From NCBI RefSeq assembly GCF_001597735.1, contig NZ_LUTS01000004.1:62001-126000 (forward strand): a DNA stretch of 64,000 nucleotides. The letters run 5' to 3'. Below are positions 1 to 64,000 of the stretch, in pieces (position 1 is the first letter of the stretch; the number at the start of each line of letters is the position of its first letter). Both the position numbers and the translations under genes were made by a program. The notes below the pieces were generated by a model. It worked only from the letters and a program-made list of their open reading frames with translations, was not told the DNA's origin and searched no databases. Source of the stretch: Neptuniibacter pectenicola (GTDB lineage: Bacteria; Pseudomonadota; Gammaproteobacteria; Pseudomonadales; Balneatricaceae).

Positions 1-414
1 AAGCTTATTCCCGTTGTTATTAACTGCATAGTAAAGCAAGAGCCTATTCCTATTTATGGAAAAGGAGACCAGCAACGTAATTGGTTACATGTGGATGATC
101 ATGTCAGTGCGCTTTATTGCGTGCTTACACAAGGCGATGTGGGACAAATTTATAATATAGGTTCAGAGGATGAACTGAAGAACATAGACCTTGTAAAACG
201 CGTGTGTCGAATATCTGCATCACTGTTGAAGGCAGAGATCGACGATGTCCTTAAATTAATTACACATGTTGATGATCGCCAAGGGCATGATTTCCGTTAT
301 GCTTTGTCCAGTGAAAAAATAAAAAATGCGTTAGGCTGGGAGCCCACCATTAGTTTTGATGCAGGCCTTGCTCAAACCATTGAGTGGTATCTTGCATATT
401 ATGATGAGCGATAA
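1..414 (+). CDS. rmlB: dTDP-glucose 4,6-dehydratase, 3' part (RmlB)
   Basis: C-terminal 137 codons of RmlB, cut by the window edge; the frame is open from base 1 to the TAA at 412-414. RmlB converts dTDP-glucose to dTDP-4-keto-6-deoxyglucose, the shared precursor of dTDP-deoxysugars. The start carries the family's conserved PIYGKGDQQRNWLHVDDH stretch, followed by a GQIYNIGS segment and a C-terminal GWEPTISFDAGLAQTIEWY tail. The catalytic Tyr-x-x-x-Lys and NAD-binding parts lie outside the window. rmlA follows after 26 bases, which supports a shared dTDP-sugar operon. An RffG-type paralogue cannot be excluded from the fragment. Confidence 0.93.
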   Translation, partial: KLIPVVINCIVKQEPIPIYGKGDQQRNWLHVDDHVSALYCVLTQGDVGQIYNIGSEDELKNIDLVKRVCRISASLLKAEIDDVLKLITHVDDRQGHDFRYALSSEKIKNALGWEPTISFDAGLAQTIEWYLAYYDER

Positions 415-440
415 GGCTTAGTGCCACAAAGGGTCTAGTT

Positions 441-1322
441 ATGAAGGCTATTTTATTGGCAGGGGGGTTAGGATCGCGTTTATTTCCTGCAACTAAAAAT
501 ATATCAAAGCAGTTACTACCCATCTATGATAAACCGATGGTTTATTACCCGCTATCGTTGCTCATGTTGGCGGAAATTCGCGACGTTCTTATTATTACCT
601 CACCTGAGGATAAGCATAGTTTTGTGAGTATGCTTGGCGATGGTAGTCATTTAGGTATGCGATTGGAATATGCGGTTCAAGAAACCCCAAACGGTATAGC
701 TAAAGCCTTTGAGATCGGAGCCGATTTTATAGGCAATAGTAATGTATGCTTAGTGCTAGGCGATAATTTATTTTATGGTCATACGCTCAAGCCTTTAATG
801 CTGCAAGCTAAAACTGTTCAGCATGGCGCGACTGTATTTGGTTATAAAGTACCAGATCCAGAAAGGTATGGGGTTGTGGCATTTGATCAGTCCTGTAATG
901 CAGTGTCGATTGAGGAAAAGCCGATTGATCCTAAATCAAACTTTGCAGTGACGGGGTTATATTTTTACGATCAAAATGTTGTCAGTATTGCTCAACAAAT
1001 AAGCCCTTCTGCTCGAGGGGAATATGAAATAACGTCTATTAATCAAGCTTACTTACAGGCAGGTGCATTACGAGTAGAGTTATTAGGCGACGATGTGTCT
1101 TGGTTTGATGCGGGTACCCATGAAAGTTTACTCGCGGCAACTAATTTTGTGGCAGACGAACAGCGTGATGAATGTAAAATCATAGCAAGCCTTGAAACGA
1201 TAGCTTTCCAAAATAATTGGATAACAAGAGGTGACTTGCTATCCCTTGCTGATAGTTATCCCCAGAGTACTTATAGTCAGTACCTCAAAGAAATTGCCTT
1301 GAATGAAATATCAGTATTATAA
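441..1322 (+). CDS. rmlA: Glucose-1-phosphate thymidylyltransferase (RmlA)
   Basis: RmlA joins glucose-1-phosphate and dTTP to dTDP-glucose, the first step of dTDP-sugar synthesis. The 293-residue protein has the usual family length. The nucleotidyltransferase signature LAGGLGSRLFPAT is near residues 6-18, followed by KQLLPIYDKPMVYYPLS; LVLGDNLFYG supplies the metal-binding Asp and EKP lies mid-protein. The last 20 bases overlap the start of the aminotransferase gene, so translation is probably coupled. With rmlB upstream it would supply dTDP-4-keto-6-deoxyglucose to the enzymes downstream. RffH is the main alternative name. Confidence 0.95.
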   Translation: MKAILLAGGLGSRLFPATKNISKQLLPIYDKPMVYYPLSLLMLAEIRDVLIITSPEDKHSFVSMLGDGSHLGMRLEYAVQETPNGIAKAFEIGADFIGNSNVCLVLGDNLFYGHTLKPLMLQAKTVQHGATVFGYKVPDPERYGVVAFDQSCNAVSIEEKPIDPKSNFAVTGLYFYDQNVVSIAQQISPSARGEYEITSINQAYLQAGALRVELLGDDVSWFDAGTHESLLAATNFVADEQRDECKIIASLETIAFQNNWITRGDLLSLADSYPQSTYSQYLKEIALNEISVL

Positions 1323-2439
1323 GCCTGCGATTCTTAATCACACGAAGCTTATTCAATATATTGAAGGCATCAACGATCGTCGATGTTTTACTAATAACGG
1401 CCCGCTTGTTCGAGAATTAAAAGAGCGCCTCGAAGCATACTTAGGTGTAAAAAATCTATTACTTGTTTCAAGTGGGACGGTTGCATTACAGGTCGCTTAT
1501 AAAGCGTTAGGGTTAAAAGGTAAGATTATTACAACGCCTCTTAGCTTTGTTGCAACAGCTAGCGCATATAAATGGCTGAATCAAAACCTTTGTTTTGCCG
1601 ATATAGATCTAGATACGCTTAATCTAGATCCTAGCGGTGTTACCAAGCATACCTTTCTTAGCTGTGATGATGCTGTTGTTGCCACTCACTTGTACGGTAA
1701 CCCTTGTGATATTGCTTCTTTTAAGCGACTTTCTCTGCGTTTTGAGAATAAAACCATTTATGATGCTTCTCATGCGTTTGCAACACGTTATGGCGGGAAA
1801 AGTGTGCTATCTGAAGGCGATGCTTCAGTGATTAGTTTTCATGCCACAAAGCTCTTTCATACCATTGAAGGTGGGGGAATTGTTTTTGCATCCAATGAAG
1901 ATTACAAACGTGCCGAAAAGATGGTTAATTTTGGTTTTGACCATCAAGGTCAGGTAATGGAGGTTGGCATTAATGCAAAAATGAGTGAGCTCCATGCTGC
2001 TGTTGGCCTCACGGTGTTAGATGATATTGAATTAATGGTTGATCAGCGTTGTGAAATGGTGGAGCACTATTTAACGTGCTTGGCGTCCTATGGTATAGCG
2101 TTTCCAAAACGGCAAGAAGGCGTTGATCGATATTCGCCTAGTTATATGCCTCTGATATTGGAGAGTCCAAAAGAGCGTGACCTTTTATGTAATATGTTGC
2201 GTGCGGAGGGTATTGAGACACGCAAGTATTTTGAGGGTTTACTCCATAAACAGACCGCTTTTACCCGTTTGTCGGTTAACTTGCCTAAGGCTGAGATAAT
2301 CGAGAATAGGCTGCTTTGCTTGCCGTTGTATATGGACCTCAAAAAAGCTGATATTACTTATATATGTGAACAGGTTGTGGTGATACTAAATAAAATTAGG
2401 CAAAAACGGCTAGCCGAGAAAACGTGTAAGGGCCTTTGA
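1303..2439 (+). CDS. DegT/DnrJ/EryC1/StrS-family sugar aminotransferase (VioA-like)
   Basis: PLP-dependent aminotransferase of nucleotide-sugar synthesis, 378 residues. The N-terminal FTNNGPLVRELKERL, the PLP-phosphate region around SSGTVALQ, the Asp of YDASHAFA and the Schiff-base lysine K183 in SFHATKLFHT are all present, followed by the family motif GINAKMSELHAA. Next to rmlB and rmlA, the natural substrate is dTDP-4-keto-6-deoxyglucose, giving dTDP-4-amino-4,6-dideoxyglucose (viosamine) or its galacto epimer. Family and cofactor site are seen; the exact product is inferred. The ATG lies inside the rmlA 3' end. Regions around 1700-2100 contain only shadow frames. Confidence 0.9.
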   Translation: MKYQYYKPAILNHTKLIQYIEGINDRRCFTNNGPLVRELKERLEAYLGVKNLLLVSSGTVALQVAYKALGLKGKIITTPLSFVATASAYKWLNQNLCFADIDLDTLNLDPSGVTKHTFLSCDDAVVATHLYGNPCDIASFKRLSLRFENKTIYDASHAFATRYGGKSVLSEGDASVISFHATKLFHTIEGGGIVFASNEDYKRAEKMVNFGFDHQGQVMEVGINAKMSELHAAVGLTVLDDIELMVDQRCEMVEHYLTCLASYGIAFPKRQEGVDRYSPSYMPLILESPKERDLLCNMLRAEGIETRKYFEGLLHKQTAFTRLSVNLPKAEIIENRLLCLPLYMDLKKADITYICEQVVVILNKIRQKRLAEKTCKGL

Positions 2440-2475
2440 TGAGGGTTATTTTGTTATCGATTAGAGTAACTACTT

Positions 2476-3528
2476 ATGCTTAATATAGTTGTTGTCGGCC
2501 CCGGCTTGATGGGAAAACAGCATATAGAAAGGATTGAGGCGACATCGGGTATGGTGTTGTCTGCGGTGGTTGCTCCAGCGTCCTCAGTGAATCGCGATTA
2601 TGTGGCTAGGCTGAACGTTCCTATGTTTAGTGACTTAGGCCGTTGTATCGAATTTCAGAAGCCTGACGGGGTTATTATTGCTAGCCCGAATAAGTTTCAC
2701 ACAGAGCAAGCAATCGTATGTATAAAACATGACATTCCGGTATTGATAGAGAAACCTTTATCGACCTGCCTTAAAGAGGGTAGGCGTATTGTGGATTTTG
2801 CTAAAGAAAGGGACTTTGTTCATAAAGTGATGGTTGGGCATCACCGTGCTTATAGTCCATTGATTCAACATGCGTGTCGAATTATTGAAAGCGGACGTGT
2901 AGGTAGTCTTGTGACTGTGCAAGGTAGTGCTCAGTTTTATAAGCCTGAGTATTACTTTGTAGAAGGGGAGTGGCGTACACGTCTTGGTGGCGGTCCAATA
3001 TTGATCAATATGATCCATGAGGTTGGTAACCTACGTAAACTCATTGGTGAAATAGAATCGGTTCAAGTCATTAGCTCTTCAGAAAGAAGAGGTTATGAGG
3101 TCGAAGATACAGCAGTGATGAATTTCCGTTTTGAAAATGGAGTCCTTGGGTCATTTGTACTATCTGATACGGCGGCGTCAACTCAAAGCTGGGAATTAAC
3201 ATCAGCCGAAAATCCAAGTTATCCACATTATGCGGAAGAGAATTGTTACTCAATATCAGGGACATTAGGGACACTTGATATCCCTACTATGAATATTAAA
3301 GCTTATGCCTCTTCTGATACGGCTTCTTGGATGGAAGCTTTTGATGAATATGATGCTCCTGTGGATCGACAAGATCCCTTGTTACTACAGTTAGAACATT
3401 TTAAACAGATGCTAAATGGCGATGAAGGTCCAGTCGTTTCTGTTTGGGATGGCTATTGTAATTTAGCGGTTGTTGAGGCGATCAAACAGGCTGAAGAAAG
3501 TGGTTGTCTTGAGCGAGTGGTATATTAA
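2476..3528 (+). CDS. Gfo/Idh/MocA-family oxidoreductase
   Basis: NAD(P)-dependent sugar dehydrogenase-like protein of 350 residues. The N-terminal Rossmann motif VVVGPGLMGKQH (residues 5-16) binds the dinucleotide, and the family signature EKPLST begins at residue 92. The C-terminal half is an alpha/beta substrate domain (Gfo_Idh_MocA_C) with HHRAYSP and an INMIHEVGNLRKLIG stretch whose His lies where catalytic residues occur in relatives. It starts 36 bases after the aminotransferase and its stop is 2 bases from the next start. In amino-sugar clusters such enzymes oxidise or reduce the ring or an acyl substituent; the substrate is unknown. Confidence 0.88.
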   Translation: MLNIVVVGPGLMGKQHIERIEATSGMVLSAVVAPASSVNRDYVARLNVPMFSDLGRCIEFQKPDGVIIASPNKFHTEQAIVCIKHDIPVLIEKPLSTCLKEGRRIVDFAKERDFVHKVMVGHHRAYSPLIQHACRIIESGRVGSLVTVQGSAQFYKPEYYFVEGEWRTRLGGGPILINMIHEVGNLRKLIGEIESVQVISSSERRGYEVEDTAVMNFRFENGVLGSFVLSDTAASTQSWELTSAENPSYPHYAEENCYSISGTLGTLDIPTMNIKAYASSDTASWMEAFDEYDAPVDRQDPLLLQLEHFKQMLNGDEGPVVSVWDGYCNLAVVEAIKQAEESGCLERVVY

Positions 3529-3530
3529 AT

Positions 3531-4676
3531 ATGTCTCAGAAAGTACTTTTAGTTGATACGGGGTTTTCTTCGCAGCCAATTTACCAATCAATACTTGATT
3601 TAGGTTATGACGTTCACGTGGTGGGTGGGCGACCCGATGATGCGTTGGCTAGAATTGCAGAGCAATATTGGTGTCTAGACTATTCCGATACCGATAAGCT
3701 ATCAGAGCTAATCAAGCAAGAAAATTATCAATATATAGTGCCTGGGTGTACTGATCGTTCTTATACTTCATGTTCTGTGGTCGGGGGGGATGGCGCTTCT
3801 CAAGGCATCGAACCACCAGAAAATGACGCAACGATTAATTTAAAACACTGCTTTAGACGTTTGTGTAAAGATTTGCGTATATCAATTCCGGAGGTGGTTA
3901 CCCAATTTCAGCACCACGTCTTTCCACTAATAGTGAAACCAGTAGATGGCTATAGCGGAAACGGTATTTCTATTGTCGACAGAACAGAGAAAATGGAAGA
4001 GGCAATTGCGCTAGCTACATTGGCGTCTCCCACCCAGCGCTATGTATGCGAACAATACATAAAGGGGCAGCTCTTCAGTCATTCTGCTTTTTTAGGACAG
4101 GGGCGGGTCGTACAGGACTTTATTGTTCAGGAAGACTCCACGGTTTCCCCTTTTGCTGTTGATCTGAGTTTTGTGATTCATGATTATCCTAAAAAATATT
4201 TAGACCACCTGAGAGAATCGGTAGAAAAAATAGCAGAATATCTTGGTTTGCAGGATGGTTTGGTACATACACAGTTTATTCAATCAGGTGATCAGCTCTA
4301 TCTGATTGAAATGACACGACGTTGCCCTGGGGACTTGTATAGCCAGTTAATTGAACTTCAGACTGGATTTCCTTATGTGGAAAATTATGTAAGGCCTTTT
4401 CTTGGCATGGAGCTTAATATTGCCCCTTTGAGTAGTGAGCCGCATTTTGTAATAAGGCATACAGTCTCTGCTAGCCAAGGGCAGGTTTTTACTGGGTTAA
4501 AGTTTAGTGATGATTTTAATCTCGATCGGTGGGTGCCATTGGCTGTTGCGGGGGATTGGTTAGATGAAGGGCCTCGAGGTCGAGCGGGTATTGTGTTTAT
4601 TGGTTGTAAAGATAATGATGACCTGAAAAGTACCTATAGCAAGTTTAGTGAACGAAAGGCGTATCAAATGCTCTGA
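3531..4676 (+). CDS. ATP-grasp domain ligase
   Basis: A 381-residue ATP-grasp enzyme. Residues 1-100 form the pre-ATP-grasp Rossmann-like domain (KVLLVDTGFSSQPIYQSI). ATP-binding Lys136 sits in PLIVKPVDGYSGNG, and the Mg-ATP site near Glu260 reads YLIEMTRRCPGDLY. The family makes amide or thioester bonds through an acyl phosphate (carbamoyl-phosphate synthetase, D-Ala-D-Ala ligase, PurK). In this sugar cluster it might attach an amino acid or carboxylic acid to the amino sugar, which is inference. It is translationally close to the upstream oxidoreductase. A 172-base gap follows in which I see no convincing terminator or promoter. Confidence 0.85.
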   Translation: MSQKVLLVDTGFSSQPIYQSILDLGYDVHVVGGRPDDALARIAEQYWCLDYSDTDKLSELIKQENYQYIVPGCTDRSYTSCSVVGGDGASQGIEPPENDATINLKHCFRRLCKDLRISIPEVVTQFQHHVFPLIVKPVDGYSGNGISIVDRTEKMEEAIALATLASPTQRYVCEQYIKGQLFSHSAFLGQGRVVQDFIVQEDSTVSPFAVDLSFVIHDYPKKYLDHLRESVEKIAEYLGLQDGLVHTQFIQSGDQLYLIEMTRRCPGDLYSQLIELQTGFPYVENYVRPFLGMELNIAPLSSEPHFVIRHTVSASQGQVFTGLKFSDDFNLDRWVPLAVAGDWLDEGPRGRAGIVFIGCKDNDDLKSTYSKFSERKAYQML

Positions 4677-4848
4677 TTCATGCGTTCTTGATTGATTTAT
4701 ATAGAGCATATAAATGTTTGCTGGTTTTTTTAAATAGAAATGACTTAACGTTAGACTTTAAAAGCGATCATTTAGTACTGTCCGTAAAGCTCCGTTTGAG
4801 CGTGCGTTTTTAACATAATTGATAAACCGGCTGTGGTGGTTTCTTGTA

Positions 4849-7131
4849 ATGTTACTCTCCATTATTGTTCCAACATATAATCGTGCTGATCGCTTGTGTG
4901 CCGTAATTCAAGCTTACTTGAATCATATCGCCGATGCCTTGGGGGGTGAACAGTGTTTTGAGTTGATTCTGGTGAATGATGGATCAACGGATAGTACCGC
5001 TTCTCGAATAGAGCAGTTGAGTGAATATGAATCAGCGATTATTTCAGTCAATTTATCGACTAATCAAGGTCCTGGATTAGCAAGAGACCAGGGTTTAAAG
5101 GTAGCTAGCGGTAAATGGGTTTGGTTTTTAGATGATGATGATCAGCTTCTCAAAGGTTCGCTCCATGCCTTGCTAGACCTCCTTTTAAACGTATCTGAAA
5201 GCACCACAACCATTGCACACTCTCTGAAGCAAAATTATTCAAAAAATAAATGTGGAGGCAATATAAGCTTTGGGCTTATATCAAATGTTCTGAACTATCA
5301 GGAGCAGCAAGAAGTTTTTAACTTTGTTATTAAGCGCCAGATAATATTGGATAATAATATAAAGTTTAGTTCGGGAGTACATGAAGATATTCGTTATGTT
5401 TTTGATGTGCTTCGGTTCAGCTCTTCGATTACCGTTCTGGAAGAAAAGGTTGTTGAGAAAAAGTGCTCGGATGATTCTATAACATTGGGGATGAGCACTC
5501 GGCGTATATCCGGGTATTTGAATGCGGTAGCAGAGGTGGTTCTCAATCTTGAGCTGTTGCATTTAAAAAGTGGTATGGAGTCATTAAGCCTTAACTCTAT
5601 TTTGACCCAAACCATAGGTGTTATTCTCTATCAAATTGATAAAGAAAAGACTCAAAATGTAAGGGTTAGCTTATATCGATTTCTGGGAAAGGCTCTAAGG
5701 TCCAAAAATTTTTCTGCCTTGATGCTAGACGAATTGAGTCTAATCCGAGATGAGCCTCGAAGGGCTAGTACAACTAACTTCAAATTAGCAACGTGCATTT
5801 TTTTGGAGTATATAAATACTCTGTCGCCACAATGGAGTAAGGTCGATACCTCGATTAAAGATGTTTATGCGAGTAGGTTATCGTGTCGTGATTTGGACAA
5901 GTCTATCTTCCTTGGGCCTAATGAAATTCGGGCTTGCTGTAAGCGCTTTTATTTTCGGGGTAAAAGGGAGGGGGATGTTGTACTTCTTAAGTCAAACTCG
6001 GATGTTACGTTTGAAGATGTCCAAAATGCTAAGTCGGATCTGCTGTCAAAGATTAATAGTGGTGAGCCTAATTCCTGTGATGGATGCCCATACCTTGAGC
6101 GTAGAACGGTTGAGAACGAGCGCATTAATTACATTTCATTAGAGAACTTTTCATATTGCAACATGCGCTGTGATTACTGCTCTCCAAAGTATTATGGTGG
6201 CAGCGAATCGAGCTACTCAGCGTTGGGTATGGTTAAAAATCTTATGCGTGATGAATCTTTATTAGATGAGCGCTGTCAGGTGGTTTGGGGGGGCGGTGAG
6301 CCAACGCTTAGTCCTATCTTTAAAGATGTAAACAGACAGTTAGTTAGTAGCGATAAAATACAAAAAATCCGAGTTTTGACAAATAGCCTGAAATTCTCAG
6401 AAGAGTTATTTAGCCTTTTGGAAGATCCCCGCGTTCATATTGTGACAAGTATTGATGCTGGCAGTGAAGCAATATTCCGTAGTATACGAGGGCGCGGAAC
6501 GATTAATGCTGTCTTGGATAATTTGCAAAAATATCAACAGGCAATGAGTGATATTCGTCGCCTCACCATAAAATATATAGTCCGCTCTGATAACTGTAGT
6601 AGTAGTGAGCTTGAAAATTTTGTTGCAAAAATAGTGAGTCAAAATCTGATTGGGTCCGTTTTTCAGATTAGTTGTGATTTTCAGCTTAATCGGGCAGGCA
6701 TGGATGTGATTAAGGGGATTTATGAACTTTCAACACGCCTGTTGAGTGCTGAAGCTCATGTGGTCGTTTTTGATGATTTAATAAGAGACCGGGTTTCAGT
6801 GAATAAAGCCCAGCTGCACGAAATAACGCGGCATTTGGATTCCTTAGGTTTGAATAACCGTTTTTTAGTGAGCGCGGATCATCCTCAAGAGGTTGTACTG
6901 TGGGGAGTAGGTCTACAGTCTGAATGGTATCAGAATCATACGACAGCGGGCGACGCAGGGCTGTTGGATGCTGCTGTATATAATCAAGATGATCTGACAA
7001 AACTAGGAAGTGAATTTCTTAAGAACGAAGCGCTAATCCTCCCCTGTGGAGTGCAAAGCTTATATGAAATCCTTCAGAATATTGAGACAGGAGGACTTTC
7101 ATCAAGACTGGCGCGAGTCGTTATTGCATGA
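4849..7131 (+). CDS. Glycosyltransferase family 2 - radical SAM fusion protein
   Basis: A 760-residue bifunctional protein. The N-terminus is a GT-A fold family 2 glycosyltransferase: LSIIVPTYNRADRL at residues 3-16, NDGSTDST, then an acidic DDDD at 95-98 as the DxD-type metal site. A helical middle section has no motif I recognise. A Cys pair (CDGC, 410-413) precedes a radical SAM core with CxxxCxxC at C437, C441 and C444 (YCNMRCDYC) and the GGE motif near 481-484. I chose the ATG at 4849 because GT2 proteins begin just before SIIVPTYNR; a TTG at 4819 would add ten residues. A tandem transferase and radical modifier of a glycan or peptide is likely, but the substrate is unknown. Confidence 0.82.
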   Translation: MLLSIIVPTYNRADRLCAVIQAYLNHIADALGGEQCFELILVNDGSTDSTASRIEQLSEYESAIISVNLSTNQGPGLARDQGLKVASGKWVWFLDDDDQLLKGSLHALLDLLLNVSESTTTIAHSLKQNYSKNKCGGNISFGLISNVLNYQEQQEVFNFVIKRQIILDNNIKFSSGVHEDIRYVFDVLRFSSSITVLEEKVVEKKCSDDSITLGMSTRRISGYLNAVAEVVLNLELLHLKSGMESLSLNSILTQTIGVILYQIDKEKTQNVRVSLYRFLGKALRSKNFSALMLDELSLIRDEPRRASTTNFKLATCIFLEYINTLSPQWSKVDTSIKDVYASRLSCRDLDKSIFLGPNEIRACCKRFYFRGKREGDVVLLKSNSDVTFEDVQNAKSDLLSKINSGEPNSCDGCPYLERRTVENERINYISLENFSYCNMRCDYCSPKYYGGSESSYSALGMVKNLMRDESLLDERCQVVWGGGEPTLSPIFKDVNRQLVSSDKIQKIRVLTNSLKFSEELFSLLEDPRVHIVTSIDAGSEAIFRSIRGRGTINAVLDNLQKYQQAMSDIRRLTIKYIVRSDNCSSSELENFVAKIVSQNLIGSVFQISCDFQLNRAGMDVIKGIYELSTRLLSAEAHVVVFDDLIRDRVSVNKAQLHEITRHLDSLGLNNRFLVSADHPQEVVLWGVGLQSEWYQNHTTAGDAGLLDAAVYNQDDLTKLGSEFLKNEALILPCGVQSLYEILQNIETGGLSSRLARVVIA

Positions 7132-7180
7132 TAGTTAATATATTATTTTTTAGCCGTGACTTTTCAGGTACGCATCACTC

Positions 7181-8230
7181 ATGAAGTTATTAGTATTTCC
7201 AACAGACTGTGAAGCAAATACTGAGTTATATGTACTCCTGGAGAGGCTAGGTATACCTGTGGTGGGGGCGAGCTCAACCAAAGGGCAGAATTTTCTAGGG
7301 AAGCATACATTCCCGCTTCCATACATTACCGCTGATGGATTTCTGGAAAAAATTAAGCTTTTAGTCTGTGAACATGAAATTACGCATTTCCACACATCTC
7401 ATGCGGGAGTTTGGGGGGTGTTAAAGGGGCTTGTAGAGAGCAATGAACTTTCTCAAGAGGTTACTCTTTGCTCAGAGTTTCCTTTTGATGCTGAGTGGTT
7501 AAGATTCGAGAAATATGCGTTTTGGGCTAAAGCATTTTTACGGCATCAACATCTTTCCGGTAGTCACTGCACCTTGAGAGAGGATGAGTTGGCGGCTTTA
7601 TGTAAACAATATAATGAAATCCCTGGACAGTGTGACAATCATAAATTGGAATCATTAATTTCAATTGCACCAAAAGTCCCAGTAGGGGATTGGGTTGAAA
7701 TTGGCTCCCTGTATGGGCGTTCATCTTTTGCTCTGGGCTTTCTTGCCCAGCATTTCTGTCAAGCCAGCCTTATCTGTGTTGACCCATGGGACTCAGTTGA
7801 GGTTTTAGGGCAGAAGGGGAAGGCTGAAATATTGGATAAGCAAGGGGCCCAGATTGATTACAGTAAGATTTTTAAAATTTTTCAATCGTCAATCGGGTTG
7901 TTGAGAAATGTAAGTTATATAAAAGCGTTGTCAAAGGACGGAATTAAACGCTACTTGAAATCTGATTTGGATGGGTCGCCCGTAAATATTGATAAGGAGA
8001 TTGCATTTTTACATATAGATGGTAACCACCACTTCGATGAGGTGAGTAAAGACATTGCTCTGTGGGAACCTCACGTATGTGTAGAGGGTTGGGTCGCAAT
8101 CGATGATTACCTTTGGGCTTTTGGGGATGGGCCTAAGAGGGCTGGAGACCTGCTTCTAGCAAGTAAGCGCTTTGACCTAGCTTTTGTTATGGGTGACACC
8201 TTATATATGAGGAAGTCACAAAAAGAGTAA
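7181..8230 (+). CDS. SAM-dependent methyltransferase with an ATP-grasp-type N-terminal domain
   Basis: A 349-residue protein in two parts. The C-terminal half is a class I methyltransferase of the Methyltransf_24/cephalosporin-hydroxylase-like group: motif I is VEIGSLYGRSS around E173, an acidic ribose-binding Asp sits in LICVDPWDS near 202, and HIDGNHHFDEVSKDI contains D280. Residues 1-110 (MKLLVFPTDCEANTELYVLL) look like the pre-ATP-grasp domain of the ligase two genes upstream, but no ATP-grasp core follows. It closes the sugar cluster, so O- or N-methylation of a glycan is a reasonable guess. The domain split is seen; the substrate is inferred. Confidence 0.8.
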   Translation: MKLLVFPTDCEANTELYVLLERLGIPVVGASSTKGQNFLGKHTFPLPYITADGFLEKIKLLVCEHEITHFHTSHAGVWGVLKGLVESNELSQEVTLCSEFPFDAEWLRFEKYAFWAKAFLRHQHLSGSHCTLREDELAALCKQYNEIPGQCDNHKLESLISIAPKVPVGDWVEIGSLYGRSSFALGFLAQHFCQASLICVDPWDSVEVLGQKGKAEILDKQGAQIDYSKIFKIFQSSIGLLRNVSYIKALSKDGIKRYLKSDLDGSPVNIDKEIAFLHIDGNHHFDEVSKDIALWEPHVCVEGWVAIDDYLWAFGDGPKRAGDLLLASKRFDLAFVMGDTLYMRKSQKE

Positions 8231-8280
8231 GTGACAAAAAACAGGCGCGTATGTTTTTTTGTGGTCTTTGTGCCATTTAT

Positions 8281-8309
8281 TTGACATTTTGTCGTGCGGT
8301 TGCCACTAT
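8281..8309 (+). promoter_or_regulatory. Candidate sigma-70 promoter of fleQ
   Basis: A perfect -35 hexamer TTGACA (8281-8286) is followed after 17 bases by CACTAT (8304-8309), a weak -10. The placement, 33 bases before the fleQ ATG, fits a vegetative promoter for the top-level flagellar regulator. The match of the second box is poor, so the exact -10 may differ. Confidence 0.4.
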
Positions 8310-8342
8310 TGCTCTATCTAAAGCAGACAGAGATATGCAGGA

Positions 8343-9791
8343 ATGGCTGCCCAGCCCCAACTATTAATTATTGATGATGACCTAAGCCGCAGGGAGTTGA
8401 TCTCCGCTGCGCTTTCCTTCTTAGGTCGCCCTTTCAAATTTTATGGCTTTGTTGACTGGTTGCAGTCGGATGATCAAGCGTTGAGTGGCGATATCGTTTC
8501 TTTGGTGTTGCTTGGGCAGAGTCAATTACCGATCTCGTTGGAAAAGTTATTACGGAACCTACAGCAGAAGACCCCTTATGCGGCGGTGGTGACGTTGGGG
8601 GAATGGTCAGAAGTTGCTGAACTATCAGATGATTTGAAAAACTGCGTAACCGGGCAGCTAACGGTTCCGTTTAGCTATCAACAGCTGCTTGATCAGCTGC
8701 ACAAAGCGCAGTTGTATACCCAGCACTCGCTGGGTGGCGAAAACGCAAGTCAAGTGAATTCACGGTTATTCTCTAGTTTAGTGGGCACCAGTAGGCCGAT
8801 GAGGCTTGTTCGCCAAGCGATGTCCCAAGTCGCAGGGCGTGATGTTAATGTGTTGATTACCGGTGAATCGGGGACGGGCAAAGAGGTCGTTGCCCGTAAT
8901 TTGCATGATTATTCTGTGCGTAAGGGCGGGCCATTTGTGCCTATTAACTGCGGTGCAATCCCTGCGGACCTTTTGGAAAGTGAACTGTTCGGCCATGAGC
9001 GGGGTGCGTTTACGGGGGCGATTTCTAGTCGTGCTGGACGATTTGAGTTGGCCCAAGGGGGAACGCTTTTTCTTGATGAGATAGGGGATATGCCTTTATC
9101 TATGCAGGTTAAGTTGCTGCGTGTCCTTCAGGAACGAAAGTTTGAGCGCATCGGGGGGACCAAAACCCTTGATGCGGATATTCGTGTGATTGCCGCTACA
9201 CATAAAAATCTTGAGGATATGATAGAGGCGGGCACTTTTCGTGAGGATCTCTACTATCGACTCAACGTTTTCCCTATTGAAATGCCACCGTTAAGGGAAC
9301 GCACAGAAGATATTCCATTATTACTTGAGGAGTTATTGGGTCGTTTAAAAACTCAGGGCTTTGACTCCGTACGATTTCAAGCCAGTGCTCTAGACTCGTT
9401 GAAGGCCCACCCTTGGCCGGGCAATGTACGTGAACTCTCAAACCTTACTGAGCGACTTGCGATTCTCTTCCCTAATGGGATTGTGGGTGTATCAGAGCTG
9501 CCCAAACGTTTTCAGCATATCGAGGAACCTGATCCAGCACGATACAGTGATGCCAAGGCCGTTGAAGAGCAAACTAATCAAAATAGTATGGCGGCTGGGC
9601 TCGCCCCGCTTGATCGCTTACCCGAAGAGGGGTTAGACCTTAAAGCTCACTTAGAGGCGATTGAACGGGCATTGATTGAGCAGTCATTGGCGGTACATGA
9701 CGGGGTTGTTGCTAGAGCGGCTGAACTGTTAAATATTCGGCGAACGACGCTCGTAGAAAAAATGCGTAAATATGGGATGCAGCGTAAGTAA
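8343..9791 (+). CDS. fleQ: Sigma-54-dependent flagellar master regulator FleQ
   Basis: Enhancer-binding protein that activates class II flagellar promoters with sigma-54 and, in Pseudomonas, responds to c-di-GMP and FleN. Domains: FleQ receiver-like N-terminus (1-120), AAA+ core with Walker A GESGTGKE and the sigma-54 contact loop GAFTGA, and a Fis-type HTH at the C-terminus ([14 protein letters not shown]). At 482 residues it matches P. aeruginosa FleQ closely. The linker reads LFSSLVGTS where P. aeruginosa has LFRSLVGTS, so residue 144 is Ser, not Arg (see findings). The ATG at 8343 is preceded by AGGA. fleS follows immediately. Confidence 0.96.
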
Positions 9792-9792
9792 T

Positions 9793-10893
9793 ATGAATGA
9801 TATTGAACCTTATAAGGCCCGTATTGCGGAACTAGAAGAGGCGCTGAACCAAGCGCAAGAATCGTTGTTAAATGAGTCTCTTCAGCGGCAAAAAAATGAA
9901 GATAAAAATGTTGGGCTGAGCGATCGTTTCCAGAACCTATTATCAATTTTGCCCGCCGGGGTTGTCCTAATTAATGGGGCAGGCAAAGTGGCGGAAGCGA
10001 ATCCAGCGGCTGAGAACTTTCTGGGTACGCCTTTGATTGGTCAGCCTTGGTTTGAAATCATCAGTCGCAGCTTTGCCCCGCGTGGTGATGATGGTCATGA
10101 GGTGTCGTTAAAGGATGGTCGCCGCGTGAGCTTAATGACACGAGCGATGGATAGCGAACCTGGTCAGTTAGTGTTACTGACGGATCAAACCGAGACACGG
10201 TTGCTACAAGGGCGTGTTTCACATTATCAGCGTCTTTCGGAGATGGGGCGGATGATGGCGTCGCTCGCACATCAGATACGAACGCCGCTATCGGCAGCGC
10301 TGCTCTACGTTGATCACTTAATGCGTCCCGATTTAGTGCTTGAGCAACGCCAGAAATTTGCCCGTAAAGCCAAATCACGATTAACCAACCTTGAGCAGCA
10401 AGTCCGAGATATGCTGATCTTTGCGCGGGGCGAGATGCGGTTAGATGACGTGGTTTCCTCCGCTGCATTTATGCGAGAGCTAGAGGATATGCTTGACCTG
10501 CCTCTGGTGAACTATGATGCCGATTGCGATTGTATTAACGAAGTGCCCCATTATGAGTTTCAGTGTAATAAAGAAGCGTTACTAGGGGTATGCATAAACT
10601 TGGTAGAAAACGCCTTGCAAGCCAGCGGTAAAGGCGGGGAGTTAACGATTCGTTTTACTGATGAAGCGGGGCGTATAGGTCTTCATATTATCGATTATGG
10701 TCAAGGTATGGAGCCTGCACAGATTCAGCGTGCGTTGGAGCCGTTTTATACCACTAAGTCACATGGTACTGGGCTTGGCTTAGCTGTTGCTCAGGTGGTT
10801 GCTCATGCTCATCACGGTGAATTTAAAATACAGTCGGTTCTGGGGGAGGGCACAGTGGCAACGATTCTGCTGCCCTGTCTGTCAGCTAACTAA
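9793..10893 (+). CDS. fleS: Flagellar sensor histidine kinase FleS (FlrB-type)
   Basis: Cytosolic histidine kinase that phosphorylates FleR to switch on class III basal body and hook genes. A short N-terminal coiled coil is followed by a PAS domain (FQNLLSILPAGVVLING...), a HisKA box with His160 in SLAHQIRTPLS, and HATPase with the N box NLVENALQAS and G boxes DYGQGM and GTGLGLAV. No membrane segment is visible, as expected for FleS. I prefer the ATG at 9793, one base after the fleQ stop codon; an in-frame ATG at 9772 inside fleQ would add seven residues. Neither start has a strong Shine-Dalgarno. fleR follows after 25 bases. Confidence 0.93.
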   Translation: MNDIEPYKARIAELEEALNQAQESLLNESLQRQKNEDKNVGLSDRFQNLLSILPAGVVLINGAGKVAEANPAAENFLGTPLIGQPWFEIISRSFAPRGDDGHEVSLKDGRRVSLMTRAMDSEPGQLVLLTDQTETRLLQGRVSHYQRLSEMGRMMASLAHQIRTPLSAALLYVDHLMRPDLVLEQRQKFARKAKSRLTNLEQQVRDMLIFARGEMRLDDVVSSAAFMRELEDMLDLPLVNYDADCDCINEVPHYEFQCNKEALLGVCINLVENALQASGKGGELTIRFTDEAGRIGLHIIDYGQGMEPAQIQRALEPFYTTKSHGTGLGLAVAQVVAHAHHGEFKIQSVLGEGTVATILLPCLSAN

Positions 10894-10918
10894 GGTTAAT
10901 GTCTAAGCGATAAACAAC

Positions 10919-12289
10919 ATGCCTAATAAAATAATGATTGTTGAAGATGATAATGAGTTGCGCGAAGCGTTGTGTGACACATTAGAGCTGGCAGGTTTTG
11001 CATATATAGAGGCACCTGATGCTGAAGAAGCGTTGGTGCTGCTGGCGAACCATCAGGTGGATATGGTGATCACCGATGTCAATATGCCCGGTATGGATGG
11101 TCATCAACTCTTAGATGAGATTCGCAAACTACACCCCGGGCTCCCTGTGATGTTGATAACGGCATTTGGTCAAGTGAGCAAAGCGGTTGATGCGATTAAA
11201 GCGGGTGCGGTGGATTACTTGATGAAGCCTTTTGATTCCGAGGCGCTTATCTCGGCTGTGCGTCGTTTTGCCTCGGGGACGGTTGTCGCACCGGAAGCGC
11301 AGCAGCCTATTGCGGAAGACAGTAGTAGTAAGCAGTTACTACAGTTAGCAAGACGCGTTGCCGCCTCCGACTCGACGGTGCTGATTTCAGGCGAGTCAGG
11401 TACAGGTAAAGAGGTGTTGGCGCAGTATATACATAATCATTCGTCACGCTCTGATAAACCGTTTATCGCGATCAACTGTGCGGCTATCCCAGAAAACATG
11501 CTAGAAGCAACGCTGTTTGGTCATGAAAAAGGCGCATTTACGGGGGCCTACGCGAGCTCTCCCGGTAAGTTTGAGCAGGCAGACGGAGGAACATTGCTGT
11601 TAGATGAAATCTCCGAGATGGATCTGGGTTTGCAGGCGAAACTATTACGTGTTCTGCAGGAGCAAGAGGTTGAACGTATTGGCGGGCGTAAAGTGATCTC
11701 GCTTAATGTACGTGTTGTTGCCACGACAAACCGCCAGTTAGATGCCTATGTCTCTGAAGGTAAATTTCGTGAGGACCTTTATTATCGACTCAATGTGTTT
11801 CCGCTGCAGTGGCGGCCATTAAGGGAGCGGCCTGCGGATATTGTGCCATTAGCGGAGCTGTTATTTAGTAAGTACTGCCAAAAAATGCAACGCTCCCCAG
11901 TGAGTTTGTCGGTTGAGGTGGTGAATGCTTTGGTTGACTATTCGTGGCCGGGTAACGTGCGTGAGTTAGATAATGTTGTGCAACGTGCGTTGATTTTGCA
12001 GGCGGGCTCTGAGATTAGAATGGCCGACCTTATGCTGAACCCGTCCGATATTTCTGCGTGTGAGATATCAGAGACCGAGGCTTCACTGGACGAGGACGAT
12101 TTAGTGGGGCAGTTAGGTGAAGGTATGCGCCAGCATGAATTCCAATTAATAATCGATGCCTTAAAGGCAACCCATGGAAGTCGTAAAGATGCAGCCGAAA
12201 ACTTAGGGATTAGTCCACGAACATTACGTTATAAATTAGCAAAAATGAGAGAGTTGGGTCTAGACTTGGACAAATTACTTGGTCGTTAG
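10919..12289 (+). CDS. fleR: Sigma-54 response regulator FleR (FlrC-type)
   Basis: NtrC-family response regulator, partner of FleS. An N-terminal receiver carries the acidic pair VEDD and phosphoacceptor Asp53 in ITDVNMPGMDG, with the switch Lys in YLMKPFD. The AAA+ domain has Walker A GESGTGKE and the sigma-54 loop GAFTGA, and a Fis-type HTH (SRKDAAENLGISPRTLRYKL) ends the protein. At 456 residues it has normal family length. In Pseudomonas fliE comes next; here an acetate module of about 12 kb separates the two. No clear terminator follows. Confidence 0.95.
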   Translation: MPNKIMIVEDDNELREALCDTLELAGFAYIEAPDAEEALVLLANHQVDMVITDVNMPGMDGHQLLDEIRKLHPGLPVMLITAFGQVSKAVDAIKAGAVDYLMKPFDSEALISAVRRFASGTVVAPEAQQPIAEDSSSKQLLQLARRVAASDSTVLISGESGTGKEVLAQYIHNHSSRSDKPFIAINCAAIPENMLEATLFGHEKGAFTGAYASSPGKFEQADGGTLLLDEISEMDLGLQAKLLRVLQEQEVERIGGRKVISLNVRVVATTNRQLDAYVSEGKFREDLYYRLNVFPLQWRPLRERPADIVPLAELLFSKYCQKMQRSPVSLSVEVVNALVDYSWPGNVRELDNVVQRALILQAGSEIRMADLMLNPSDISACEISETEASLDEDDLVGQLGEGMRQHEFQLIIDALKATHGSRKDAAENLGISPRTLRYKLAKMRELGLDLDKLLGR

Positions 12290-12349
12290 GCTATAAAGCG
12301 CAGATAATAAAATTCTTTTAAATCAATTGGTTGGGTGTTCGGCGAGACT

Positions 12350-12420
12350 AAGGTCTTATCTTGGATATACCAAGGTCTAATTCAGGGTATTGCTCTCCCT
12401 TCTGTATAAACCTATAACAG
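12350..12420 (+). promoter_or_regulatory. Candidate operator/promoter region of acs
   Basis: Within the 230-base fleR-acs gap a heptamer AAGGTCT occurs twice (12350-12356 and 12372-12378), 22 bases apart, i.e. about two helical turns. Between and overlapping them is an inverted repeat CTTGG-ATATA-CCAAG (12360-12374). Downstream lies a near-palindrome CTGTATAAACCTATAACAG (12402-12420) that includes a TATAAA -10-like box. This arrangement suits a dimeric activator such as CrbR upstream of a promoter with a poor -35. It is pattern recognition only. Confidence 0.35.
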
Positions 12421-12519
12421 ATATTTAACCTCGTTTGCGTCTGATAATAAAAAAATACGGAAAACATAGACGATCTGAGGGTATTTGATAATTACAACAA
12501 TCAAGCTAAGGGCATCACG

Positions 12520-14472
12520 ATGAGTGAAAAAATATATCCAGTTAGTCCGGAGATTGCGGCGCAGGCGCACATTGATAATGATAAATATTTAGCAATGTAT
12601 GAGCAGTCTGTAACTGATCCCGACACATTCTGGGGTGAAGCAGGTAAACGCCTAGATTGGTTCAAACCATATACTAAAGTAAAAAATACATCGTTCGATC
12701 CACATAATGTTGATATTCGTTGGTTCGAAGACGGTACATTGAATGCATCTTATAACTGCCTAGATCGTCATCTTGAAACACGCGGTGATCAGGTTGCTAT
12801 CATTTGGGAAGGCGACGACCCAAGTGAGTCCGAAAATATCACGTATCGCCAATTACATGAACGTGTTTGTAAATTCTCAAATGCGCTAAAAGCACGCGGT
12901 GTTAAAAAAGGCGATGTTGTAACGCTTTACATGCCAATGATCCCTGAAGCTGCTGTTGCTATGCTTGCATGTACGCGTATTGGTGCGGTGCACTCAATCG
13001 TATTTGGTGGCTTCTCACCAGAAGCACTTGCAGCGCGTATCGAAGGTGCGGATTCCCGCGTTGTTGTTACGTCAAACTATTCACTACGTGCAGGTAAATC
13101 TGTACCGCTTAAAGCCAATGTTGATAAAGCATTAGAGCATGAAGCAGCGAAAGAGCGCGTTGAAAGCGTTATCGTTGTTAATCGTGTCGATAAAGACGTT
13201 GCTTGGAATGACAAAGTCGACGTTTGGTATGAAGACCTTGTAGCGGATGCGTCTGCTGAGTGTGCACCTGAAGAGATGGAAGCCGAAGCGCCCATGTTTA
13301 TCCTTTACACATCAGGTTCTACTGGTGCGCCAAAAGGTCTTGAGCATACAACAGGCGGTTACATGGTTTACGCGTCTATGACGCATGAGTATGCCTTTGA
13401 CTATAAAGATGGCGATATCTACTGGTGTACTGCCGATGTAGGTTGGGTTACAGGCCACAGTTACATCGTGTATGGACCGCTTGCTAACGGCGGCACATCC
13501 TTGATGTTTGAAGGTGTTCCAAGCTACCCAGATAACAGCCGTTTTGGTCGTGTTATTGAAAAGCATAAAGTTAACCAGTTCTACACTGCGCCAACCGCTA
13601 TTCGTGCGTTGATGCAGCAAGGTGAAGATGTTCTGGGTGATTCAGACCTATCTTCATTGCGTATTTTAGGGTCTGTAGGTGAGCCAATTAACCCAGAAGC
13701 GTGGGAATGGTATTACCGTGTTATCGGTCAGAGCCGTTGCCCTATCGTTGATACATGGTGGCAGACTGAAACGGGTGGCATGATGATCTTGCCTCTACCT
13801 GGTGCGACTGCGGCTAAGCCGGGTGCTGCTTCTCGTCCATTCTTTGGTGTTCAGCCTGCATTGCTTGATGCGGATGGTAAAGAGCTTGATGGTGCTACAG
13901 ATGGTAACTTGGTCATTAAAGATTCATGGCCGGGTCAGAGTCGTTCTATCTGGGGCGATCATGAGCGCTTTATTCAGACCTACTTCACTACGTATAAAGG
14001 CTACTACACTACGGGTGATGGCGCGCGTCGTGATGAAGATGGCTATTACTGGATTACGGGTCGTGTAGATGACGTGATTAACGTATCGGGTCACCGTATG
14101 GGTACAGCTGAGGTTGAATCAGCACTTGTGGCGCACCCTGCTGTAGCTGAAGCTGCGGTTGTAGGTTATCCGCATGAAGTTAAAGGCCAAGGTATCTACG
14201 TATACGTGACGTTACAGTCCGGCTTTGAGCAGTCTGATGAACTACTAAAAGAACTGCGTATGCATGTTCGTTCAGAGATTGGTCCGATTGCGTCTCCTGA
14301 CTTGATTCAGTTTGCACCTGGTATGCCTAAAACACGTTCAGGTAAAATCATGCGTCGTATCTTGCGTAAGATTGCCGAAGACGATTTTGATGCACTAGGT
14401 GATACGTCAACGCTTGCTGATCCATCTGTTGTAGATGATCTAATCAACAACCGTATGAACCGTTCTAAATAA
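12520..14472 (+). CDS. acs: Acetyl-CoA synthetase
   Basis: AMP-forming acetate:CoA ligase, which scavenges acetate into acetyl-CoA. The 650-residue protein has the standard Acs length and domains: ACAS_N at the start, the AMP-binding motif [19 protein letters not shown], the YYTTGD hinge region, [13 protein letters not shown], and the C-terminal [11 protein letters not shown] containing the lysine that is reversibly acetylated in the family. The ATG has AAGG upstream. Codon choice looks smoother and more uniform than in the flagellar genes, in keeping with high expression. A strong hairpin terminator follows. The neighbouring crbR and crbS genes are known regulators of acs in Vibrio and Pseudomonas. 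Confidence 0.97.
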
Positions 14473-14494
14473 TATATTTTTAATATTTAGTCTA

Positions 14495-14545
14495 AAAACT
14501 CCCGTAGGACTCGGAATACCCGAGACTTGCGGGAGTTTTTTGTTT
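14495..14545 (+). terminator. Rho-independent terminator of acs
   Basis: Outer stem AAAACTCCCG (14495-14504) pairs perfectly with CGGGAGTTTT (14530-14539). A second internal stem CTCGG/CCGAG (14510-14514 with 14520-14524) extends it. A T-rich tail follows. It lies 22 bases after the acs stop codon. Confidence 0.9.
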
Positions 14546-14628
14546 TATAGTAGTAGCTACATCACTGGAAAACCGTTCCATTTGCGGTCGGCGTTCGAGT
14601 AACAGTTTCTTAAGGGGGAATTGAACGC

Positions 14629-15294
14629 ATGCAGTTAGCTCAAAAAATTATTATTGCAGATGATCATCCACTATTTCGTGCGGCCTTAAAGCAGGCCGTG
14701 GCTCAAGCGTTACCTGGTGTCGAGACTATCGAGGCTGATTCGTTACCGGCGGTGCAAGAGGCTGTTGATCAGCACTCTGATGCTGATCTTGTTTTGCTTG
14801 ATATTCATATGCCGGGAACAAATGGTTTCTCGGGCTTAGTTTTTCTTCGTGGTCAGAACCCAGGTATTCCTGTGGTTGTGGTTTCTGGGAGCGAACAGCC
14901 GCATATTATGAAACGCGCGATAGATTATGGTGCGTCTGGCTTTATTCCAAAATCGTCTTCTCTTGAAACAATTGCTGACGCTATTGTTGCTGTACTTAAA
15001 GGGGAAGAGTGGCTGCCACAGGAGGTTGCGGATAACCTACCTGATGTCAGTGAAGATGATCAAAAATTTGCTGTTGCCTTGGCGGCGTTGACGCCACAGC
15101 AGTTTCGCGTGTTAACCATGTTAACTGAAGGTTTGTTGAATAAGCAGATTGCGTATGAACTGAGCGTTTCAGAAGCCACAATAAAAGCGCATGTGACAGC
15201 TATTTTACGTAAGTTGGGTGTTCATAGTCGTACGCAGGCAGTCATCGCGGCACAGCGTTTAGGTGTAGAACCACCAAAAACGGATCTTGAATGA
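14629..15294 (+). CDS. crbR: LuxR-family response regulator CrbR (ErdR/AgmR-type)
   Basis: NarL/LuxR-type response regulator of 221 residues. The receiver has the acidic pair IADDHP and phosphoacceptor Asp58 in LLDIHMPGTNG; the C-terminal HTH reads LTPQQFRVLTMLTEGLLNKQ then ATIKAHVTAILRKLGVHS. Its place between acs and a convergent transporter-type sensor kinase is the hallmark of the CrbS/CrbR pair (MxtR/ErdR in Pseudomonas), which activates acs and acetate uptake. An AGGGGG sequence lies 7-12 bases before the ATG. It is flanked by terminators on both sides, so it is probably monocistronic. Confidence 0.88.
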   Translation: MQLAQKIIIADDHPLFRAALKQAVAQALPGVETIEADSLPAVQEAVDQHSDADLVLLDIHMPGTNGFSGLVFLRGQNPGIPVVVVSGSEQPHIMKRAIDYGASGFIPKSSSLETIADAIVAVLKGEEWLPQEVADNLPDVSEDDQKFAVALAALTPQQFRVLTMLTEGLLNKQIAYELSVSEATIKAHVTAILRKLGVHSRTQAVIAAQRLGVEPPKTDLE

Positions 15295-15321
15295 TCTTAT
15301 TTTCTAAATAATGTTAGATTG

Positions 15322-15346
15322 AAAAGGCGCTCTGAGCGCCTTTTTT
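15322..15346. terminator. Bidirectional terminator between crbR and crbS
   Basis: Stem AAAAGGCGCT (15322-15331), loop CTG, and AGCGCCTTTT (15335-15344) followed by more T. The A-tract on the left arm makes it usable on the minus strand too. It sits between the convergent crbR and crbS genes. Confidence 0.92.
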
Positions 15347-15377
15347 ATGGCAAAAATAAGTTATGCCGTGGGGTGTA

Positions 15378-18300
15378 CTAACTTTCACTGGCCCGTGCTG
15401 TTGCAATGGTTTTGTTAATCATTGCGCGGAGTGCCGCAGGCCTTATGGGTTTAGTGAGTAGTTGTGCGCTGTGGGATGCAATCTCTTCTTTCACCTCTTC
15501 TGTGCGATCCGCGGTAATGATAATGGCGGGTACTTTTCTGCTTAACAGTGGCTGGATCTCTTCGAGTGCCATAATGCCAGTGAGGGTTTCTGAAAGGTGG
15601 TAATCCGCTAAGATGATTTCGGGCTCGAGCCCTTGGTTAATTTGCGCTACCGCATCGATCGTTGATAGGGCGGTATGGACCTCGCACTCCCAGCCATTAA
15701 GGAGCGCTGACATCCCTTCAAGGATTTTCGGTTCGTTATCGATCACTAATGCTTTGATGCCTTTGAGCCCTTTACTGTGTATCCAGCCGCGCTTTTCAGG
15801 TTTAGGCTTGATTGCCTTTTCGGGATCGCCTAAGGGTATCTCAACGCTAAAGACGGTGCCTTTGGTAGGCCATGAGCGAACATTTAATCGATGACCTAGC
15901 ATGTTAGCTATACGCTCGGTGATGGCTAAGCCAAGCCCTAAGCCCTGCACTTGGGAGTGGCGTGGATTATCAATCCGTTTGAACTCTTCAAACACTTCAT
16001 TGAGCTTGTCTTCAGCAATACCGACACCGGTATCCCAGACCTCAACCCTAAGCATGTTGTTGTCCCTACGGCAGCCCAGCAGTATCTTGCCCTCTTGGGT
16101 ATAGCGAATGGCGTTAGAGAGAAAGTTTTGTATTATGCGTCGTAAAAGTTGTTGGTCGGAGTGAACCACTTTCTTACAAGGAACAAAGCGAAAAGTGAGG
16201 TTTTTCTTCTCTGCAACGGCAGTGAATTCAGTGTTTAACGCGTTAAACATGTCACTCAAACTGAAGTCGCTGACCGATGGAACTAAGGCGCCTGCATCAA
16301 GCTTAGAGATGTCTAAGAGTGCAGTGATAAGCTCTTCTGCTGCGGTGAGTGAGCCGTTTAGGTTCTCTACAAGCTGACTTGTTTCTTCGCTGTTATGGCT
16401 CTGTTGCGCTAACGCTGATGTAAAGAGACGTGCGGCATTGAGAGGCTGAAGTAAATCATGGCTTGCTGATGCTAAAAACCGTGTTTTACCGATGTTGGCA
16501 TCATCTGCATCGGACTTGGCTTGGCGAAGCTCATCTTCCATCAATGAACGAATGGTGTTTTCTTTCCGTAGCTCTTTGTTGACAACGGAGAGGGCGTGGG
16601 TTCGTTCTCTTACCCGCTGCTCTAGGGTTTCATTGGTTTCTTTAAGTGCTATCTCGGCGGTTCTGCGCTCTGTAATATCTTGGTACAGAGAAAAATAACC
16701 TAACACATCGCCATAATCGCCAATATGCGGTATGTATTTGACCTCTGCATAGCGTTTGCTGCCGTCGCTGGTGGGTAGGGTTGTTTCAAACCGCTGCTGC
16801 TTACCTTTCAGTGCTTCAGTGATATAGGGGCTTCTTAGTTCATACTCAGCGTCAGACATAATTTCATAACAGGGCGTGCCTGAGATGGACTTGCGATCTA
16901 AATGGAACGTTTCCGCATAGGCTTTGTTGATAAAGAGATAGCGTCTTTCTGGGTCTAAGTAGGCGATGAGGACCGGTACATTGTCAGTATAAATACGAAT
17001 GTTCTGTTCGCTTTCTCTGAGTGCTTCTTCAACATGTTTGTAGGTCGTGATATCCATATAGGTATTAACATAGCCGCCGTTGGGCATAGGATTGCCGCGG
17101 ACTTCGAGTACGGTGCCATTAGGGCGGAAACGTTCATAGCTATGACGCTGGCTTGATTTGAGCAGTGATAAGCGTTTTTTGACTTGCTGCTCGTTGTTGC
17201 CGGGGCCGTACTCCCCTTGTGCGGCATTAAAGCGGAAGACCTCTTCTATTGGGCGTCCAACACAGATAAGCCCTTCCGGGTAATCAAACATTTCGACATA
17301 AACCCGGTTCCATGCAACAAGTCTCATCTGCTGGTCGACTACGCTGATACCTAAGCTAATATTTTCGATGGTGGATTGTAGGAGTGAACGGTTAAAGCGT
17401 AAGGCCTGTGACGCTTCATCAACGATGGTGACCACGTCACCGATATGCATATCTTTCCCGCGCAGGGTGGAGACTAATACAATGCGGGCAGACGAGGCAC
17501 CAATAACGCCGGCCAGTAATCGTTCTGTAAATTGGATGAGCTCGGGTGTCGCCTTATCATCGGATAAGGGTGGATCCTCGTCCCGCTGTAGCGCAAATCC
17601 GGTAAATGCGTGCTGGGTACGGCTAATGCCGAGAAAGCGTTCAGTAAGCATTTGGAGGTCGCCGACTGTGACCTGCCCGTACTGTCGTGAGCTTTCGGTT
17701 AAATCTTTGTTGTAGACGTCAACAAACGCGCTGGCTTGTATGCGGTCCACAAGGCGGGGGGTTGCATAGCGCGAGATGAGCACATAGAGGCTCGTGTTGA
17801 CGAACAGTGACCAGAAAACACCATGGGATAAGGCATCGAGGCTGTCGACGCCGAATAGGCGGGTTGGGGTTAGCCAGTCGATATTGAAAATACCACTATT
17901 CAGATACTCAGGGCCTAAGAGTCCGGCTTCACTGAATGAGGGTAAGACAAGGGTATAGAGCCATAGGATAAAGCCGCCAATTAATCCTGCTAATACGCCA
18001 TTTCGGGATCCAGCTTTCCAGTAAATACCGCCAATGATGGCGGGTAGGAACTGTGCCGCAGCGACGAAGGCGAGTAGGCCGAATGAGGCGAGTGGTGATT
18101 GATCACCAAGAATACGATAGTAAAAGTACGCAAGAATCATCAGGCATAAAATGGTGATGCGTCTTACGCGAAGCAGCAGGGAACCGACATCTTTATTGTC
18201 GGAGAGTCGAAGCCAAGAGATTCGGAAGAGCAATGGCATGATGATGTCATTGCACACCATCGTAGCTAAGGTGATGCTGGCAACGATCACCATGCTGGTG

Positions 18301-19319
18301 GATGCGGATAAGCCACCAATAAACGCGAACGTTGCGAGCTGTTTGTAGTCAGCGGCTAGGGGCAGCATGAGTACGAATGTATCCGCATCCACATTAGTGC
18401 CATCAAAGTAGAGCACCCCGGCGGTGGAAATGGGGAGGACAAAAGCGGACAGCAGAATGAGATAGAGGGGAAATAACCAGCGGGCGAGCTTTAGGTGGCC
18501 GGCATTGGTGTTTTCCACGATAGTGACGTGAAATTGACGCGGCAGGCAGATGACGGCCGCGCAAGCCAGCAGTGTTTCTGTCAAAAAACTGCCTTCAAGG
18601 AGCGAGGTTGTGTAATTGTTGTTGTTATTGAGCTGTAGGGCGATATTGTAGGCTAGGTCATCAAACCCGTTAAACACTTCAAATGTCACGAACAAGCCGA
18701 CCGCGATAAATGCGGCAAGTTTTACAATAGATTCGAAAGCCACTGCGAGCACTAAGCCTTCGTGATGCTCGGTGGCGTCTATCTGTCGCGTACCAAAAAG
18801 GATGGCGAAGATAGCCATGACAATGGCGACAAAGAGCGCCGTGTCGCTCCCTTTACTGATGACCTCCTCTGTTCCAGGGGTTAAGGCGTTGTAGCTTATC
18901 GCTACCGCCTTAAGCTGCATAGCAATGTAGGGCATAGTGCCAGTGACAGCGATGATGGTTACAAGTACGGCTAAGGCCTGACTCTTACCGTAACGGGATG
19001 AGATGAAATCGGAGATGGTTGTTATATTTTGCTGCTTACTGATCAACACCATCTTTTCAATCAGCTGCCAGCCAAAAATAAATACGATAACGGGGCCGAG
19101 GTAGGTGGCCAGAAATTCCCAACCGTTTGTGCTGGCTCGGCCTACCGCGCCATAAAAAGTCCAAGAGGAGCAGTAGACGGCAAGGGAGAGTGAGTAGATG
19201 ACAGGTCTACTGACAGATCGGATGTTGCTGTGGGCTTTTTTGTCACCGTAGTAAGCGATGGCAAACAGCAAGCCTAGGTAGGCAAGCGATATAAGAATTA
19301 TCGACCAACCTGAAAGCAT
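15378..19319 (-). CDS. crbS: Hybrid histidine kinase with sodium:solute symporter domain, CrbS
   Basis: A 1313-residue sensor joining a transporter to a kinase. The N-terminal ~480 residues are a sodium:solute symporter fold with about 12-13 membrane helices. A STAC-like linker and PAS domains follow (ENISLGISVVDQQMR; VPVLIAYLDPERRYLFINKAYA), then a coiled coil, the dimerisation box with His954 in ASASHDLLQPLNAARL, HATPase (NFLSNAIRYT, GLGLGLAI), and a C-terminal receiver with Asp1239 in ILADYHLSE. This is the CrbS/MxtR architecture, which responds to acetate and acts through CrbR. An AAGGA precedes the start on the minus strand. It is divergent from the symporter genes. Confidence 0.9.
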   Translation of the reverse strand: MLSGWSIILISLAYLGLLFAIAYYGDKKAHSNIRSVSRPVIYSLSLAVYCSSWTFYGAVGRASTNGWEFLATYLGPVIVFIFGWQLIEKMVLISKQQNITTISDFISSRYGKSQALAVLVTIIAVTGTMPYIAMQLKAVAISYNALTPGTEEVISKGSDTALFVAIVMAIFAILFGTRQIDATEHHEGLVLAVAFESIVKLAAFIAVGLFVTFEVFNGFDDLAYNIALQLNNNNNYTTSLLEGSFLTETLLACAAVICLPRQFHVTIVENTNAGHLKLARWLFPLYLILLSAFVLPISTAGVLYFDGTNVDADTFVLMLPLAADYKQLATFAFIGGLSASTSMVIVASITLATMVCNDIIMPLLFRISWLRLSDNKDVGSLLLRVRRITILCLMILAYFYYRILGDQSPLASFGLLAFVAAAQFLPAIIGGIYWKAGSRNGVLAGLIGGFILWLYTLVLPSFSEAGLLGPEYLNSGIFNIDWLTPTRLFGVDSLDALSHGVFWSLFVNTSLYVLISRYATPRLVDRIQASAFVDVYNKDLTESSRQYGQVTVGDLQMLTERFLGISRTQHAFTGFALQRDEDPPLSDDKATPELIQFTERLLAGVIGASSARIVLVSTLRGKDMHIGDVVTIVDEASQALRFNRSLLQSTIENISLGISVVDQQMRLVAWNRVYVEMFDYPEGLICVGRPIEEVFRFNAAQGEYGPGNNEQQVKKRLSLLKSSQRHSYERFRPNGTVLEVRGNPMPNGGYVNTYMDITTYKHVEEALRESEQNIRIYTDNVPVLIAYLDPERRYLFINKAYAETFHLDRKSISGTPCYEIMSDAEYELRSPYITEALKGKQQRFETTLPTSDGSKRYAEVKYIPHIGDYGDVLGYFSLYQDITERRTAEIALKETNETLEQRVRERTHALSVVNKELRKENTIRSLMEDELRQAKSDADDANIGKTRFLASASHDLLQPLNAARLFTSALAQQSHNSEETSQLVENLNGSLTAAEELITALLDISKLDAGALVPSVSDFSLSDMFNALNTEFTAVAEKKNLTFRFVPCKKVVHSDQQLLRRIIQNFLSNAIRYTQEGKILLGCRRDNNMLRVEVWDTGVGIAEDKLNEVFEEFKRIDNPRHSQVQGLGLGLAITERIANMLGHRLNVRSWPTKGTVFSVEIPLGDPEKAIKPKPEKRGWIHSKGLKGIKALVIDNEPKILEGMSALLNGWECEVHTALSTIDAVAQINQGLEPEIILADYHLSETLTGIMALEEIQPLLSRKVPAIIITADRTEEVKEEIASHSAQLLTKPIRPAALRAMINKTIATARASES

Positions 19320-19637
19320 AAACGAAATTCCTTGGTGAAATTATCAAGTGGTTAGTTTACTTGTTTTTGGCAGGAACCCAATATTTACCTGATTTTTGCA
19401 GAATAACTCAGATATATGTATCTAATTGACTAATACTTTTGTATAGGTGGTTGTTGTTAATAGGTTTTTCTGTTCTGGGCTGGACTCGGCGGAAAACGGT
19501 TAATCGGGGGTGATTGATGGGGAATAAGGTTATATCGAGTCGACTAAAGTTTAGCTTTGTTTGGCGGCGCTGTCTGATAGTCTCTACCTGTCTTAAATTT
19601 TCACCAATTTTTCAATAACAAAAATAAGGATGGTGTT
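19320..19637. other. 318-base intergenic region between divergent crbS and the symporter operon
   Basis: No gene is visible. It must hold the two divergent promoters. Seen here: an inverted repeat AGATA-TATG-TATCT (19410-19423); an AGTCGACT palindrome (19538-19545) inside CGAGTCGACTAAAGT, which resembles CGAGACTAAGGT upstream of acs (12344-12355); and a Shine-Dalgarno AAGGA before the DUF4212 gene. For crbS a weak minus-strand -35/-10 pair (TTGGGT, TAAACT, 16-base spacer) is possible. No promoter can be called with confidence. Confidence 0.4.
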
Positions 19638-19898
19638 ATGTCAATTAGTAATGAGCAGGCGCAAGCCTACTGGCGCGAAAATTTGCGCATCATTATGACT
19701 CACCTTGCGATCTGGTTCGTAGTTTCCTACGGCTGCGCAATCCTGTTCGTTGAACAGCTTAACGAAATTCCGTTCTTCGGTTTTCCATTAGGTTTTTGGT
19801 TCGGCCAACAGGGGTCAATCTTCGTATTCGTCGTCTTGATCTGGACTTATGTGTTCAGTATGAACAAGCTTGACGAGAAGTATGACGTTCACGAATAA
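19638..19898 (+). CDS. DUF4212 small subunit of a sodium:solute symporter
   Basis: An 86-residue membrane protein with two hydrophobic helices (about 18-40 and 52-73) and the family pattern AYWRENLRI near the N-terminus and FVFVVLIWTYVFSMNKLDEKY at the end. DUF4212 proteins are encoded directly upstream of one branch of acetate/solute symporters and are thought to be their small partner. AAGGA lies upstream of the ATG, and the symporter gene starts 31 bases after its stop. The family and partner are clear; the mechanistic role is unknown. Confidence 0.92.
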   Translation: MSISNEQAQAYWRENLRIIMTHLAIWFVVSYGCAILFVEQLNEIPFFGFPLGFWFGQQGSIFVFVVLIWTYVFSMNKLDEKYDVHE

Positions 19899-19929
19899 CA
19901 ATAATAATTTCAATTAGGACGGCATTGCT

Positions 19930-21747
19930 ATGAGTCTCGACGTTTTAACTTTTCTCTTTGTAGGTGGCTCCTTTGCGCTATATATCGGTATTGCGATATG
20001 GGCGCGTGCAGGATCAACCAAAGAATTCTACGTGGCAGGCGGTGGTGTACCACCAATTGCAAACGGTATGGCGACAGCCGCTGACTGGATGTCTGCAGCT
20101 TCGTTTATCTCTCTAGCCGGTTTAGTTTCCTTTATCGGTCGTGATGGTTCAGCTTATTTGATGGGTTGGACTGGCGGTTATGTACTGCTAGCGCTTTTGT
20201 TAGCGCCTTACCTACGTAAGTTTGGTAAGTTCACAGTGCCTGACTTTATCGGTGATCGTTACTATTCACAGACTGCTCGCGTAATTGCAGTAGCATGTAC
20301 AATTGTAATCTCTTTCACCTACGTTGCTGGTCAGATGCGTGGTGTTGGTATCGTGTTCTCTCGTTACCTACACGTTGATATCAACACGGGTGTCATTATC
20401 GGTATGGCGATCGTATTCTTCTACGCCGTATTAGGTGGTATGAAGGGTATTACTTATACTCAGGTAGCGCAGTACTGCGTACTTATCCTTGCATTCACCG
20501 TACCTGCACTTTTCCTATCTGCACAGGTTACAGGACATATCCTGCCTCAGATCGGTTTGGGCGCAACACTCGATAATGGTATGTCTGTATTGGCGACGTT
20601 GGATCAGCTTTCAGTTGATTTAGGCTTTAGTCAGTATACTAGCGGTAAGAAGTCTACGATTGATATCTTCTGCTTAACGGTTGCACTAATGTGCGGTACT
20701 GCAGGTCTTCCTCATGTAATCGTACGTTTCTTCACTGTACCTCGTGTTAAAGATGCACGTATCTCTGCAGGTTATGCATTGATCTTCATTGCACTTCTTT
20801 ATACTGCGATTCCTGGTGTAGCGGGTTTTGGTCGTGTAAACCTTATTCAAACACTGAATGGTCCTGATGGTTCTGGTGCGTCTTATGAAGCGCTAAAAAC
20901 CGATGCTAAGTGGTTCCAGCAGTGGGAAAATACAGGTCTGATCGGTTGGAATGACCGTAACGGTGATGGCAAAGTTCAGTATGCTGCTGGCGATGCGTTT
21001 AATGGCGCTAAAGGTAAGCCTGCGTTCCTTGAAGAGCGTGGCGAACACGGCCAGCGTCTAGCAACTAACGCTAAAGATGATGCTAACTTTGATCCAGCTA
21101 AACAGCCGTTTGCTAACGAAGTATATGTCGACCGAGACATTATGGTGTTGGCTAACCCTGATATTGCGCAGCTTCCTAACTGGGTAATTGCGTTAGTAGC
21201 AGCGGGTGCGGTTGCGGCAGCACTCTCTACTGCAGCGGGCTTGTTGTTGGTAATCTCAACAGCTATCTCCCATGACTTGATGAAGAAAACTATCAATCCG
21301 AATATCAGTGATAAGCAGGAGCTTCTTTATGCTCGTCTAGCTGCGATTGTTGCGATTTGTATTGCCGGTTACTTCGGTATTAACCCTCCAGGCTTTGTGG
21401 CTCAGGTTGTTGCCTTGGCATTTGGTTTGGCGTGTGCATCAGTATTCCCTGCAATTATTATGGGTATTTTCTGGACGCGTCATAACTCACAAGGTGCGAT
21501 TGCCGGTATGCTTGTAGGTCTGGTATCTACAATGTGCTACATGTACTACTTCGCATTCGGTAGTGGTACGCCTGACCAGTACTTCTTGGGTATCTCCCCA
21601 GGTGGTTTCGGTACGGTAGGTGCGGTGCTTCATATCGTTGTTGGTTTCGTAGTATCTAGTATGACTGCGGCGCCACCAAAAGAAATTCAGGAGATTGTAG
21701 CGGATCTACGTATTCCACGTGGCGCTACTGAGGCTCATGATCATTAA
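19930..21747 (+). CDS. ActP-like cation:acetate symporter (VC2705-type SSS family)
   Basis: Sodium:solute symporter of 605 residues with about 13 membrane helices, probably for acetate. The family features AGGGVPPIANGMATAADWMSA, FIGDRYY, and the GTAGLPHVIVRFFTVP motif of acetate permeases are seen. Between helices lies an extra soluble insert (about residues 300-400) with an EF-hand-like NDRNGDGKVQY stretch, typical of the subfamily that pairs with DUF4212. AGGA precedes the ATG. Context with acs and CrbS/CrbR supports acetate; other short carboxylates remain possible. Confidence 0.92.
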   Translation: MSLDVLTFLFVGGSFALYIGIAIWARAGSTKEFYVAGGGVPPIANGMATAADWMSAASFISLAGLVSFIGRDGSAYLMGWTGGYVLLALLLAPYLRKFGKFTVPDFIGDRYYSQTARVIAVACTIVISFTYVAGQMRGVGIVFSRYLHVDINTGVIIGMAIVFFYAVLGGMKGITYTQVAQYCVLILAFTVPALFLSAQVTGHILPQIGLGATLDNGMSVLATLDQLSVDLGFSQYTSGKKSTIDIFCLTVALMCGTAGLPHVIVRFFTVPRVKDARISAGYALIFIALLYTAIPGVAGFGRVNLIQTLNGPDGSGASYEALKTDAKWFQQWENTGLIGWNDRNGDGKVQYAAGDAFNGAKGKPAFLEERGEHGQRLATNAKDDANFDPAKQPFANEVYVDRDIMVLANPDIAQLPNWVIALVAAGAVAAALSTAAGLLLVISTAISHDLMKKTINPNISDKQELLYARLAAIVAICIAGYFGINPPGFVAQVVALAFGLACASVFPAIIMGIFWTRHNSQGAIAGMLVGLVSTMCYMYYFAFGSGTPDQYFLGISPGGFGTVGAVLHIVVGFVVSSMTAAPPKEIQEIVADLRIPRGATEAHDH

Positions 21748-21770
21748 GATCGAGTAATCACCTTACTGAA

Positions 21771-21805
21771 AGGGCGCCCAGCGTAGAGTTGGAGCGCCTT
21801 TTTTT
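21771..21805 (+). terminator. Terminator after the symporter gene
   Basis: GGGCGCCCA (21772-21780) pairs, with one bulge, with TGGAGCGCC (21790-21798), followed by seven T. It lies 23 bases after the symporter stop and 25 bases before the next ATG, so some read-through into the DUF294 gene may occur. Confidence 0.8.
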
Positions 21806-21829
21806 GTGAATAAAATAAGGATTATAGAT

Positions 21830-23662
21830 ATGCCTGATTCTTTCAAAATGACAAATCTACCGTTTAGTTTGTTGGATGAAAAAGAGGAGCAAACCCTGCG
21901 CTCAAGTCTGGATATAAGTTACTACCAGAAGGGCGAAGTGATTATGGCGGCCGGTGAGGAGCCAGAAGGTGTGTTCATCATTTTGAAAGGAAGGGTGGGT
22001 GAAAGTGAGGTTGTTGAAGAGGGTGAGACGAGCCGTGAACAGATCTTTGTATATTACACAAATGAGGATTATTTTGGCGGATGGTCAGCCATTCGTGGGA
22101 AGGCGATTCACAATTTTATAGCGGAAGAGGAAACGATCTGCCATATCCTACCCACGAAAACATTATTGGATTTAATGTCCACAAACAGCCTGTTTGCTGA
22201 TTATTTTCAGCAAAACCTTTCCGCTAAAACTGAAATCATGCAGCAGCATGGTAGTAAAGATCAGGATATGGCTGAGTTTATGCTGGCTAAGGTGTCTGAT
22301 GGCTTAGTACGTGAGCCGTTAGTGATTGTGGAAGGCACCTCTATTCGCGAAGCAACGCTGATTATGCGAGAGCATAAATCTGACTGTTTGCTGGTTAGGC
22401 GTGGAAGTCGATATGGCATGGTGACCGGCACCGACTTGCTGGATGCGGTGATTGTCAATGAGATGCCGATGGACACAGACCTTGCCGAGATTGCCAGTTA
22501 CCGTCTGATAACAGTTGAGCCGGATGACTATCTTTTTAATGCCCTAATTATTATGACTCAACAGCGTATCGAACGTGTTGTGGTGATGGCGGGGGCGGAG
22601 ATGAGTGGGATTGTAGAGCTCACTGATGTATTGAGTTATTTCTCTAGTCACTCCCACGTTATTGGTTTGCGAATCGAGCGAGCACAAACGGTTGAGGATC
22701 TTAAAGAGGCCGCGCAAGGTTTAGATGATTTAATCAAGGCCTTAGTTTCACATGGTGTTAAAACGCGTTTTGCTATGGATCTATTAGCCGCCATGAATGG
22801 TCGGATCATCGCTAAATTATTTAATATCATTATGCCTGCGGATATGCAGCCTCACGTCTGTCTTTTGGTCATGGGATCGGAGGGGCGTGGTGAGCAGATA
22901 ATGAAAACGGATCAGGATAATGCTGTCATCTATCGTGATGGGTTAGTTTGGCCCAAGATGCAGGATACATTAAATCGCTTTAGTGAGACTTTGATCGGGT
23001 TCGGTTTTCCTCCCTGTCCGGGTAATATTATGGTGTCAAACCCAGCTTGGGTTCGCTCCTTAGGTGAGTGGACGCAGATGTTGCGAGAGTGGGCTGATAA
23101 ATGTGATAGTGAGTCGCAGATGAACTTGGCGATAGCGATTGATGCTAAGCCGGTAGCGGGTAACCCTGCTATATTTAAAGCGAGCCGAAATTGGTTTATG
23201 CGTCACCTGCGTAACAATGATGTTTTTTTCTCTCATTTTGCAAAAGCGTCGTTAGAGTTTGATACGCCGCTAACATTCTTTGGTAATTTAAAAGATAAAG
23301 GCCATTTAGATATTAAAAAAGGCGGCATATTTCCTATTGTGCATGGCATTCGCACAATTGCGCTTGAGTACCGTATTAAGGCAACCAATACCTTTGAACG
23401 GATAGAGGCGTTAGTTGAGCAAGAGCAGTTACAGCAAAAGCATGGTAGTGAACTGGCTGAGGCGTTAAGTTTGTTTATTAGTTTACGGTTGAGGCAGCAA
23501 ATTAAGCGAATAGAGTGTAGTGATACGGGGCATGATCAGACACCTAACTTAATTGAGTTGCAGTCGTTAGATAAAATGGAGCGTGATCTGTTGCGAGATG
23601 CTTTGCATATAGTGAAAGGTTTTAAAAAGCATCTTGAGCTTAGATATCACCTCGGGGGTTAG
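21830..23662 (+). CDS. cNMP-binding/CBS/DUF294 nucleotidyltransferase-like protein
   Basis: A 610-residue soluble protein. Order: a cyclic-nucleotide-binding-like domain (to ~140, with EEPEGVFIILKGRVGE), a CBS pair (~150-280), the DUF294 nucleotidyltransferase-like domain with GSEGRGEQ and TDQDNAVIY (~345-370), and the DUF294 C-terminal helical domain. Related proteins routinely accompany acetate symporters and the exonuclease that follows. I start at the ATG at 21830, which has AAGG 9 bases upstream; the GTG at 21806 lies in the terminator T-tract. It probably acts as a signal-controlled nucleotidyl- or uridylyltransferase, with unknown target. Confidence 0.88.
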   Translation: MPDSFKMTNLPFSLLDEKEEQTLRSSLDISYYQKGEVIMAAGEEPEGVFIILKGRVGESEVVEEGETSREQIFVYYTNEDYFGGWSAIRGKAIHNFIAEEETICHILPTKTLLDLMSTNSLFADYFQQNLSAKTEIMQQHGSKDQDMAEFMLAKVSDGLVREPLVIVEGTSIREATLIMREHKSDCLLVRRGSRYGMVTGTDLLDAVIVNEMPMDTDLAEIASYRLITVEPDDYLFNALIIMTQQRIERVVVMAGAEMSGIVELTDVLSYFSSHSHVIGLRIERAQTVEDLKEAAQGLDDLIKALVSHGVKTRFAMDLLAAMNGRIIAKLFNIIMPADMQPHVCLLVMGSEGRGEQIMKTDQDNAVIYRDGLVWPKMQDTLNRFSETLIGFGFPPCPGNIMVSNPAWVRSLGEWTQMLREWADKCDSESQMNLAIAIDAKPVAGNPAIFKASRNWFMRHLRNNDVFFSHFAKASLEFDTPLTFFGNLKDKGHLDIKKGGIFPIVHGIRTIALEYRIKATNTFERIEALVEQEQLQQKHGSELAEALSLFISLRLRQQIKRIECSDTGHDQTPNLIELQSLDKMERDLLRDALHIVKGFKKHLELRYHLGG

Positions 23663-23665
23663 TTG

Positions 23666-24295
23666 ATGATAATACCCAGAGCGGTTAGACGAATAAAAGA
23701 GAAATATGACCATAAATCAGGCCCGTTTGCGCACCTGTTTGAGTCTTATAATGGTGATGAAGTTGTATCGCTGGATTGCGAGACGACTAGCTTAGATGTA
23801 AAGCAGGGCGAGATCGTATCTATAGGTGCGGTTAAAATTAGGGGACGCAAGGTACTCACCAGTGATCGGCTTGATATTAAATTAAAACCGCCAAAATCAC
23901 TGACGGGCGATTCAATAAAGATCCATAAAATCCGTGAAAGCGATTTGGCTGAAGGGATTGATATCCAAGATGCTTTGCAGCAAGTGCTGGAGTTTGTCGG
24001 TAATCGCCCTATTTTAGGTTACTACGTAAATTACGATATTAGGATGCTAGACAAATTCATCAGGCCGTTGTACGGGTTTGGTTTGCCGAACAAGGCGGTT
24101 GAGTTGTCTCATGTCTATCACGATATTATTAAATGGAAGTCTGTCGGCGGAAATGTTGATTTACGTTTTGACACTATATCCAAAAAATTAGACATACCAA
24201 TGCTTGAGCGCCATACCGCTATTGGGGATGCGTTAACCGTGGCGCTGATGTATGTGCGGTTAAAATACGGTGATCCGCCTGAGGCGCATTACTAA
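23666..24295 (+). CDS. DnaQ-like 3'-5' exonuclease (DEDDh family)
   Basis: A 209-residue exonuclease of the DNA polymerase III epsilon family. Exo I is SLDCETTSLD, with the metal-binding Asp and Glu; Exo II contains GYYVNYDIRMLDK; Exo III is HTAIGDALTVALMY with the His and Asp. It starts three bases after the DUF294 stop with GGGGG upstream; a TTG codon immediately before the ATG is an alternative start. The constant pairing with DUF294 and symporter genes suggests a role in nucleotide signalling or turnover, not replication, but that is inference. Confidence 0.88.
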   Translation: MIIPRAVRRIKEKYDHKSGPFAHLFESYNGDEVVSLDCETTSLDVKQGEIVSIGAVKIRGRKVLTSDRLDIKLKPPKSLTGDSIKIHKIRESDLAEGIDIQDALQQVLEFVGNRPILGYYVNYDIRMLDKFIRPLYGFGLPNKAVELSHVYHDIIKWKSVGGNVDLRFDTISKKLDIPMLERHTAIGDALTVALMYVRLKYGDPPEAHY

Positions 24296-24318
24296 CAGAT
24301 TGATATGTCAAAAGATTA

Positions 24319-24341
24319 ACGGGCCTAATGGCCCGTTTTTT
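24319..24341 (+). terminator. Terminator of the exonuclease gene
   Basis: ACGGGCC (24319-24325), loop TAAT, GGCCCGT (24330-24336), then a run of T. It closes the acetate module. Its right arm and T-tract coincide with a sigma-54 promoter element for fliE. Confidence 0.93.
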
Positions 24342-24344
24342 GCT
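24329..24344 (+). promoter_or_regulatory. Sigma-54 (-24/-12) promoter of fliE operon
   Basis: TGGCCCGTTTTTTGCT matches the consensus TGGCACG-N4-TTGCW with the obligatory GG (24330-24331), ten bases, and GC (24342-24343). Transcription would begin near 24355, about 115 bases before the fliE start. fliE is a sigma-54 promoter in Pseudomonas, under FleQ/FleR. The overlap with the upstream terminator is unusual. Confidence 0.7.
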
Positions 24345-24469
24345 TTATTTGTACCATAAGTGCTCATTAATGGATTAAATAGACAAAATAATGACATTAA
24401 TTTGTTATCCTCTATTGATGAAGCGCTAAGTGTGATTATAATGTCAATAAATTGCCGCTTGGTGTTGGT

Positions 24470-24823
24470 ATGATCGAAAGAGCAGATATAAACAGCGTTC
24501 TTATGCAGATGCGGACGATTAAAGCGCAAGTTCAGGCTACATCTTCAGACGTTTCGCATGTGGCGCCCCAAGGCTTGAAAGAAAGTAATGGTATTGGGCG
24601 TACATCGTTTGGCGATATCTTAAAAACAGCGGTTGATGGTGTTAATGATGCGCAGGCAGATGCCAAAAAGTTGGCGGTCGCATATGAGCAAGGTGATTCG
24701 AGTATTGATTTACCGCAAGTAATGATTGCGGCCGAGAAGGCTTCTGTGTCTTTTCAAGCTATGACTCAAGTAAGAAATCGCTTGGTGTCGGCTTATGAAG
24801 ATATTATGAAAATGCCTATCTAA
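24470..24823 (+). CDS. fliE: Flagellar basal body protein FliE
   Basis: FliE joins the MS ring to the proximal rod and is among the first exported proteins. The 117-residue product starts MIERADINSVLMQMRTI, the normal FliE N-terminus, and ends with the conserved QVMIAAEKASVSFQAMTQVRNRLVSAYEDIMKMPI helix. I use the ATG at 24470; an in-frame TTG at 24452 would add six residues. It is the first gene of fliEFGHIJ and follows a sigma-54 site. Confidence 0.95.
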   Translation: MIERADINSVLMQMRTIKAQVQATSSDVSHVAPQGLKESNGIGRTSFGDILKTAVDGVNDAQADAKKLAVAYEQGDSSIDLPQVMIAAEKASVSFQAMTQVRNRLVSAYEDIMKMPI

Positions 24824-24845
24824 TAAAAATAGAAATTCAAGGTGA

Positions 24846-26519
24846 ATGGCTGTGGCTGGTGGTCCTGAAACGTTAAGTGGAAACCCAATGCAAGGTTTTA
24901 ATAAACTGGGCATTGTACGTCAAATTGGTTTGATGGTTGGGTTGGCTGCCAGTGTTGCTATCGGTTTTGCTGTGGTTCTTTGGTCACAAAAACCGGAACA
25001 GCGTGTTCTCTTTAGTAACCTTTCTTTTTCTGATGCGAATCAGATCATCGAACAACTTCGTTTATATAATGTACCTTATAATTTTGATGCGGATGGTCGA
25101 GCCATACTGGTCCCTGATGAGTATGTTCACCAAGCGCGTTTAAAGCTAGCCGCTGAAGGTTTTACCGCCGATAAAACGGTTGGCTTTGAAATTATGGATA
25201 AAGAACAAAGTCTAGGTACGAGTCAGTTTATGGAAACGACACGTTATAGACGAGGTTTAGAAGGTGAGTTGGCGCGTACTATATCCAGTATGACCTCAAT
25301 TCGTAATGCGCGTGTTCATCTCGCTATACCTAAAGATACCGTGTTTATTCGCGATACCCGTAAGCCTACGGCTTCTGTTTTTCTAGAGCTTTTTTCCGGT
25401 CGAGCACTAGAGCGTGATCAAGTTGCCTCGATTGCTAACCTTGTGGCCTCCAGTATTCCTTCGCTTAATGTTAAAGACGTGACCGTTGTTGATCAGCGTG
25501 GTCGCCTGCTTAATATGCGTGATAAAGATGTGAATGTGGTTTTAGCGGCAAAGCAGCTTGAATATACGCGCAGTCTTGAAGGTACGTTGCTAAATAGAGT
25601 TAACAGTATTCTGCAGCCGGTTGTAGGTATGGGGCGCTTTCGTGCAGAAGTGTCAGCAGATGTCGACTTTACAGCCGTTGAGCAGACCGATGAACTTTAT
25701 AACCCTGATCTGCCTGCGCTGCGTAGTGAGCAAACCATGGATGAGTCGCGTGTAGGCGGTAATGCTGCGGTGGGCGTGCCTGGTGCGCTTTCTAATCAGC
25801 CGCCGGGGCCAAGTAGTGTGCCTGAGCAAGCGGGAGCGGGTGAAGGTGGTGCTGACGCGGTTGGTGCACCGGGCTCTGCGCGTAAACAAGCGACGCGTAA
25901 CTATGAATTAGATCGCACGATTAGCTACACAAAACACCAGCAAGGGCGTGTAAGGCGCCTAACGGTAGCAGTAGTGGTCGATGATCTCTCCAGTATTAAT
26001 CCAGAGAGTGGCGAAGCGGTTAGAACGCCATGGGATCAGAATGAGCTTCAGCGGTTACGTATTCTTGTCCAGGATGCGGTTGGATTCTCTGCGTTACGTG
26101 GTGATAGCGTGAATGTCGTTAATACCCCGTTTGTTGCTGAAGAGCCGATAGTGACTGAAGATACGCCCATTTGGAAACAGGATTGGATTTGGGATATTGT
26201 TAAGCAAGCGATGGCTGTTATTTTTGTTCTAGTGTTGGTTTTTGGTATTTTAAGGCCGATTCTACGGAACTTAGCAACGGCAGGTACCGCTGGAAATGTT
26301 GCAGGTTTGGGTGCGGCGGGTGATGTGAGTGCCGAGCTTGCTGGTTTAGATGGCGCTGATTTTTCTTCCGATTCAGTGACCTTTGGTAGTGATGATGAGC
26401 TGTTGCCTACGCCCAATGAAAGTTTTGATTATCAGTTAAATGCAATTCGCAGTATGGTCGCTGAAGACCCTGCAAGAGTGGCGCAGGCTGTTAAACAGTG
26501 GGTAGGTGATAATGAGTGA
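24846..26519 (+). CDS. fliF: Flagellar MS-ring protein FliF
   Basis: FliF forms the membrane MS ring that seats the export gate and binds FliG. A 557-residue protein with membrane helices at about 27-46 (GLMVGLAASVAIGFAVVLW) and 446-472, enclosing the periplasmic ring-building domains (YscJ-like, then FliF_C). The C-terminal tail (DYQLNAIRSMVAEDPARVAQ) is the FliG-binding helix. AAGGTG precedes the ATG. The stop codon overlaps the fliG start. Confidence 0.97.
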   Translation: MAVAGGPETLSGNPMQGFNKLGIVRQIGLMVGLAASVAIGFAVVLWSQKPEQRVLFSNLSFSDANQIIEQLRLYNVPYNFDADGRAILVPDEYVHQARLKLAAEGFTADKTVGFEIMDKEQSLGTSQFMETTRYRRGLEGELARTISSMTSIRNARVHLAIPKDTVFIRDTRKPTASVFLELFSGRALERDQVASIANLVASSIPSLNVKDVTVVDQRGRLLNMRDKDVNVVLAAKQLEYTRSLEGTLLNRVNSILQPVVGMGRFRAEVSADVDFTAVEQTDELYNPDLPALRSEQTMDESRVGGNAAVGVPGALSNQPPGPSSVPEQAGAGEGGADAVGAPGSARKQATRNYELDRTISYTKHQQGRVRRLTVAVVVDDLSSINPESGEAVRTPWDQNELQRLRILVQDAVGFSALRGDSVNVVNTPFVAEEPIVTEDTPIWKQDWIWDIVKQAMAVIFVLVLVFGILRPILRNLATAGTAGNVAGLGAAGDVSAELAGLDGADFSSDSVTFGSDDELLPTPNESFDYQLNAIRSMVAEDPARVAQAVKQWVGDNE

Positions 26520-27522
26520 TGGAGCAGATCAGGGCGGAGGTGAAATTGATAAAGCCGCCATTCTGCTGATTAGCTTGGGTGAAACCGATGCTGCAGAAAT
26601 CCTCAAGCATATGGGGCCGAAAGAGGTCCAAATGATTGGGGAGGCTATGGCTCAGTTAAACAACGTCCCCCAAACCAAAGTGGAGTCTGTTATTGGTGAC
26701 TTTATGGGGTTGGTGAGTGATCAAACGGGTATAGGTATTAATAATGATATCTATATTCGTTCTATGCTTAACCAAGCACTGGGTGAAGAGAAAGCGAAAA
26801 CCCTTCTTGATCGTATTCTTATGAGCACAAACACATCTGGCCTTGATACGCTACGCTGGATGGAGCCTCGACAAATTGCAGAAATTATTCGTTATGAACA
26901 TCCCCAGATACAAGCGGTTGTTGTGGCGTATCTTGAGCCGGATGCGGCAGCGGGTGTTTTAGGTTGTTTCGATGAAAAGCAGCGCCTTGATATTTTAATG
27001 CGTGTGGCCGCGCTAGATCGTATTCAGCCTCAGGCATTGCAAGAGTTAAACGATATTTTAGAGCGCCAATTTGCGGGTGCCGGTGGTTCAAGTACTGCCA
27101 CTTTAGGGGGCGTTAAATCCGCCGCTAATATCATGAACTTTATTGACTCAAGTATTGAAGTTGAGCTGATGGAGAGCATAAAAGAATCGGATGAGTACCT
27201 TGCGTCGAGTATCTCTGATTTGATGTTTGTTTTTGATAACCTGCTTGATGTTGAAGATATGGGTATTCAGGCGATCTTGCGTGAAGTATCGACCGATGTC
27301 TTAGTGGTCGCACTGAAAGGGGCAGATGTCGCCTTGCAGGATAAGGTCTTTAAGAACATGTCTAAACGTGCAGCTGAGTTGCTGAAAGATGACCTTGAAG
27401 CGAAAGGGCCTGTGCGTGTAAGTGACGTGGAAGGGGCACAAAAAGAGGTGCTTACCATTGCTCGCAAGCTGGCTGATGATGGTGAAATTATCCTTGGCGG
27501 CGGTGGCGAGGCAATGGTGTAA
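26512..27522 (+). CDS. fliG: Flagellar motor switch protein FliG
   Basis: FliG is the rotor part that contacts the stator and FliM. The 336-residue protein holds FliG_N (KAAILLISLGE), the middle domain with the conserved IRYEHPQIQAVV (EHPQ) patch, and the C-terminal torque helix region with charged residues. I take the ATG at 26512, with AGGT in front; a GTG at 26506 is possible. It overlaps fliF by eight bases, so translation is coupled. Confidence 0.96.
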   Translation: MSDGADQGGGEIDKAAILLISLGETDAAEILKHMGPKEVQMIGEAMAQLNNVPQTKVESVIGDFMGLVSDQTGIGINNDIYIRSMLNQALGEEKAKTLLDRILMSTNTSGLDTLRWMEPRQIAEIIRYEHPQIQAVVVAYLEPDAAAGVLGCFDEKQRLDILMRVAALDRIQPQALQELNDILERQFAGAGGSSTATLGGVKSAANIMNFIDSSIEVELMESIKESDEYLASSISDLMFVFDNLLDVEDMGIQAILREVSTDVLVVALKGADVALQDKVFKNMSKRAAELLKDDLEAKGPVRVSDVEGAQKEVLTIARKLADDGEIILGGGGEAMV

Positions 27523-27529
27523 TTAATGT

Positions 27530-28303
27530 ATGTCTAACGAAACAAAGGCGTATAAGCGTATTAGGGCTGAAGATGTCCATAACGCTCAAAGTTGGACCCT
27601 CCCTCAGATGGGGCGGACTACCTCAACCCAGTCGACAGCGCTTCAGCATAAAAAAATTACTGAAGTTACCGTCGTGGATGAGGTTATCGCCGCCGAAAAA
27701 ATCACGGTCGCTGAGCTCGAAGCCATTAGAGAAACTGCTCGTATTGAAGGGCTGGCTGCTGGGTTGGAAGAGGGGCGAAGCCAAGGTCGAGATAAGGGGC
27801 ATGCCGAAGGTTTGCTGGCTGGGCGGGAGCTCGGTTATAAAGAAGGGTTTCAGCAGGGCGAAACCGAAGTGGCTCGTCTTCAAGCGCTGCTTCAGGATCT
27901 GTTGGCCGAGTTACAGACGCCGCTAGAAAAATCGACGAGTGCTGTCGAGGACGCGTTGGTTAAGTTGGTTGTTTTATTGGCAGAAAAAACGGTAGGCGTT
28001 GAGCTGGAAACGCGGAAAGATCTCTTGCTCGCCTCTATTCAAGAAGGGATGCAGCAACTACCTGAACCCATAACGACCGTGCTTGTAAAGGTGAGCGAAG
28101 ATGATGTTGAATTTGTCCGGCAGTCTCTCGTTGTGCCAGGTGCCTCTCTTGTTGTTGAGTCCGCAGCAGATATGACTTCAGGTGGGTTCCGTCTTGAAAC
28201 TGAAAATACCTTGATTCAGGATGAGGTGGAAACACGTTTTTCCAATGTTGTAGAGCAATTCTATAATAATCTTAGCCATGAAGTCGCTGGCGATCATGAG
28301 TAA
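27530..28303 (+). CDS. fliH: Flagellar export ATPase regulator FliH
   Basis: FliH is the peripheral stalk that links the FliI ATPase to the C-ring. The 257-residue protein has a variable N-terminus, then the family's glycine-spaced helix with GxxxG repeats ([20 protein letters not shown] region, about residues 79-110), then a V-ATPase E-subunit-like C-terminal domain. It starts seven bases after fliG and overlaps fliI. Confidence 0.92.
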
Positions 28304-29687
28304 GCTCCTAGAAAAACTATCCCGTTATTCCCAATACCGAATAGATCCTCCCTGCCCACGTGTCGAAGGGCGCATCACCCGTATGATCGGCTTGACGATT
28401 GAGGCTGTCGGTATTAAGTGTGCTGTGGGGGCATGCTGTTTTATTGAGTTATCCAAAACAAATAAAGTTGAGGCTGAGGTGGTGGGGTTTTCGGGCGATC
28501 GTATCTACCTAATGCCGTTGTATCCGATTGATGGGTTGCAATCAGGCACCCGTGTGATTGCCTCATCTGAGTCCGGTAAAGTCCCCGTTGGAATGAATCT
28601 GCTAGGCCGTATCCTTAATGGGGTAGGTAAACCTATTGACGGTAAGGGGCCTTTGCAGCCAGAAGCTGAAACCGGCTTGGCTGGGGAGATTATTAACCCG
28701 CTGATGCGTGAGCCAATAAAGCAGCCACTTGATGTGGGTATTCGTACGATCAATGGCTTACTGACCGTGGGTCGGGGGCAGCGAATGGGACTGTTTGCTG
28801 GTAGTGGGGTCGGTAAGTCGGTTTTACTGGGGATGATGACACGCTTTACCGAGGCGGAGATCATTGTTGTTGGTTTGATTGGTGAACGAGGCAGGGAAGT
28901 AAAAGAGTTTATTGAACACAGCTTAGGTGAAGAGGGGCTCAAGCGTTCCGTTGTTGTTGCCTCCCCGGCGGATGACTCGCCGTTGATGAGATTGCGTGCT
29001 TCACAGTTATCTACGCGTATCGCAGAATATTTTCGTGATCAAGGTAAAAATGTACTGCTGTTAATGGACTCCTTAACCCGTTATGCCCAAGCTCAGCGTG
29101 AAATAGCCTTGGCCGTCGGGGAGCCGCCCGCAACGAAAGGTTATCCACCATCGGTATTTGCTAAGATCCCTAAATTAGTTGAACGAGCAGGTAATGGTGA
29201 GGAGGGCAGTGGTTCTATTACTGCGTTCTATACTGTATTGACCGAGGGTGATGATCAGCAAGACCCAGTCGCAGACTCGGCGCGTGCAATTTTAGATGGG
29301 CACATTGTTTTGTCACGCCGTTTAGCGGAGCAGGGGCATTATCCAGCAATCGATATTGAAGCCTCGATCAGTCGTGCGATGCCGCAAATTGTAGAGCCCG
29401 ACCATCTTCAGATGGCTATGCGATTTAAGCAGCTATACTCAAAGTATCGTCAAAATGAAGACCTGATCAATGTGGGTGCTTATGTTAAAGGGAGTGATCC
29501 TGATACGGATTTTGTGATGGAGAACTTACCGTCCATTGGTGCTTACTTGCGTCAGGGTATGAATGAGTCCTTCACGCTGAAAGAGTCGATGCAGCAGATG
29601 ATCATGGTTATTTCGGCACCGCCGACACCGCAAGCTGAATTAAATCAGCAGATTCGTCGACCCGTTAGTAATGGTTTACAAAAATGA
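28278..29687 (+). CDS. fliI: Flagellum-specific ATPase FliI
   Basis: ATPase of the flagellar type III export machine, homologous to F1-beta. Walker A is [15 protein letters not shown], Walker B ends in [16 protein letters not shown], and the N-terminal beta-barrel ([20 protein letters not shown]) is present; 469 residues is typical. The gene overlaps fliH; an ATG at 28296 (MSKLLEKLS) is an equally good start, six residues shorter, and neither has a strong Shine-Dalgarno. Confidence 0.96.
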
Positions 29688-30127
29688 GCAAGCGTTCGAA
29701 AAGACTACAGTTGGTGCTTGATCTTGCTGAGCGTAAAAAGAAGCAGGCGGATCAGTTTCTTGCGGCCAGTCGTCAGAGGGTTGAGCAAGATAAGAAAACG
29801 ATGGGTCAGCTTGATCAATACTTATCTGAATACCATCAAAATTATCTGGGCGTCAATGCCGAAGGCTGTACGGGTGCACAGCTGCATGCGCAGCAAGCTT
29901 TTATGCAGAAAATACAAGATGCGAAGGATACTCAAGTGAACGCAATGGCTCAAAACTTGAAAGAGTTGGAGGCGGTTGAGAAGCACTGGAAAACATCATA
30001 TGCCCGCATGAAGGGTATGCAAAAGTTGACCGATAAAGCGCTTGAAACAGAGATGCAGGCGGAAGAAAAAGCGCTGCAAAAACAGATTGATGAGCGCGCT
30101 CAAACAATGATTAACCCCTTTCTATAG
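29684..30127 (+). CDS. fliJ: Flagellar export chaperone FliJ
   Basis: FliJ is the central stalk of the export ATPase complex. The 147-residue product is highly charged and nearly all helical, predicted as a two-stranded coiled coil, starting [20 protein letters not shown] as in the family. It overlaps the fliI stop by four bases (ATGA) and ends the fliEFGHIJ block. Confidence 0.92.
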
Positions 30128-30130
30128 TAT

Positions 30131-30146
30131 TGGCCCTTTTTTTGCT
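30131..30146 (+). promoter_or_regulatory. Sigma-54 promoter of fliK
   Basis: TGGCCCTTTTTTTGCT has GG (30132-30133), exactly ten bases, and GC (30144-30145), closely resembling the site upstream of fliE. The start would be near 30157, 24 bases before the fliK ATG, leaving a GGAG Shine-Dalgarno (30171-30174) in the leader. Confidence 0.7.
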
Positions 30147-30180
30147 TTTATTGTTTTAGGCATATTCATAGGAGCCTAGA

Positions 30181-31926
30181 ATGAGCGAGCAAATTTCAAT
30201 GCCTGCCGGTGGTGGGCTATTAACGTTAAACCTTTCTATATCTTCACAAGCGGGTCCTCCTCTAGGCTCCAGCGGTGCGTTTTTTGGCGGTTTTGGTGCG
30301 GTGCTGGGTCAGCAGTCTGGGCAAGGGACCGAGTTAGCTGCCGGCGCTTTCTTGCCGCAATCGGGTATCTCTTTGCCGCAATCTGTTGAAGACGGGGTCC
30401 TTCCTGACGTAACGATGCAGCAAAAAATGCTCTATATTGCTCAAATGTTAGAGCAGCAGTATGGCGACGGAGCTGAGCTTCCATCTGAGATTACCGCTGA
30501 ACTTGCTCATGCGCTCAAGCAGTTCGCAGAACAGCAGTCTCCGTTATCCTCTGATGAGATTGATGGCGCGGTCTCTGCTGATGGTGTGCAGGATGATATG
30601 GCGACGGCAACGGTCGTTGGTCCGCCTATATTGTTATCAGACCTAGAAGCGCGTTTTGGCAGTAGTGCTCTATCAGACGCCATTAAAGCAACGTATAGCG
30701 AGATGGCGAGTGCTGATGCGGATGGATCAGATTCGTCTGAGGTGCTTGAGTTTTTTAAGGGTATTATGGGGCAGGCCGGTGCTGCGCGTGGCACGTTGGC
30801 TGAAGAGGGCTTCAATCCAGCACCTAATGCTGGTTTGCTTGATGCTCAGGTGTCCCAACGTTCAGGTGTTGAATCTGCGCTGTTAGATGCTGAGCAGTTA
30901 GCTCGTTTAAAGGGTGATGAGGGTGAGCGTGCGGCTCAGATTCAAGCGCAGCGGACGGTAACTGACACATCTGATGTTGCTGTGCAACCTCTGCAACCTC
31001 TGCAACGTTCGATTGATGAGGCGAATAAAGCTAACAAACCTGTCACTCCGTTTGTCGCTCAGCAAGCGTCGACTCAGTCTAATAATGAAAAAACACCGAG
31101 TACAGTCGTTTCTCCGTCGATCAGTGACGGTGTTGAAGGTGTCGTTGATGTACAGGCTAAAAAAGAACCCCCTATTGCTGGACGCATGCCTGAAACGGTT
31201 GACTTGATGGCGGCTAATCGTCAAAAAGAGATCGCGGCAGAATTGAATGCTAAATCGGACACAGCGGTGAAATCGACCGCTAGCAATCTGCTGCCTGAAC
31301 GGTTTGAATCTGCTTTAGAGTTATCTAAACAGTTGTTGCAAAAAGTAACCGCGAACGAAAAGGCCTCAGACAGTAGTTTTAGTCAGCGTATGGAAACATT
31401 AGCGCTGGCCCAGAATCAGACCCAGCAGTCAGTGGCTATGGCTCAGCCGAGCCCAACGCAAAAGGTGGTGGCGGACGCTCAGAACCTTATGATGCCGCAG
31501 CAGGTCCAGATTAATACGCCTGCGTGGAAAAATGCATTAGGTGAGCGGGCGATAATGGTGTCTGCGCAAAACGTAAATGTTGCTCATATTCAATTAGATC
31601 CTCCTGAACTTGGTTCTTTGAGTATTAGGGTTCATATCAATCAGGATCAAGTTAGCCTTAGTTTTACATCACCCCATGCACATGTCCGTGACGCAGTAGA
31701 GCAAAGTTTGCCGCGATTACGTGAGATGTTTGAGGAGCAAGGGTTGTCTTTGCAGGACTCATCAGTAGATGATCAATCGGCGGATCAGCAGCGAAGAGAA
31801 CAGCTTGCTGAGCAGAATGGTGATGCTGCGGGAGGGTCATATATGGGAGCCGGTGAGGTTGGTGATGACACAGGGGTATCCCCGTCTGCGTCTAAACCAC
31901 TCTCGTTAGTTGATTATTACGCCTAG
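30181..31926 (+). CDS. fliK: Flagellar hook-length control protein FliK
   Basis: Secreted molecular ruler that switches export specificity by touching FlhB. The 581-residue protein is Gln/Ala/Ser-rich and low complexity for most of its length, and ends in the conserved FliK C-terminal domain (LDPPELGSLSIRVHINQDQVSLSF, then REMFEEQGLSL). GGAG lies six bases before the ATG. A second FliK-like gene lies at 51529-53457 on the other strand. Confidence 0.92.
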   Translation: MSEQISMPAGGGLLTLNLSISSQAGPPLGSSGAFFGGFGAVLGQQSGQGTELAAGAFLPQSGISLPQSVEDGVLPDVTMQQKMLYIAQMLEQQYGDGAELPSEITAELAHALKQFAEQQSPLSSDEIDGAVSADGVQDDMATATVVGPPILLSDLEARFGSSALSDAIKATYSEMASADADGSDSSEVLEFFKGIMGQAGAARGTLAEEGFNPAPNAGLLDAQVSQRSGVESALLDAEQLARLKGDEGERAAQIQAQRTVTDTSDVAVQPLQPLQRSIDEANKANKPVTPFVAQQASTQSNNEKTPSTVVSPSISDGVEGVVDVQAKKEPPIAGRMPETVDLMAANRQKEIAAELNAKSDTAVKSTASNLLPERFESALELSKQLLQKVTANEKASDSSFSQRMETLALAQNQTQQSVAMAQPSPTQKVVADAQNLMMPQQVQINTPAWKNALGERAIMVSAQNVNVAHIQLDPPELGSLSIRVHINQDQVSLSFTSPHAHVRDAVEQSLPRLREMFEEQGLSLQDSSVDDQSADQQRREQLAEQNGDAAGGSYMGAGEVGDDTGVSPSASKPLSLVDYYA

Positions 31927-31985
31927 TTGCTTTGTTAAAGGACGGGAGCTGCCCCGTTCGGTACATGACTTGCCGAGGATCTCAG

Positions 31986-31997
31986 CTACCTAGGTAG
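31986..31997. repeat. 12-bp perfect palindrome before fliL
   Basis: CTACCTAGGTAG lies in the 209-base fliK-fliL gap, about 110 bases upstream of the fliL sigma-54 site, at a distance suitable for an enhancer-binding protein. Its role is unknown. A nearby hairpin (ACGGG/CCCGT, 31942-31957) lacks a T-tract. Confidence 0.3.
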
Positions 31998-32096
31998 GTC
32001 GTTTAATGTAAAAACAGTAGTTTTTGTTGTTCTTGATCTTCAGCCTTAAAATCAGTGTGTTATATTAGGCATAATACTATTTTTACCATAGGGCAG

Positions 32097-32112
32097 TGGT
32101 TAACAGTTTGCC
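32097..32112 (+). promoter_or_regulatory. Sigma-54 promoter of fliL operon
   Basis: TGGTTAACAGTTTGCC has GG (32098-32099), ten bases, and GC (32110-32111) with TTTGC at -12. The predicted start near 32123 would give a leader of about a dozen bases beginning just before the GAGGA Shine-Dalgarno. fliL is a sigma-54 class II promoter in Pseudomonas. Confidence 0.6.
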
Positions 32113-32135
32113 TAGATGTTGTTGAGGATCTATAG

Positions 32136-32657
32136 ATGGCTGAAGAGCAAGGACCAAGTGCAGAAGAGGGCGAAAAGCAGAAACCGTCTAAGTTGAAACT
32201 GATTATTATTGTTGTACTTGCGCTCGTTGTTGTCGGTGGCGGTGGCGCTGCTGGTGCTTGGTTTTTCCTGAGTGGGGATGACGCCCAAGAAGAGGTTGCG
32301 CCAGCTGAAACGGTTAAGGCTGAGGCTATTTATACGAAAATTAGAACCATGAATGGGAAACCCATGTTTGTGGTGACGCTCCAGTCCGATGATAATCGCC
32401 CCCATTACATGCAGCTTTATGTTGAAGCGAAAAGTCGTGAACAGGACGTGGCTGACGCATTGACGCTTCATATGCCCTTGATTGTGTCTAGACTTAATAA
32501 CTTGTTTAGTACGCAGGATTTTAGAGTTTTGCAAACGTTAGAAGGTAAGCAGGCCTTGAGAGAGAGCGCAACCGATTTAGTGCGTGAACTTATGCAAGAA
32601 AAAATAGCTAAACCCGGTGTTGAAGCCATTCTCTTTACTAATATGGTTATGCAGTAA
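32136..32657 (+). CDS. fliL: Flagellar basal body-associated protein FliL
   Basis: FliL surrounds the stator and supports torque. The 173-residue protein has a charged N-terminus, one membrane helix (about residues 23-48, LIIIVVLALVVVGGGGAAGAW) and a periplasmic domain ending with LVRELMQEKIAKPGVEAILFTNMVMQ. GAGGA precedes the ATG. It is the first gene of fliLMNOPQR-flhB. Confidence 0.94.
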   Translation: MAEEQGPSAEEGEKQKPSKLKLIIIVVLALVVVGGGGAAGAWFFLSGDDAQEEVAPAETVKAEAIYTKIRTMNGKPMFVVTLQSDDNRPHYMQLYVEAKSREQDVADALTLHMPLIVSRLNNLFSTQDFRVLQTLEGKQALRESATDLVRELMQEKIAKPGVEAILFTNMVMQ

Positions 32658-32689
32658 TGGGATTGTGTGTGATTGAGGAATCTTGCTAG

Positions 32690-33667
32690 ATGTCAGTCAA
32701 AGACCTACTTTCACAGGATGAGATCGACGCCCTTTTACATGGGGTGGATGATGGTGATGTTGAAACGTCGGAAGAGGTTGAAGTTGAAGAGGGTGATGTT
32801 CGCCTTTATGACTTGGCAAGCCATGAGCGTATCGTTCGTGGCAGGATGCCTACCCTTGAGATGGTTAACGAGCGTTTTGCCCGCTATACCCGTTTAAGTC
32901 TTTTTAACCTGTTACGCCGCGCGGCGGATGTCACTGTAGGTGGTGTACAGGTTATGAAATATGGCGATTATATTCATACGCTATATGTGCCTACCAGTAT
33001 GAACCTTGTGCGCGTTACTCCTTTGCGTGGCACCGCGCTTTTTATCATGGATGCTAAGTTAGTCTTTAAATTAGTGGATAACTTTTTTGGAGGGGATGGC
33101 CGCCATGCCAAAATTGAAGGGCGAGAGTTTACACCAACAGAAACCCGTCTTATTCATAAAGTATTAGAACAGTTCTTTTTGGATTTAGAAGAGGCGTGGC
33201 ATCCTGTTAAAGAATTAAGCTTCGAGCACCTCGGTCATGAAATGAACCCTGCGATGGCTAACGTGATTAATCCGACTGAAGTTGTGGTTGTCAGTACGTT
33301 TCAAGTTGACCTTGAAGGGGGCTCTGGCGAATTTCATGTGGCGATGCCTTACTCAATGCTTGAGCCGATTAGAGATCTGTTGGTCTCTGGTTTCCAAAAT
33401 AACGAAGATGAAAAAGATGAACGCTGGCAGATCGCCCTTCAACGCGACATTTTGATGGCTAAATTGCCATTAGATATGGTTGTGGCGCAGCAAGAGATGA
33501 CCTTGCGTGATGTGTTGGAGTTGGAAGCTGGCGATGTGATCCCTATAGAGTTGCCGTCTACGTTTGAGTTAAAAGCTAACAAGGTTCCCGTATATCATTG
33601 TACTATGGGCGTTGCTCGGGGTAACTTGGCTGTAAAAATTGTTGATCAAATAATACGCCCTAAATAA
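32690..33667 (+). CDS. fliM: Flagellar motor switch protein FliM
   Basis: C-ring protein that receives CheY-P. The N-terminal CheY-binding peptide LSQDEIDALLHG is intact (residues 7-18). The middle FliM domain carries the conserved GG pair (VDNFFGGDG), and the C-terminal SpoA domain is homologous to FliN. At 325 residues it has family length. The N-terminal peptide closely resembles motifs in CheA and CheZ of this cluster (see findings). Confidence 0.97.
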   Translation: MSVKDLLSQDEIDALLHGVDDGDVETSEEVEVEEGDVRLYDLASHERIVRGRMPTLEMVNERFARYTRLSLFNLLRRAADVTVGGVQVMKYGDYIHTLYVPTSMNLVRVTPLRGTALFIMDAKLVFKLVDNFFGGDGRHAKIEGREFTPTETRLIHKVLEQFFLDLEEAWHPVKELSFEHLGHEMNPAMANVINPTEVVVVSTFQVDLEGGSGEFHVAMPYSMLEPIRDLLVSGFQNNEDEKDERWQIALQRDILMAKLPLDMVVAQQEMTLRDVLELEAGDVIPIELPSTFELKANKVPVYHCTMGVARGNLAVKIVDQIIRPK

Positions 33668-33698
33668 ACGGCTGATAAGATCATTAGAGAGCAAATAG

Positions 33699-34139
33699 AT
33701 GAGTGATGAAACTGAAGACCAGCAAGCGTTAGCTGATGAATGGGCTGCCGCGATGGAAGAACAAGTCACCGAAGAGGGTGGTGACACGGTTGATCCGGAT
33801 GCCTTGCTTGCTGCAACAGGTGTTGTTGGAACATCGGTTGAACTTGATGAATTAAAGGATGAAGGTACGCCCGTATCTGACCCTAAATTGGATGTAATTC
33901 TTGATATTCCAGTGACCTTGTCAATGGAAGTAGGTCAGACTGATATTCCAATTAGTAATTTATTACAGTTAAACCAAGGGTCTGTTATTGAACTTGATCG
34001 CGTTGCGGGAGAGCCCCTAGACGTCATGGTCAATGGAACCTTGATTGCGCATGGTGAGGTTGTTGTCGTCAATGACCGCTACGGCATCAGACTTACGGAT
34101 GTTATTAGTCCGCAAGAACGTATCAAGCGACTGAAATAG
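33699..34139 (+). CDS. fliN: Flagellar motor switch protein FliN
   Basis: Lower C-ring component and docking site for FliH. The 146-residue protein has an acidic N-terminal extension (about 60 residues) and the SpoA domain at the C-terminus (ILDIPVTLSMEVGQTDIPI, RLTDVISPQERIKRLK). It starts 31 bases after fliM. Confidence 0.95.
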   Translation: MSDETEDQQALADEWAAAMEEQVTEEGGDTVDPDALLAATGVVGTSVELDELKDEGTPVSDPKLDVILDIPVTLSMEVGQTDIPISNLLQLNQGSVIELDRVAGEPLDVMVNGTLIAHGEVVVVNDRYGIRLTDVISPQERIKRLK

Positions 34140-34145
34140 CAGGCT

Positions 34146-34622
34146 ATGCGTTCACTATTTTTTCTAGCGTTCTTAGCGATATCGCAACAGATTTGTGCAG
34201 AGGGGAGCGCCTCCTCTGCTCAAATGTCTACGCAAACAGCTATCCCGCCTGCATTTAAAGAACCCTTCTCTGGAGAAGCCCTCATCCAATTGGTGATAGG
34301 GTTGCTTGTCGTTGTTGTTATTATCTTTGTTTTATCGTGGGTGGTGAAGCGTTTTTCTGGTATATCACCTCTCACAAAGAATATGCGTGTTGTGGGTGTC
34401 TTGCCGTTGAGTGCGCGAGAAAAGGCGGTACTGGTCAAAGTGGGTCAACAGCATTTGTTGCTGGGTGTTGCCCCTGGTCGGGTGTCACGTCTTCACGCTT
34501 TTGAAGCGGGTGATATTGAAGAGTCGAGTGATAAAAAAGCAGACAGTTTTTCCCATCGCCTTGCTGATGTGATGAAGCAACGTCGAGCATCAGAACATAA
34601 AGCTGGGGGCGAAGATGAGTAA
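34146..34622 (+). CDS. fliO: Flagellar export protein FliO
   Basis: FliO assists assembly of the FliP pore. The 158-residue protein has an N-terminal hydrophobic stretch ([17 protein letters not shown]) that looks like a cleavable signal, a second membrane helix (about 48-68, [20 protein letters not shown]) and the cytosolic FliO domain with [24 protein letters not shown]. Its last bases overlap the fliP start. Confidence 0.9.
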
Positions 34623-35364
34623 GCTATTTTCTGCTCTTATTGTGCTTGTTTTTGGCTCGATGGCTTTTACAGCTGAAGCTGCAGATGTCGGTATCCCTGC
34701 CTTAACACTAACAACGGGTGAAAACGGCGAAACCAATTACAGCGTAACACTGCAAGTGCTTGCGTTGATGACCATGCTGACGTTCTTGCCAGCGATGGTG
34801 ATGATGATGACGTCATTTGCACGAATCATTATTGTTTTTTCAATTTTACGGCAAGCGCTGGGTCTGCAACAAACGCCTTCTAACCAAATTATGGTGGGTA
34901 TGGCGATGTTTTTGACGTTGTTTATTATGACGCCTGTTTTAGACAAAGTGTATGTGGACGCGGTACAGCCTTACGCTAATGAAGGGATGCCGCTGCTGGA
35001 AGCATTTCAGAAGGCCAGTGTTCCGTTTCGTGAGTTTATGATGTTACAAACCCGAGAGAGTGATCTTGGGTTGTTTATGAAGATATCAGACACACCTGAA
35101 GTGAATAGTGCGGATGAGATTCCGTTTACCGTGCTGGTACCTGCGTTTGTCACCAGTGAGTTAAAAACAGCATTTCAGATAGGTTTTATGCTGTTTATTC
35201 CTTTTTTGGTGATTGACCTTGTGGTGGCGAGTGTCTTAATGGCAATGGGTATGATGATGCTCTCGCCGGTAATTATTTCCCTTCCGTTCAAGATAATGCT
35301 ATTTGTACTTATAGATGGCTGGGCGCTAGTGATCGGTACCTTGGCGGCGAGTTTTGGAATTTAA
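34615..35364 (+). CDS. fliP: Flagellar export gate protein FliP
   Basis: Pore subunit of the export gate. The 249-residue protein has an N-terminal signal peptide ([19 protein letters not shown]), then helices with the FliP signatures [20 protein letters not shown] and [17 protein letters not shown], and the [18 protein letters not shown] region. The ATG overlaps the fliO end. Confidence 0.97.
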
Positions 35365-35388
35365 AAGCGTAAAATCAGGACGTCTACT

Positions 35389-35658
35389 ATGACCCCAGAA
35401 GTTGTCCTTGGCATATTTGGTGACGCTTTTTGGCTAATTGTTTTGTTGGTCTCGGTTATTATTGTGCCGAGTTTGATTGTTGGTTTGATTGTTTCAACGT
35501 TTCAGGCGGCAACACAGATCAATGAGCAAACGTTAAGTTTCTTGCCGCGCTTATTGATGACCATCCTTGTTATTATGTGGGCGGGTCCTTGGATCCTGAA
35601 TACCTTGATGGAACATTTTTCAGGGTTGATCAAAAACATTCCTTATCTTATAGGTTAG
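35389..35658 (+). CDS. fliQ: Flagellar export gate protein FliQ
   Basis: Small export-gate subunit of 89 residues with two membrane helices and the conserved VGLIVSTFQAATQINEQTLS loop between them. It starts 24 bases after fliP and ends four bases before fliR. Confidence 0.96.
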   Translation: MTPEVVLGIFGDAFWLIVLLVSVIIVPSLIVGLIVSTFQAATQINEQTLSFLPRLLMTILVIMWAGPWILNTLMEHFSGLIKNIPYLIG

Positions 35659-35662
35659 CCTC

Positions 35663-36436
35663 TTGTTTGAACTCGATGTTCTACAGATTGAACAATGGGT
35701 CTCAGCCTTACTTCTGCCTTTTTTCCGTGTGGCTTCATTTTTCATGGCGGTTCCTTTGCTGGGTAGCCAGTTGATTAATGCCCGTGTCCGCTTAATGCTT
35801 GCGTTAGCTGTATCCTTTGTTGTTGCGCCATTGCTGCCTGCTATGCCAGCGATTGATGGGTTGAGTATCAATACCTACCTAGTGATCGGTCAGCAGATTT
35901 TAGTTGGTGCGATGTTAGGCTTTCTGTTTCAGGTTTTTTATCAAGTATTCGTCCTAGGTGGACAGATTATTGCCATGCAGATGGGGTTAGGTTTTGCATC
36001 GATGACCGACCCTACTAACGGTATTTCTGTTGTTATGCTTGGGCAATTTTATCTCACCTTAATTATGATGATATTTATCTCGCTTAATGGTCATTTGGTG
36101 ATGGTTGAGATTTTAGTGCGAAGTTTTGATGTTGTGCCTGTGAGTTTGTCCGCTTTAGATCGTGAAAGTTATTGGAAGATAGCGATGGCGGGGAGCTGGA
36201 TGTTCTCTGCTGCCATGTTGATGGCGCTTCCTGCGGTGACCGCGTTATTAGTGGTTAATATGGCGTTTGGTATTATGTCCCGTGCGGCGCCGCAGTTGAA
36301 TATTTTGGCGGTTGGCTTTCCCTTTACGATGGTATTGGGGTTGTTTATTAACTGGGTGAACTTGGGAGGCTTTCTCGATCAATATATGAGAATCTCTAGT
36401 TTTGTATTAGATTATATTGAGCATTTGTTTCTTTAA
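35663..36436 (+). CDS. fliR: Flagellar export gate protein FliR
   Basis: FliR completes the FliPQR gate. The 257-residue protein has about six membrane helices; FRVASFFMAVPLLGS and GFASMTDPTNG are family landmarks. The start is a TTG (35663) four bases after fliQ; no in-frame ATG occurs before the conserved first helix, so the TTG is probably genuine. Confidence 0.94.
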   Translation: MFELDVLQIEQWVSALLLPFFRVASFFMAVPLLGSQLINARVRLMLALAVSFVVAPLLPAMPAIDGLSINTYLVIGQQILVGAMLGFLFQVFYQVFVLGGQIIAMQMGLGFASMTDPTNGISVVMLGQFYLTLIMMIFISLNGHLVMVEILVRSFDVVPVSLSALDRESYWKIAMAGSWMFSAAMLMALPAVTALLVVNMAFGIMSRAAPQLNILAVGFPFTMVLGLFINWVNLGGFLDQYMRISSFVLDYIEHLFL

Positions 36437-36445
36437 GAGGTCTTC

Positions 36446-37585
36446 ATGGCAGAAGATTCCGGCCAAGAGAAAACAGAAGATCCCACCCCCAAGCGAATAC
36501 GTGAAGCTCGGGAAAAGGGCGATGTTCCGCGATCAAAAGAGCTGGCGACGACGCTGGTTTTAATGGCGGCTGTGTTCTCCGTCATTATTTTCGGTGCCCA
36601 GCTTGCTGAGCATCTTCTGGGGATGATAGAAAGCAACTTTGTATTGGATCGCCAAGCCATTTTTGATCCGAATAAGATGCTTTCGCATTTTGAAGTGTCG
36701 GTTTGGGAGGCGCTGTTAGGGTTGGCTGGCGTGTTTTTCTCTTTAGTTGTCGCTTCTATCGTTGGGCCTATCGCCTTAGGGGGGTGGAACTTTAGCGGCG
36801 ATTCCATTCTGCCGAAAGGTAGCCGTATTGACCCGCTTGCGGGGATAAAGCGGATGTTCTCACTTAAATCCCTTGTTGAGTTGTTCAAGGCCATTGCAAA
36901 GTTCTCCTTAGTGGGTGGGTTTGCCATTCTTATATTGTGGAATATCCGAGGGGATATTTTGGCCTTAGCGACATTTGAGCCGCGACCGGCAATCGACTCC
37001 GCACTAGAGATCATTATCTGGGTGTTTATGGCCTTGAGTGCGGTGCTTATATTGGTCGCGTTGGTTGATGTGCCTTATCAGCTTTATGAATACACAGAAA
37101 AAATGAAAATGACCCTTCAAGAGGTCAAGGATGAGTTAAAAAATACGGAAGGTAAGCCTGAGGTTAAAGGGCGTATTCGACAGTTGCAGCGTGAAATAGC
37201 GCAAAGACAGATGATGACAGCGGTGCCTGATGCTGATGTTGTCATTACCAACCCGACCCATTATGCCGTCGCTCTGAAATATGAAGGCGATGATCGTAAT
37301 GCGCCGATTATGGTGGCTAAAGGCGTAGATTTTGTTGCCCTGAAGATTAGAGAGATAGCGGAAGCGAACGACGTGCCTATACTCTCAGCGCCCCCCTTGG
37401 CGCGTGCGATCTACAACTCTACTGAAATTAATGATGAGATCCCTTCTGGGTTGTACATGGCTGTCGCTCAAGTGTTGGCTTATGTCTTCCAGCTTAAGCG
37501 ATTTAAGAGTCGCCAAGCGGAGCGGCCTACCGAAGTTAAGGTTGATGAATTGCCCATTCCTGATGAGTTCAAAGATAACCTCTAA
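36446..37585 (+). CDS. flhB: Flagellar export switch protein FlhB
   Basis: FlhB controls the change from hook to filament export. The N-terminus SGQEKTEDPTPKRIREAREKG is diagnostic; four membrane helices follow. The self-cleavage motif NPTH is at residues 269-272, the same numbering as in Salmonella, followed by YAVALKYEG. Total length is 379. It ends the fliLMNOPQR-flhB block. Confidence 0.97.
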   Translation: MAEDSGQEKTEDPTPKRIREAREKGDVPRSKELATTLVLMAAVFSVIIFGAQLAEHLLGMIESNFVLDRQAIFDPNKMLSHFEVSVWEALLGLAGVFFSLVVASIVGPIALGGWNFSGDSILPKGSRIDPLAGIKRMFSLKSLVELFKAIAKFSLVGGFAILILWNIRGDILALATFEPRPAIDSALEIIIWVFMALSAVLILVALVDVPYQLYEYTEKMKMTLQEVKDELKNTEGKPEVKGRIRQLQREIAQRQMMTAVPDADVVITNPTHYAVALKYEGDDRNAPIMVAKGVDFVALKIREIAEANDVPILSAPPLARAIYNSTEINDEIPSGLYMAVAQVLAYVFQLKRFKSRQAERPTEVKVDELPIPDEFKDNL

Positions 37586-37586
37586 G

Positions 37587-37602
37587 TGGCTCGAAAATTG
37601 CA
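37587..37602 (+). promoter_or_regulatory. Sigma-54 promoter of flhA
   Basis: TGGCTCGAAAATTGCA is the best sigma-54 match in the window: GG (37588-37589), ten bases, GC (37600-37601), with TTGCA at -12. It begins right at the flhB stop codon, and transcription would start near 37613, about 115 bases before the flhA GTG. Confidence 0.8.
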
Positions 37603-37727
37603 TTTTCTAGCCATTGTTTAGTCATTCGTCAAAAAAACAGCGTATTTTTCCTTTGTCTGTGTAAGTATGTGCTGTATTGGTCGAGTGGTCTCTTTTTGTG
37701 ATGTTTTTTTGACGGTCTGGAGTTTGG

Positions 37728-39836
37728 GTGGATAAAGCGGTAATTCTCGATAATGTTCGCGGATTAAGTAAAGGCAATATAGGTGTGCCTTTGCTGCTGC
37801 TTGTTATCTTGGCAATGGTAACGCTGCCTGTCCCGCCTTTTTTATTAGATGTGTTATTTACGTTTAATATCGCCCTTTCTATTGTTGTTCTGCTGGTCTG
37901 TGTTTACTCCGATCGCCCCCTCGATTTCGCTATTTTCCCAACCATTATTCTGATTGCAACCTTGATGCGGCTCTCGTTGAATGTGGCGTCAACGCGTGTG
38001 GTGCTATTGGCGGGGCATGAAGGGGGTGATGCGGCTGGTAAAGTGATTGAAGCCTTTGGTGAGGTGGTTGTTGGCGGTAACTATGTTGTTGGTTTTGTTG
38101 TTTTCCTTATCCTGATTATTATCAACTTTGTGGTAGTGACGAAAGGTGCTGGCCGTATATCAGAAGTAAGCGCTCGATTTACGTTGGATGCGATGCCGGG
38201 TAAACAGATGGCTATTGATGCCGATTTAAATGCAGGGCTTATTGGTCAAGAAGAGGCGCGTGCGCGTCGTCAAGATGTAACCCAAGAGGCTGACTTTTAC
38301 GGTTCAATGGATGGTGCTTCAAAATTTGTTCGTGGCGATGCTGTAGCGGGTATTTTGATTTTGGTCATCAACTTGCTGGGCGGTTTGGGTATAGGGATGC
38401 TTCAGCATGACCTAGATTTTGAAACCGCTATGCGTTTCTACTCGTTGCTGACCATCGGTGATGGCCTGGTCGCACAGATCCCATCATTGTTACTGTCTAC
38501 TGCTGCTGCGATCATGGTAACTCGACAAAATGTTTCCCATGATATGGGTAAACAGGTTATCTCGCAGATGTTTGCTTCGCCTAAAGCGCTTGCCGTTTCT
38601 GCGGGGATTATGACCATTATGGGTATTATTCCGGGTATGCCCCATGTGGCTTTTTTGTCATTAGCAGCGGCGTCGGGTGGTGGTGCATGGTGGATTATTC
38701 AGAAGGAAAAACAGAAAGTTTCTGATGAGGCGCAGTTGGCGCAAGAGCAAGCAGAACTGCCGCTGGATGATGAGGCTGAGAAGAAAGACCTGGATTGGGA
38801 CGATGTGATGCCGGTTGATATGATCGGCCTTGAGGTGGGTTATCGTTTGATCCCTATGGTCGACAAAATGCAGGGCGGACAGCTGCTGAGTCGTATTAAG
38901 GGTGTGCGTAAAAAACTATCCCAAGACCTTGGCTTTTTGGTCCCATCTGTCCATATACGGGATAACCTTGATCTGTTGCCCGGCGCTTATCGTATCACTT
39001 TGATGGGTGTGGTTGTCGGTGAATCAGAGGTCTACCCTGACAGGGAACTGGCGATAAACCCCGGTCAGGTTTTTGGTAAATTACAAGGTGTTGAAGTTAA
39101 AGACCCTGCTTTTGGGCTTGATGCCATCTGGATCGAACAGTCGCAAAAAGAACAGGCTCAGTCGCTAGGTTATACCGTTGTTGATGCATCTACCGTTGTA
39201 GCTACCCACCTTAATCAACTACTTCAGGTTCATGCCCATGAGTTGCTGGGCCATGAAGAGGTACAGCAACTGCTTGATATGTTGACTAAGACGTCACCTA
39301 AGTTGGTTGAAGAGCTGGTGCCAGGGAAGGTGTCTTTCAGTGTGTTATTGAAGGTGCTGCAGAACCTGTTGATGGAACAGGTTCCGTTAAAAGATTTCAG
39401 AACGATCGCAGAGTCGTTAGCCGATGCAGTGAACCGTACACAGGACCCGCTTGGATTGACGGCCGCGGTGAGGATCTCCCTTGCACGTTTGATCGTGCAG
39501 AATATCAATGGATCAGAAGCGGAACTGCCTGTTATTACATTGGCGCCGCAGTTAGAACAGTTGCTATTAAACTCTGTTCAGCAGGGGCAGGATAACGGTT
39601 TAGTGTTAGAGCCGGGCATGGCTGAACGGTTGCAATCGTCCCTTTCTGAAACCGCGACGCAGCAAGAGATGATGGGACGCCCATCCGTGTTGTTGGTGGC
39701 GGCTCCGGTACGGCCGTTAATGTCTAAATTTGTTCGTTATGGGGAGCATCATATCCACGTGCTTTCCTATCAGGAAATTCCTGAAAATAAAAAGGTCACT
39801 ATCGTTGCGACGGTGGGAGGTGAAGTTAATGGTTGA
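37728..39836 (+). CDS. flhA: Flagellar export gate protein FlhA
   Basis: Major export-gate protein: about eight membrane helices, then a long cytosolic domain that forms the nonameric ring. The FHIPEP landmarks ATLMRLSLNVASTRVVL, GAGRISEVSARFTLDAMPG and KQMAIDADLNAG are present; 702 residues is typical. The start is GTG at 37728 with GGAG upstream. flhF follows after 42 bases. Confidence 0.97.
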   Translation: MDKAVILDNVRGLSKGNIGVPLLLLVILAMVTLPVPPFLLDVLFTFNIALSIVVLLVCVYSDRPLDFAIFPTIILIATLMRLSLNVASTRVVLLAGHEGGDAAGKVIEAFGEVVVGGNYVVGFVVFLILIIINFVVVTKGAGRISEVSARFTLDAMPGKQMAIDADLNAGLIGQEEARARRQDVTQEADFYGSMDGASKFVRGDAVAGILILVINLLGGLGIGMLQHDLDFETAMRFYSLLTIGDGLVAQIPSLLLSTAAAIMVTRQNVSHDMGKQVISQMFASPKALAVSAGIMTIMGIIPGMPHVAFLSLAAASGGGAWWIIQKEKQKVSDEAQLAQEQAELPLDDEAEKKDLDWDDVMPVDMIGLEVGYRLIPMVDKMQGGQLLSRIKGVRKKLSQDLGFLVPSVHIRDNLDLLPGAYRITLMGVVVGESEVYPDRELAINPGQVFGKLQGVEVKDPAFGLDAIWIEQSQKEQAQSLGYTVVDASTVVATHLNQLLQVHAHELLGHEEVQQLLDMLTKTSPKLVEELVPGKVSFSVLLKVLQNLLMEQVPLKDFRTIAESLADAVNRTQDPLGLTAAVRISLARLIVQNINGSEAELPVITLAPQLEQLLLNSVQQGQDNGLVLEPGMAERLQSSLSETATQQEMMGRPSVLLVAAPVRPLMSKFVRYGEHHIHVLSYQEIPENKKVTIVATVGGEVNG

Positions 39837-39878
39837 GTATAGTTTAGCTACGCCTTATGTGGCCGATAAGGAATTGAT

Positions 39879-41303
39879 ATGAAAGTAAAACGTTACTTCG
39901 CGCCAGATATGCGACAAGCCATGCGTAGGGTTAGGGATGAGATAGGTCCTGACGCTGTGATCGTATCGAACCACCGTGTCGCCGGTGGGGTTGAGGTTGT
40001 TGCTGCCCATGAGAATGATTACGAAGCGGCGCAACAAGCGTTCTCGCGTAAGAAAAAGACTGAGCAAAAGCGTCAAAGCCAAATTGATGTTTTAACTCAG
40101 GGGCAAAACAGTAACCTTGCCAGTGAGTTGCAGAAAGCGCGTATGCAGATTGCTGAAGCAGAGATGGGAGGGAGTCAAAATTATGACACCTCAGGCAAGG
40201 TCAATCGGCAGCTGGATAATGATGATGAAGAGCTGCGTGCCATTCTGACATCGCTTAAACAGCGACAGAAAGAAAAAGCAGATGCAGCCCACCGAAATTT
40301 TATGACCAGCTCTGTGCTTGATGATGCTGATCTGGGGCTTGATTTACGTGAAGAGCTATCCATGCCACCGCCTCAAGAGGAGGTGGGGGATAACTTGATT
40401 CGTTCTATGCAGAATGAGATCGAACAGCTAAAAAATCTTTTAAATCAGCAAGTGTTAGCGACAAAAAATGTCGCGCCTTCCGACACTAAGCCGCCGTTGC
40501 AACGAAAATTAGAGATGCTAGGTGTGAGTGAGAAGTTATCAGCTCACCTACTAGGCTCTATGGAAGTGGGGCTTCCGCCGAATAAAGCATGGAAAAATGC
40601 CCTGTCTCGCCTGTCGGATTCAATACCTGTTTTGGGCGAAGACTTTATTGAACGCGGCGGAATGATCGCGTTCGTTGGGCCTACCGGTGTGGGTAAAACA
40701 ACCACTATAGGTAAGCTGGCGGCGCGCTATGTGTTGAAATATGGCAGCTCAAGTTTAGCCTTAGTGACGACGGATACGTTTCGTATAGCGGCCCATGAGC
40801 AATTACGTACATTTGGGCGCATTTTAGATGTTCCGGTTAGGGTTGTTGATGCGGCGAACAGTTTAGATGATGTGCTGCACTCGTTGAAAAATAAACGTTT
40901 GGTCTTAATCGATACAGCAGGGCTGAATGCCCAGGAGCCGCACAGCGAAGCGCAGTTAGAGATGCTTGAAAGTGTGACGTTGCGGTTGAAAAAGTTGTTA
41001 GTGGTTTCTTGTAGTAGCCAGCGGCGGGTTGTAGAACAGGCCTTCAATGTTTATAAAAGCTTGGGTCTTAATGGGTGTGTTTTAAGCAAGATGGATGAGT
41101 CGGGTAGTTTGGGTGAGGCGATTTCGCTTATTGTTGAAAAACGTCTTCCTGTGACCTATGTCACCGACGGTCAGCGTATACCGGATGATATCGATATTGC
41201 CCAAAAACATGAACTCGTCAGTCGAGCTGTAATTACGGCGCAAAGAGCAATTGAGGCTGAAAAAAATACAGTAGCGTTAGATTCAGCTTATAAAATGGGT
41301 TAG
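39879..41303 (+). CDS. flhF: SRP-type GTPase FlhF
   Basis: FlhF directs polar placement of the flagellum. The 474-residue protein has a basic N-terminal domain (MKVKRYFAPDMRQAMRRVRDE), a low-complexity linker, and the NG GTPase domain with GPTGVGKTTTIGKLAARY, TDTFRIAAHEQL, LIDTAGLN and SKMDESG. AAGGA precedes the ATG. Confidence 0.97.
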   Translation: MKVKRYFAPDMRQAMRRVRDEIGPDAVIVSNHRVAGGVEVVAAHENDYEAAQQAFSRKKKTEQKRQSQIDVLTQGQNSNLASELQKARMQIAEAEMGGSQNYDTSGKVNRQLDNDDEELRAILTSLKQRQKEKADAAHRNFMTSSVLDDADLGLDLREELSMPPPQEEVGDNLIRSMQNEIEQLKNLLNQQVLATKNVAPSDTKPPLQRKLEMLGVSEKLSAHLLGSMEVGLPPNKAWKNALSRLSDSIPVLGEDFIERGGMIAFVGPTGVGKTTTIGKLAARYVLKYGSSSLALVTTDTFRIAAHEQLRTFGRILDVPVRVVDAANSLDDVLHSLKNKRLVLIDTAGLNAQEPHSEAQLEMLESVTLRLKKLLVVSCSSQRRVVEQAFNVYKSLGLNGCVLSKMDESGSLGEAISLIVEKRLPVTYVTDGQRIPDDIDIAQKHELVSRAVITAQRAIEAEKNTVALDSAYKMG

Positions 41304-41313
41304 TGGTGAAATA

Positions 41314-42144
41314 ATGATAGATCAACATAGGCCCGTTAAGGTAATTGCTGTAACTGGCGGTAAAGGCGGGGTTGGTAAAACGAACGTCTCTGTTAATTTA
41401 GCGATCGCATTAAGTGACTTAGGGCACCGTACGGTTTTGATGGATGCCGATTTAGGCTTGGCCAATGTTGATGTGTTGCTGGGTTTGCGTCCCAAAAAGA
41501 ATATTTCAGATGTGTTGAGTGGTGAGTGTGGCTTAAAAGAGGTCATGCTGGATGTCTGTGAAAATTTAAAGATCGTTCCTGCGTGCTCCGGTACGCAAGA
41601 GATGACGGCTCTTTCACCCCATGAGCATGCTGAGCTAGTGCATGCGTTTAGTGAAGTTTCTGATGATATTGATGCGTTAATCATTGACACTGCGGCAGGT
41701 ATTTCGGATTCTGTGGTTAGTTTTGTTAAAGCGGCTCAAGAAGTGTTGGTGGTTGTGTGCGATGAACCTACGTCAATTACAGATGCTTATGCTTTAATTA
41801 AACTGTTAAATCGTGATTATAAGATGACCCGCTTTCGTGTTCTGGCCAATATGGTAAGAACGGATACCGAAGGTAGAAACATGTTTGGTAAGTTATTAAC
41901 GGTTACTGATCGGTTTCTTGATGTCACGCTTCAATATGTGGGTTCAATCCCTTATGATGAAAATGTTCGTAAAGCGGTACAACGCCAAGTAGCTGTTTTA
42001 AAAGCTTTTCCAAAGAGCAAAGTATCCTTGGCATATCGTCAATTAGCGAATAAGGTAAACGGGTGGCCAGTGCAGACTGTGCCCCGGGGACATTTAGAGT
42101 TTTTTGTTGAGCGGCTTGTACAGGGAGCGCGCCCATCGGATTGA
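41314..42144 (+). CDS. flhG: Flagellar number regulator FlhG (FleN)
   Basis: MinD-like ATPase that limits flagellar number and in Pseudomonas restrains FleQ. The deviant Walker A reads GGKGGVGKTNVSVNLA; LMDADLGLANVDVLLG and the switch II region follow. At 276 residues it has only about a dozen residues before the ATPase core, as in Pseudomonas FleN, and lacks the DQAxxLR activator helix found in longer FlhG proteins. It starts 10 bases after flhF. Confidence 0.95.
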   Translation: MIDQHRPVKVIAVTGGKGGVGKTNVSVNLAIALSDLGHRTVLMDADLGLANVDVLLGLRPKKNISDVLSGECGLKEVMLDVCENLKIVPACSGTQEMTALSPHEHAELVHAFSEVSDDIDALIIDTAAGISDSVVSFVKAAQEVLVVVCDEPTSITDAYALIKLLNRDYKMTRFRVLANMVRTDTEGRNMFGKLLTVTDRFLDVTLQYVGSIPYDENVRKAVQRQVAVLKAFPKSKVSLAYRQLANKVNGWPVQTVPRGHLEFFVERLVQGARPSD

Positions 42145-42156
42145 TAAAGAGGCAGT

Positions 42157-42867
42157 ATGTACAACCAGCTGCAATTACAATCGAGTGATGAGTTAATTCA
42201 GCAGTATGCGCCGCTAGTTAAACGTATCGCCCATCACTTACTGGCAAGGCTGCCAGCGACAGTGCTGCTCGATGATTTAATACAAGCCGGTATGATTGGC
42301 CTGCTTGAAGCGGCTAAGCGATATGATGCTGCGAAAGGTGCTAGCTTTGAAACTTATGCAGGGATCCGCATTCGTGGCTCCATCATTGATGAAGTGCGTC
42401 GGGGTGATTGGACTCCGCGGTCAGTGCACCGGAATAGTCGAAGGGTAACTGAAGCTATTCAGCAAGTAGAATCACGTACAGGCCGAGATGCCAATGACGC
42501 TTCTGTTGCAAAAGAGCTTGGGATATCTGTGGATGAATACCATAATCTTTTAAAAGATACCCTCGACAGTCGTTTATTTAGTTTTGAGGAGATGATTAAC
42601 CCTCAAAACGAAGGCCCAGGGGAGTCATTTGCTAATGACGATCCGGGACCTAATCAGCTTTTTGAGCGAGAATCGTTTCTCAAGGCACTTAGTGGCGCTA
42701 TAAATAACCTACCTGAACGGGAAAAGTTAGTATTAGCACTCTATTATGATGAAGAGCTTAATTTAAAAGAGATTGGTCAGATTTTAGGGGTTAGTGAATC
42801 TCGGGTAAGCCAGATTCACAGTCAAGCAGCATTGAGATTGCGTTCGCGATTAAGCGAATGGCAATGA
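42157..42867 (+). CDS. fliA: Flagellar sigma factor FliA (sigma-28)
   Basis: Sigma-28 transcribes late flagellar and chemotaxis genes. The 236-residue protein shows region 2 (HHLLARLPATVLLDDLIQAG, then SFETYAGIRIRGSIIDEVRR), region 3, and region 4 (LPEREKLVLALYYDEELNLK, VSESRVSQIHSQA). It begins 12 bases after flhG, in the standard flhA-flhF-flhG-fliA order. Confidence 0.97.
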   Translation: MYNQLQLQSSDELIQQYAPLVKRIAHHLLARLPATVLLDDLIQAGMIGLLEAAKRYDAAKGASFETYAGIRIRGSIIDEVRRGDWTPRSVHRNSRRVTEAIQQVESRTGRDANDASVAKELGISVDEYHNLLKDTLDSRLFSFEEMINPQNEGPGESFANDDPGPNQLFERESFLKALSGAINNLPEREKLVLALYYDEELNLKEIGQILGVSESRVSQIHSQAALRLRSRLSEWQ

Positions 42868-42946
42868 TTGCTTGCGAAGACTCAACGTAATTGCGGTAAT
42901 TTAGTGTAGACTCAATGGGTTGCGCAGTGTTAATTGGAGGCTGGTC

Positions 42947-43330
42947 TTGAATAAAGACATGAAAATTCTTGTGGTGGATGACTTCTCCACGATGAGACGA
43001 ATTATAAAAAATCTATTACGTGACTTGGGCATGACTAATGTTCTTGAAGCGGATGATGGGCAGACTGCTCTACCAATTCTGAAACAGGGTGGTATTGATT
43101 TCTTAGTGACTGACTGGAATATGCCGGGTATGACTGGAATTGACCTTCTGAAAGAAGTGCGTTCTGATCCTAACCTAGCTGCTATGCCTGTGCTCATGGT
43201 TACGGCCGAAGCTAAAAAAGAACAAATCATTGCTGCTGCTCAGGCTGGGGTGAATGGTTATGTTGTTAAACCGTTTACAGCTGCAGTACTGAAAGAGAAG
43301 ATCGATAAAATCTTTCAGCGCCTGGGTTAA
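42947..43330 (+). CDS. cheY: Chemotaxis response regulator CheY
   Basis: Single-domain receiver that binds FliM when phosphorylated. Acidic pair DD at 11-12, phosphoacceptor Asp56 in VTDWNMPGM, the switch Thr in VTAEAKKE and Lys in VVKPF are present. I favour the TTG at 42947 (127 residues) because GGAGG lies six bases upstream; the ATG at 42959 would start at MKILVVDD. It is followed by cheZ after 21 bases. Confidence 0.96.
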
Positions 43331-43351
43331 ATAACAAGAAGGTCAGTTTTA

Positions 43352-44143
43352 ATGATTTCAGATACAGGCAGTGGATTGAGTCACTTCGAAATGGAATTGC
43401 AGTTGAAGGCACAGGAACTTGTTTCTGTCCTCAACGAAGGCAAGCTATCTGATGCGATGGAAATTATTCGCGAACTTCATGAATTTCGTCACCAAACTTT
43501 TTTTAGTGAAGTTGGGCATCTTACCCGCGGACTCCATGAAGCGATAAAATCCTTTTCAAGTGAGCTAGGACGTAGTCTTGATGTTGATGGCACACCTCAA
43601 ACTGAGACTGATGCTGCCGAACGCTTGAATTATGTTATAGAAATGACAGAAAAAAATGCCCACGAAACGATGGATCGTGTTGATAGAGCCCTGACATTTG
43701 TTGATAAATTAGATAAACAGAGTGAGCGCTTTAAAGATCTATTGTTACTCGTTGGCCAGTTAGAAAAAGAACATGACTCCCTCAATGGCGTTTATGATCG
43801 AACATGTGCTTTAAAAGAAGAATCAGAACAAACAATTAGCACCCTACGTGAAGAACTAACGGATATTGTTGTATCTCAGAGCTATCAAGATATTACCGGC
43901 CAGCTAATTCGTCGTGTCATTAACCTCGTTACCAATGTTGAAGACCATCTTGTTGCTTTAATGGGCATGGCGGCGCAGGTTGAAAGAATATCAGGCGTCG
44001 AAATGTCGGCAGAATCTGAAGATGAGCAAACCAATAATAAGAATCCTATTCAGGCTGAAGGGCCACAAATCAAGAAAGAACGCGCTGATGTAGTCAGTGA
44101 CCAAGATGAAGTTGATGATTTGTTATCCAGTCTGGGTTTTTAA
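43352..44143 (+). CDS. cheZ: CheY-P phosphatase CheZ
   Basis: CheZ dephosphorylates CheY-P. The 263-residue protein is a long helical hairpin with the catalytic region SQSYQDITGQLIRRVINLV, whose Gln corresponds to the catalytic Gln of E. coli CheZ. The C-terminal CheY-binding peptide QDEVDDLLSSLGF is intact and resembles the FliM peptide. A disordered charged linker connects the two. Confidence 0.95.
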   Translation: MISDTGSGLSHFEMELQLKAQELVSVLNEGKLSDAMEIIRELHEFRHQTFFSEVGHLTRGLHEAIKSFSSELGRSLDVDGTPQTETDAAERLNYVIEMTEKNAHETMDRVDRALTFVDKLDKQSERFKDLLLLVGQLEKEHDSLNGVYDRTCALKEESEQTISTLREELTDIVVSQSYQDITGQLIRRVINLVTNVEDHLVALMGMAAQVERISGVEMSAESEDEQTNNKNPIQAEGPQIKKERADVVSDQDEVDDLLSSLGF

Positions 44144-44155
44144 GAGGAGCGCCAT

Positions 44156-46261
44156 ATGAGTTTGGAAGTGGATCAGGAAATTCTTGAAGACTTTCTTGTC
44201 GAAGCAGGAGAGATCCTCGAGCAATTATCCGAACAGTTAGTCGATCTGGAACAGCGTCCAGACGACAGTGATCTGCTCAATGCAATTTTCCGAGGTTTCC
44301 ATACGGTAAAAGGCGGCGCAGGTTTCTTGCAGCTAGAGCCGATGGTAGATTGCTGTCACAATGCTGAAAACTTGTTTGATATGCTGCGTAACGGCGATAT
44401 CAAAGTTACCTCTGAACTCATGGACGTAGTGCTTCAAGCGTTAGATAGCGTCAATGTTATGTTTGAAGCTGTACGTAATGGGGAGGTTCTCGCACCCGCT
44501 GACCCACAATTGATTCAGGCCTTGATCGCTTGCACGAAAGGTAGTGCCCCTCAAGCAGCACCTGCTGCTGAAACCGTTGCGGCGGTCCCTGAGCCTATTG
44601 CGCAAGAAACACCCTCAGTGGCAACAGATTTACTTGATCCAACGATTGATGAATTTGATATGTTGTTAGAGGATATTGGTGATGTGCCTGAGCTTAACGA
44701 GCCACTTATTGACGATTCCCCTGTAGATGATGGTCTAATTACCGATGATGAGTTTGATGCCTTGTTGGACGAACTGCATGGCCCCGGTAAAGGCCCTAAT
44801 GTACAGGTAGAGACCAAACAGCCTACGGTTGAAGCAGAGAGTGCTGAACCTGAACTGATTACTGATGATGAGTTTGAAGCACTGCTTGATGAACTTCAAG
44901 CGCAAGGAAAAGGTGCGTTTGTCGAAGCGCCTGTAGCGGATAGTCCCGTGGCGCCAGCATCGACCCCAGCACCGACCCCGGCCCCTGTTGTTGCTCAACC
45001 CGCTCCCGCCCCAATTGCACCTGCCCCGGTGGTTGCGAAAAAAGAAAGCGGAGTGGCAGCGGCGGTTAAAGCGGCGCATCAACAAGCCAAACCTCAACCG
45101 GAGAGTAATGTACGTGTAGATACGCGGTTGCTCGATGAAATTATGAATATGGTTGGGGAACTCGTACTTGTCAGAAACCGACTCGTTCGGCTTGGGGTGA
45201 GTAGTGAAGACGAGGATATGGCAAAAGCGCTAGGCACCTTGGATATGGTGACGGCTGATTTGCAAATGTCGGTGATGAAAACCCGAATGCAGCCGGTGAA
45301 AAAAGTATTTGGTCGCTTCCCTCGTTTAATTAGGGACCTTTCTCGTAACCTGAAGAAAGAGATCAGCCTTGAGCTTCGTGGTGAAGAAACCGATTTAGAT
45401 AAAAACCTAGTGGAAGCGCTGGCAGACCCGTTAATTCACTTAGTACGTAACGCGGTTGACCATGGTATTGAAGCACCCGATGTCAGGGCGGCGGCCGGCA
45501 AACCTCGAGAGGGGCATGTACTGCTCTCTGCGGAACAAGAAGGCGACCATATTCTGTTAATTATACAGGATGATGGTGCGGGCATGGATGCAGAAAAACT
45601 GCGGCAATTGGCGATAGATCGCGGCATGATGGATGCTGAAGCCGCTCGTCGATTAACGGAGCAGGAGTGCTTTAATCTAATCTTTGCTGCGGGCTTCTCA
45701 ACCAAGACAGAGATTTCAGATGTGTCAGGCCGTGGCGTCGGCATGGATGTGGTCAAAACGAAGATTACTCAGCTTAACGGTACATTGAGTATTGATTCTG
45801 TTATCGGCCAAGGCTCACGTATTGCGATTCAGGTTCCATTGACCTTGGCGATTATGCCAACGCTGATGGTTATCTTAGAGGAGCAAGCTTTTGCGTTGCC
45901 GTTAGTGAATGTAAACGAAATATTTAACCTTGATCTAACGAAAACCAATGTGGTTGATGGTCAGCAAGTGATCATTGTGCGTGACCAAGCGTTACCGCTG
46001 TTCCACCTTAAACGATGGTTAATCGAAGGGCAGAAAGGCGCAGACCTCCCAGAGCAAGGCCATGTGGTGATTGTCACTGTCGGTACTCAACGGGTTGGCT
46101 TTGTGGTCGATCAGTTGGTAGGTCAAGAAGAGGTCGTGATTAAACCATTAGGTACGATTTTACATGGTACGCCTGGTTTATCAGGCGCCACGATTACCGG
46201 GGATGGTCGTATTGCATTGATTATTGATATTCCTAACTTACTTAAACATTACGCTTCTTGA
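44156..46261 (+). CDS. cheA: Chemotaxis histidine kinase CheA
   Basis: Histidine kinase of the array. P1 (Hpt) has phosphoacceptor His49 in FRGFHTVKGGAGFL. P3 (DTRLLDEIMNMVGELVLVRNRL), P4 with LVEALADPLIHLVRNAVDHGIE, and the CheW-like P5 follow; 701 residues in all. No P2 domain is recognisable. In its place a linker of about 190 residues carries three acidic motifs (IDEFDMLLEDI at 164-174, ITDDEFDALLDEL at 195-207, ITDDEFEALLDEL at 235-247) and then a Pro/Ala-rich tract. See findings. Confidence 0.97.
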   Translation: MSLEVDQEILEDFLVEAGEILEQLSEQLVDLEQRPDDSDLLNAIFRGFHTVKGGAGFLQLEPMVDCCHNAENLFDMLRNGDIKVTSELMDVVLQALDSVNVMFEAVRNGEVLAPADPQLIQALIACTKGSAPQAAPAAETVAAVPEPIAQETPSVATDLLDPTIDEFDMLLEDIGDVPELNEPLIDDSPVDDGLITDDEFDALLDELHGPGKGPNVQVETKQPTVEAESAEPELITDDEFEALLDELQAQGKGAFVEAPVADSPVAPASTPAPTPAPVVAQPAPAPIAPAPVVAKKESGVAAAVKAAHQQAKPQPESNVRVDTRLLDEIMNMVGELVLVRNRLVRLGVSSEDEDMAKALGTLDMVTADLQMSVMKTRMQPVKKVFGRFPRLIRDLSRNLKKEISLELRGEETDLDKNLVEALADPLIHLVRNAVDHGIEAPDVRAAAGKPREGHVLLSAEQEGDHILLIIQDDGAGMDAEKLRQLAIDRGMMDAEAARRLTEQECFNLIFAAGFSTKTEISDVSGRGVGMDVVKTKITQLNGTLSIDSVIGQGSRIAIQVPLTLAIMPTLMVILEEQAFALPLVNVNEIFNLDLTKTNVVDGQQVIIVRDQALPLFHLKRWLIEGQKGADLPEQGHVVIVTVGTQRVGFVVDQLVGQEEVVIKPLGTILHGTPGLSGATITGDGRIALIIDIPNLLKHYAS

Positions 46262-46285
46262 TAATTTCCGATAGGAGCGTGATTT

Positions 46286-47476
46286 ATGCCGGTTAGAGTG
46301 TTAATTGTTGATGATTCTGGGTTTTTTAGGCATCGCATCAGTGATTTGCTATCTGGAGATAGTCGTATCGAGGTTGTGGGTACGGCTCAAAACGGTAAAG
46401 AAGCGGTAGAGCAAGCGAAAAAATTACGTCCTAGTCTTATTACCATGGACGTTGAAATGCCTCAGATGAACGGCATTGAAGCTGTCGGCATCATCATGCG
46501 TGAATGCCCAACCAATATACTCATGCTTTCCTCACTAACGTCCGAGGGAGCGAGGGTTACCTTGCAAGCACTTGAGGCAGGAGCGCTTGATTACCTGCCG
46601 AAAGATATGCGTGCTTGGATGGCGCATTCAGGTTCACTAGAAAAGCAGTTACGGGATAAAGTAGTGGCGCTCGGTCGCTCTACGCATGCTCGCTTACGGG
46701 GTACGTTTACTGATCAGTCTTCATTAGCACAGGCGAATAAGTCTAGAGTCTTTAGTGCTGAAGCCTTATCAACATCAAAAGCTACGTCCACTGCGTCGAC
46801 ACCTGCATCGACACCCGGCCGAGTCAGTTCAACGGATCCACAGCGCTTGCCGGCCACGGGTGGGCTCCGTAAACCTTCAGAGCGTTCGCTCAGTAACATA
46901 AAAATTCCTGACTGTAAGGTGGTGGTTATTGGTGCATCTACCGGTGGGCCTGCCGCTTTGCAGCAAATTTTGACGCAAATTCCCGCTAACTTTCCCCATC
47001 CGATCTTATTGGTACAACATATGCCGAAAGCGTTCACAACGGTTTTTGCAGCGCGCTTGAATCAGCAATGTAATATTGAGGTGAAAGAAGCCGAGGACGG
47101 CGATAAATTAATACCGGGCCGAGCTTTGCTTGCGCCGGGTGGGCATCAGATGATCATCGATCCGCGTAGTACGGATAAAATTAGAATTATGCCTGGAGAT
47201 GAACGACTTACCTATAAGCCCAGTGTTGATGTGACTTATGCATCAGTGGGGAAAAGCTTTGGGAAAAAAGTATTGGCGGTCATTTTGACCGGTATGGGGG
47301 CTGATGGTTGTGATGGCGCGGGGATATTGCGCCAGCAAGGTGCAACCATTTGGGCTCAAAATCAAGACAGTTGCACTATCTACGGTATGCCTAAAGCGAT
47401 CGTTAATGCAGGACTGGCTGATGCGGTTCTGGACCTCAATGAATTGACTTCTATTTTTAGTGGTAAAAGGCCTTAA
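46286..47476 (+). CDS. cheB: Protein-glutamate methylesterase CheB
   Basis: CheB demethylates and deamidates chemoreceptors after phosphorylation by CheA. The receiver has Asp55 in LITMDVEMPQMNG; a Ser/Thr-rich linker (about 150-195) leads to the methylesterase with VIGASTGGPAAL (Ser), the LLVQHMPKAFT His and a late LTGMGADGCDG Asp. The protein is 396 residues, and AGGAG precedes the ATG. CheR is not in the window. Confidence 0.96.
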   Translation: MPVRVLIVDDSGFFRHRISDLLSGDSRIEVVGTAQNGKEAVEQAKKLRPSLITMDVEMPQMNGIEAVGIIMRECPTNILMLSSLTSEGARVTLQALEAGALDYLPKDMRAWMAHSGSLEKQLRDKVVALGRSTHARLRGTFTDQSSLAQANKSRVFSAEALSTSKATSTASTPASTPGRVSSTDPQRLPATGGLRKPSERSLSNIKIPDCKVVVIGASTGGPAALQQILTQIPANFPHPILLVQHMPKAFTTVFAARLNQQCNIEVKEAEDGDKLIPGRALLAPGGHQMIIDPRSTDKIRIMPGDERLTYKPSVDVTYASVGKSFGKKVLAVILTGMGADGCDGAGILRQQGATIWAQNQDSCTIYGMPKAIVNAGLADAVLDLNELTSIFSGKRP

Positions 47477-47479
47477 ACG

Positions 47480-48220
47480 ATGGATTTTACAGCAATACTC
47501 GGTGTGCTAATTGCCTTAGGCGCTGTTCTTGGTGGTAATTTCCTAGAAGGGGGACAATTACAAGAGTTACTGAACGTGCCTGCTGCCGTGATTGTTATTG
47601 GCGGTACGTTGGCTGCGGCAATCATTCAATCGCCTCGTAAAGATGTTGTTAGGGCGTGTAAGCTTTTAGGGTGGGCTTTTGGTCGTAATCAGCCTGACCT
47701 TAGTAAGAATGTGGACAATCTTGTTAGCTGGTGTGTAATCGCGCGCCGCAAAGGTTTGCTTGCATTAGAGGCAGAGGCGGAGAAAGAGAAAGACCCTTTT
47801 GTTCGGGTTGGACTTTTTTTGCTTGCGGATGGTAAAGGTCCTGACATTATTCGCAGTACCTTAGAGGTTGAGCTTGTAACGCAAGAGCAACGAGACCTTC
47901 AAGGCGCTAAAGTGATCGAAAGCATGGGCGGCTATGCGCCGACCTTGGGTATCATTGGTGCGGTACTGGGATTAATTCATGTGATGAGTAATCTTTCCGA
48001 CCCTGCAGGGCTCGGTGCCGGTATTGCAACGGCGTTTGTTGCTACAATATACGGCATAGGTATTGCGAACCTGTTTTTGATTCCGGTCGCTAATAAAATT
48101 AAAAGCTTAGTGTTAATGCGTTATCAACACCAAGAGATGGTTTTAGATGGATTGATGTCTATCGCAGAGGGGCAGAATCCAAAAGCAATTCAGCAGCGTT
48201 TACAAGGGTATTTGGATTAA
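47480..48220 (+). CDS. motC: Flagellar motor stator protein MotC (MotA family)
   Basis: MotA-type stator subunit, 246 residues, with four membrane helices and the conserved GGYAPTLGIIGAVLGLIHVM region plus the ATIYGIGIANLFLIPVANK end helix. It starts four bases after cheB and is followed closely by motD, the arrangement seen in the Pseudomonas che cluster, where MotCD supports swarming. The partner pair motAB is not in the window. Confidence 0.94.
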   Translation: MDFTAILGVLIALGAVLGGNFLEGGQLQELLNVPAAVIVIGGTLAAAIIQSPRKDVVRACKLLGWAFGRNQPDLSKNVDNLVSWCVIARRKGLLALEAEAEKEKDPFVRVGLFLLADGKGPDIIRSTLEVELVTQEQRDLQGAKVIESMGGYAPTLGIIGAVLGLIHVMSNLSDPAGLGAGIATAFVATIYGIGIANLFLIPVANKIKSLVLMRYQHQEMVLDGLMSIAEGQNPKAIQQRLQGYLD

Positions 48221-48223
48221 CCT

Positions 48224-49159
48224 ATGCCACGTCGACAACAGATAGATAGCGGCCCAAGAAATGACCGATGGGTTATCTCCTATGCGGATTTTATTACTCT
48301 GCTGTTTGCGTTTTTTGTTGTCATGTATGCGATCTCATCGGTAAATGAAGAAAAATATAAGCACTTAACGGAAGCGCTATCCGGTGTTTTTGTCGGCGTA
48401 GATCAAGGAAAAAAAGAGAACCAAACCTCTACGGATGGAAGTAGTAATAGTGGGTTTGGGGTGTTTACGGGTGGAAAAACAACGGTTGATGCCCCTGAAA
48501 TAACCATTTCTCGACCTGATCAGAAAGAAACAGATGCGTTAAAAGCTTTGCGCGAGGAGATGGAAGTTAATTTTGCCTCGTTGATTGATGAGGGGCGGAT
48601 TAAAGTCACCGGTAATGATCTTTGGCTTTCCATTGAATTGCGCTCAAACTATCTCTTTCCGTCCGGTGGCGCATTGCCAGATGCGGCGGCAGATAGCTTG
48701 TTAGATGCGATCGCTCAAATGTTGAAGGGCAAGCAAAACCCGATTCATGTTGAAGGTTTTACGGATAACCAAAAAATATCGACCGATGCGTTTCCGTCCA
48801 ATTGGGAGTTATCATCCGCGCGTGCTGCTGCGGTGGTGAGGTTGCTTGCCTATTTTGGCGTAGAGCCTGAACGTATGGCTGCTGTAGGTTACGGTGAGTA
48901 TCAGCCGGCTTACAGTAATAGGACAAGAGAGGGGCAACGATTAAATCGCCGAGTGCTTATTGTCGTTTCCCGAGATGAAAAAGTGCGACGAACAGTCTCT
49001 TCATTTGGTAGTCAGCAAGTAAGTGCTGATGCCGTCTCAACTGTTTTCGCCAATCCAGATAAAAAAGAGATGCCTGCTATCGAACAAGTTGAAACCGATG
49101 GCGGAGATGTTTTATTCAGACAAGCTGAACCCGATGCTTCACAGCAGGAAGAAAGATAA
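48224..49159 (+). CDS. motD: Flagellar motor stator protein MotD (MotB family)
   Basis: MotB-type stator subunit, 311 residues. One N-terminal helix contains the proton-carrying Asp in SYADFITLLFAFFVVMYAIS; a linker follows and then an OmpA-like peptidoglycan-binding domain (IHVEGFTDNQ, ELSSARAAAVVRLL, NRRVLIVVS). The stop is adjacent to the parC start. Confidence 0.94.
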   Translation: MPRRQQIDSGPRNDRWVISYADFITLLFAFFVVMYAISSVNEEKYKHLTEALSGVFVGVDQGKKENQTSTDGSSNSGFGVFTGGKTTVDAPEITISRPDQKETDALKALREEMEVNFASLIDEGRIKVTGNDLWLSIELRSNYLFPSGGALPDAAADSLLDAIAQMLKGKQNPIHVEGFTDNQKISTDAFPSNWELSSARAAAVVRLLAYFGVEPERMAAVGYGEYQPAYSNRTREGQRLNRRVLIVVSRDEKVRRTVSSFGSQQVSADAVSTVFANPDKKEMPAIEQVETDGGDVLFRQAEPDASQQEER

Positions 49160-49947
49160 ATGCATGTATGGTCTGTCGCCAATCAGAAAGGTGGGGTCGG
49201 TAAAACAACGACCGTCGTAACAGTAGCTGGACTACTGGCCGAGGTCGGTTATCGTGTTTTATTGGTTGACCTTGATCCTCATGGTTCGTTAACCAGTTAT
49301 TTTGGCTACGACCCTGATGAACTAGAGCATAGCGTGTATGACCTGTTTGCCACTAAACATAAAATCAATCGGGAAGGGGTTGAGCGTTTGCTGCTCAACA
49401 GTAGCCACGACCGTATTGATCTCATCCCTGCATCAACCGCCATGGCAACCTTGGAACGAAAAGCGATAGGCGAAGAAGGCATGGGGTTGCAAGTGGCGAA
49501 GGCATTGGCACAGGTCCGTGATAGCTATGATTATGTTTTAATTGATAGTCCCCCCGTGTTGGGTGTGCTGATGGTTAATGCGTTAGCGGCCTGTCAGCAT
49601 CTATTAGTGCCTGTACAGACGGAATTTTTAGCGTTAAAAGGTTTAGAGCGAATGGTACGCACCATTAGCATGATCAACCGAGCGCGTAGCAAAAGTAAAA
49701 AGTTATCCTTTACGATTATTCCCACGTTCTATGATCGGCGCACGCAGGCTTCTGTTAGCAGTTTGCGCGAATTACATAATAAATACCCTAATGAAATATC
49801 GAACGCTGTTATACCGGTTGATACTAAATTTCGTAATGCCAGTATCCGCGGGCTGGTTCCCTCGGTCATGGATTCTAGTAGTCGCGGAGTTCACTCATAT
49901 GCGCGCTTACTTCGTTCGTTGCTTGAGCGTCAAAAGCAGGAGGTTCT

Positions 49948-49951
<4 letters not shown>
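49160..49951 (+). CDS. parC: ParA-like chemotaxis array positioning ATPase ParC
   Basis: ParA/MinD-family ATPase that, in Vibrio and Pseudomonas relatives, brings chemotaxis arrays to the pole. The deviant Walker A is [16 protein letters not shown], followed by [11 protein letters not shown] and [11 protein letters not shown]. The 263-residue length and its place between motD and a CheW-like ParP are diagnostic. The stop overlaps the parP start (ATGA). This is not topoisomerase IV ParC. Confidence 0.9.
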
Positions 49952-50751
<800 letters not shown>

Positions 50752-50781
50752 TTAAGTAGCTAAAACAACGTTAGGGAAATA

Positions 50782-51189
50782 ATGACAGTGTCTTGGTTGA
50801 GTGTGGCGTCATTGATTATAGCTTTGGGAGCGAGCGCTGCCTGTTTCGTTTTATTTCGTCGTTTACAGCAGCATGAGCGCCGTCACCAAGCACTGATTAA
50901 TGTGCTTAGGAATGAAATACAGGCGATGACAAATAGCTCAATTGGTATGGGGCGCCGTTTAATCGGCGTGGAGCAGAAGCTAAACCTTACCGCAGATAAG
51001 CAGTTAGAATTAGAAAATCGTGATCCATCAGCGCTGGCCTATAATCAAGCAACACGTTTGATGGAGATGGGGGCTGATGTCGACGATTTAGTACAAAATT
51101 GTGGCATTGGTCGTCCCGAAGCGGAGTTGATGGCGTTGTTACATAAAGAGCTGCATGCACCCCATCAGTCGTTAGGACGAGATAATTAA
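50782..51189 (+). CDS. DUF2802 membrane-anchored protein
   Basis: A 135-residue protein with one N-terminal membrane helix (about 4-26, WLSVASLIIALGASAACFVLF), a coiled-coil-like charged middle, and a C-terminal DUF2802 segment (YNQATRLMEMGADVDDLVQNCGIGRPEAELMALLH) resembling a helix-turn-helix. Proteins of this family sit at the end of polar-flagellum che operons; the function is not established. It ends 10 bases from a gene on the opposite strand. Confidence 0.87.
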   Translation: MTVSWLSVASLIIALGASAACFVLFRRLQQHERRHQALINVLRNEIQAMTNSSIGMGRRLIGVEQKLNLTADKQLELENRDPSALAYNQATRLMEMGADVDDLVQNCGIGRPEAELMALLHKELHAPHQSLGRDN

Positions 51190-51199
51190 GCAGATTCGC

Positions 51200-51532
51200 T
51201 TACTTCTTTGAGTTTTGTTCTATCACTTTGTTTATCATCTCTTGGCTATCATGTTTTAGACTGTAAGCAAATGCGATAACTTCGGCGATAGCGCGGTAGA
51301 GTGATTCAGGGATCTCATCGCCTAGCTCAAGCCTAATTAATACTTCAACGAGCTCAGGACTTTCGTGGATATGGATATCATTTTCGTCGGCTAGCTTAAT
51401 GATCTGTTCCGCAATCTCCCCCATCCCTTTGGCTACAATCAGTGGCGCTTTACCCGCACCTTGATCGTATTTAAGCGCAATTGCTTTTTTGCGATTGGCT
51501 TCAGATGCTTGATCCGCTTTAGAAAACTTCAT
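51200..51532 (-). CDS. Free-standing FlhB C-terminal domain protein (EscU/YscU/HrcU family)
   Basis: A 110-residue protein matching only the part of FlhB after the NPTH cleavage site: IALKYDQGAGKAPLIVAKG here against VALKYEGDDRNAPIMVAKG in FlhB, then IIKLADENDIHIHESPELVEVL and DEIPESLYRAIAEVIAFAYSLK. It has no membrane helices and no NPTH. It overlaps the upstream fliK-like gene by four bases on the minus strand. Such proteins occur with a FliK-like partner in many flagellated gammaproteobacteria. In some bacteria FlhB-C homologues can replace the FlhB fragment in substrate switching; here that is inferred. Confidence 0.88.
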   Translation of the reverse strand: MKFSKADQASEANRKKAIALKYDQGAGKAPLIVAKGMGEIAEQIIKLADENDIHIHESPELVEVLIRLELGDEIPESLYRAIAEVIAFAYSLKHDSQEMINKVIEQNSKK

Positions 51533-53457
51533 GTATGTAGGTCAACAAGTTGTTTATGGATGGTTTGCTTCTGTTCGGGGGCCGTTCCTTCGTGCCAGTT
51601 TACCTCAGTGCTATCAAAACCACATTGGCGTAAACGCGCAGAAAACTCATCCGAACGTTCGCGCAGCTTATCTGCGGTCTCCTTTAGCTCGCACCAAAAA
51701 AGCGCACTGATCTCATGACCATCTGTCAGGCGGATCTCTGCATCGACACCCCCTTGATCTTCTAAATCGAAATGTAAGCGAACGCGCCACACTGAGATCA
51801 TCTCACCTGCCGCGTTGGTCCCGCCCTCTCGGCTTAAGCGTAGTTCAAGGTTATCCCAGTGTTCGCCATTTTTAATGGGTAGATCAAGTTGAAATACACG
51901 TTCAAAGCCGCCGTCAGGCATCTCCCTCCATTGTTGTAGCGAGGTAAGTTGCTGGCTTGTTACACGTGAGTGGACGCCTTGTAGTAGCTGTTCTAAACGC
52001 TCTTTCTGTTCGGCCGGTAGCGTGTCAGCGAGCTTCTGCAGTTGCTGTAACTGGTGCTTCATATCTTGCGGGTGTGGGGCTAAGCCTTTGCTTAAATTAT
52101 GTTCTGTGGATAAGCCGCCTAACTCAATGTTCTGTTTGATCTGTGCGGGCGCCTCTGGGCTGCCGGGACGAACACCAAATAACTGGAGCATGGTTTTTAC
52201 GACACTACTAATTTGAGATGCTTGTGGCCCTTGCGCCTGCGAAGCCACTTGAGAGAGTTGGCTAAATGCATCTGCAGTAGGTAGTTGAGAGGGCAGGGCG
52301 TTACGTAGGGTTGCTTGTATTGCCGGTTTTTCGAGGGCTGAGGCGGGCGTGCTTTCTGGTGTTCTTATTTGCAGAACATGCACCTCATTGCTTGCTGTTT
52401 TTAACAACTGAAGCTGCGTACCTTGTACTAATGGGCGTGGTGACGCGAGTTCTACTTTACTGCCATCGGGGAGTGCGAGCGTCAGCATGTGGTGTGATGG
52501 CGGACCTATAGGGCGGCTTGTCGCATTGTTGGTTGGGTTCGCTATATTTTTGCCATCACTGATTAGGGGCGCGGGCGCGAGGCCCTTCGCCGCTGTGTCG
52601 GTGTTGGCTGATTGTGCGTTGGGCATGCTTAGCGTGTTTTTAAGGGATGAATCGGTCGCTAAGGGGGTTTTGCCTTGTATCGTTAACTCAGGAGTACTTG
52701 CGGTGGTGGCTACCTTAGCTGTACTGGATGGAAGCGGTAGCGGTGTGTGTGTGGCTGCGGTTGTCTGCATCGCCGCGGCTAAACTGTTTAATGATGTACC
52801 CGCTGCGGTGGTTGTACGGTTTGTTGATGGCTCTGCAACGGTGGTTAGCGGGCCTGTTGTTTGGGCGGGTACAGTATCCGCCGAACGTGTGAGCGGGCCT
52901 GTTGTTTGGGCGGGTACAGTATCCGCCGAACGTGTGAGCGGGACGCTTGTGTTGGTGGGTGGGCTTGGGTTGTTGCTGGTGTAGATCGGGCGGCTGCTAA
53001 TCACTGCGGCCAAGGTTTTTATGTCTATTGGCAGCTTGGCGCTATTGTCTGTGGTTTGTAGGTTGAGCTTAAGGATCGGATCGCTCGGGCCCTTTGCTTG
53101 GAGGGCTGCTGCGCTAGGGTTGTTCGGTGCCGCCGCTGTTGTTGCTGTGGCAGCCGGCGCTTGCTTGCCCGATGAGTTTTGGGGTGTAGGGAGTGTTATC
53201 TGAATTTGACCGTCGCTTTGACGGTTAACGTTAATCTTTTGCCCGACAGGGAGTGCTTGAAAAACACCCATTTGGATTAAGCGATTATTGACCTCCAGCT
53301 TTAAGCGGAAAATCTCAGGTTGCGTTTGATCGCGACTCACCGCAACGACAGTCGCGCTTACATTTCGACCAACGGGCAGCAGGGTGTTCAGATTGCGTGA
53401 CGAATCTGAGCTGGCATCAGTTGTTTGTAGCGGAATACCTGATAATTGAGGCAGCAA
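51529..53457 (-). CDS. Second FliK-like hook-length control family protein
   Basis: A 642-residue protein with a long Ala/Thr/Pro/Ser-rich body and a C-terminal Flg_hook-type region (LQQWREMPDGGFERVFQLDL, LRLSREGG, ISVWRVRLHFDLEDQGG, then RLRQCGFDSTEVNW). It is distinct from fliK at 30181. The body contains a 15-residue tandem repeat (LTRSADTVPAQTTGP twice). Paired with the FlhB-C-like gene, it forms a possible second ruler/switch set. The protein starts at a CAT read on the minus strand (53455-53457). Confidence 0.8.
   Translation of the reverse strand: MLPQLSGIPLQTTDASSDSSRNLNTLLPVGRNVSATVVAVSRDQTQPEIFRLKLEVNNRLIQMGVFQALPVGQKINVNRQSDGQIQITLPTPQNSSGKQAPAATATTAAAPNNPSAAALQAKGPSDPILKLNLQTTDNSAKLPIDIKTLAAVISSRPIYTSNNPSPPTNTSVPLTRSADTVPAQTTGPLTRSADTVPAQTTGPLTTVAEPSTNRTTTAAGTSLNSLAAAMQTTAATHTPLPLPSSTAKVATTASTPELTIQGKTPLATDSSLKNTLSMPNAQSANTDTAAKGLAPAPLISDGKNIANPTNNATSRPIGPPSHHMLTLALPDGSKVELASPRPLVQGTQLQLLKTASNEVHVLQIRTPESTPASALEKPAIQATLRNALPSQLPTADAFSQLSQVASQAQGPQASQISSVVKTMLQLFGVRPGSPEAPAQIKQNIELGGLSTEHNLSKGLAPHPQDMKHQLQQLQKLADTLPAEQKERLEQLLQGVHSRVTSQQLTSLQQWREMPDGGFERVFQLDLPIKNGEHWDNLELRLSREGGTNAAGEMISVWRVRLHFDLEDQGGVDAEIRLTDGHEISALFWCELKETADKLRERSDEFSARLRQCGFDSTEVNWHEGTAPEQKQTIHKQLVDLHT
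52847..52942. repeat. 45-base tandem repeat in the fliK-like gene
   Basis: Two identical 45-base units (52847-52891 and 52892-52936) begin AGCGGGCCTG, followed by six bases of a third. They encode 15 residues each in the minus-strand fliK-like protein. Confidence 0.92.
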
Positions 53458-53561
53458 ATTAGAACCTATGTAAGTAATGTACAGTCACACAATAAGCGTT
53501 AGGGCATCAGACTAGATCTAAATGAGGAGATGTTTCCTGCTTTTAGAAAGCAATACAACAG

Positions 53562-53590
53562 TGCAGAGCTATCTGATATTCGTATATAAT
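53562..53590 (+). promoter_or_regulatory. Candidate promoter of the ccm operon
   Basis: A perfect TATAAT box (53585-53590) is preceded at 17 bases by TGCAGA (53562-53567), a weak -35. It lies about 100 bases before ccmA in the divergent gap with the fliK-like gene. An alternative -10, TATAGT, lies at 53625-53630. Confidence 0.4.
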
Positions 53591-53688
53591 CACTCGTTTA
53601 TTAATCGGCCGATGTCAGTAAAAGTATAGTTTACGGTAAAACGTGCTTTGGAACTAAGCCGCAGATGATTCTGTTTTTGGAGAACGGT

Positions 53689-54324
53689 TTGAGTACAGCG
53701 CTGTTACAGGTCGAGCAACTTTATTGCGAGCGCGATGACCGTATTTTATTTGAAGACCTTAGCTTCACTGTTAATGCGGGTGAAGTGATTCAAGTAGAAG
53801 GCCAAAATGGGAGTGGTAAAACCACACTCTTAAGAATCCTTAGTGGCCTCTCTAGCCATTATGAAGGGGCGATTTATTGGAAAGGGTCGCCGCTCTCGGA
53901 TGTTCAAGACGATTTTAGACGTGAGCTGCTTTATTTTGGTCATCATCCCGGTGTTAAAGCGGTTCTGACACCGGAAGAAAACCTACAGTGGTATGCGGCT
54001 ATGCATCCTGCAATTAACGGTGAAAATATTGCCATGGCCTTAGATAAGGTCGGTTTGCGCGGTTTCGAAGATTCACCTTGTCATACCTTATCTGCTGGGC
54101 AGAACCGCCGTGTGAGTCTGGCGCGTCTCTATCTAACCCATGCGAAATTATGGATTTTAGATGAGCCTTTTACCGCAATTGATAAAAAAGGTGTCGCGCA
54201 GAAAGAACAATTGATCTTGGACCATGCAGCGAAAGGTGGATCTGTTATTTTAACCACACATCATGAATTGGCGATTAGCGAAAAAGTTCGTCGTTTCAAT
54301 CTTGACGAATTAGCAGGAACTTAA
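53689..54324 (+). CDS. ccmA: Heme exporter ATP-binding protein CcmA
   Basis: ATPase of the CcmABCD complex, which releases holo-CcmE during cytochrome c maturation. Walker A is GQNGSGKTTLLRIL, the signature LSAGQNRRVSLARL and Walker B LWILDEPFTAID are intact. I use the TTG at 53689 (MSTALLQVEQLYC, 211 residues) because GGAG lies six bases upstream; an ATG at 53665 would add eight residues. The stop overlaps the ccmB start. Confidence 0.95.
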   Translation: MSTALLQVEQLYCERDDRILFEDLSFTVNAGEVIQVEGQNGSGKTTLLRILSGLSSHYEGAIYWKGSPLSDVQDDFRRELLYFGHHPGVKAVLTPEENLQWYAAMHPAINGENIAMALDKVGLRGFEDSPCHTLSAGQNRRVSLARLYLTHAKLWILDEPFTAIDKKGVAQKEQLILDHAAKGGSVILTTHHELAISEKVRRFNLDELAGT

Positions 54325-55043
54325 TGGAAAAAATAGTGACAAACGAACAGTCCGGCTCTGAGGGTAGTTCTGTCTCGGGTCTTTTTGGGGCTGTTTTAAA
54401 GCGGGATTTAATGTTGGCTTATCGCAAAAAAAGCGATTTGTTTAACCCGTTGATATTTTTTCTAATGGTGGCGACTTTATTTCCTCTGGGGGTAAGTCCG
54501 GAACCTGAATTTTTGGCCGAAATTGCCCCCGGTGTTGTCTGGGTGGCGGCTTTGTTAGCGACGTTATTGTCGATGGATGGGTTATTCAAATCCGATTTTG
54601 AGGATGGCACGTTAGAGCAAACGCTTTTAAGCCCACAACCTTTATTTGTTGTTGTATTAGCTAAAGTGTTAGCCCATTGGATGATGAGTGGCTTACCATT
54701 GGCTTTATTAGCGCCTTTATTGGCGGTGATGTTGTTTTTGCCCGCCGAGGGGATGTCGGGCTTGATGTTAAGTTTGTTGCTAGGTACGCCCACGTTGAGC
54801 TTAGTCGGCGCTATTGGCGCTGCGTTGACGGTGGGATTACGCAAAGGCGGCGTACTGATATCCTTGTTGGTTTTACCGCTTTATATTCCGGTGCTTATTT
54901 TTGGTACAAGTGCGGTTCAAGCGGCGGTGACAGGTTTGCCCTTAGCCGGCTTTTTTGCTTTGTTGGGCGCCATATTGGCATTGGGCTTGGTTTTAGCGCC
55001 GTTGGCGATCGGTGCTGCATTACGAATTTCCGTCAGTGGATGA
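54324..55043 (+). CDS. ccmB: Heme exporter membrane protein CcmB
   Basis: Membrane subunit of the CcmABCD ABC transporter, 239 residues, about six helices. Landmarks: LFNPLIFFLMVATLFPLGVSPEP and APGVVWVAALLATLLSMDGLFKSDFEDGTLEQ. Its start shares one base with the ccmA stop. Confidence 0.95.
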   Translation: MEKIVTNEQSGSEGSSVSGLFGAVLKRDLMLAYRKKSDLFNPLIFFLMVATLFPLGVSPEPEFLAEIAPGVVWVAALLATLLSMDGLFKSDFEDGTLEQTLLSPQPLFVVVLAKVLAHWMMSGLPLALLAPLLAVMLFLPAEGMSGLMLSLLLGTPTLSLVGAIGAALTVGLRKGGVLISLLVLPLYIPVLIFGTSAVQAAVTGLPLAGFFALLGAILALGLVLAPLAIGAALRISVSG

Positions 55044-55055
55044 GTTAAGGTTCTT

Positions 55056-55814
55056 ATGAGTGAGAAAAAGAATTGGATGCCGCGTTGGTTCTATCAGCTC
55101 GCATCTCCCCGTTGGTCTTATGACATTATGGGTAAGCTGCTGCCTGGTTTTACGGTGGCTGCACTGTTGTTTCTTGTTGTTGGTACAGTGTGGGCATTAG
55201 CCTTTGCTCCATCCGATTATCAGCAGGGTAATAGTTTTCGTATCATTTATATTCATGTGCCGTCCGCTGTTTTAGCTCAATCCTGCTATATGATGATGGC
55301 AATTGCGGGCGCTATAGGCTTGATTTGGAAAATGAAAGTGGCCGATATGGTTGCGAAATCCTGTGCTCCTATAGGCGCTACTATGGCGCTGTTGGCGTTA
55401 GCGACAGGCGCAATATGGGGCAAGCCTACCTGGGGGTCTTGGTGGGTATGGGATGCGCGTTTAACATCGATGTTGATCCTTCTCTTTCTCTATTTGGGGG
55501 TGATTGCACTCTATTCTGCTATTGAAAATGAAGCGATGGCTGCTAAATCAGCCGCCGTTTTAGCGTTGGTTGGATTAGTGAATATCCCTATCATTAAATA
55601 CTCAGTGGATTGGTGGAACACGCTTCATCAGCCCGCCACTTTTAAATTAACAGAGCGTCCCGCAATGGCCACGGAGATGTGGCTACCGTTGTTGGTGATG
55701 GTTATCGGTTTTTATTGTTTTTTTGCTGTTTCGCTAATGATGCGAACACGGAATGAGATTCTTGTGCGTGAGCGCCGTGCAAGCTGGGTGAAAGAGTTAG
55801 TCGGAAAGCAGTGA
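55056..55814 (+). CDS. ccmC: Heme-handling membrane protein CcmC
   Basis: CcmC loads heme onto CcmE. The 252-residue protein has six membrane helices, the tryptophan-rich heme motif WGSWWVWDARLTS, and His residues in YIHVPSA and WWNTLHQPATF. ccmD follows immediately. Confidence 0.96.
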   Translation: MSEKKNWMPRWFYQLASPRWSYDIMGKLLPGFTVAALLFLVVGTVWALAFAPSDYQQGNSFRIIYIHVPSAVLAQSCYMMMAIAGAIGLIWKMKVADMVAKSCAPIGATMALLALATGAIWGKPTWGSWWVWDARLTSMLILLFLYLGVIALYSAIENEAMAAKSAAVLALVGLVNIPIIKYSVDWWNTLHQPATFKLTERPAMATEMWLPLLVMVIGFYCFFAVSLMMRTRNEILVRERRASWVKELVGKQ

Positions 55815-55824
55815 GGCAAATTAA

Positions 55825-56004
55825 GTGAGTTTTGAAAGCTTTTCAGAGTTTATTGCGATGGGCGGGCATGGTTTCTATGTCTGGCTGAGTTATGCCATCG
55901 CACTGATCGTAATTGTAATTAATATTGTTAATCCGGCACGACAAAAGAAGAAAATCGTTTCTGATCTTGTTCGTCGCCTGCGCAGGGAGAATAAATCTTC
56001 ATGA
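55825..56004 (+). CDS. ccmD: Heme exporter small subunit CcmD
   Basis: A short 59-residue gene in the ccmC-ccmE gap. The protein begins [20 protein letters not shown], has one membrane helix (about 19-37, [19 protein letters not shown]) and a basic tail rich in Lys and Arg. This is the normal CcmD layout, and it completes the CcmABCD complex. The start is GTG; the stop overlaps the ccmE ATG by three bases. Confidence 0.9.
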
Positions 56005-56462
56005 ACCCTAAACGCAAACAACGTTTGATCATTGTTTTGTTTATTGTATTTGGTGTGGGTATTGCTGTTGGGCTAACCATGTTTGCCCTCAGTCAAAATA
56101 TAAATCTATTTTATTCACCCACCCAGATAGCATCCGGCGAAGCGCCGCATAATACGCGTATTCGCGCCGGCGGCATGGTTGTCGATGGGAGTGTCGTGCG
56201 TGATCAACAGAGTTTAAATGTTACCTTTGATATTACTGATTACGATCAAACGGTAACGGTTCATTATGATGGCATTTTGCCAGACCTGTTTCGTGAAGGT
56301 CAGGGGATTGTTGCGCAGGGTGAGCTTGATTCTAATAATGTATTTCAGGCGTCAGAAGTGTTAGCGAAACATGATGAAAATTATATGCCGCCTGAAGTGG
56401 CGGATGCTTTAGAGAAAAGTGGAAATATGCCGAAGCCTGAAGCTGAGGTGTATAACAAATGA
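56001..56462 (+). CDS. ccmE: Periplasmic heme chaperone CcmE
   Basis: CcmE binds heme covalently through a His before handing it to CcmF. The 153-residue protein has an N-terminal anchor helix (about 7-28), an OB fold, and the heme-binding His124 in [13 protein letters not shown], with Tyr128 nearby. The stop and the ccmF start overlap (ATGA). Confidence 0.96.
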
Positions 56463-58414
56463 TCCCTGAATTAGGTCAATATGCACTTATTCTTGCGTTA
56501 TGCATGTCTGCGCTGCTTGCCGTAGTCCCTATTGCTGGAACGTATAGTAAAAATACATTATGGATGGGCTATGCTCGGCCGTTAGCTACCGGAATGTTCG
56601 CATTTTTATTAGTGAGCATTATTTGTTTGGGTTATGCCTTTGTAACGGATGACTTTTCGGTTGTGTACGTTGCGACTAACTCAAATACCGCCTTACCTAT
56701 GTATTATAAAATTAGTGCGATATGGGGTGGCCATGAAGGCTCCCTATTGTTGTGGGTCTTTATTCTTGGTGGCTGGACATGGGCTGTTGCGTTAAAGAGT
56801 GACAATTTACCACAGGATATTGTTGCACGCGTACTGGGTATTATGGGGATTATTGGTGTTGGTTTTATCCTCTTTACCTTAGTTACCTCAAGTCCATTTG
56901 AACGTCATCTACCGCGCTTCCCTATGGAAGGTGGTGACCTCAATCCTTTATTACAAGATATTGGTCTTATTATTCATCCACCTATGCTTTATATGGGATA
57001 TGTGGGTTTTTCAGTTGCGTTTGCTTTCGCTATCGCCGCGTTGCTTAGTGGTCGTTTAGATGCGGCATGGGCACGTTGGTCTAGACCTTGGACAATTGTG
57101 GCTTGGGCTTTTTTGACGTTAGGTATCGCCTTAGGCAGCTGGTGGGCATACTACGAGCTTGGCTGGGGCGGCTGGTGGTTTTGGGATCCCGTTGAAAATG
57201 CTTCTTTCATGCCTTGGTTAGTGGGGACTGCGCTTATTCATAGTTTGGCCGTCACTGAAAAGCGTGGTGTCTTTAAAAGCTGGACCGTTCTCTTAGCTAT
57301 TTTTGCTTTTTCCTTAAGTTTGTTAGGGACGTTCTTAGTACGTTCGGGTGTTTTGACATCGGTTCATGCGTTTGCGACTGATCCTGAACGTGGTTACTTC
57401 ATCTTAGCGTTGTTGGCGATCACTATTGGTGGGTCTCTTTTGCTTTATGCAATTAAAGCCGCACATGTCAAAAGTGAATCACGTTTTGAGCTAATTTCTC
57501 GAGAAACATTGTTGTTAGGTAATAATATCCTATTGGTTATTGTTGCTCTGATGGTATTGCTTGGGACGCTCTACCCATTGCTGATTGATGCATTAGGTAA
57601 GGGAAAAATATCTGTAGGACCTCCTTATTTTAACGCTTTATTTGTTCCGTTAATGTCTGCTTTAGTGGTGTTAATGGGCGCAGGTATCGTGTCTCGCTGG
57701 AGGCAAACTAAAGGCAGCTATATTGCTAAGCAGCTATTAATTCCAATGGTGTTCAGCCTGGTATTAGGTGCGAGTTTTTCTGTTGTCTATGGCGATCAGT
57801 TTGATTGGAGTGTCACCCTTGGAATGGTGTTAGCCTTCTGGATTGTGTGCGTTTCAATAAAAGATATTTGGAATAAAGTCGCGAATAAGTCTAATCCTTT
57901 TAAAGGGTTGAAAAAGCTCTCTAGAAGTTATTATGCGATGGTTTTGGCGCATGTCGGTGTGGCTGTAACGATTGTTGGTATGACGTTGGTGACGGTTTAC
58001 AACGAGGAACGTGATTTAAGGATGGCGCCGGGCGATACCCTAACCTTTAAACAGTACGAATTTATTTTTGATGGTATTAGTGTGGTTCAGGGGGCTAATT
58101 TTGAGGCTGATCAAGCGCAAATTCGGGTATTGAAAGATGGCGAACCTTACGGTTCACTGCATCCAGAAAAACGTTTCTACAAAGCGCGTGGCAATGTGAT
58201 GACGGAAGCCGATATAGACCCAGGTTTAACACGAGATCTATATGTGGCATTGGGTGAGCCTCTCGATGGCGGTGCATGGGCTGTCCGCATTCAGCATAAA
58301 CCTTTTGTCCGTTGGTTGTGGTTAGGAGGCTTGCTGATGACGTTAGGTGGCTTGTTAGCCGCTACAGACCCTCGATACCGTAAACAAGCTAAACGTGAAG
58401 TGAAGACGGTTTAA
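56459..58414 (+). CDS. ccmF: Cytochrome c heme lyase CcmF
   Basis: CcmF attaches heme to apocytochrome c with CcmH/CcmI. The 651-residue protein has about 14-15 membrane helices, the tryptophan-rich [18 protein letters not shown], and the periplasmic His-containing loops of the family ([15 protein letters not shown]). Confidence 0.97.
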
Positions 58415-58457
58415 TCGTTAGCTCGAGCTATTGTATCTACGTTGTTGGAGATTTGTT

Positions 58458-59003
58458 GTGCGTCGATTTATTTTATTTATTCCCCTCGTTATTTTTATCG
58501 GGATGGGAGCATTTTTATGGAAAGGGCTAGCGCTAGACCCTACTGAGCTACCTTCGGCGTTGCTTGATAAGCCCTTGCCCGCCTTTGAGCTTCCTTCGCT
58601 TTTAGATCCTGAGCGTCAAGTGACGGAGGCCGACTTAAAAGGTGAAGTGGCATTAGTGAATGTGTGGGCGACATGGTGCCCCTCTTGTAAAGAGGAACAT
58701 GCACAGTTAAACCGCATTAAGGCGGAAGGCTATAAAGTTATAGGTATTAATTACAAGGATGATCGGGAAAAAGCGGATATATGGCTCAAAAAATATCTGA
58801 ACCCATACGCGTTTAACATCTTTGATGATAAAGGTAGCCTAGGCTTAGATCTTGGGGTTTATGGTGCGCCTGAAACGTACGTGATCGATGCTGAAGGTAT
58901 TATTAGATATAAGCATGTCGGCGTTGTTGATCAGCGTGTTTGGGAAACATTAAGAACCGTAATGGATCAGCTCAAACAGAGTGGAAAGGTGTCAGCAGAA
59001 TGA
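58458..59003 (+). CDS. ccmG: Thiol:disulfide oxidoreductase CcmG (DsbE)
   Basis: Membrane-anchored thioredoxin that reduces the apocytochrome CxxCH. The N-terminal helix is RRFILFIPLVIFIGMGAFLW; the active site is WATWCPSC with Cys74 and Cys77. I choose the GTG at 58458 (181 residues), which has GGAG seven bases upstream; a TTG at 58431 would add nine residues. It overlaps ccmH. Confidence 0.94.
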   Translation: MRRFILFIPLVIFIGMGAFLWKGLALDPTELPSALLDKPLPAFELPSLLDPERQVTEADLKGEVALVNVWATWCPSCKEEHAQLNRIKAEGYKVIGINYKDDREKADIWLKKYLNPYAFNIFDDKGSLGLDLGVYGAPETYVIDAEGIIRYKHVGVVDQRVWETLRTVMDQLKQSGKVSAE

Positions 59004-59476
59004 GATATTTAGTGGCGCTTATGTTGGTTTTTATCCCGCTTAGTGTTTTTGCGGCGATAGATACTTATGAGTTTAAGGATGAGGCAACACGCGCACGTTT
59101 CCATACGTTAACCTTTGAGTTGCGTTGCCCTAAATGCCAAAACCAAAATCTTCAAGACTCTAACTCCCCGATCGCTGCCGATCTTCGAAATGAAGTGTAT
59201 AAGATGGTGCAGGCTGGCAATGATGATGCTGAAATTAAAGCGTTTATGGTGGCTCGTTATGGCGAATTTGTACTGTATAAACCGCCGGTAAATGAGACCA
59301 CGTATATATTGTGGTATGGCCCATTTGGTTTGGTGGTTATCGGTATTATTGTGTTGGTAGCCGTTTCTAGGAAGCGTAAACGTCACGAAAGTGAAGTGGA
59401 TGACTTGGAAACTCACCTAAATAAAGACGAGACGGATCGATTGAACGATATTTTGGGTAAAGGTGAGCATAAATGA
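59000..59476 (+). CDS. ccmH: Cytochrome c maturation protein CcmH
   Basis: CcmH holds apocytochrome for heme attachment. The 158-residue protein has a signal peptide (RYLVALMLVFIPLSVFA), the redox motif LRCPKCQNQNLQDSNSP, and a membrane helix (about 106-126). I place the start at the ATG at 59000, where the signal peptide begins, overlapping the ccmG stop. Confidence 0.95.
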   Translation: MRYLVALMLVFIPLSVFAAIDTYEFKDEATRARFHTLTFELRCPKCQNQNLQDSNSPIAADLRNEVYKMVQAGNDDAEIKAFMVARYGEFVLYKPPVNETTYILWYGPFGLVVIGIIVLVAVSRKRKRHESEVDDLETHLNKDETDRLNDILGKGEHK

Positions 59477-60720
59477 TCGAGTTATGGATTGGCATTGCGG
59501 GCTTAACGTTGCTTGCAGTCGCGTTTGTTTTTCTTCCTTTTGTGCGCGCTAAACGTGTTGCTGAGAGTGTGTCGGCAGAAGACCGTGGGCAGCAAAATAT
59601 TGAGATATTTCGTGAGCGTTTGTCTGAACTCGAGCGTGAAAAGGCGGCAGGCAATTTAGATGAAACGGATTTCGTTACACTAAAAACGGAATTAGAGCGA
59701 AATTTACTGTCTGATGTTGAAAGCTCAGGGCCTGCATCTGGCAGTGTTCAGCTGACAAAACAGGCCTTAGTGACGGTAACGCTTTTAGCTATGCTAATTC
59801 CTGCATCAGGTATTGGTTTGTATTCTGTTTTTGGGCGTTCAGCTGATTTAGAGATCGCCTTACATCAGCCAAAAGATCCGTTTAATGGCCAAAAACCAAC
59901 ACTTGAACAAGCCATTGCTCAGCTTGAGAAAGAGTTACAGTTGAATCCGGATAACCCTGAAGGTTGGTTCCTGTTATCGACAACATATATGAATCAAGGG
60001 CGCTACGCTGAAGGTGCCGAAGGGTTTAAGCGAATATTAGATATCCTACCGGTTGATGCACCTCAATATGCCAGTGTTAATGGGCAGTATGCGCAAGCGC
60101 TGTTTTTTGCCGCGGATAGCAAAATGACGGATGACGTGCGTGCGCAGATAGAGAAGACATTAGCGATTGAGCCTCTCGAGATTACTGCACTAGGGTTGTT
60201 AGGTATCGAAGCTTATGAAAAGCAAGATTTTGAAGCCGCTTTAGAGCATTGGTTGTTAGCGCTGAGAAATGCAGAGGGTCCAACAGCAGACTCACTGCGT
60301 TCAGGTGTGCGTAAAGCTCGGGATGAGTTGATCGCGCAGGGCAAAAATGTGCCTGATATTCCTGAGCTAGATATTGCATCAGTCGCTTTAAATGTTGACC
60401 TAAGTCCCGAATTAAAAGCAAAGGCAACGCCCGAACAAGCGGTTTTTGTATTTGCTAGAGAGGTTGGGGGTAAGATGCCATTAGCAGCGGTTAAGCTTAG
60501 TGTATCCGATCTACCAACTCAGGTCGTGTTAGATGATACAATGGCAATGAATCCCCAAGCGACACTCTCGTCAGTCGCTCAAGTTGAAGTCTCGGCTCGA
60601 ATTTCTTTATCGGGCCAGCCTCAAGCGCAAAAGGGTGATTTCTACGGTATTATCTCGCCTGTAGAGGTGAGAGGGGCGAAAATACCTTTGATGTTGGTTA
60701 TCGATAAGGTTGTCGAATAA
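59473..60720 (+). CDS. ccmI: Cytochrome c maturation protein CcmI
   Basis: CcmI presents the apocytochrome C-terminus to the CcmFH lyase. The 415-residue protein has an N-terminal membrane helix, a cytosolic coiled coil (FRERLSELEREKAAGNLDET), a second helix near 95-115, and a periplasmic TPR domain (ELQLNPDNPEGWFLLSTTYM) plus a beta-rich C-terminus. It overlaps ccmH by four bases and ends the ccm operon. Confidence 0.93.
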   Translation: MIELWIGIAGLTLLAVAFVFLPFVRAKRVAESVSAEDRGQQNIEIFRERLSELEREKAAGNLDETDFVTLKTELERNLLSDVESSGPASGSVQLTKQALVTVTLLAMLIPASGIGLYSVFGRSADLEIALHQPKDPFNGQKPTLEQAIAQLEKELQLNPDNPEGWFLLSTTYMNQGRYAEGAEGFKRILDILPVDAPQYASVNGQYAQALFFAADSKMTDDVRAQIEKTLAIEPLEITALGLLGIEAYEKQDFEAALEHWLLALRNAEGPTADSLRSGVRKARDELIAQGKNVPDIPELDIASVALNVDLSPELKAKATPEQAVFVFAREVGGKMPLAAVKLSVSDLPTQVVLDDTMAMNPQATLSSVAQVEVSARISLSGQPQAQKGDFYGIISPVEVRGAKIPLMLVIDKVVE

Positions 60721-60742
60721 AACCAGCTCTTTTATAGTTGTA

Positions 60743-60758
60743 TGATTATCGATAATCA
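60743..60758. promoter_or_regulatory. 16-bp perfect palindrome upstream of zipA
   Basis: TGATTATCGATAATCA is a perfect palindrome in the 64-base ccmI-zipA gap, 26 bases before the zipA ATG. It would suit a dimeric regulator or form a short hairpin; there is no T-tract, so it is not a terminator. Confidence 0.45.
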
Positions 60759-60784
60759 CAAGAGAAAGGGGCGCGACTAGGCAC

Positions 60785-64000
<3,216 letters not shown>

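Follow-up and report, generated by a model that had tools for sequence, protein, structure and literature searches.

The window analysed here, a stretch of 64,000 nucleotides of the Neptuniibacter pectenicola genome, encodes a protein in which a GT2 glycosyltransferase and a radical SAM enzyme share one polypeptide chain, and the gene belongs to a flagellin-glycosylation island. Translation of positions 4849-7131 of the forward strand yielded a single open frame of 760 codons with one terminal stop, and Pfam recognized both domains, bearing out the original prediction of a 760-residue protein that carries them in one frame. We propose, with about even chances of being right, that this fusion transfers an N-acylated 4-amino-4,6-dideoxyhexose to the flagellin glycan, while its radical domain alters a C-H position of the sugar or of its acyl group. 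One chain that may both transfer and radically tailor a sugar raises a question that mass spectrometry of flagellin from a mutant could address directly, and hints at unusual chemistry on the sugar decorations of surface proteins.

The amino-terminal domain (residues 1 to ~330, positions 4849-5838, + strand) is a glycosyltransferase of GT-A type according to Pfam, Foldseek and its invariant residues, and matched Glycos_transf_2 (PF00535) at residues 4-113 with 88.0 bits against a cut-off of 23.3. An upstream TTG would extend the chain to 770 residues, but the ATG at 4849 matches the start positions of the relatives described below. The radical SAM core (residues 426-650, positions 6124-6798, + strand) contains the CxxxCxxC motif (C437/C441/C444), GGGEP at residues 481-485 including E484, and C609; it matched Radical_SAM (PF04055) at residues 436-566 with 49.2 bits against 29.5, in agreement with the fold hits. 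All the motifs pointed out beforehand, namely SIIVPTYNR (residues 4-12), DDDD (95-98), C410, C413, the three core cysteines and GGE near 484, lay where they had been placed. The extra cysteine pair C410/C413 is likewise present, though it turned out to belong to a larger invariant set that includes C346 and C363/C364, arranged as C-x16-CC-x45-CxxC ahead of CxxxCxxC. These five cysteines mark the region of residues 331-425 (positions 5839-6123, + strand), which resembles a twitch half-domain in an N-terminal position.

Across the 14 rows of the family alignment, the eight candidate Fe-S cysteines (C346, C363, C364, C410, C413, C437, C441 and C444), E484, the DxDD (D95, D97, D98) and HED (H178, E179, D180) residues of the GT2 domain, and G686 and G688 of the C-terminal segment were all invariant. 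That segment (residues ~681-760, positions 6889-7128, + strand), an addition to the domains listed originally, had no Pfam match; in both structural models it alternates strands and helices, which makes it look like a small Rossmann-type domain. C476 was rejected as a functional residue, being a cysteine solely in the window and Aquabacterium sequences. Similarly, the protein could not be classed as a SPASM enzyme, since PF13186 gave no match at E up to 1 and C733, the sole tail cysteine checked, is not conserved. A viperin-like defence function was also discarded, the match being the generic radical SAM one: the NCBIfam prokaryotic viperin profile scored 35.1 bits against a cut-off of 180, and the 40.9 bits of PADLOC pVip fell on residues 435-596, that is, on the radical SAM core.

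All NCBIfam radical SAM matches of the fusion were in fact far below cut-off. The twitch radical SAM profile NF033640 (cut-off 170) scored 40.9 bits with the full chain and 42.2 with the radical SAM half, and among the relatives 47.7 bits in L028 and 41.6 in L064, with no match at E 1e-5 in the Aquabacterium protein; these matches, all below 170, began at profile positions 101-104. The family to which this profile refers shares with the fusion, judging from its name, the extra cysteines besides the core, which in NF033640 proteins lie N-terminal to it. For a twitch-type auxiliary cluster, which takes four ligating cysteines outside the core, the five invariant cysteines are candidates, in a region that is partly modelled with low confidence.

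The structure prediction suggested along with the original prediction predicts that both the GT2 and the radical SAM halves fold. The AlphaFold2 model of the full chain with nine relatives reached a mean pLDDT of 80.8 and a pTM of 0.63, with the CxxxCxxC loop (435-455) below 50, and the radical SAM half alone gave a pLDDT of 79.5 and a pTM of 0.82, with values below 50 at its residues 1-17, 35-42 and 78-91. In Foldseek, the best 50 PDB hits of the full chain were enzymes of GT-A type, with RmlT, TarS and TarP at the top (best E 5.9e-12; highest target TM-score among these 50, 0.67 for 5hea). Fold hits of the radical SAM half (best E 1.9e-7) came from a wide range of radical SAM enzymes, among them SuiB, SkfB, RlmN, DesII, the cytosylglucuronate decarboxylase BlsE, anSME, MoaA and viperin, with target TM-scores of 0.34 to 0.60 in the best 50. 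When the same half was compared with PDB sequences by profile, MoaA came first (E 1.9e-7). Membership of the radical SAM superfamily is firm; the type of reaction is not.

A search for the same domain order, also suggested at the outset, retrieved 13 further distinct sequences. One of them, P0002 from an Aquabacterium metagenome-assembled genome (L005), has 755 residues and is 44.5% identical across the whole chain and both halves (343 of 770 aligned columns). Two more chromosomal relatives are found in G831 (770 residues) and G965 (786 residues from an inner start), and strong matches in 12 IMG/VR viral contigs, three of which share one identical ORF, contribute ten distinct sequences. The family thus comprises 14 sequences, window included, four from chromosomes and ten viral, all of them with the fusion in one frame. 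L063, whose stored stretch has its 5' edge inside the GT2 domain, was kept in the alignment. Short or weak matches (L029, L065-L076 and L089-L093) were left out, as were, among the 20 genomes of the phylum sample that matched, the 18 in which only the radical SAM core did so (best E 1.2e-14); L049-L055, L060, L061, L077-L084, L086 and L087 repeated contigs already counted.

The fusion is nevertheless rare. In the class sample the radical SAM half matched one of 369 genomes at E 1e-15, the window's own, and in the phylum sample 20 of 398 genomes matched at E 1e-10, G000 and G831 being the ones with relatives. Within the family of the organism, 89 of 116 genomes showed some match at E 1e-3, and among the matches listed the window's own alone spans both domains. 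With the full-length query, no record covering 80% of the query appeared among the matches listed, which start in the GT2 half. Among the taxonomic relatives of G831, matches at E 1e-25 were found in one of 369 genomes of its class sample (itself) and in two of 196 in its family. The radical SAM half had no match at E 1e-3 in the phage and plasmid collections nor, as DNA, in the E. coli genomes.

Such rarity is what a sequencing error, or a fusion devoid of functional meaning, might produce, and a missed stop or frameshift had been named beforehand as the result that would undo the proposal. The joining of two genes by sequencing or assembly error is refuted by the 13 other single-frame sequences with the same order, since both this order and the candidate catalytic residues remain invariant across all 14. 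Together with invariant catalytic-type residues in both halves, the concordant division of the GT2 and radical SAM trees leaves the idea of an erroneous or meaningless fusion extremely improbable. The two trees (13 rows for GT2, without the truncated L063, and 14 for radical SAM) are split by the same branch with support of 100/100 and 100/99, as expected if the pair had stayed together. Clade 1 gathers the window, Aquabacterium and five viral sequences; clade 2 comprises G831, whose branch in the GT2 tree was flagged as long, G965 and the remaining viral sequences. Roots were set at midpoints for drawing only, and the inner branching is partly weak and differs in places. The simplest reading would be that the fusion arose once, long ago, and was later transferred between phages and chromosomes.

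The flagellar setting was added to the earlier picture from the gene neighbours. The order in the island is fliC, flaG, fliD, fliS, a TPR-GT41 gene, rmlB, rmlA, degT, gfo, the ATP-grasp gene, the GT2-radical SAM fusion, a methyltransferase gene and a fleQ-like gene. Of these, fliC, fliD, fliS, the GT41 gene and the full rmlB were identified in L003, a stretch that begins before the window. The complete rmlB (L003:17407-18414), identified as a full ORF and by Pfam, starts before the window, which holds its 3' end at 91-414 (+ strand), encoding dTDP-glucose 4,6-dehydratase; this fragment matched TIGR01181 best (104.5 bits). It is followed on the same strand by rmlA, encoding glucose-1-phosphate thymidylyltransferase (441-1322; TIGR01207, 411.5 bits, cut-off 360.65), and by the gene of a DegT-type sugar aminotransferase (1303-2439; PF01041, 246.6 bits). 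For this aminotransferase the best NCBIfam profile was TIGR04427 PLP_DesI, at 236.7 bits far below the cut-off of 650, and the best PDB chain was 2po3 (E 1.6e-50), listed as '4-dehydrase', which we take to be DesI.

Further along the + strand are found a Gfo/Idh/MocA sugar oxidoreductase (2476-3528; PF01408 and PF22725) and an ATP-grasp enzyme (3531-4676; PF13535, 42.2 bits). The oxidoreductase is 23-25% identical to the Gfo/Idh proteins of the viral contigs and 46% identical to one adjoining an ATP-grasp gene in L111. Its ATP-grasp neighbour, whose PDB sequence relatives are 4dim and the L-amino acid ligase 3vot, is probably a carboxylate-amine ligase and shows 39-41% identity to homologues in L026-L028. 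Downstream of the fusion lie a SAM-dependent methyltransferase (Methyltransf_24; 7181-8230, +; PF13578, 56.1 bits), 30% identical over 330 residues to one adjoining the fusion gene of L064, and the fleQ-like flagellar regulator bounding the island (8343-9791, +; PF06490 FleQ, 54.3 bits). The GC content from rmlA to the methyltransferase gene is 0.40-0.43, against 0.468 for window positions 8343-64000; as the upstream fliC to fliS stretch also has 0.43-0.46, this dip is weak evidence of transfer. The gene flaG, and fleS and fleR after the fleQ-like gene, were named by eye.

Comparable settings surround the fusion in the other chromosomes. The Aquabacterium locus has two flagellins, GT41, DegT, Gfo/Idh and ATP-grasp near the fusion, while G831 has three flagellin-like ORFs, of which the two run on Pfam each gave a match, together with Maf, ATP-grasp, DegT, an FkbM methyltransferase and an AMP-binding enzyme, its Gfo/Idh being ~10 kb distant. 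G965 combines DegT, Gfo/Idh and ATP-grasp with further GT2-like ORFs, and the 18 kb seen showed no flagellin. Flagellin is therefore near the fusion in three of the four chromosomes, the window, Aquabacterium and G831. Many partners were assigned through BLAST similarity to relatives that had been tested by Pfam. On this basis 13 of the 14 loci have a carboxylate-activating enzyme close by (ATP-grasp in nine, AMP-binding in the other four) and 12 a close-type Gfo/Idh, the window's Gfo/Idh belonging to another branch; the remaining locus on both counts is L063, which is cut.

In the viral contigs of clade 1 the fusion is preceded by a short DegT-like gene and followed by Gfo/Idh and then ATP-grasp; in L026 a DAHP synthase gene separates the DegT-like gene from the fusion, and in L061 the series continues with an ErpA-type Fe-S protein, one further ORF and a protein with tail-fibre matches. 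Clade-2 contigs (L062, L064, L085 and L088) combine the fusion with Gfo/Idh, an AMP-binding enzyme and a hexapeptide-type transferase, for which Pfam was run on that of L088 only. All four have a methyltransferase related to that of L064, and L062, L064 and L085 an HMW1C-like GT41 protein. Beside the cassette, L064 also carries an RmlB above the TIGR01181 cut-off (372.7 against 365.1) and a DegT fragment. L063, L064, L085 and L088 gave matches to endolysins or tail proteins. The few ORFs tested in L026, L027, L028, L058 and L062 gave none to virion or lysis proteins, so the viral status of these five rests on IMG/VR. The occurrence of the same fusion and related partners in viral contigs, with tail-fibre genes adjoining in one of them, suggests a glycan shared by phages and bacteria, which may matter for phage-host recognition.

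From these genes a route can be outlined. RmlA and RmlB, members of established families, make dTDP-4-keto-6-deoxyglucose, which the DegT enzyme, to judge from its nearest relatives, would convert into dTDP-4-amino-4,6-dideoxyhexose. The ATP-grasp enzyme might then join an amino acid, or some other carboxylic acid, to the amine, and the Gfo/Idh protein and the methyltransferase might adjust the sugar, before the GT2 half adds it to the glycan that the GT41-type transferase presumably begins on flagellin in the cytoplasm. The radical SAM half, with a putative second Fe-S cluster at its N-terminal cysteines, would abstract one hydrogen, either from the sugar itself or from the acyl group on it. 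If hydrogen is returned, with C609 as a possible donor, an epimer could result; if the electron is taken by the second cluster, the product would be oxidised. The hydrogen donor is an idea only, residue 609 being cysteine in 11 of 14 rows and V, F or G in the remaining three. Since the gene context is one of sugar biosynthesis, action of both domains on one glycan is the natural reading.

The conserved domains and residues, the fold predictions, the single frame in all 14 sequences, the flagellin context of three of the four chromosomes, the carboxylate-activating partner in 13 of 14 loci, the viral ATP-grasp relatives found only on contigs with the fusion, the RmlB and DegT fragment of L064 and the analogy with the viosamine of Pseudomonas syringae speak for this proposal. 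Counting against it are the G965 locus, the distant relationship of the window's Gfo/Idh, the score of its DegT far below the PLP_DesI cut-off, the existence of the ATP-grasp/DegT/Gfo set without the fusion in L111-L114, the incomplete conservation of C609, the low pLDDT of the CxxxCxxC loop and of three stretches in the model of the radical SAM half, and the modest TM-scores of that half, whose hits are scattered over the superfamily. This last domain could alternatively act on the free nucleotide sugar before transfer, with the GT2 half following, in the manner of DesII, which acts on TDP-4-amino-4,6-dideoxyglucose. RmlA, RmlB and the DegT enzyme, with PLP_DesI as its best NCBIfam profile, could supply such a substrate, and DesII and BlsE are among the PDB hits. 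A deamination of the DesII type would however remove the amine thought to be needed by the ATP-grasp ligase; in the fold search DesII comes after SuiB, SkfB and RlmN, and the NCBIfam radical SAM matches are far below cut-off. This order of events is unlikely, though the likeliest of the alternatives.

The peptide-modifying enzymes SuiB and SkfB at the head of the fold hits, with anSME and ChlB further down, could rather point to radical modification of the acceptor protein, a flagellin or a phage tail protein that the GT2 half would glycosylate as well, and flagellin or tail genes are indeed near the fusion in three of four chromosomes and in L061, L064, L085 and L088, respectively. We regard this as improbable, given that peptide and sugar substrates cannot be told apart by the superfamily fold and that the 13 assessable loci also have small-molecule sugar or acyl-activating enzymes. 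Still more doubtful is that the enzyme serves a cell-surface polysaccharide instead of flagellin, as might be supposed from G965, where 18 kb showed further GT2-like ORFs but not a flagellin gene, and from the ORFs of PHROG glycosyltransferase families in L027 and L028. Glycosyltransferases of this kind, in the variable host-recognition cluster of pelagimyophages, are read as modifying the host O-chain (PMC7029224). Against a polysaccharide stand the window, L005 and G831, where the genes are near flagellin and other flagellar genes.

Beyond the proposed transfer to flagellin, the fusion, Gfo/Idh and a carboxylate-activating ligase might constitute a mobile cassette that moves between chromosomes and phages and places a radically tailored sugar on flagellin in bacteria and, in phages, on tail fibres or on the flagellum or envelope of the host, a broader scenario that we consider rather unlikely. 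Cassettes 'related to radical SAM', which may or may not be the GT2-radical SAM fusion, set two pelagimyophages apart (PMC7029224).

The original prediction held that no characterised enzyme was known with this domain order, and this stands for characterised enzymes and for GT2; the order glycosyltransferase then radical SAM is itself already in print. WD0613 (UC3), from the Undecim Cluster of Wolbachia and phage WO, joins an N-terminal glycosyltransferase and a C-terminal radical SAM domain in one chain (PMC9203015); its transferase is of group 1 (ExpE7-like), and a SPASM domain lies near the C-terminus (PMC4701759). Both proteins share the domain order and their carriage by mobile elements, whereas the window's has a PF00535 GT2, no SPASM match and extra cysteines ahead of the core. 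Both halves differ, and the two fusions may be independent. The phage and plasmid collections searched may not include WD0613, and no product name fitting UC3 was found in 65 of 65 features of the phage WO record KX522565 and 58 of 63 of HQ906662. Among the papers listed by searches of the open-licence PMC literature, no GT2-radical SAM fusion, characterised or otherwise, nor such a cassette was found, nor a radical SAM step in flagellin glycosylation, one paper mentioning these two topics apart.

The top solved-structure hits of the GT2 half, RmlT, TarS and TarP, act on wall teichoic acid and are not known to have a radical SAM domain. Chemical precedent is offered by the twitch-type radical SAM epimerases and dehydrogenases of aminoglycoside pathways. 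HygY, NeoN and BtrN, epimerases and a dehydrogenase of aminoglycoside precursors, resemble the fusion in the chemistry proposed for it; they serve small antibiotics and are not known to be fused to a glycosyltransferase. The title of the HygY report, as cited in PMC10991966, announces a twitch epimerase with one decisive cysteine; NeoN and BtrN are also mentioned in PMC10991966. The closest described parallel is the viosamine island of P. syringae (VioA, VioB, VioT, VioM and VioR), which likewise combines an aminotransferase, a methyltransferase and a dedicated transferase. There the flagellin glycan is capped by N-acylated, O-methylated viosamine (4-amino-4,6-dideoxyglucose), and VioT, a protein of 1,173 residues listed as transferase, needs the right acyl group (PMC3927599). 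The P. syringae genes suggest an acyl route through ACP and ketoacyl enzymes, in contrast to the ATP-grasp enzyme of the window, and VioT differs from the window's transferase, which carries a radical SAM domain. As for a viosamine-type island, which would call for dTDP-4-amino-4,6-dideoxyglucose genes beside flagellin genes, the window's locus has rmlA above its cut-off, rmlB present and DegT below that of PLP_DesI.

The partner genes also occur apart from the fusion. An alignment of the ATP-grasp family retrieved seven viral contigs, all carrying the clade-1 fusion (five distinct sequences, some of them in the query), and no relative was found in the viral scan with a single ATP-grasp sequence. 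In the phylum sample, seven of 398 genomes have this family at E 1e-40, two of them with the fusion. L111-L114 contain ATP-grasp, DegT and Gfo/Idh without the fusion in the stretch seen, in L113 within a flagellin locus. The core sugar can thus do without the radical step, which seems to be an addition to a self-sufficient pathway. L112 has separate GT2-like and radical SAM genes besides that set, and in G651 (L115) four consecutive genes encode ATP-grasp, a GT2 on its own, DegT and an equally unfused radical SAM enzyme.

The DegT, ATP-grasp and Gfo/Idh genes also occur together where the GT2-radical SAM fusion is absent from the stretch covered, as observed in four loci of the phylum sample (L111-L114), in one of which (L113) a flagellin gene adjoins the set. 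The DegT proteins of L111, L113 and L114 are 64-69% identical to that of the Aquabacterium locus, and the one of L112 shows just 26% identity to its nearest DegT. In a further locus of the sample, L115, ATP-grasp, GT2, DegT and radical SAM appeared as four separate consecutive genes (L115:228-4698), the GT2 and radical SAM activities lying on separate genes and not on one chain.

Among the fusion-carrying viral contigs of clade 1, short DegT-like proteins of 209-214 aa are encoded at L026:5964-6593, L027:7369-7998 and L028:7296-7940, sharing 73-79% identity across the three contigs, as against 56-61% for the adjoining fusion; in the one protein of this set that was run, the Pfam match was confined to residues 7-80. 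Immediately 5' of the fusion gene, L026 carries a class-II DAHP synthase gene (L026:6596-7924; PF01474, 523.5 bits). Viral contig L061 encodes an ErpA-type Fe-S insertion protein (L061:12476-12799), exceeding both the TIGR00049 and PRK13623 cut-offs, between the cassette of fusion and partner genes and a tail-fibre-like gene; the phage's own Fe-S enzyme could be its client.
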